Source: a virus
Virus record (IMG/VR): IMGVR_UViG_3300028368_000019
Location: 1-23,498 of that record
DNA length: 23,498 bases
Reading direction: 5' to 3' (one strand)
Below the pieces are notes generated by a model, which made no database searches, was not told the DNA's origin, and saw only the letters and a program-made list of their open reading frames with translations. The translations under genes were made by a program, and so were the position numbers. This document shows positions 1 through 23,498 of the stretch, one piece after another. The stretch's first letter is position 1, and each line of letters opens with the position of its first letter.

Positions 1-222
1 GAAATATGCGAGGATCTTAAGCTAGTCTACGTTGGACTCTTTTTACCTCCCCACTCTAAAAAAGACTATGTTGCAGTAGAACTGACAACCGCTAACCAGC
101 ACGCTAAACTTTTGAAAGCATTTGAGCGATCAGAATTTTGTGATATACTCTGGGGTGCTATACCTTACATACACCCAGCAAAAAGAGAAGGACGTATTCT
201 AATTGCTTGGCCTGTAACATAA
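1..222 (+). CDS. C-terminal part of an unknown protein (5' end outside window)
   Basis: An open frame runs from the first base to TAA at 220-222, giving 73 residues and no start codon inside the window that would be needed. It ends in the segment ILIAWPVT. I recognise no family. It is a compact mixed alpha/beta-looking piece with ordinary phage codon use. A repeat encoding the peptide LGDVKEE in a different frame begins directly after its stop, which may mean the original 3' end was altered. Function unknown; the coding call rests on the uninterrupted frame and the same orientation as all neighbours. Confidence 0.6.
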   Translation, partial: EICEDLKLVYVGLFLPPHSKKDYVAVELTTANQHAKLLKAFERSEFCDILWGAIPYIHPAKREGRILIAWPVT

Positions 223-224
223 AA

Positions 225-247
225 TTAGGTGACGTTAAAGAAGAAGA
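225..247 (+). repeat. Dispersed repeat, copy 1 (TTAGGTGACGTTAAAGA core)
   Basis: This 23-base stretch matches 9790-9812 at 22 of 23 positions and 1680-1702 more loosely. Read in frame 3 it encodes LGDVKEE, the same peptide that ends the gene at 9631-9816. Here it lies outside any intact gene, just after a stop codon. It may be a recombination scar or the relic of a gene tail. Confidence 0.6.
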
Positions 248-255
248 CAGCGCTA

Positions 256-265
256 AGTGCGCACT
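256..265. promoter_or_regulatory. Perfect 10-bp palindrome AGTGCGCACT upstream of the SSB gene
   Basis: AGTGCGCACT equals its own reverse complement and lies 49 bases before the SSB start, in the only sizeable non-coding gap at this end. Such a site could bind a dimeric repressor or a host methylase or nuclease. There is no clear sigma-70 promoter next to it, although TATAAG follows at 265-270. Function is a guess. Confidence 0.25.
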
Positions 266-314
266 ATAAGAGAGCAAAATTTATAAGTTCTCGAAACACA
301 GGATGTAATAAAAC

Positions 315-962
315 ATGACAATTATCAAAGATGCTACCATTTTCTGGTTGAAGGCTGACCCTAACAACCCTGTCAAAATCGGAGAAGATAACGATGGTAA
401 TCCTCGTATGGGTTGGGAAGTCGAACTGCGAACAGAGGACAAGGCAGAGGCCAATAATTGGCGTAAAGAGTATAACGCTACTAAACATGTAAAAGCTGTT
501 CGAGAAGACAAAGACGATGAAGAGTCGACTATTCTTTTCTATCGTTGGAAGCTTCGTCGTAACCAGTTTAAGGCAAACGGCCAAGAGTCCAACCCGCCAG
601 AAGTCCTTCGTGGTGATACAGGAGAAGCCTTCAGTGATCCAAAGATTGTTGGTAATGGTTCGGTTGGTGATGTTCGTATCTTCACACGAGAATTCACGCA
701 CGATGGTGTGACTAAACACGTTCATTACTTTCTTGGTCTCTCTGTTAAAGAGCTTCACCGCTATGTGCCTCAGCCTAAAGAAAAGTTTGAGCACGTCAAT
801 TCTATGAAGGTTGTTGATCCAGACGGAAGTGATGATGGTGATGTTGGTTCTAAGGCACTAGAGGAAGCTGATGCCCAACCAAAGAAGGGTCGAGCAGCAC
901 CAAAGAGTAAAAAGACTACACCAAAAGATCTTGATGACGAAATCCCTTTTGACCAAGGGTGA
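315..962 (+). CDS. Single-stranded DNA-binding protein, T7 gp2.5-like
   Basis: Encodes 215 residues. The N-terminal two thirds is a mixed beta region (FWLKADPNNP, WEVELRTED, FYRWKLRRNQ) fitting the OB-fold core of phage gp2.5-type proteins. The last 60 residues are low-complexity, first basic (PKKGRAAPKSKK), then acidic, ending DLDDEIPFDQG. That ending is like the acidic DDDIPF tip by which bacterial SSBs recruit partners, here followed by three extra residues. The role would be to coat ssDNA at the fork and contact polymerase and primase-helicase. AGGATG precedes the start at a usable distance. Its place at the head of a cluster with polymerase, exonuclease and helicase supports the call. 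Assignment rests on tail, size and context rather than a diagnostic motif. Confidence 0.75.
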   Translation: MTIIKDATIFWLKADPNNPVKIGEDNDGNPRMGWEVELRTEDKAEANNWRKEYNATKHVKAVREDKDDEESTILFYRWKLRRNQFKANGQESNPPEVLRGDTGEAFSDPKIVGNGSVGDVRIFTREFTHDGVTKHVHYFLGLSVKELHRYVPQPKEKFEHVNSMKVVDPDGSDDGDVGSKALEEADAQPKKGRAAPKSKKTTPKDLDDEIPFDQG

Positions 963-968
963 TAGGCC

Positions 969-1064
969 ATGAATACCACCGAAGAGTGGCGTCTATCCCC
1001 CAGCTTGACCGATTACATGGTTAGTTCAGAAGGTCGTGTAATGCTTACCGGCTCGAAAGTATAA
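969..1064 (+). CDS. Short NUMOD4-like ORF, possible homing-endonuclease remnant
   Basis: Encodes 31 residues starting MNTTEEWRLSPSLTDYMVSS and continuing EGRVMLTGSKV. The pattern E-E-W, then D-Y-x-V-S-S-x-G-R-V, is that of NUMOD4, the small DNA-binding motif at the N terminus of many phage HNH homing endonucleases. No HNH part follows: the frame stops and a strong stem-loop begins 13 bases later. A good SD (AAGGGTGA at the end of the SSB gene) suggests it is translated by coupling. It may be a truncated endonuclease gene or a retained mini-protein. Confidence 0.5.
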   Translation: MNTTEEWRLSPSLTDYMVSSEGRVMLTGSKV

Positions 1065-1077
1065 ATAACAAAAACAA

Positions 1078-1100
1078 GGGGGGGCTATAATAGCCTCCCC
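1078..1100 (+). other. Intercistronic stem-loop, 10-bp stem, no U-tract
   Basis: GGGGGGGCTA pairs with TAGCCTCCCC across a TAA loop, with one G-T wobble. On the + strand it is followed by AAACAACC rather than a run of T, so it is not a classic intrinsic terminator. It ends 23 bases before the next start codon. Read on the minus strand it is followed by a T-rich stretch, but no minus-strand gene exists to need it. It may be an mRNA stability or processing element. TATAAT occurs within it by sequence, without a matching -35. Confidence 0.6.
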
Positions 1101-1123
1101 AAACAACCGAAAGGGTTGAGAAT

Positions 1124-1639
1124 ATGTCTGAAAGATTCATGGAGTTCTACAGCGGTGATCTAAGCCTAGTAGATGAAAATTACAGCCTACACTTTATTGA
1201 GAGTGGACCCTGTGCCCAAAAGGGTTACATCATGCCTATTGGAGATGGGTGGTATACTATGGTTGATATGCGAGCGCATATGTCTTTAATAGAATCGGAT
1301 GCTCGTTACAATAATATTGATATCTCTGACTGGGAATGGTTCTCTTGTAAAGTATTGGACGATCCTTATGAATGGGCTTTCTTCTTTGGGAAAACTTATG
1401 GCAACGAATGGGAGGACAAACAAGTGATTAAAGCAGATCTCCAAACAAAATATCAAATTGAGATGTGTCGTGACCAGTTTGAAGAACGAGCGGCAATCAT
1501 GGCAGAGGGTAACCACTGGTCTCAAGACTTTGCTGCAGACAAAGTAGCACATCTCTACGGATACATTAGTGCAGAAGCCCTGCGTTATGATCTCTCTAAG
1601 GCACTTGATGAAATTGAAGAAGAAGCTTATAATGGATGA
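1124..1639 (+). CDS. Unknown protein, 171 residues
   Basis: Starts at the ATG preceded by AAAGGGTTGAG. The protein is acidic and rich in aromatic residues (WEWFSCKVLDDPYEWAFFFG in the middle), with a helical C-terminal third ending in the acidic run DEIEEEAYNG. No signal peptide, membrane segment or catalytic motif is visible, and I recognise no family. The next gene overlaps its last 8 bases, so the two are probably translated together. It lies between the SSB and polymerase genes, a position where T7-like and related phages carry small replication or host-takeover factors; that is context only. Confidence 0.75.
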   Translation: MSERFMEFYSGDLSLVDENYSLHFIESGPCAQKGYIMPIGDGWYTMVDMRAHMSLIESDARYNNIDISDWEWFSCKVLDDPYEWAFFFGKTYGNEWEDKQVIKADLQTKYQIEMCRDQFEERAAIMAEGNHWSQDFAADKVAHLYGYISAEALRYDLSKALDEIEEEAYNG

Positions 1640-1931
1640 TATCTTTGGAACTGAAAAAGAAGCACCGTTTGAAAAGCAATTAACAGACGTTAAAGATGAG
1701 GAGGTCTGTATTGGTTGGTGGGTCCCCTACGTATTCAATGTCAAGAGGTGGAGAGATGTAGTTGCCCGAAACGGAACAGAGAAAGAACAAACTTTAGCGT
1801 TGAAAGGACGTAGAGGAAAGATGTATGACACAGAGAGACGCGCAAACTCTCATAACCACCACAAAAAAGGGGCAATCCCAGTGTACGCTAAGAAAACAGA
1901 CCTTCTCCAGAGTGAGAATGAACAGTCTTAA
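1632..1931 (+). CDS. Unknown small protein carrying the DVKDEE segment
   Basis: Encodes 99 residues from the ATG at 1632, which overlaps the stop of the preceding gene (ATGGATGA). The frame is open further upstream to 1569, but this start gives a sensible coupled junction. Residues 17-24 read LTDVKDEE, closely like the tail LGDVKDEE of the 9631-9816 gene. The C-terminal half is basic and polar (GRRGKMYDTERRA, NSHNHHKKG). No family recognised. Confidence 0.65.
   Translation: MDDIFGTEKEAPFEKQLTDVKDEEVCIGWWVPYVFNVKRWRDVVARNGTEKEQTLALKGRRGKMYDTERRANSHNHHKKGAIPVYAKKTDLLQSENEQS
1680..1702 (+). repeat. Dispersed repeat, copy 2 (diverged)
   Basis: TTAACAGACGTTAAAGATGA differs from the 9790 copy at four of 23 positions, but the core GACGTTAAAGATGA is identical. 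Here it is in frame in a gene and encodes LTDVKDEE. Chance similarity is possible for this copy alone. Confidence 0.35.
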
Positions 1932-1955
1932 CTATAACTAAAGAAGAGGTATTAT

Positions 1956-2411
1956 ATGACAACAGAACGTGAAAAAGGCCAAAACTCGGTGCAAGCTAAG
2001 CATCACCAACTGATTCCGGCAGAGGAAATGATCCGAGCCTTGCAAACTGGTAGGGACATTGGATACAATGACCTTGCTGCCTACATTGGTAGTAAGATCG
2101 ATCCCTATGTTACACCGAGTGTGGTCAACGCACTAAAGTATCAAACTCGTCTCGGTCGAAAAGATGATGAGCGTATTGAGCTAGAAAAGGCAATCTGGTA
2201 TCTTATGGATGCTCACAACCGCATTTCTGATACACAGAAACAGCCACGGGAATTTGCTCCTTGGGCACACATGGGAAAGATTAAACAGTGTAAAGACCTT
2301 GGTGTAGACATGGGTCTTTTTTATCCCGGTATTCCTAACGAGACTTTCCAAGGAGGAGACGAATGGCTAGACAAAGGTGTGTCTACGACACTGAAGCAAA
2401 CGGATTCCTAA
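1956..2411 (+). CDS. DUF3310-like protein (T7 gp1.7 relative)
   Basis: Encodes 151 residues. Residues about 56-86 carry the signature of DUF3310: VVNALKYQTRLGRKDD, then ELEKAIWYLMDAHNRI. The family pattern is an alternation of N/A-x-x-K-Y, R-x-G-x-K-D and L-x-K-A-x-W-Y-L. The best-known member, T7 gp1.7, is a nucleotide kinase acting on dGMP/dTMP, so a part in dNTP supply is plausible; whether this relative is active cannot be read. An upstream AAGAAGAGG serves as SD. Its last 49 bases overlap the DNA polymerase gene, whose SD (AAGGAGGAG) lies within it, tying their translation together. Confidence 0.65.
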   Translation: MTTEREKGQNSVQAKHHQLIPAEEMIRALQTGRDIGYNDLAAYIGSKIDPYVTPSVVNALKYQTRLGRKDDERIELEKAIWYLMDAHNRISDTQKQPREFAPWAHMGKIKQCKDLGVDMGLFYPGIPNETFQGGDEWLDKGVSTTLKQTDS

Positions 2412-4390
2412 GAAGCGCAGACAGATGGTTCTGCGGCGGTATCATAGACCTTGATACTAAGGAAGAAAAATGGTACGGTCCTCTCGAATTTGAAAAGTTC
2501 TTAAGAGACCTATGTACATACGATGTCCGCGCTGCTCATAACGGTGCGGGCTACGACGAGTACCTACTTATTAAGCTAGCAAGACTTAACGGTATAACAT
2601 GGTACAAGCATGATCACGATAAGTTTGTTGATACCCATGTTATGTCTAGAGTGCTCAATTATGATAGGTTTGATGCTTCTGATCGGAACTATCAAAACTA
2701 TCTAAAATGGCGGAATAAACAGGGTGATTTTGGTTCGTTTAAAAAACCTAAGCTTGTCATGGGTAATAGCCACAGCCTTGCCCGATGGGGTATTCACCTT
2801 GACAACTACAAAGGTGAATGGACAGACTTTACTAAGTTCAGTAAAGAAATGTTTGAGTATATGAAACAAGACGTTCGTCTTATGGTTCCTATTTATAAAG
2901 AACTACTAGGCGAAGTAACCCATATGGTCAAATCAGGGCAGAAGAACATTGTAAGAGCTATCCAAATTGAGACAGACTCTGCTAGAATTGCCGCAGAACA
3001 ACTCATTAACGGTTGGTTAATTGATCGGAGAAGCGTTTGTGATGTTATCGATAAAATTGACAAACGTATGGATGAGATTACATCAGAAGTTAATCCTCGT
3101 CTTGGTAAAGAGCCTCAGAAGATCAGTGGAGATCGGAAAGGGTATAAATCTGACACCATAAGATACACAGACGAGTACGATCACGACAACTTCACTGGTG
3201 GCTTTGCTAAGAAATGGGCTGTTCAAAAGAATGGTCTGTTCTCGAAAGCACTTCGTGAAACCTTTGACTTACCAGAGGATGCAGGTAAGAAGAACAACTA
3301 CGGTGTTTGGGGTGATTACTGTCGTGTAACATTCCGTGATGCTGATATTGGTTCTACAGACTCAGTTAAACGATATCTATGGAAAATTGGCTGGGAGCCA
3401 GATGACTGGAATGGTAAGTGGGAGTTTGACGAAAGAGGTAGACTTTATTGGAAAAGGACTTCCCCAAAAATTACTAGTACTTCGTTAGAGTTGCTTGATA
3501 ACGCAGGAGACATTAATGAGTTTTACACTCTAAGGTCTCGTAAATCAATTATGGATGGATGGGAAGATCATTTCTCTGATGATGATCGTCTCCACGGAGA
3601 TGTTATTAATATTGGTACACCAACCTTTAGACAGACTCAGTCCGTTATTGTAAATCTACCATCAGGTAATGCTACACTTGGAAAAGAAGTCAGAAGCCTC
3701 TTTATTGCTGAAGAGGGTTGGTCTGTTGTGTCGGCTGACTCCGCTGGTTGTCAGCTAAGGCTTCTAGCTCATTACATGAAAGATGATGAGTTCCTAAAAG
3801 AACTTCTCGAAGGAGACATGCATCAGAACAATGCTAATATTCTTTCTCGTAGTGCTACATCTATTCTTAAGTCATCAACTATCGTCAGCCGAACAGATGC
3901 CAAACCCTTCATTTTTGCATTTCTTTACGGTGCCGGAGGGCCTAAACTTGCCAAGATTCTAAAGCTTCCCGAGTCTGTTGGTTTCCAACTTAAAGGGGGG
4001 TTCCAAAAGGCTTATCCAAAACTCGATAGCTTGATCAATCGTGTTAAAAATATTGTAAAAAAGCAAGGATTTATCGTAGGTCTAGACGATCGGCATATCT
4101 ATTGCAATCAGCCTCATACAGCTCTCAACTACCTCATCCAAGGTGCTGAGGCGATCGTTATGAAGGCAACTATCTCCATGATTTGGCGTAGGTTTAGAGA
4201 AGAGGGCATTGCCCACCGATTCCTATTGTTCTATCATGATGAGATCAATATTGAAGTAAGAAACGATTACGTTGAAAGAGCAAAAGAAATCATCATTGAG
4301 AGTTTTAAGGAAGCCCCGAAAGAATTCGGTGTTGACATTATGGTATGCGGGGATTGTAAAGCCGGAAAAGACTACTTTGAAGTCCACTAA
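2363..4390 (+). CDS. Family A (T7-type) DNA polymerase with 3'-5' exonuclease
   Basis: Encodes 675 residues, close to T7 gp5 (704). The N-terminal proofreading domain shows Exo I (YDTEANG, D9 and E11), Exo II (AHNGAGYDEYLL) and Exo III (YMKQDVRLM). The polymerase domain shows motif A (SADSAGCQLRLLAHYM, metal ligand D459), motif B (RTDAKPFIFAFLYGAG, R510 and K514) and motif C (YHDEINIEV, D626). All catalytic residues are present, so both activities are expected. It replicates the phage genome together with the primase-helicase and SSB encoded nearby. The start follows a very strong SD, AAGGAGGAG, inside the end of the preceding gene. T7 gp5 uses host thioredoxin for processivity; whether this one does is not visible. 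Confidence 0.97.
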   Translation: MARQRCVYDTEANGFLRSADRWFCGGIIDLDTKEEKWYGPLEFEKFLRDLCTYDVRAAHNGAGYDEYLLIKLARLNGITWYKHDHDKFVDTHVMSRVLNYDRFDASDRNYQNYLKWRNKQGDFGSFKKPKLVMGNSHSLARWGIHLDNYKGEWTDFTKFSKEMFEYMKQDVRLMVPIYKELLGEVTHMVKSGQKNIVRAIQIETDSARIAAEQLINGWLIDRRSVCDVIDKIDKRMDEITSEVNPRLGKEPQKISGDRKGYKSDTIRYTDEYDHDNFTGGFAKKWAVQKNGLFSKALRETFDLPEDAGKKNNYGVWGDYCRVTFRDADIGSTDSVKRYLWKIGWEPDDWNGKWEFDERGRLYWKRTSPKITSTSLELLDNAGDINEFYTLRSRKSIMDGWEDHFSDDDRLHGDVINIGTPTFRQTQSVIVNLPSGNATLGKEVRSLFIAEEGWSVVSADSAGCQLRLLAHYMKDDEFLKELLEGDMHQNNANILSRSATSILKSSTIVSRTDAKPFIFAFLYGAGGPKLAKILKLPESVGFQLKGGFQKAYPKLDSLINRVKNIVKKQGFIVGLDDRHIYCNQPHTALNYLIQGAEAIVMKATISMIWRRFREEGIAHRFLLFYHDEINIEVRNDYVERAKEIIIESFKEAPKEFGVDIMVCGDCKAGKDYFEVH

Positions 4391-4420
4391 TCATAATAAG
4401 AAAGATAGGGTACACAATCG

Positions 4421-4624
4421 ATGACCAAAGTTAAAAAGATTGACGACACTTATAGCATTGAGTTCAACGAAAACTTTAATGATAAACCCGGTAGAGTCTT
4501 GAGACATGGTTACTACACAGGTCTGAACTTTCACCATGACCTACCAAACTTCACTCTTTCTATGTGGTATAGAATTCTGGAGCTTGAAGAGTTCGTAAAA
4601 TCGAAAGGTCTAAATGTCCCATAA
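4421..4624 (+). CDS. Unknown small protein, 67 residues
   Basis: Begins MTKVKKIDDTYSIEF and contains RHGYYTGLNFHHDLPNF followed by a helical LELEEFVKSKG end. No family recognised and no membrane segment. The SD is weak (GATAGGGT). It overlaps the next gene by 11 bases. Probably a cytoplasmic accessory factor; supported by orientation, packing and overlap. Confidence 0.6.
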   Translation: MTKVKKIDDTYSIEFNENFNDKPGRVLRHGYYTGLNFHHDLPNFTLSMWYRILELEEFVKSKGLNVP

Positions 4625-4916
4625 GACTAAAAACAAGAAAGAAAACAGGCTACCAGACATATTGATTAACGTTGAGAATAAGTCTGGAGTCACAATTATA
4701 GACTTCCAAAGACAACCTACTGGAGACCCTATGAAAGTGTACATATCAAGAGATGGGGTTCTCCAAATTGTTCAAAACACAGACTTTGGGGTAGACACAG
4801 TCAGGTTTGACGTTAGGTGCCTCGCAGCACTCCTAAAGGCTCTAGGTGTAGATTGGGAAAATGAATTTGAAAGAAACTTCTCTCTACACCCCCAAAAGTA
4901 TGGGAAGAAGGTATAA
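4614..4916 (+). CDS. Unknown protein, 100 residues
   Basis: The start follows AAAGG within the end of the previous gene. The N terminus is basic (MSHKTKNKKENR), followed by a beta-rich section (VYISRDGVLQIVQ) and a helix (VRCLAALLKALGV). No family recognised. Its last bases overlap the beginning of what looks like a broken small gene (4900-5056). Confidence 0.65.
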   Translation: MSHKTKNKKENRLPDILINVENKSGVTIIDFQRQPTGDPMKVYISRDGVLQIVQNTDFGVDTVRFDVRCLAALLKALGVDWENEFERNFSLHPQKYGKKV

Positions 4917-5056
4917 AAGGATACGCAATAGAGAAGAAGCCAAAGAATATCAAAAAGGTTAATAGGCTGCGTCCTCTCAATGGAGGAAAAGAGTATCACC
5001 CGGTTATAGAACAGCTACGTCCAAGGCCTTTTGAAAATGAAAGAGTCAATGACTGA
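4900..5056 (+). pseudogene. Small gene apparently split by a frameshift at an A5 run
   Basis: ATG at 4900 opens a 20-residue frame, MGRRYKRIRNREEAKEYQKG, that stops at 4960-4962. The next frame then continues openly as VNRLRPLNGGKEYHPVIEQL and on to NERVND, stopping at 5054-5056, and has no ATG, GTG or TTG of its own. Removing one A from the run AAAAA at 4952-4956 joins the two into one plausible basic protein of about 51 residues. This could be a true mutation, a sequencing indel, or programmed +1 slippage on AAA-AAG. The start has no good SD, which weakens the case. Confidence 0.45.
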
Positions 5057-5101
5057 AAATGGTTCAAACCAAAGACTATTCGCGGGGCAAAAAAGTAAAC
5101 A

Positions 5102-5413
5102 ATGGATACTAATATGAACAAATACGAATACGGAATTACCCATGAAGAGGGTGAGGGAGAAGAATACACTTATCGATTCCGACTAGAGGTAAAGTCTTTT
5201 CCAAATGTTGCAGTTGCTCTTAGTGAACTGGCATCAAAGAAAGGGACAGATTACCCAATTGAGATTGTATCGGATCTCCCAATTGGAAAAGATGTTGCTT
5301 TTCAACAGGCTTATGAGGGGGTAATGACTGAAATCCTAAGTGCTGTAATGCAAGGAATTGATCTTGACCTAATTTCAGAGGAAGATGATAATGCAGGAAG
5401 TAATCCAGTATAA
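5102..5413 (+). CDS. Unknown acidic protein, 103 residues
   Basis: Starts at ATG 5102 (a second ATG at 5114 is possible). It is acidic at both ends (HEEGEGEEYTYRF near the start, LISEEDDNAGS at the end), with a central helix VAVALSELASKKG. No family recognised. The last 23 bases overlap the following exonuclease gene, whose SD AGAGGA is inside it. Confidence 0.65.
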   Translation: MDTNMNKYEYGITHEEGEGEEYTYRFRLEVKSFPNVAVALSELASKKGTDYPIEIVSDLPIGKDVAFQQAYEGVMTEILSAVMQGIDLDLISEEDDNAGSNPV

Positions 5414-6269
5414 GCCAAAGAACAGGAGACTCTTGATCGATGGTGATATTCTTGTTCACATGGCTTGTTGGCAAAAACCAGCATCTAAGGCTGACTTAGA
5501 AGAGATGGAGTGGAGAGGTGCAAGTCTTAAGGAGATAGAAGCAGCAAAACAAACCTATCAGCCTTCAATTGAACACGCTCAAGACCGTTTTGAGCATTTT
5601 GTAGAGCACATATTCGAGAGCCACTACATACCAGAAGAAGAGGCTGTGTACTCAATGGCAGTTGGCAACTCTCAGGATAACTTTCGAAAGAAAATACATC
5701 CAGAGTACAAGCTTCAAAAAGCAAGGGCAACATCTAATAAGAAAAGAGCGCCTTATATTGATGAGCTAAGGTTCTGGGTAGTAGATGTATTTGATGCCCA
5801 TTACTGTCAAGGTTACGAAGCAGATGACGCTATTGGTGTCTGGGCTACCAAGCTAGGGGAAGATAACTATGTTGTAGTCACGGTTGACAAAGACCTAGAC
5901 ATGATCCCCGGATATCATTTAGACCCAAAAACAGAGGCTAACGCTAAGAGGCGTTGGCACGTCAATGAGGAACAAGCCGATATATTTTTCTGGAAACAGA
6001 TGTTGACCGGCGACTCCATTGACAATATTCCGGGTATAGAAGGAATAGGACCAATCAAGGCAGGTAAGATTTTGTCGGGCTTGACAACACCACAAGAACA
6101 CAAAGAGGTGGTAGTTTCTGAGTATGGTCTTAAATACGGTAACGAGGGTTTCAAGAAGCTTTTGTTCAATGGTAGTCTCCTTCATATCTGGAGGACAAAA
6201 GGAGACATTTGGACATTTGACCCGGAAGAATACAAAGAAATCACCAATTCCCACACCGTTATTGTCTAA
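5391..6269 (+). CDS. 5'-3' exonuclease, FEN/T7 gp6-like
   Basis: Encodes 292 residues from ATG 5391; ATG 5385 is in frame but sits only 3 bases after the SD GAGG, whereas 5391 has normal spacing. FEN-family acidic clusters are all visible: IDGDILVH (D17, D19), GYEADDAIG (E143, D145, D146), TVDKDLD (D166, D168) and GDSIDNIPG (D208, D211), the last followed by the helix-hairpin-helix GIEGIGPIKAGKIL. A basic gateway region, RKKIHPEYKLQKAR, precedes them. These bind two metal ions and hydrolyse DNA or RNA from 5' ends, removing primers and, in T7, degrading host DNA. Its place between polymerase and primase-helicase fits. Confidence 0.93.
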   Translation: MQEVIQYKPKNRRLLIDGDILVHMACWQKPASKADLEEMEWRGASLKEIEAAKQTYQPSIEHAQDRFEHFVEHIFESHYIPEEEAVYSMAVGNSQDNFRKKIHPEYKLQKARATSNKKRAPYIDELRFWVVDVFDAHYCQGYEADDAIGVWATKLGEDNYVVVTVDKDLDMIPGYHLDPKTEANAKRRWHVNEEQADIFFWKQMLTGDSIDNIPGIEGIGPIKAGKILSGLTTPQEHKEVVVSEYGLKYGNEGFKKLLFNGSLLHIWRTKGDIWTFDPEEYKEITNSHTVIV

Positions 6270-6753
6270 GGACAACCTAGGCCACTGGTCATTCCGAAGA
6301 AAATTTAGAACTTCGGAGTGGTTTGGGTTTGTCTATTGTATCACAAGAAAAAGTGACGGTAAATTTTACATTGGCAAGAAAGTGTTTAGGTATAACGGAT
6401 TAAAGAAATCACCTAAATACGGAAAAGAACATTCTTGGAGAACCTATGCGGGTTCGTCTAAAAATCTTAAAGACGATATGAACAAATTGGGAAAAGACGC
6501 ATTTGAGTTTGAGATAATTGATCTCTACAAAACAAAAGGTGGTCTTTACTACGGAGAGGCTTACCTGCAAATGCTCTCTAACTCTATAACCTCTACCCTT
6601 CCTTCGGGGGGGTACGCTTCATATAATCGTGTTATATCAGCAATTAAATTTGTTCCTCACGAAGACGTTTCCTCGGCTACAAAAAAGTATGCTGCTAAAA
6701 TCAAACGTAAGATCCTTGAAAGGAATAAGAAAAATGGAATACAAAGTAGTTAA
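6262..6753 (+). CDS. GIY-YIG endonuclease, probably a free-standing homing endonuclease
   Basis: Counting from TTG 6262 the protein has 163 residues. The GIY-YIG core is clear: GFVYCITRKSDGKFYIGKK (residues 22-40), WRTYAGSSKNLKDDM (Arg60), and GLYYGEAYLQM with the likely catalytic Glu99. The C-terminal tail is basic (KYAAKIKRKILERNKK) and suits DNA binding. Seg-type enzymes of this fold cut DNA and spread their own genes into related phages. The start is uncertain: no ATG precedes the domain outside the exonuclease gene, the TTG lacks an SD, and it overlaps the exonuclease stop by 8 bases, so reinitiation is likely. It splits the exonuclease from the helicase gene, as an inserted element would. 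Confidence 0.85.
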   Translation: MSKDNLGHWSFRRKFRTSEWFGFVYCITRKSDGKFYIGKKVFRYNGLKKSPKYGKEHSWRTYAGSSKNLKDDMNKLGKDAFEFEIIDLYKTKGGLYYGEAYLQMLSNSITSTLPSGGYASYNRVISAIKFVPHEDVSSATKKYAAKIKRKILERNKKNGIQSS

Positions 6754-6892
6754 GTGTTCTGATAGGTATATATTGGAGAGCCAAGTTAATAGTCTTATGC
6801 AAAAAGGCTATAAACCTATTGGTGGGGTGTCTTTCTTGAGAGATGATAAATTTTCCCTTGAGAGTTGGACGCAGGCTATGCTAAAGGAGTAA
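6734..6892 (+). CDS. DUF1737-like small protein
   Basis: Encodes 52 residues, MEYKVVKCSDRY... to SWTQAMLKE. The layout (KVV, then LESQVNSLMQKGYKPIGGVS, then a final QAM) is that of DUF1737, a short domain of unknown function common in phages and bacteria. The SD GAAAGGAATAAG is good. It overlaps the end of the GIY-YIG gene and is followed immediately by the primase-helicase SD. Confidence 0.7.
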   Translation: MEYKVVKCSDRYILESQVNSLMQKGYKPIGGVSFLRDDKFSLESWTQAMLKE

Positions 6893-6893
6893 A

Positions 6894-9611
6894 ATGCCCA
6901 AGTATAATCAGATTTGCCCCGCTCATGGGGGTAACAGCTTCACAGTCTTTGATGATGGTGGTGGTTACTGTCATAATGCAGAATGTAGAGCAAAGTTTAA
7001 ATCAGGGTCGTTTGATCCCGATACTGGAGAGGAAATGGGTAGCGGAGAATATAAAACAAAGGAGGAATACTCTAAGAAACCAAAGGGTTGGTCTGATCGT
7101 AAAGACCCTAAGTTTGCCAAAGCTGTATTTGATGCCTATGACTCGGATAAATACGAGTTGAAGAAAATATCTCTACGAACAATGGAGCTATACAACTGTA
7201 AAGTATCCTACTTTGATGATGGGGACCAAGAAGCAGTTTATTATGCCTATAACATTGATGATGGTATTCCAAAAGGCTATAAGAAGAGAGTTCTACCTAA
7301 GGATTTCTCTGAAGGCACAGTAGGTGAAATGAAAGGCTTGTTTGGTTGGGGTCTGTTCCCAAACAAGGGTAAGAGGGTAGTAATCACCGAAGGTGAAGAC
7401 GACTGTATGAAAGTACAAGATGGCAACTACGGCATCTATAAAAGACACTACCCTGTTTACTCTATTCAAAGTTCCGTTGCAACAAAAGACTTAATTGACG
7501 TAAGAGAGGAACTCAGGAAGTTTGATGAGATTGTTATCTGGTTTGATAATGACGGACCCGGTCAAAAAGCAACTAAAGAAGCCGCTAAGATACTTGGCTA
7601 CGACAAGGTTAAGGTTGTTCAGACAGTTGATGGTGTAAAGGATGCTTGCGACTATGCAAAAGAGTATGGCATAGACCAAGTAGTTTGGGCTATTGCTGAT
7701 GCTAGAGAGTATTCTCCTGCTGCTATTCTTAACGGTAAAGACCTCTGGGAAAGGCTAGAGGCATATAACAATAAACAGTCTGTACCTTACCCGGACTATA
7801 TGGAGGGTCTAAACGAAAAGCTTAGAGGTATACGAACTGGTGAAATCACCCTTTGGACCTCTGGCACAGGCTCTGGGAAGTCTACCCTAATGAGAGAGAT
7901 CGTTTACCACCTACAGCAGAGTGTCTCAAAGGAGACCGGAGAGGCATGGGTTCACTCCTCTAGTAGGGTGGGTATCATCAGCCTAGAGGAGTCACCAGAG
8001 GAGTACACTAGGAAGCTCTCTGGTATGGCTATCAACAAGAACCCCTCTTACGAAGATGTCCCTATGGAAGACCTGAGAGAAGGCTTTAATAAGGTCTTCG
8101 CAGATGGAGATATTCTGGTGTTGGACCATCAAGGCTCTATCAGCGACGGGTCTATTATGGACCACCTAGAGTTCATGTGTCTGAAAGGTTGTAAGTATCT
8201 TTTTATCGATCACATTACAATTCTTGTTTCTGAAGGTTCAGACGGGCTTACTGGTAATGAAGCCATTGACAAGATTATGAACAGTCTCTTGCATCTAGCT
8301 AAGAAGTATGATGTGTGGATTGGTCTAATCTCTCACCTTCGTAAAAGAAACAACGACCAGAAAACTTTTGAACAAGGTCGTATTCCGTCCCTAGACGACA
8401 TCAAAGGTTGTTTAGCTTATGACACAGAAGTATTAAGCTATAAGGGTAGAAAAGTAAAAGTACAAGACATCAAAGTTGGTGACAAGCTCATGGGTCCAGA
8501 CTCATTACCAAGAACAGTTATGAGCCTAAAAACCGGTGAACAACGTATGTATAAAGTATCTAACAAAACATCAAAAGATTATTTTATCTGTAATGAGAAC
8601 CATGTATTGACTCTATCAAGAAATAATAAAATGTTTGATATGAAAGTTAAAGACTTTTTAGATAAAAGTAAAAGCTTTCAGGTTAGGTGTAAACAACACT
8701 TCTCGGAAGGGTATGAACTAGATAATAAGGATCTTATTATACCCCCTTACTCTTTAGGGGTTTGGCTTGGAGGCGGTTCTAAGTCTGCTTTCAGGATCAT
8801 GGATGCTTCTGACTTAGGTATTGCAAAAAGGGTAAGCGAAGAATTGAATGCAACTTTGAAGACACCATCTAATAGAAAGAAAGAATATTTCAACTTTGTA
8901 ACTACTACAAAAGGTGATTTACTCAATAAATTAAAGCATATTGGTGTTCTAAATAACAAACACATTCCTCCTGACTATAAGTTTAACTCTAGGGAAAATA
9001 GAATCCAGTTAATTGCCGGGTTAATAGATACAGACGGAACTTACTCAAAGAAAGACAGGTGTTTTTATTTTTACCAGAAAGATAAAACAATGGCGGAAGA
9101 TGTAAAGGACATTGCAAGGTCTTTAGGTTTTTATAGTACTTGTCGCCCTCAAAAGATAACTTCAACAAGCTATTCTTCATATGGCTCTACTATTTACCAA
9201 GTAACGATTTCAGGTGCAATAGATGAGATACCTTGTCAAAAGTCATCAAGAGTACCACCTAGTAGGAAACGTAATGACTGTCTAAAAAGAGGAATTATCA
9301 TTGAGAAACTTAATGAAGGTAGATACTATGGCTTTACCTTAGACGGAGACGGTAGGTTCTTATTGGGTAACCATATAATCACTCACAATTCTGGTTCTAT
9401 CAAACAGATTTCTTTCGACGTCATTGGCTTTGCAAGAAACCAAGAGTCAGACGACGAGAAAGAGCGAAACACTATGATGCTAAGTGTACTCAAGTGTCGC
9501 TTCACTGGCCAAACCGGCCCTGCTGGTAAGCTATATTACAATCATAAAACTGGAAGGATGCAGGCTGATACAGACAAGTTCATGAGAGTAGAAGAAATGA
9601 GAGAAAGCTAG
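6894..9611 (+). CDS. Fused primase-helicase (T7 gp4-like) interrupted by an intein
   Basis: Precursor of 905 residues; without the intein 578, close to T7 gp4 (566). An N-terminal zinc-binding motif is formed by C8, H11, C26 and C31. The TOPRIM primase core shows VVITEGEDD (E166) and IVIWFDNDGPG (D218, D220). The helicase has Walker A GTGSGKST (324-331), Walker B KYLFIDHITI and IGLISHLRKR. It makes primers on the lagging strand and unwinds DNA ahead of the polymerase, as a hexameric ring. The intein (residues 506-832) sits between Gly and Ser in the conserved KGSGSIKQIS helicase motif, so splicing must be accurate for activity. SD AAAGGAG precedes the start. The extein catalytic motifs looked for here are intact. 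Confidence 0.95.
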   Translation: MPKYNQICPAHGGNSFTVFDDGGGYCHNAECRAKFKSGSFDPDTGEEMGSGEYKTKEEYSKKPKGWSDRKDPKFAKAVFDAYDSDKYELKKISLRTMELYNCKVSYFDDGDQEAVYYAYNIDDGIPKGYKKRVLPKDFSEGTVGEMKGLFGWGLFPNKGKRVVITEGEDDCMKVQDGNYGIYKRHYPVYSIQSSVATKDLIDVREELRKFDEIVIWFDNDGPGQKATKEAAKILGYDKVKVVQTVDGVKDACDYAKEYGIDQVVWAIADAREYSPAAILNGKDLWERLEAYNNKQSVPYPDYMEGLNEKLRGIRTGEITLWTSGTGSGKSTLMREIVYHLQQSVSKETGEAWVHSSSRVGIISLEESPEEYTRKLSGMAINKNPSYEDVPMEDLREGFNKVFADGDILVLDHQGSISDGSIMDHLEFMCLKGCKYLFIDHITILVSEGSDGLTGNEAIDKIMNSLLHLAKKYDVWIGLISHLRKRNNDQKTFEQGRIPSLDDIKGCLAYDTEVLSYKGRKVKVQDIKVGDKLMGPDSLPRTVMSLKTGEQRMYKVSNKTSKDYFICNENHVLTLSRNNKMFDMKVKDFLDKSKSFQVRCKQHFSEGYELDNKDLIIPPYSLGVWLGGGSKSAFRIMDASDLGIAKRVSEELNATLKTPSNRKKEYFNFVTTTKGDLLNKLKHIGVLNNKHIPPDYKFNSRENRIQLIAGLIDTDGTYSKKDRCFYFYQKDKTMAEDVKDIARSLGFYSTCRPQKITSTSYSSYGSTIYQVTISGAIDEIPCQKSSRVPPSRKRNDCLKRGIIIEKLNEGRYYGFTLDGDGRFLLGNHIITHNSGSIKQISFDVIGFARNQESDDEKERNTMMLSVLKCRFTGQTGPAGKLYYNHKTGRMQADTDKFMRVEEMRES
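8409..9389 (+). mobile_element. Intein with LAGLIDADG domain, first catalytic Asp replaced
   Basis: In-frame insertion of 327 residues. Block A begins at the splice Cys506 (CLAYDTEVL); block B is CNENHVLTLS; the C-terminal splice block is GFTLDGDGRFLLGNHIITHN, ending His-Asn, with Ser833 as the first C-extein residue. All splicing nucleophiles are therefore present. The endonuclease domain has two motifs: LGVWLGGGSKSAF, where LG-x-x-x-GDG is expected and the Asp is Gly (GGC, one base from GAC), and IAGLIDTDGTYSK, intact. LAGLIDADG nucleases need one acidic residue from each motif, so cutting is probably impaired while splicing remains. The insert is visibly richer in A+T than the flanking exteins. 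Confidence 0.93.
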
Positions 9612-9630
9612 AATTAAAAGGACAATACAA

Positions 9631-9816
9631 GTGAGTGATAATCTGAGGGCGTTACTTAACTTCTTTGGTGGCAACATTGAAGCTATAAGGAGCTTTGTAA
9701 ATTGGCACTGGACCATGGGGACTTACCCGGCAGAAACAGCACGCGAAGTGCTAAAGGAGCTAGATAAGCATGAGCAATCAAAGAAAAATTTAGGTGACGT
9801 TAAAGATGAAGAGTAA
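9631..9816 (+). CDS. Unknown small protein ending LGDVKDEE
   Basis: Encodes 61 residues from a GTG start preceded by AAAAGGAC. The protein is helical: RALLNFFGGNIEAIRSFVNW, then ETAREVLKELDKHEQSKKN, then the tail LGDVKDEE. No family recognised. Its tail is encoded by a 23-base sequence found almost identically at 225-247. The N terminus (SDNLRALL) resembles that of the unrelated-looking gene at 14073 (SDNIETLL). Confidence 0.6.
   Translation: MSDNLRALLNFFGGNIEAIRSFVNWHWTMGTYPAETAREVLKELDKHEQSKKNLGDVKDEE
9790..9812 (+). repeat. Dispersed repeat, copy 3 (TTAGGTGACGTTAAAGATGA)
   Basis: Matches 225-247 at 22 of 23 bases and lies at the very end of the 9631 gene. It also contains AGGTGA eight bases before an ATG (9806), opening only a 9-codon frame. 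Either the peptide or the nucleic acid could be what is conserved. Confidence 0.6.
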
Positions 9817-9888
9817 CTACGGTGGGGCAGGGTAAGGAACCTACCTCATTAAATAACAAATTAGTCTAATAACTATCTAGGAGATAAC

Positions 9889-10104
9889 ATGTCTAAAGAA
9901 AAAACTGTTGAACACAACTACAGGTTTGTAGGATTCCTGCAACTACTGACCCTGCTGTTTGTGGGTCTTAAACTAGGCCAAGTTGGTGTAGTTGCATCAT
10001 GGTCTTGGTGGTGGGTACTTTCACCTCTTTTGATCCCGCTTGCTATTACCCTCATCTTCATTGTGTTGGCTGTTATTTGGGTTTTCCTTAACAAGAGAAT
10101 GTAA
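9889..10104 (+). CDS. Small inner-membrane protein, two transmembrane segments
   Basis: Encodes 71 residues with a strong SD (AGGAG). After a short charged N terminus come hydrophobic segments at about 14-34 (GFLQLLTLLFVGLKL) and 43-66 (VLSPLLIPLAITLIFIVLAV), separated by the tryptophan-rich SWSWWW and closed by a basic tail, KRM. Small phage proteins of this pattern (YRF-GFL, then SWWWVLSPL-IPL) are often labelled transmembrane Fragile-X-F protein in phage annotations, a name that says nothing about function. A role in the host membrane, such as exclusion or lysis timing, is conceivable; nothing in the sequence shows which. Confidence 0.75.
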   Translation: MSKEKTVEHNYRFVGFLQLLTLLFVGLKLGQVGVVASWSWWWVLSPLLIPLAITLIFIVLAVIWVFLNKRM

Positions 10105-10106
10105 CA

Positions 10107-10478
10107 ATGAATATCTTTGACAGCACAACTATTGAAAATAGTGATTATGTCCCTGATCGATTTGGAAGAGAGATCAGGGTAGGTAACCATGTTATTTATT
10201 CTAAAGGTGGAATGGATGGACGAATTTATGTAGGAATTTGTCTCAAAGTTCTACCAGTTACAAAGAAGAGATGTAATGCAAAAGCTGAGTTAGGGCTCTT
10301 CTACCTAGGTGACGAGAGAATAGACCAAAAAGTTCTGTTTAAGGTAACCCCTTTTTCTAAACGGACCCTCATCCTAGCTGAGGACTGGCTACCAGCAGAA
10401 AAAAGGTACAACGGACCACCTCTAGAAGAGGTGCAACTTGTTGAAAAAGAAGGGAAATACCTCCCAAGAGACCTTTAA
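10107..10478 (+). CDS. Unknown protein, 123 residues, beta-rich
   Basis: Starts two bases after the stop of the membrane-protein gene; the SD is weak (GAGAATG). The central part, FGREIRVGNHVIYSKGGMDG followed by IYVGICLKVLP, has the look of an SH3-like or KOW-like small beta barrel seen in various phage proteins. The C-terminal part is LILAEDWLPAEKRYNG and a polar tail. No named family can be given. Confidence 0.65.
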   Translation: MNIFDSTTIENSDYVPDRFGREIRVGNHVIYSKGGMDGRIYVGICLKVLPVTKKRCNAKAELGLFYLGDERIDQKVLFKVTPFSKRTLILAEDWLPAEKRYNGPPLEEVQLVEKEGKYLPRDL

Positions 10479-10486
10479 ATAATAAT

Positions 10487-10511
10487 CACCCCCCACTTAA
10501 CGGTGGGGGTG
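10487..10511 (+). other. Intercistronic stem-loop upstream of the RNR gene
   Basis: CACCCCCCAC pairs with GTGGGGGTG, one C bulged, loop TTAACG. It is followed by TAATACTAG, not a T-run, and ends 29 bases before the RNR start. It may be a terminator of an unusual type, a processing site or a stability element. Confidence 0.55.
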
Positions 10512-10540
10512 TAATACTAGAAACTACCATAGGAGGACTA

Positions 10541-12643
10541 ATGAATTCATCCGAACTACCTACTTCTTACCAAAAGTTTATTGCCCTTTCTCGTTATGCT
10601 CGATGGATTGAGTTCCTCCAAAGGCGAGAAAACTACCATGAAACGGTAGATAGATACATTGATAATGTTGTCATCAGTGTTATGAGGGGTCACATTGGCG
10701 AATTAAGCCAAGAGGACCTTGATGTGATCTCAGAACTACGACAAGGTATTTATGATCTTGAAGCCATGCCTTCTATGAGGGCAATGATGACAGCAGGACC
10801 TGCTCTGGATCGAGATAGCACGGCTGGCTTTAATTGTGCTTTTCTTGTTGTTGACAGCATCCATTCCTTTAGAGAAACTATGATTATCTTGTCAAACGGT
10901 ACAGGTGTTGGTTTCTCTGTAGAAGATAAGTTTGTGTGTGACCTTCCTGAAGTTGCAGAGACTATGACAAAAGTCCCTACACAAATTATTGTGGAAGACT
11001 TCAAAGAAAGTTGGGCAGATGCTTTGCATCAGCTTATATCCCTACTCTTTTCTGGCATTGAGCCTAGCTGGGACACAACTCGTGTCCGTAAAGCTGGTAC
11101 CCCACTGAAAACTTTTGGTGGACGTGCTAGTGGACCTGAACCGCTAGAAGATCTTTTTCATTTCGTTGTTAAAGTGTTTCGTGAGGCGAGAGGTCGCCAA
11201 CTTAAAACACAAGAGTGTCATGACATAATGTGCAAGATTGCTCAAGTTATTGTTGTTGGTGGAGTCCGTCGATCCGCAATGATCTCGCTTTCCGACCTTG
11301 ATGACGCTGAGCTTCGCATTGCTAAAGAGGGTGAATGGTATATTGTACATCCTGAACGTGCTCTGAGCAATAACTCAGTTGCATATGACCATAAGCCAGA
11401 CGAAGCCACTTTCTGGGAAGAATGGCAGGCCTTGATTAAATCTGGTTCTGGTGAGAGGGGTATCTTCAACAGAGAAGCGGCACAAAGGATTATTAAAAAA
11501 CGCGGTCGTCGTATGACCCATGCTACAAGTGCTAATAACCCAAGTCGTTGGGAAAAGATTGACTTTGGCACAAATCCGTGCAGTGAAATAATCCTTCGTC
11601 CTTATCAGTTCTGTAACTTAACAGAGGCTGTTATACGGCCCGAAGATACCGTTGAAGATATTAAAGAAAAGATCCGCAAAGCGGTGATTCTTGGTACTAT
11701 CCAATCTACTTTAACCCATTTCCCTAATCTACGTAGTATCTGGAAAAAGAATACTGAAGAAGAAAGACTCCTAGGCGTGTCTCTTACTGGTATTATGGAT
11801 AACCCTCTAATGACTCGTAAGAACTCTGGTCTGGAGGCAACCCTTGATTACTTCAGGGGGTATGCTGTAGAGGTGAACCGTATTTGGGCCAATAAGCTAG
11901 GCATTAATCAGTCTGTTGCTATTACTTGTGTAAAGCCTAGTGGTACAGTGTCTCAAATGGTAGATAGTGCCTCTGGCATCCATACTCGTTTTGCTCCATA
12001 CTACCTTCGTACAGTACGAAATGATAACAAAGACCCTGTTACCCTTCTTATGAAGGATCAAGGAGTGTACTGGGAGCCTAATGTTATGGAGTTCTTCAGT
12101 AAAGGTGGGCTTGCTATCGTGGAAGACTATGAAAATCTTTCTAAAGACGAAGAAGGGAAAATCAATAACAACAGCTATGTCTTTGATATTAAGACTAAAA
12201 CTCTTTTGAAAGAATATCAAGTAGTTGGAGAAGAAGAGTATAGCAGCACTGTATTCTATTTTCCAATGAAAGCGCCAGACAAAGCCGTCTTTAGGCATGA
12301 TATGAATGCTATTGATCAGCTTAAGACTTGGCTTGTTTACCAAGATCACTGGTGTGAGCACAAACCATCTGTGACAATTTCAGTTGAAGATCACGAATGG
12401 GAAGAAGTAGGAAAATTTGTCTATGAGCACTTTGACAAGATGTCTGGTGTTTCCTTCTTGCCTTACGATGGCGGGACTTATCAGCAAGCTCCTTATGCTG
12501 AAATCTCTGAAGAAGAATACAGAGAATGGAGCCGTGAACGTAGTGTAGAGGTTGATTGGTCTCTACTTTCATTTTATGAAAGCACCGACATGACAAAAGG
12601 TAGTCAAGAGCTAGCTTGCGTCGCTGGAGGTTGCGAAATCTAA
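10541..12643 (+). CDS. Class II (adenosylcobalamin-dependent) ribonucleoside-triphosphate reductase
   Basis: Encodes 700 residues; the Lactobacillus leichmannii monomeric enzyme has 739. It reduces ribonucleoside triphosphates to deoxy forms using a thiyl radical made from vitamin B12 coenzyme. Visible active-site elements: Cys99 (GFNCAFLVVDS), the radical Cys347 in NPCSEIIL, Cys358 in FCNLTE, and the C-terminal redox pair Cys693/Cys698 in ACVAGGCEI. The 347-358 spacing equals the 408-419 spacing of the leichmannii enzyme. VVGGVRRSAMISLSD is typical of this class. No NrdB-like radical subunit or activase gene is nearby, as expected for class II. SD AGGAGG. Works with the glutaredoxin at 14260 or a host thioredoxin. 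Confidence 0.93.
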   Translation: MNSSELPTSYQKFIALSRYARWIEFLQRRENYHETVDRYIDNVVISVMRGHIGELSQEDLDVISELRQGIYDLEAMPSMRAMMTAGPALDRDSTAGFNCAFLVVDSIHSFRETMIILSNGTGVGFSVEDKFVCDLPEVAETMTKVPTQIIVEDFKESWADALHQLISLLFSGIEPSWDTTRVRKAGTPLKTFGGRASGPEPLEDLFHFVVKVFREARGRQLKTQECHDIMCKIAQVIVVGGVRRSAMISLSDLDDAELRIAKEGEWYIVHPERALSNNSVAYDHKPDEATFWEEWQALIKSGSGERGIFNREAAQRIIKKRGRRMTHATSANNPSRWEKIDFGTNPCSEIILRPYQFCNLTEAVIRPEDTVEDIKEKIRKAVILGTIQSTLTHFPNLRSIWKKNTEEERLLGVSLTGIMDNPLMTRKNSGLEATLDYFRGYAVEVNRIWANKLGINQSVAITCVKPSGTVSQMVDSASGIHTRFAPYYLRTVRNDNKDPVTLLMKDQGVYWEPNVMEFFSKGGLAIVEDYENLSKDEEGKINNNSYVFDIKTKTLLKEYQVVGEEEYSSTVFYFPMKAPDKAVFRHDMNAIDQLKTWLVYQDHWCEHKPSVTISVEDHEWEEVGKFVYEHFDKMSGVSFLPYDGGTYQQAPYAEISEEEYREWSRERSVEVDWSLLSFYESTDMTKGSQELACVAGGCEI

Positions 12644-12658
12644 AGGAAAATATTAAAC

Positions 12659-13417
12659 ATGTATAATGAACATGTCCCCCTTATTGCACAGCAAGCGAAG
12701 TCTATTGAAGGCTTCCTTGCTGTGTGTAGGTTTACAATGCATTCAATTCGACGCCCTTTTAACAGAATTGATGTAGATAACAAAATTACCTCAACAACAG
12801 AAGAAGGTTGGTCACATCTTGTTGACAACGTTGATAAGTACTTTGAAGCTGCAACAAGCGAAGAGTTTTGTCTCACTGATAGGTTTTACCACTTGCTGGA
12901 TATAAAGGGTCTGAATCTTCCAAAAGTTGGTTTTGCTCTGCAAATGTGTGGGCATCCCATAGGTTGCATTGATACACATCACATACAGGACTTTAACAAA
13001 AAGCACAAATTTGAACTACCTAGTTCCCGTCCCTACAAAAGTATTAGGTGGGAGACAATATCAAAGTTATCAGACAGGGTTTTGAAAGCAAATAAAAGGC
13101 CAAATTACAATTATTCCCCCTACTCTGATTACGAATACAACGTTTGGCGCAACCGCGATCTTGTAACTAGATATGTTGGTCTGTGTTATCACGAGCCAAT
13201 GAAGAATCCAGAACACATGTGGAACTCTTGGTGTGATAAGATTGCTATTAAATACAATAAAGACTACAAAGATGGATACCAAGTATCCGCACATCATCTC
13301 TCTCACATTATAGGATTCCGAAAGGAAATTGAAAATGGAAAGTTTGGAACCTCGCTACTCTGGTCAAACAAATCAAATGATCAAGACAAATTCGAAGCTG
13401 CGTTGTGTGCTGTCTGA
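12659..13417 (+). CDS. HhH-GPD-like protein, possible DNA glycosylase or base-modification enzyme
   Basis: Encodes 252 residues. The segment GLNLPKVGFALQMCGHPIG, followed by CIDTHHIQDF (residues 84-113), resembles the helix-hairpin-helix plus V-D-T-H signature of HhH-GPD glycosylases such as endonuclease III, with Asp105 as the candidate catalytic residue. The Lys used by bifunctional members in the hairpin is not at the usual position, and the hairpin-to-Asp spacing is shorter. The C-terminal half is rich in His, Trp and Tyr and matches nothing I know. Directly downstream of RNR with SD AAAGGAAAA. The HhH-GPD superfamily also includes phage enzymes of thymine hypermodification, so a DNA-modifying role is a second possibility. 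Confidence 0.55.
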   Translation: MYNEHVPLIAQQAKSIEGFLAVCRFTMHSIRRPFNRIDVDNKITSTTEEGWSHLVDNVDKYFEAATSEEFCLTDRFYHLLDIKGLNLPKVGFALQMCGHPIGCIDTHHIQDFNKKHKFELPSSRPYKSIRWETISKLSDRVLKANKRPNYNYSPYSDYEYNVWRNRDLVTRYVGLCYHEPMKNPEHMWNSWCDKIAIKYNKDYKDGYQVSAHHLSHIIGFRKEIENGKFGTSLLWSNKSNDQDKFEAALCAV

Positions 13418-13592
13418 AACTCAATTCTACGAGACAGGTGCGTTGTATGACGTGTACAACGTAAAGCATGAACACGGTGAGAAAAATGCTCGTAGGTTCG
13501 TACAAGGATCTGACGGTATCCACGACGATGTGGCTATGACTGTATCTAAATTCAAAGAGGACAAGAATGGAAAACGAAACAAAGGGCTCTGA
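13335..13592 (+). CDS. Unknown protein, 85 residues
   Basis: Start chosen at ATG 13335 because AAAGGAAA lies at good distance; a TTG at 13329 is in frame but worse placed. It overlaps the preceding gene by 83 bases, longer than usual here. The protein is polar (LRCVLSETQFYETGALYDVY in the middle, basic end GKRNKGL). No family recognised. Confidence 0.55.
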   Translation: MESLEPRYSGQTNQMIKTNSKLRCVLSETQFYETGALYDVYNVKHEHGEKNARRFVQGSDGIHDDVAMTVSKFKEDKNGKRNKGL

Positions 13593-14073
13593 GACAAGTA
13601 AAGTCAAGCGTAAACCGGGGCGGCCAAAGAAAGGGGATGAAGATCCAAAGATCCCTCAAAGAAAAACAGCAAGGAGAAAAATGGTACTGAAACGAGACAA
13701 TGAACGAATTGTCCAAGACGTCATCAAAAGTTTGGCCGGGCGTAAAAAGGATCTTACAGTCGAAGTCTATATGTGTGACCCAATCACTCTTCTTCTTCTT
13801 CCCAAACTGGTAACTTCTCTCTCTTCTAACTCTCTTATTCTATTTACTGATCCTGATGATAACCAATCAACAGTTATGAATAGGACGATTCACGGTTTGT
13901 CTAATACTCTGGATCGTGTAGAGTTCTTACATCCATCACAAATGGGAATTGGATATGGAGAAATCCTAATCTTTGGTGAAACTGATTCAGTTAAGAAATT
14001 TCTGAAGATGCGGAAAAATGACTACAGCTATAAGGATCTCTACAGTGAAATTATTGTGGCAGAGGAATTCTGA
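13567..14073 (+). CDS. Unknown protein with an N-terminal AT-hook
   Basis: Encodes 168 residues; SD AGAGGA inside the previous gene. Residues 14-23, KRKPGRPKKG, form a canonical AT-hook (basic-GRP-basic), which binds the minor groove of A/T-rich DNA; another basic patch, RKTARRKMVLKR, follows. The rest looks like a small alpha/beta domain: LTVEVYMCDP, LLLLPKLVTSL, SLILFTDPDD, GYGEILIFGE. A DNA-bound regulator or silencer of host or phage DNA is a reasonable guess, but the C-terminal domain is not recognised. Confidence 0.65.
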   Translation: MENETKGSETSKVKRKPGRPKKGDEDPKIPQRKTARRKMVLKRDNERIVQDVIKSLAGRKKDLTVEVYMCDPITLLLLPKLVTSLSSNSLILFTDPDDNQSTVMNRTIHGLSNTLDRVEFLHPSQMGIGYGEILIFGETDSVKKFLKMRKNDYSYKDLYSEIIVAEEF

Positions 14074-14285
14074 TGAGTGATAATATAGAGACTCTTCTTG
14101 TTGAGAGGGAAGGGAAGTTTATCAAAGCTGAATTCGTTAGGGGAAGTATGAGCGGAAATTTGTCATACTTCTTCTCTGACATTATAACTGTGAAATATAA
14201 AGGTCAAGAGTATGATTTAAGATGGAATAAATTTGAATCAGACTATAGGGGGATTGTAGATGGGAGATCTGTTATCTTACTCTAA
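14073..14285 (+). CDS. Unknown small protein, 70 residues
   Basis: The start overlaps the stop of the AT-hook gene (TGATG) and has SD AGAGGAA. The protein reads MSDNIETLLVEREGKF, then beta-like SYFFSDIITVKYKGQEYDLR. It ends within the glutaredoxin gene by 26 bases. No family recognised. Confidence 0.6.
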   Translation: MSDNIETLLVEREGKFIKAEFVRGSMSGNLSYFFSDIITVKYKGQEYDLRWNKFESDYRGIVDGRSVILL

Positions 14286-14550
14286 AGAAGATTTAGTAGT
14301 ATTCACAAGAAAAGAATATTGCCCACACTGCAATGATGTAAAGAGAATTCTTCGAGAACTCGAATTTGAATTTACTGAAGTTAATGCAACATCTATCCGG
14401 CCACTCTTTGTGGCAAAACACAGAACTGTTCCTCAGGTGTATTCTAAAGGGTTGTGTATAGGTGACGCAGACTCTATTTTCCTCATCTACGAGACTTACT
14501 CTTTAGAAAATGCTAGACGAATCATAATTGAAGGAATCTATCCAAAATGA
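14260..14550 (+). CDS. Glutaredoxin
   Basis: Encodes 96 residues with the glutaredoxin fold signature in order: VVFTRKEYCPHCNDVKRIL (redox pair CPHC, Cys22 and Cys25), TVPQVYSKG with the cis-Pro that positions glutathione, and CIGDADSIFLIYET near the C terminus. It passes electrons from glutathione to disulfides; the clear candidate partner in this window is the class II RNR. SD AGGGGGA. It ends in an ATGA overlap with the rIIA-like gene. Confidence 0.88.
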   Translation: MGDLLSYSKEDLVVFTRKEYCPHCNDVKRILRELEFEFTEVNATSIRPLFVAKHRTVPQVYSKGLCIGDADSIFLIYETYSLENARRIIIEGIYPK

Positions 14551-16751
14551 AGTTGATGCAAGAAGAACGTGATGTACGTACGAGCGTGTCTCAAGAAGGT
14601 CGTTTCAAAATTGCTGAGAATGCAAAGGCCTTTAAAGCTCTTATTGACGGTCTATACTCCCGCAAGGCGGAATCAATTACTAGGGAGATCTGGTCTAACG
14701 CTTACGACGCTCATACAGAACGTGGTAACAAGGACCGCCCCTTTTCTGTTACGTTTCCTAGTTTGTTCAACAACGAGTTTAGGGTGCGTGATTATGGCTA
14801 TGGACTGTCTCATGAAGATGTCATGGGACTGTATACAACTGTGTTCCAATCTACAAAAGAGGATACAAACTCTCAAACGGGCAAGTGGGGTCTTGGTTCT
14901 AAATCGCCTTTCTCCTACACTGACACATACGGGGTTACATCTTGGCATGATGGAAAGCGTAGGGTCTATTCAGCAGTAATTGGTCGAGACGGTGTACCAA
15001 CCATTAACTTGATGCACGAGGAAGACTCTGATGATGAAACTGGCCTAGAGGTAACTTTCCCTGTTGATGCTAGAGACGTTCAGTCTTTCCGGGATGCTGC
15101 TGAGTGGGTTTCTCTCGCCTATGACCCTATCCCAGAGGGGTTTGAGCCTAAGAAGCGTATCAATTATTACATTGATAAAAAAGGTCTTTACAAGATAGGC
15201 AATTTCTGTGATAAAAACGGAAGCCCCGTAGGAATAGGGTATAACGAAAGCACTGTTTTTGCTAAAATGGGTACCGTTCTTTATCCTATCAAGCCTAACG
15301 ATTATGTTTCTTCTTCCGAAATTATTACTCTAACAAAACTTTGTAGTCGTGATGATATTATCATCTTACCATTTGAGATGGGGGAACTTGAGATGACTCT
15401 GTCTCGGGAGGAACTATCTTTCGGTAAAGATGAACCTACTGCTGACTCTATCAAAAAGAGAATTAGTGAAGTATCAGATGTAATCTTAGAGGATACTCTT
15501 GAAGTAGTAAACAAATTTAAGACGCTTGAAGAAGCTAACAAATACTTTTGGAGTAGAGTTTCACATAACTATTTTATGAAACAACACTTCACTTCTGCCG
15601 ATTCAATAGTAAAATTTAGTACTGACTCAAACCTAGAAAAATATGACCCAAAGAACCCACAACGTGGGAAGGCTACTGTTTACAAAGAAGGTAGGTTTAC
15701 TTCTGTTTGGGGCGAATTACTCAATTCCCATATTCTAACCGAGCTAGACCAATTTTCTTTCGCTTGGATAGATCATAAAGCCACAGCCAACGCTAAAATT
15801 ACTAAAACAAATAATTATTTTGATTCAACTTACCGGATTACCACAGATCCAATTCTTATTATATCCGATCAAAGGAAGGGAGCGCCCCAAGCAAAGCATA
15901 ATGCCAGACGTGTACATAAGTACCTAACGGGAAGAGGTTTTAGTCAAGCTTCCTATGTTGAAATAACGGACGACAACGAGAAAGAAGCTCTGGATCAGAT
16001 AAAGACCTATAAGTCTAGGCGTGCAAAAGAAAATAGGGGAACTATTTTTACCCACGAAATAGACTACACCCATCCTAAGAAGGGTAGGTCTCGTGTAAAA
16101 CTCAGGGAACTGAAAGAAAATGGCAGCTTCCGTGGTTACGATACTACACTTGAACCTGAAGAATTTGATGAAGGTGGTTACTATCTTCGCATGTTTAGAA
16201 ACGATATCCAAGACGGGACTTTCAAGGAAAATTTTCTTCTCCCTAACTGGAAAAGTATTCTTGGGCTAAGTCCTGATGATAAAGTTGTTATTGTTCCTAA
16301 AACTATGTGGAGTCGATTTGATAAAGACTCAGATTGGATTAATCTTGATGTCACTGCTAAAGAGGTAATTAATAGTGGGGAATACAAGCGTCTTGTTAAT
16401 CTGAAGCATTGCATAACTGCAAAAAATCGTATTAATAATATCATAAATTCCTCTCACAATTTTTACACACTTCCGTTTTGGCCAAGCAGGCATGTAAATG
16501 CTATAAGGCCAATCTATGAAAAACTTGAGAAAATTACCGCATCTATAACGATGGATGATCTAGACAAGATTAACTCAGTTAGATCTGATGCTAAAGAGTC
16601 AGGACATCTTGTTTCTTACGATCGTATCGTTGAGGCAATCTCAAAAGAACGATCTTCCCTGTTTCCACTCCTATCTAAACTGAACGGATGGAATAAAGAT
16701 ACTGTTAAGCAGTATGAAGACCTAGTCATGAACCAAAAAGGAAAGTTTTAA
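14547..16751 (+). CDS. rIIA-like protein with GHKL ATPase domain
   Basis: Encodes 734 residues; T4 rIIA is 725. The N terminus has a GHKL (Hsp90/gyrase/MutL type) ATP site: REIWSNAYDAH (Glu47, Asn51), VRDYGYGLSHEDV (motif with Asp and glycines) and TGKWGLGSKSPFSYTD (glycine-rich lid). The remaining 500 residues lack recognisable motifs. T4 rIIA acts with rIIB at the inner membrane to overcome exclusion by the lambda Rex system and affects lysis timing; the direct mechanism is unknown. Start overlaps the glutaredoxin stop (ATGA), SD AAGGAA. The next gene overlaps by one base (TAATG) and is rIIB-like, so the pair is translationally coupled. Confidence 0.9.
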   Translation: MKLMQEERDVRTSVSQEGRFKIAENAKAFKALIDGLYSRKAESITREIWSNAYDAHTERGNKDRPFSVTFPSLFNNEFRVRDYGYGLSHEDVMGLYTTVFQSTKEDTNSQTGKWGLGSKSPFSYTDTYGVTSWHDGKRRVYSAVIGRDGVPTINLMHEEDSDDETGLEVTFPVDARDVQSFRDAAEWVSLAYDPIPEGFEPKKRINYYIDKKGLYKIGNFCDKNGSPVGIGYNESTVFAKMGTVLYPIKPNDYVSSSEIITLTKLCSRDDIIILPFEMGELEMTLSREELSFGKDEPTADSIKKRISEVSDVILEDTLEVVNKFKTLEEANKYFWSRVSHNYFMKQHFTSADSIVKFSTDSNLEKYDPKNPQRGKATVYKEGRFTSVWGELLNSHILTELDQFSFAWIDHKATANAKITKTNNYFDSTYRITTDPILIISDQRKGAPQAKHNARRVHKYLTGRGFSQASYVEITDDNEKEALDQIKTYKSRRAKENRGTIFTHEIDYTHPKKGRSRVKLRELKENGSFRGYDTTLEPEEFDEGGYYLRMFRNDIQDGTFKENFLLPNWKSILGLSPDDKVVIVPKTMWSRFDKDSDWINLDVTAKEVINSGEYKRLVNLKHCITAKNRINNIINSSHNFYTLPFWPSRHVNAIRPIYEKLEKITASITMDDLDKINSVRSDAKESGHLVSYDRIVEAISKERSSLFPLLSKLNGWNKDTVKQYEDLVMNQKGKF

Positions 16752-17545
16752 TGCAATACCCCTATACCTACACCCCGAAAGCAATCTCTATCTTCTTTAA
16801 CGGCAAGTCGCATAACATCCCGAGTGACTCAAAGAACTTTGATAAGCTTTGTGAACACCTTCTTTACGAGCCTCATGACCCTGAACTTATCACCAGTCTG
16901 ATTGACCGTGGTCTTGCAATGTCTAAGTTTGCAGAAGGTTCTGACATTATTGTCGACCTTGAAGCACAAACTATCACCTACAAGGGTGAAGAGCTTCATG
17001 GTGTTCTCGTAGATAAGATGCTTGATCTTGCTGGTGAAGACGCTGACATTGAGCCCTTGGCTAACTTCCTTCGCAACATTGACCAGAATCCTAGCTACAA
17101 CTCTCGTCAGTCTCTGTTTGCATTCCTTGAGCACTGGATGGCTCCTATCACAGAAGATGGGCACTTTGTGGCCTTTAAGAACGTTCGCGAGAACTACCGT
17201 GACATCCACTCAAATACATTTGACAATAGTCCGGGTAAGGTGTGCGAAGTTTCTCGACATCAGGTTGATGACAACATCAACAACACCTGCTCGCGGGGTC
17301 TCCACGTTGCAGCTACCTCTTACCTGAGTCATTTCTACTCTAACGGTAGTCGTACTGTTGCAGTTAAGGTAAACCCGGCAGACGTGGTTGCTGTGCCGCC
17401 GGATTACAACAATGCCAAGATGCGTTGCTGCCGGTACGAGGTTCTTGAAGAAGTTGAGCCCGATAGTCTTGAAGAACGCTCTACAAGGGTCGTTTATGAT
17501 CGTGATTACGATCAGGCCCCAAGTCATCGAGCGTTCCGAGTCTAA
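16751..17545 (+). CDS. rIIB-like protein
   Basis: Encodes 264 residues; T4 rIIB is 312. Recognised by the series LANFLRNIDQNPS, SLFAFLEHWMAPITEDGHF, VAFKNVRENYRDIHS and CSRGLHVAATSYLSHF, the conserved stretch shared by phage rIIB proteins, followed by VAVKVNPADVVAVP. It is thought to act with rIIA at the host membrane in resistance to exclusion. Junction with rIIA is TAATG, and the SD AAAAGGAAAG lies in the rIIA end. Its codon use seems slightly richer in GC than the genes before it. Confidence 0.88.
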   Translation: MQYPYTYTPKAISIFFNGKSHNIPSDSKNFDKLCEHLLYEPHDPELITSLIDRGLAMSKFAEGSDIIVDLEAQTITYKGEELHGVLVDKMLDLAGEDADIEPLANFLRNIDQNPSYNSRQSLFAFLEHWMAPITEDGHFVAFKNVRENYRDIHSNTFDNSPGKVCEVSRHQVDDNINNTCSRGLHVAATSYLSHFYSNGSRTVAVKVNPADVVAVPPDYNNAKMRCCRYEVLEEVEPDSLEERSTRVVYDRDYDQAPSHRAFRV

Positions 17546-17570
17546 TCGTCGGAACTGGTAATAAGACATT

Positions 17571-17597
17571 GGTCATCCCTCTTTCTGAGGGGTGGCC
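17571..17597 (+). other. Stem-loop after rIIB, 11-bp stem, no U-tract
   Basis: GGTCATCCCTC pairs with GAGGGGTGGCC around loop TTTCT with two G-T wobbles. It lies 25 bases after the rIIB stop and 47 bases before the next start, followed by TACAAAACC. It could end or trim the rII transcript. The surrounding gap (17546-17644) shows no convincing promoter. Confidence 0.6.
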
Positions 17598-17644
17598 TAC
17601 AAAACCAAACCTGTAAACTGAACTCCTATAAAGGACCAGACCAA

Positions 17645-19837
17645 ATGACAAACTTCAAACTTTTCGCTAACACAGTAAACAAGAGCTTCGACAAAATGTC
17701 TAAAGGTGAACTATTCGTTGTTGACCTAGAACTTCTGGACTTTGGTGAAAAAGAGGTGTACGCCAAGGACGACTACGGGCGTCCAGCCTATGACCTCGGA
17801 CCAATCAAAGACAAGTATGAAGAAAAAGATTTCTTTGACTTTTACCTCGACGCGTTTACCGGGGAAGAAAACCCCATCTTCCGTACACGTACGTTCCACG
17901 ATGGTTCATATGATAAACAATTTATTCGTCGAGTTGGCGGCGTCATATCCATTGATCCGAAGACTTTTGAAAAAACTACTGTATGGGATAACTGTAGTAA
18001 CCTTCCAGAGCCTTACAACAGAATAGCAAAGGTAATGAGGAGTATCGTAAAGTCCACGCCGATCAAATCTATCTTCCGATCCTCTGAATGGAAGGTGTCG
18101 GTGCCCTCTAACAAGAACCTTGATCCGGATGGTAACGTGGAAACCTTCTACCATTTTCACGCTAGCATTGACAAGGCCCATTACCATGAGTCTCCGGGGA
18201 ATCCACAGGGGAAAGTCAAATCTCTTTATGGGGTTTTCAAACGATCAATGAACGAATTCACCATTGATGCTCTTGAAACAGTAAAGGATTTGATTGACGA
18301 AAACAGTCTCTACCGAGGTCAAGAGCATAAGAAAAAAGTTGATGACATGCTCAAGGCAAAAAAGGATTTTAGGAATAAGATAGTTTCTTCACAAAGGGAT
18401 AGTTTCCTGTGGCATGTAGCAGCAACAAACCCCGGCCTCGCCTCCTTCCGAAATACCTCGATTGGTACTCTTGTTACAGACTTGTCCGAGGGTAAAGAGG
18501 TTGAATCAGCGGTAAAGTCTTTTGAAAGTAAAGTTGCTCCTCAAAACTACAAGCGTCCTAAAGCTTTGATCACCCAACGTATGGTTGATGATGCTGTTAA
18601 GACTCTTAAAGAGCTTAACATGGAACACGCTGTTGATCGTAGGCTTGCTCGTGCTTCAGATATGGACGTTAACGACGTTTTGTTTGTTGACCGGGACACT
18701 GGTAAACAGATGATCGGTGGTTCTGTGATTAATGATTTGCTTTCTTCTGAAGTTAAAAAGACAGACTTTAGCATCAAGAACGCTAAGCCGATCCCAGCAG
18801 AGGACTTCATTGAACATGTTGTTCCTCAGGCCAATAAGATTGAAGCCTTGGTTCGTAACGATCATACGGCTAACTTCATGACAGTTACCGCTCCCAAACA
18901 CGGTGACTCCGGTGGTCTCTTTAGCTGGAACAATGACTTTGGTTGGGCCTACAACGGTGGTATCACTGATTCTGATATCCGCCGTAAGGTTGCTGCACGA
19001 GGGGGTTCGGTTGATGGTGACTTCCGGTTCTCTCACTCTTGGAACCACGAGGGTCGGCGTAATGCCTCTCTTATGGATCTTCATGTTTTCCACCCCGAAA
19101 ATAGCAAGAGGGCTTTTAAAGTTGGTGACAAGTATGGTAACAACGAACAGCGAGTAGGCTGGAACAAACGTCAACATCCGCAAACAGGAGGAGTTCAAGA
19201 CGTAGATTACGTTTCAGCTGCGCCAAGTGGCAATGTACCAGTTGAGAACATTACTTACCCGTCTCGTAGTGAAATGTCGGATGGTATATATCGTTGTGCC
19301 ATCCATAACTGGAAACTTCGTTCTCCTACAGAAGGTGGCTTCAAAGCCGAGATTGAGTTTGATGGTCAGGTCTTTGAATATGACTATCCTAAGAAACTTG
19401 ATCACAAAGAATGGGTTCTTGTTGCTGAGGTAACCCTAAAAAATGGTGTGTTCTCTATCACTCACAAGATCCCTTGCTCTTCCCAGTCTTCCAAAAATAT
19501 TTGGGGAGTAGATACAAACAATCTAGCAACGGTTCGTACTATCATGAACTCACCTAACCACTGGGGTAATAATAAGGCTGGTAATAAACACACCTTTTTC
19601 ATCCTCGACGGGTGTGAGATTGATGAGGAACCTCGTGGTATCTTTAATGAGTTTCTAAGTCCAGCGCTTTATAAGCACCGTAAGGTGTTTGAAGTACTTG
19701 GAAACAAGACTAAGTGTGAACTTGATCCCGACCAGCTTTCTGGTGTTGGATTTTCTCATACCAAAAAAGCCGAAATCGAACTTTTGGTAACAGACAACAA
19801 AGGTAAGAAAACCGCTTACAACGTAAACTTCGGATAA
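17645..19837 (+). CDS. Large unknown protein with a DLHV beta-sandwich-like segment
   Basis: Encodes 730 residues, SD AAAGGA. The first 450 residues are mostly charged and helical with no recognised domain. Residues about 460-610 follow a pattern I know from a beta-sandwich group like DUF2135: SHSWN (463-467), MDLHVFHPE (477-485), VDYVSAAPSGN, PVENITYP (532-539), DGIYRCAIHNW and KAEIEFDGQVFEYD. In that group the D-L-H-V strand and the P-V-E-N-I turn are the constant parts; several members accompany von Willebrand or tellurium-resistance type proteins, and phage copies have no assigned role. No signal peptide or membrane segment. Lies after rIIAB. A structural or host-interaction protein is possible. 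Confidence 0.75.
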   Translation: MTNFKLFANTVNKSFDKMSKGELFVVDLELLDFGEKEVYAKDDYGRPAYDLGPIKDKYEEKDFFDFYLDAFTGEENPIFRTRTFHDGSYDKQFIRRVGGVISIDPKTFEKTTVWDNCSNLPEPYNRIAKVMRSIVKSTPIKSIFRSSEWKVSVPSNKNLDPDGNVETFYHFHASIDKAHYHESPGNPQGKVKSLYGVFKRSMNEFTIDALETVKDLIDENSLYRGQEHKKKVDDMLKAKKDFRNKIVSSQRDSFLWHVAATNPGLASFRNTSIGTLVTDLSEGKEVESAVKSFESKVAPQNYKRPKALITQRMVDDAVKTLKELNMEHAVDRRLARASDMDVNDVLFVDRDTGKQMIGGSVINDLLSSEVKKTDFSIKNAKPIPAEDFIEHVVPQANKIEALVRNDHTANFMTVTAPKHGDSGGLFSWNNDFGWAYNGGITDSDIRRKVAARGGSVDGDFRFSHSWNHEGRRNASLMDLHVFHPENSKRAFKVGDKYGNNEQRVGWNKRQHPQTGGVQDVDYVSAAPSGNVPVENITYPSRSEMSDGIYRCAIHNWKLRSPTEGGFKAEIEFDGQVFEYDYPKKLDHKEWVLVAEVTLKNGVFSITHKIPCSSQSSKNIWGVDTNNLATVRTIMNSPNHWGNNKAGNKHTFFILDGCEIDEEPRGIFNEFLSPALYKHRKVFEVLGNKTKCELDPDQLSGVGFSHTKKAEIELLVTDNKGKKTAYNVNFG

Positions 19838-19850
19838 AGGAATCAAAACC

Positions 19851-20252
19851 ATGACTAATCTCTACAAACGTGCTGCAAAAGAAAACTGGCGCTTCAACTC
19901 CACTAAGGGTCAGATGACCGTCGAGGATCTGTTCAAGTTGGCTCTGACTTCTCAAACAGGTGCTGCTTGCCTTAATAAGGTGGCAATTGATCTTTCTCGC
20001 CAGATTCGTGAAACGGGAGAAGAGACCTTCGTTGATACTGGGTCTAACCCCCAGTTGACTCGTTGGAAAGATCAGCTTGAGCTTGTTAAAGACGTAATTG
20101 CTGATAAGCAAGACGAAAACGCTGCTCGTCAAGATGCCCGCGCTAAGGCTGAAAAGCGTCAGAAGCTTCTTGAGATCCTTGATAAGAAACAAGAAAACAA
20201 GCTGGAAGGTCTTTCCGAAGATGAAATCCGAAAGCAACTTGCCGAACTTTGA
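19851..20252 (+). CDS. Conserved phage protein with C-terminal coiled coil
   Basis: Encodes 133 residues, SD AAAGGAA. The pattern NLYKRAAKENWRFNSTKGQ, then TVEDLFKLAL, then a long charged helix, AEKRQKLLEILDKKQENK, and the end LEGLSEDEIRKQLAEL is familiar from a widespread uncharacterised phage family. Residues from about 72 to the end should form a coiled coil. In many phages it sits beside the large protein found just upstream here, suggesting that the two act together; this is recollection, not tested. Function unknown. Confidence 0.75.
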   Translation: MTNLYKRAAKENWRFNSTKGQMTVEDLFKLALTSQTGAACLNKVAIDLSRQIRETGEETFVDTGSNPQLTRWKDQLELVKDVIADKQDENAARQDARAKAEKRQKLLEILDKKQENKLEGLSEDEIRKQLAEL

Positions 20253-20451
20253 TCTTCTTAGTCTGATGAATAGGAGCGCTAGAAACTCTGATGCGTATCT
20301 TAGTTTACATGCGCGTGGCGCTGCTAGACACCACGACACTATGTTTAACTTCTACAAACAGGAACTGATTTCACGCGGGGTAAAACTCGTGTGGGATCAA
20401 AAAGGTTTTGCAACTATAGTAAGCAAGGAAAAGAGCAATGCACTGGTGTGA
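20221..20451 (+). CDS. Unknown small protein, 76 residues
   Basis: Start taken at ATG 20221, after GGAAGG within the end of the previous gene; the two overlap by 32 bases. The frame is open further upstream but that part is shadow of the coiled-coil gene. It reads NLPNFDLLSLMNRSARNSDA, then ARGAARHHDTMFNFYKQEL. No family recognised. Confidence 0.6.
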   Translation: MKSESNLPNFDLLSLMNRSARNSDAYLSLHARGAARHHDTMFNFYKQELISRGVKLVWDQKGFATIVSKEKSNALV

Positions 20452-20596
20452 TAAAGCCGAACTAGAACTTGAACAAGAGCTTGAGGATGGCCTTATAACT
20501 CAGGAAGAGTTCAATGAGTATATGAGAGACCTCAAGCAAGAACTCAGAGAAGCAAGAGAAGAGGATGCAGAAGCTGCATTTGACAACTACTACTGA
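20438..20596 (+). CDS. Very small acidic helical protein, 52 residues
   Basis: ATG at 20438 after SD AAGGAAAAG, overlapping the previous gene by 14 bases. The protein begins MHWCDKAELELEQELEDGLI and continues TQEEFNEYMRDLKQEL, then REAREEDAEAAFDNYY. The motif E-D-G-L-I-T-x-E-E-F/Y recurs in tiny phage proteins and in SHOCT-like oligomerisation segments. It is about one third Asp or Glu. Possibly a DNA mimic or an adaptor; function not shown. Confidence 0.65.
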   Translation: MHWCDKAELELEQELEDGLITQEEFNEYMRDLKQELREAREEDAEAAFDNYY

Positions 20597-20610
20597 CTAC
20601 ACTGTATACT
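20580..20610 (+). promoter_or_regulatory. Candidate sigma-70 promoter upstream of the zinc-finger gene
   Basis: TTGACA at 20580-20585 and TATACT at 20605-20610 are separated by 19 bases, slightly long; TGTATA at 20603 would give 17. It lies just before the small-gene run beginning at 20636. TTGACA also occurs inside many genes here as part of Asp codons, including this one, so chance is a serious alternative. Confidence 0.3.
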
Positions 20611-20635
20611 AAATCAACAGAAGGAAGCCATAACA

Positions 20636-20878
20636 ATGGTAAAAAAGACGGAAGAGTATTACATTTGTGATAGGTGTAATATTAAAATGGAGAGACCTAT
20701 AGTAGGGTGCGATAAGAGACCTACTGTGTATAAGCTTACTGCTCGTGCAGAAGATGCGAGACTGGCAGGTTGGGTGGCTTTAAATTGGATAGATCTTTGT
20801 TGTTCTTGTAACTTTCACCTTGAAAAACTAGTCAAGAACGAGCAGAAAAAACAACGAAAAACGAGGGCAAAACTATGA
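20636..20878 (+). CDS. Small putative zinc-ribbon protein
   Basis: Encodes 80 residues, SD AAGGAAG. Two cysteine pairs, YICDRCNIKM near the N terminus and LCCSCNFHLEKL near residue 60, are spaced as in a zinc ribbon or treble-clef finger. The C terminus is very basic (KNEQKKQRKTRAKL). Likely binds nucleic acid or a host protein. The stop overlaps the next start (ATGA). Confidence 0.65.
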   Translation: MVKKTEEYYICDRCNIKMERPIVGCDKRPTVYKLTARAEDARLAGWVALNWIDLCCSCNFHLEKLVKNEQKKQRKTRAKL

Positions 20879-21018
20879 AGATTGATCTAGATAGGGTTAA
20901 GCCGGTGGGTGGTAGCCGACTCACCAAAGAAGAATGTCTTAGGCGCATCAAAGAATGCCAAGAGGCTAACATTATCCATGCTGTCGAAGCATTAAAAGAA
21001 GAAATGAAGGGTTACTAA
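20875..21018 (+). CDS. Very small unknown protein, 47 residues
   Basis: Begins ATGA on the stop of the zinc-ribbon gene. Reads MKIDLDRVKPVGGSRLTKEE and then a single long helix, RRIKECQEANIIHAVEALKE. No family recognised. Short, but the tight junctions on both sides (4-base overlap before, 3-base gap after) support it. Confidence 0.6.
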   Translation: MKIDLDRVKPVGGSRLTKEECLRRIKECQEANIIHAVEALKEEMKGY

Positions 21019-21021
21019 CTT

Positions 21022-21411
21022 ATGGCTTATAACTGGAATCTTGTGAACAACCTATGCTTTGTTTTTGGTTCTAACCTCGCTGGTTATCACGGTGCAGGGG
21101 CGGCTTCCTACGCACATAAAAGCCTTGGAGCAGCTTGGGGTGTAGGGATTGGCCGTACTGGCCGGTGCTATGCTATCCCTACTAAAGACGGGAGTATGCA
21201 GACTTTGTCTCTCGATAAAATTGAGAACTTTGTCTATAGGTTTATCAAGTATGCTGAGGCTCGCCCCGGTCTCTTGTTTGTTATCACACCGATTGGTTGT
21301 GGTCTAGCTGGCCATAATCGAAAGGATATCATGCAGCTTATCATAGATCAAGGAGGTCCTCTCTCTAACATGGTCTTCACAGCAAGCTGGGTGGATCTGG
21401 ACGTAATCTAA
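21022..21411 (+). CDS. A1S_2505-type phage protein, macro-domain-like
   Basis: Encodes 129 residues, SD GAAGGG. Signature elements in order: FVFGSNLAGYHGAGAASYA (13-31), GIGRTGRCYAIPTKD, and VITPIGCGLAGHNRKDI. These define a phage and bacterial family named after A1S_2505. The glycine-rich G-S-N-x-x-G-x-H-G-A-G-A loop resembles the ADP-ribose-binding loop of macro domains, so binding or processing of ADP-ribose or a related nucleotide is plausible but unproven. Cytoplasmic. It is among the accessory genes of the right part, where counter-defence functions are common. Confidence 0.8.
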   Translation: MAYNWNLVNNLCFVFGSNLAGYHGAGAASYAHKSLGAAWGVGIGRTGRCYAIPTKDGSMQTLSLDKIENFVYRFIKYAEARPGLLFVITPIGCGLAGHNRKDIMQLIIDQGGPLSNMVFTASWVDLDVI

Positions 21412-21435
21412 ACACATAGGATAAGGAGAAAATCA

Positions 21436-21678
21436 ATGGCTGGTGGAAAATCTGGACTTGGTAAAGCAAAGGCGCGTCAGAGCAGCCGCAAGAGTGCTCT
21501 TGGAATTAACACTAGGCAGAAGGCCAAGCTTCCGGCTAAGTCTGGTCGTCGTCGATCGCCTAACATTCGTTCTGAAGTTGATCGGCATGGTAAGCGGAAT
21601 TGGGTTACTGCAACCCCCGATGAAGTCCGTGCTAACAACAAGAAAAATCACCAGAAGTCCCAAAGCGTGGCTGTGTAA
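21436..21678 (+). CDS. Small highly basic protein, probably nucleic-acid binding
   Basis: Encodes 80 residues, SD AAGGAG. Contains 21 Lys or Arg against 4 acidic residues: GLGKAKARQSSRKSALG, AKSGRRRSPNIR, ANNKKNHQKSQ. It should be largely unstructured and bind DNA or RNA, or a host acidic protein. No named family. TAATG junction to the next gene. Confidence 0.65.
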   Translation: MAGGKSGLGKAKARQSSRKSALGINTRQKAKLPAKSGRRRSPNIRSEVDRHGKRNWVTATPDEVRANNKKNHQKSQSVAV

Positions 21679-21854
21679 TGGTGTATGAGAATCTTGGTCC
21701 ATTTGAGACAAAGGAGGACGCCCTTGTGGCGTCTTCTAACTACCTGAGAAAGTATCCTGCGCAAGGCTACGACACTATAGCCCGCAAACCATATATGTCT
21801 CCGAGAGATAACCAGTGGTATGCGATAGTTTCGAGAGGAAACAACTGTGATTGA
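21678..21854 (+). CDS. Very small unknown protein, 58 residues
   Basis: ATG overlaps the preceding stop (TAATG). It reads MVYENLGPFETKEDALVASS, then YDTIARKPYMSPRDNQW and YAIVSRGNN. The shape (strand, helix, strands) suggests a compact domain. It overlaps the next gene by 8 bases. No family recognised. Confidence 0.6.
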   Translation: MVYENLGPFETKEDALVASSNYLRKYPAQGYDTIARKPYMSPRDNQWYAIVSRGNNCD

Positions 21855-22296
21855 ATCTTACAAACCTAACAAAAAATCGTGGCACTATCGGGTTGCTAAG
21901 CGTGCATCTGGTGGTAACATGCCAGTGGACTTTTGCCAGTACTGGCGTACTATCCTTCTTTTTGTGATCTTTACAGGTTCTATTGGTACCTTCTTATCTT
22001 ACGTTGTTGTAGGTTGGTTTTATGGTCTTTACCTTTTGTTCTTCAATTTTAATTTGTTTGAAGATGGAAACTGGTGGGCTCTTGGGTTTTTTCTTGGTTC
22101 TATGCTTATTTATGCTTCTTTGCTTTTTTCTCTTGTTTGGCTACTTGTTAAAGGCTATGAAGAAATTTTTGAGAAGAGGAGACAAAACTACGTGGCCAAA
22201 CCGCCCGGCCTTATCAATACAAAGTACCGGTCTATCAAATACAAGTTCTGCCCTATAATGGATTACGGTAAGGTGAAAAACTATGACAATTGCTAA
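21847..22296 (+). CDS. Membrane protein, 149 residues
   Basis: GTG start after SD GAGAGGAA, inside the end of the previous gene. An N-terminal cytoplasmic part (SWHYRVAKRASGG, VDFCQYW) precedes hydrophobic segments at about 36-66 (ILLFVIFTGSIGTFLSY and following) and 77-101 (WALGFFLGSMLIYASLLFSL), then a basic tail with EIFEKRRQNY. The H-Y-R-x-A... C-x-Y-x-W pattern before the first segment is known from small phage membrane proteins of unknown function. Overlaps the next gene by 14 bases. Confidence 0.7.
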   Translation: MIESYKPNKKSWHYRVAKRASGGNMPVDFCQYWRTILLFVIFTGSIGTFLSYVVVGWFYGLYLLFFNFNLFEDGNWWALGFFLGSMLIYASLLFSLVWLLVKGYEEIFEKRRQNYVAKPPGLINTKYRSIKYKFCPIMDYGKVKNYDNC

Positions 22297-22642
22297 AATG
22301 ACTGATAAGGAATTCGATCAATGGGTGGCTGCACTCCGCAGTGGTAAGTACCAGCAAATACAAGAGACACTTATGGGTGTTTCAGAGTTTGGTGAGACAG
22401 GTTATTGCTGCCTTGGTGTACTTAATAATTTGTTTCATCTCGGCCCTATGGAAGTTGAGGGTCCTAATGAAAATGGTTTTACTTTTGAAGGACACGATAT
22501 AACCTATAACCACATAATAAAATTCACCCAAGACTTTAAAATATCAGAAATTGCTATAGAAATGAATGAAGGAGGTGAATCCTTTAGTGAGATTGCAAAT
22601 GCTCTAGAAGAATACTATTATAGCAAAGGAAAACATAAATGA
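22283..22642 (+). CDS. CCLGV-type phage protein of unknown function
   Basis: Encodes 119 residues, SD AAGGTGA. The hallmark W-x-x-A-L-R-S-G-K-Y-x-Q followed by GYCCLGVLNNLFHLG is shared by many small phage proteins with no known role. The C-terminal half (HDITYNHIIKF, ISEIAIEMNEGGESFSEIAN) holds a short sequence resembling a helix-turn-helix, as often seen in this group. Ends with ATGA overlap into the repeat gene. Confidence 0.7.
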   Translation: MTIAKMTDKEFDQWVAALRSGKYQQIQETLMGVSEFGETGYCCLGVLNNLFHLGPMEVEGPNENGFTFEGHDITYNHIIKFTQDFKISEIAIEMNEGGESFSEIANALEEYYYSKGKHK

Positions 22643-23448
22643 AAAACCTAACACAAGCAGATGTCGTCCGCCTTTTTGAGGATGCGGGTCTGACGATAGA
22701 CATTCGCGGATCGCTCCGAGTTACCCACAAAACAGGCACATTTCTTTTTTGCCACGCGCCTGTTCCTGATTATGGACCGCCAGCGCGACGATCAACACAG
22801 GGAAACAGACAGATAAAAGAGCAAACTCACGATTTCGGGGACGGCAACGGCCCCGTTCCTGCGCACAGGCACATCAAAGGTGGCGGGTGGGTGGCTGATA
22901 CGGCTAACGTACATAATAGCGCGTACATTGGAGAAGATGCGCTGGTCTACGGCAATGCGCTGGTCTACGGCGATGCGTGGGTCTCCGGCAATGCGCTGGT
23001 CTACGGCGATGCGTGGGTCTCCGGCAGTGCGCGGGTCTACGGCAATGCGCTTGTCTACGGCGATGCGTGGGTCTCCGGCAATGCGCGGGTCCGCGGCGAT
23101 GCGCTGGTCTACGGCAATGCGCTGGTCTACGGCGATGCGCTGGTACACGACAATGCGCTGGTCTACGGCAATGCGCGGGTCTACGGCGATGCGTGGGTCT
23201 CCGGCGATGCGTGGGTCTACGGCAATGCGCTGGTCAAGCGCGGGGAGTACACGTCTACGCCTACAAGCATAACCCGATCAGATGGGTACATGTTCACCTT
23301 GCAATCGGACGGATCGATTGTCGCTGGGTGCCGCGACTTTACGCCTGACGAGGCGGAAGCCCATTGGGGCCACCCTAAGCACCACAAACATCGTGAAAGC
23401 ATGGCAATTGTCACCGCTCTGAATGCAATCGCTGCTGAGCTACAGTAA
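22639..23448 (+). CDS. Hexapeptide-repeat (left-handed beta-helix) protein, GC-rich
   Basis: Encodes 269 residues. An N-terminal domain of about 90 residues leads into 16 consecutive hexapeptides of type A-[LWR]-V-[YS]-G-[ND] (residues 101-196), with degenerate ones on both sides (ANVHNS, AYIGED, ALVKRG). Such repeats form a left-handed beta-helix prism. A C-terminal domain follows: SITRSDGYMFTLQSDGSIVA, GCRDFTPDEAEAHWG, ESMAIVTAL. Similar proteins occur in phages and prophages with no assigned function; lack of a transferase motif argues against an acyltransferase. It is markedly richer in G+C (about 60% in the repeat) than the genes to its left, suggesting recent transfer. SD AAAGGAAA. Confidence 0.8.
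   Translation: MKNLTQADVVRLFEDAGLTIDIRGSLRVTHKTGTFLFCHAPVPDYGPPARRSTQGNRQIKEQTHDFGDGNGPVPAHRHIKGGGWVADTANVHNSAYIGEDALVYGNALVYGDAWVSGNALVYGDAWVSGSARVYGNALVYGDAWVSGNARVRGDALVYGNALVYGDALVHDNALVYGNARVYGDAWVSGDAWVYGNALVKRGEYTSTPTSITRSDGYMFTLQSDGSIVAGCRDFTPDEAEAHWGHPKHHKHRESMAIVTALNAIAAELQ
22939..23226 (+). repeat. Tandem array of sixteen 18-bp units
   Basis: Units follow GCG-[CTG/TGG/CGG]-GTC-T[A/C]C-GGC-[AAT/GAT] with few substitutions (for example GTACACGAC at one unit). Runs of identical neighbours such as two successive GCGCTGGTCTACGGC units point to recent slippage or unequal exchange. Each unit encodes one hexapeptide, so copy-number change keeps the frame. Confidence 0.92.
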
Positions 23449-23455
23449 ACTCAAC

Positions 23456-23472
23456 GGGGGCCAAGCGCCCCC
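23456..23472 (+). other. Short GC stem-loop before the last gene start
   Basis: GGGGGC pairs with GCCCCC across CAAGC. No T-run follows (ATCACCGG). It ends 23 bases before the ATG at 23496, the same distance as at 1100/1124. Confidence 0.5.
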
Positions 23473-23495
23473 ATCACCGGCAAGGAGACAGACAG

Positions 23496-23498
23496 ATG
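23496..23498 (+). CDS. Start codon of a gene continuing outside the window
   Basis: ATG at the very end, preceded by a strong SD, AAGGAG, at 23482-23487 with 8-base spacing. Only the first codon is visible, so nothing can be said of the product. Confidence 0.5.

Follow-up and report, generated by a model that had tools for sequence, protein, structure and literature searches.

Introduction

The published homing cycle includes a stage at which inactive alleles stand beside active ones (PMC3229294, PMC8966425). Direct evidence for the model in which active and inactive alleles coexist has been called scarce (PMC3229294). The best-matching described system for the element reported here is PI-SceI (VDE), the VMA1 intein of Saccharomyces, and for the PI-SceI family in yeasts degeneration and patchy presence are described in work cited in PMC7925643. 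PhoVMA, a naturally degenerate intein, is inactive in vitro, and its cleavage returned after blocks C and E had been restored (PMC8966425). Since this rescue came through the active-site regions (PMC8966425), such a loss inactivates. In PhoVMA, both motifs are damaged, block E is truncated, and the case comes from one species.

Here, we analyzed an IMG/VR virus record of 23,498 bases, referred to below as the window. It carries an intein for which PI-SceI is the best PDB match by sequence (3.5e-15) and also by fold (E 2.9e-24; TM-score 0.78-0.83, by query length). A Hint domain and a two-motif LAGLIDADG endonuclease are common to both. The window intein differs from PI-SceI in its low identity (~20%), its host gene in a phage (a primase-helicase), its length of only 327 aa, and the replacement of one catalytic Asp. 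It resembles PhoVMA in that catalytic aspartates are lost and the fold is retained, but only one codon is hit, and this codon is polymorphic among near-identical phages.

The nearest named relatives are inteins of SF2 helicases from Klebsiella, Salmonella, and Vibrio phages (JD001, SP-031, 1.009.O), which are 32-38% identical over the full length and have the same domain layout. They differ in host gene, many of them lie in Walker A (GK/T), and all those examined carry Asp at the catalytic position. Closer to the window are 14 allelic inteins (L158-L171; 57-63% identical), which are inserted in phage primase-helicases at the same site, DIKG/SGSIKQ. Asp is present in 13 of them and Asn in one.

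Architecture of the Intein and Its Host Gene

The features of the locus are listed in Table 1. The host ORF matches phrog_239, DNA primase/helicase (3.1e-131; PHROGs), and its predicted product is a T7-type primase-helicase. The intein comprises 981 nt (327 codons), extends from Cys506 to Asn832 of the ORF with Ser next, and splits DIKG/SGSIKQISFDV within the conserved helicase core. The earlier note, made from the sequence, had placed an intein here at a Gly/Ser junction with Cys506 and His-Asn/Ser for splicing; both the coordinates and the residues proved exact. In the insert, Pfam detected Hom_end_hint (PF05203; 3.5e-21, above the cut-off), LAGLIDADG_3, and Hom_end. The splicing set (C1, H65, H326-N327, and Ser+1) is complete and unchanged across the near-identical population. 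By domain match, splicing residues, and predicted fold, the element is classified as a PI-SceI-type (Hom_end_hint) intein.

Table 1. Coordinates of the primase-helicase gene, its intein, and the residues discussed in the text.
Feature	Position in the window	Strand	Evidence
Primase-helicase ORF, 905 aa, intein in frame	6894-9611	+	Toprim and DnaB_C (Pfam)
N-extein, 505 aa, ending ...PSLDDIKG	6894-8408	+	
Intein, 327 aa, Cys1 to Asn327	8409-9389	+	Pfam, PDB sequence and fold matches
Cys1, N-terminal splicing nucleophile	8409-8411	+	Same in every near-identical contig
Block B, N62-E-N-H65	8592-8603	+	N62 and H65 invariant in 58-sequence alignment
Intein codon 122, GGC, Gly in LGVWLGGGS	8772-8774	+	Aligned to PI-SceI D218
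Lys184, pairs with PI-SceI K301	8958-8960	+	Nearly invariant in alignment
Asp209, second motif IAGLIDTDG, pairs with PI-SceI D326, intact	9033-9035	+	
His326-Asn327, C-terminal splicing residues	9384-9389	+	Invariant in alignment
C-extein, 73 aa, Ser+1 first (SGSIKQISFDVIGFARNQ)	9390-9608	+	

Several observations concern the same gene and its surroundings. Variable sites in the C-extein comprise seven amino-acid-changing and one silent, clustered in the last ten codons. Adjoining the intein gene, between the exonuclease and primase-helicase genes, there is a gene for a free-standing GIY-YIG endonuclease of the SegE type (6205-6753, plus strand; PF19835, 1.4e-26), possibly a second homing element. 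A related 61-kb phage contig carries, at another location, a 108-bp segment (L149; G006:24781-24888) that matches window positions 7920-8027 in the helicase gene with 89% identity. The segment has no open frame and lies shortly upstream of a terminator-like G-rich hairpin with a T run.

Two further regions of the window drew attention. At 10109-10142, the window lacks ~280 bp that are found in near-identical contigs (L003 4701-5017), and this segment holds a small ORF (MKTETIYQVDYRVKCVIEKMSG...). The gene at 22639-23448 (plus strand) contains numerous 18-bp coding repeats (YGDAWVSGNALV...), and its product is probably a hexapeptide beta-helix; the repeats are out of register when related contigs are aligned.

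Catalytic Position of the First LAGLIDADG Motif

The first motif of the window intein is YSLGVWLGGGS, in which the Gly at position 122 is encoded by GGC. The earlier note had read the motif and the codon in the same way, and GAC, which it had described as one base away, is present in near-identical phages. In the phmmer alignment to PI-SceI, G122 falls on D218, D209 on D326, and K184 on K301. The second motif, IAGLIDTDG, had been called intact, and the alignment of D209 agrees with this. Modelling of the two LAGLIDADG helices had been proposed in the note as a check. In the structure model of the intein (mean pLDDT 93.8), helix 113-122 terminates in G122 and helix 195-209 in D209, the positions in which the two metal-binding aspartates would be expected.

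For comparison, 73 other inteins were taken from viral contigs. Position 122 was Asp in 72 of them, Asn in one (L164), and Gly in none, whereas at position 209 there were 72 Asp and a single Gly (L199). Asp is thus the family residue, as the earlier note had stated, and its near-universal presence together with the absence of Gly indicates that Gly122 is not due to chance. Asp is also present in each of the aligned named inteins, which come from phages of Vibrio, Escherichia, Klebsiella, Salmonella, Pseudomonas, and Pantoea. An active two-motif LAGLIDADG homing endonuclease is expected to have an acidic residue at the ends of both helices, and the window intein lacks it at the first motif only (Gly122). 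According to the note, close active homologues with Gly would speak against its reading; by sequence, Gly was limited to the window and one near-identical contig, the other near-identical copies have Asp or Asn, and distant ones have Asp. The possibility that Gly is a natural active variant was rejected, as none of the 73 other inteins carries it. Two of these inteins show a single catalytic loss of their own: L164 (3001-3969) has Asn in its first motif, and L199 (3001-4041) has Gly in its second, which reads LAGIVDTGG.

Three Alleles of the Catalytic Codon in Near-Identical Phages

A search for close relatives returned seven contigs whose inteins share 97-98% identity with that of the window. 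Four of them (L003, L005, L006, and L007) have GAC (Asp) at codon 122, two (L004 and L008) have AAC (Asn), and L002 shares GGC (Gly) with the window, which gives D/N/G of 4/2/2 across the eight near-identical sequences. The Asn intein of L004 (G003) and the Asp intein of L005 (G004) differ in 1 base out of 981, and this base lies in codon 122. All near-identical contigs are metagenome assemblies, and each of the three residues occurs in at least two of them, which makes an assembly error unlikely. Outgroup comparison makes Asp ancestral; therefore, Gly and Asn represent two separate single-base losses. In the four-gamete test, 312 of 4278 site pairs failed. The failures mean that the population recombines or that the assemblies mix strains, and the three alleles exist in either case. 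The element itself is of a known kind, but it is unusual that near-identical phages carry the same intein as Asp, Asn, and Gly alleles. No earlier report of such alleles was found in the open literature searched, which was a limited library.

A/G hypermutation or a diversity-generating element was considered as the source of the D/N/G codon and rejected, because the excess of purine transitions is genome-wide and not intein-specific. The excess is mild at fourfold sites (A/G 40/971, C/T 42/1549). On the coding strand, comparison of window positions 1-20700 with G001-G008 gave 390 A/G and 198 C/T polymorphic sites. Adjacent A/G pairs numbered 22 and C/T pairs 1 among the near-identical contigs, and the base following an A/G polymorphic site was A in 50% of cases, against a background of 35%. 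The richness of the coding strand in purine transitions hints at a strand-biased mutation process.

Selection on the Intein

Among the near-identical contigs, the intein had a pN/pS of 0.85, compared with 0.20 in the N-extein, 0.29 in the polymerase, and 0.24 in the ribonucleotide reductase. The ratio of amino-acid-changing to silent variable sites was 21:8 in the intein, i.e., 29 sites that are linked to each other, and 15:22 in the N-extein (Fisher p 0.013). The contrast held against three genes pooled (p 0.024) and was not significant against the polymerase alone (p 0.16). In two pairs of Asp-bearing relatives at the same site, the endonuclease domain had an omega of 0.08 (L158/L161) and 0.10 (L165/L169). 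The domain is strongly constrained in these allelic inteins, unlike in the window's clade, in which constraint has thus been relaxed.

The reading frame is open in all near-identical intein copies. Mean conservation at the changed intein positions was 0.44, against an expected 0.54 (p 0.044), and codon 122, with a conservation of 0.98, is a clear exception to this pattern. The amino-acid changes tend to spare conserved positions, so some constraint on the endonuclease domain persists. The domain is under relaxed constraint, a result that is weaker when set against the polymerase alone, and it is not decaying freely.

Mobility and Occupancy of the Insertion Site

The window intein and the 14 allelic inteins were compared in pairs whose exteins are <90% identical. 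Intein identity exceeded N-extein identity in 89 of 93 such pairs, which indicates that the intein family has been mobile. For L165/L169, intein dS was 0.28 and the extein pS of 0.785 was saturated. Low intein divergence between saturated helicase genes points to a recent transfer of the element between these phages.

Of the near-identical phages, eight span the site, and every one of them carries the intein; with only eight sequences, its fixation is likely, not proven. A complete scan with the window-specific junction pattern found no empty site in near-identical phages, and none was found among the matches listed for a degenerate pattern. Many other phages have an empty junction, and their helicases are at most 54% identical among the matches listed; the closest empty-site helicase found belongs to phage DSS3_VP1 (54%). 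The phage population of the window appears to be saturated with the intein.

Discussion

Our results are most probably explained by a homing cycle at the stage between an active and an inactive endonuclease, in which the loss is polymorphic rather than fixed and the altered copies would no longer cut. The element would be a bifunctional PI-SceI-type intein placed in a helicase motif, whose Hint domain keeps the residues for self-splicing. Splicing is likely active because the intein interrupts an essential-type replication gene that is open and constrained. The intein would then splice out post-translationally and would most likely be retained because splicing is needed for the replication protein. 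The two-motif LAGLIDADG endonuclease most likely once spread the intein by cutting intein-free helicase genes. With one of the two metal-binding aspartates replaced by Gly in the window, double-strand cleavage, and hence homing, should be abolished. Few empty targets would remain, and alleles without the catalytic aspartate would persist next to the intact one. We infer that the Gly and Asn alleles are non-cutting, the Asp alleles cutting, and splicing functional. The best reading of the sequences is that active-looking and inactivated alleles coexist within one recombining phage population.

The earlier note had proposed an intein caught after fixation and losing mobility. This is borne out in part by the relaxed constraint and by the result that no empty site was found in near-identical phages. 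The loss itself is polymorphic and the endonuclease domain partly constrained; since Asp, Asn, and Gly alleles segregate, loss of the endonuclease is not fixed.

A somewhat unlikely alternative is that inactivating alleles are favoured: cutting would be costly once all sites are full, and the D-to-G and D-to-N changes, having arisen separately, would have increased in frequency with constraint maintained elsewhere in the domain. It would account for two different losses at codon 122 and for the remaining changes, which spare conserved positions (p 0.044). A third Asn is found in the divergent relative L164, and in a published rock-paper-scissors model the active allele loses to the inactive one (PMC3229294). 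Under a simple mutation model, the probability that at least 2 of 21 amino-acid changes fall in either catalytic Asp codon is 0.009. The window was picked for its Gly, so the fair test is one further hit, for which the same model gives about 0.12-0.13. Moreover, single transitions take GAC to both codons, and transitions are the commonest change in these phages. A stronger form holds that active Asp alleles and independently inactivated Asn and Gly alleles are co-maintained in one recombining phage population by selection on the catalytic residue alone, with the fold kept for splicing and cutting repeatedly switched off. We consider such a natural rock-paper-scissors case doubtful.

It is improbable that the Gly or Asn allele is partly functional, acting as a nickase or a DNA-binding protein through D209 and the remaining lysine. 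Single point mutations can turn LAGLIDADG enzymes into nickases (reviewed in PMC3943268). The fold, D209, and K184 are intact in the window intein, but Gly is found in none of the 73 homologues. The nickase mutations of LAGLIDADG enzymes are not known to affect the metal-binding aspartates. Finally, sequencing or mixed-strain assembly artefacts are a very improbable source of the codon 122 differences: the contigs are all metagenome assemblies with partly shuffled site linkage (312/4278 pairs failing the four-gamete test), but Gly, Asn, and Asp are each represented by two or more contigs that differ in sample number, and strain mixing could move alleles between contigs, not create them.

The homing cycle has mostly been inferred from comparisons between species. 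If the endonuclease is being lost as proposed, the decay of a selfish element would be visible here within one phage population. The alleles of the catalytic codon, including one pair that differs by that base only, would form a matched natural set for cleavage, splicing, and competition tests, and the frequency of codon 122 could be tracked in read data.
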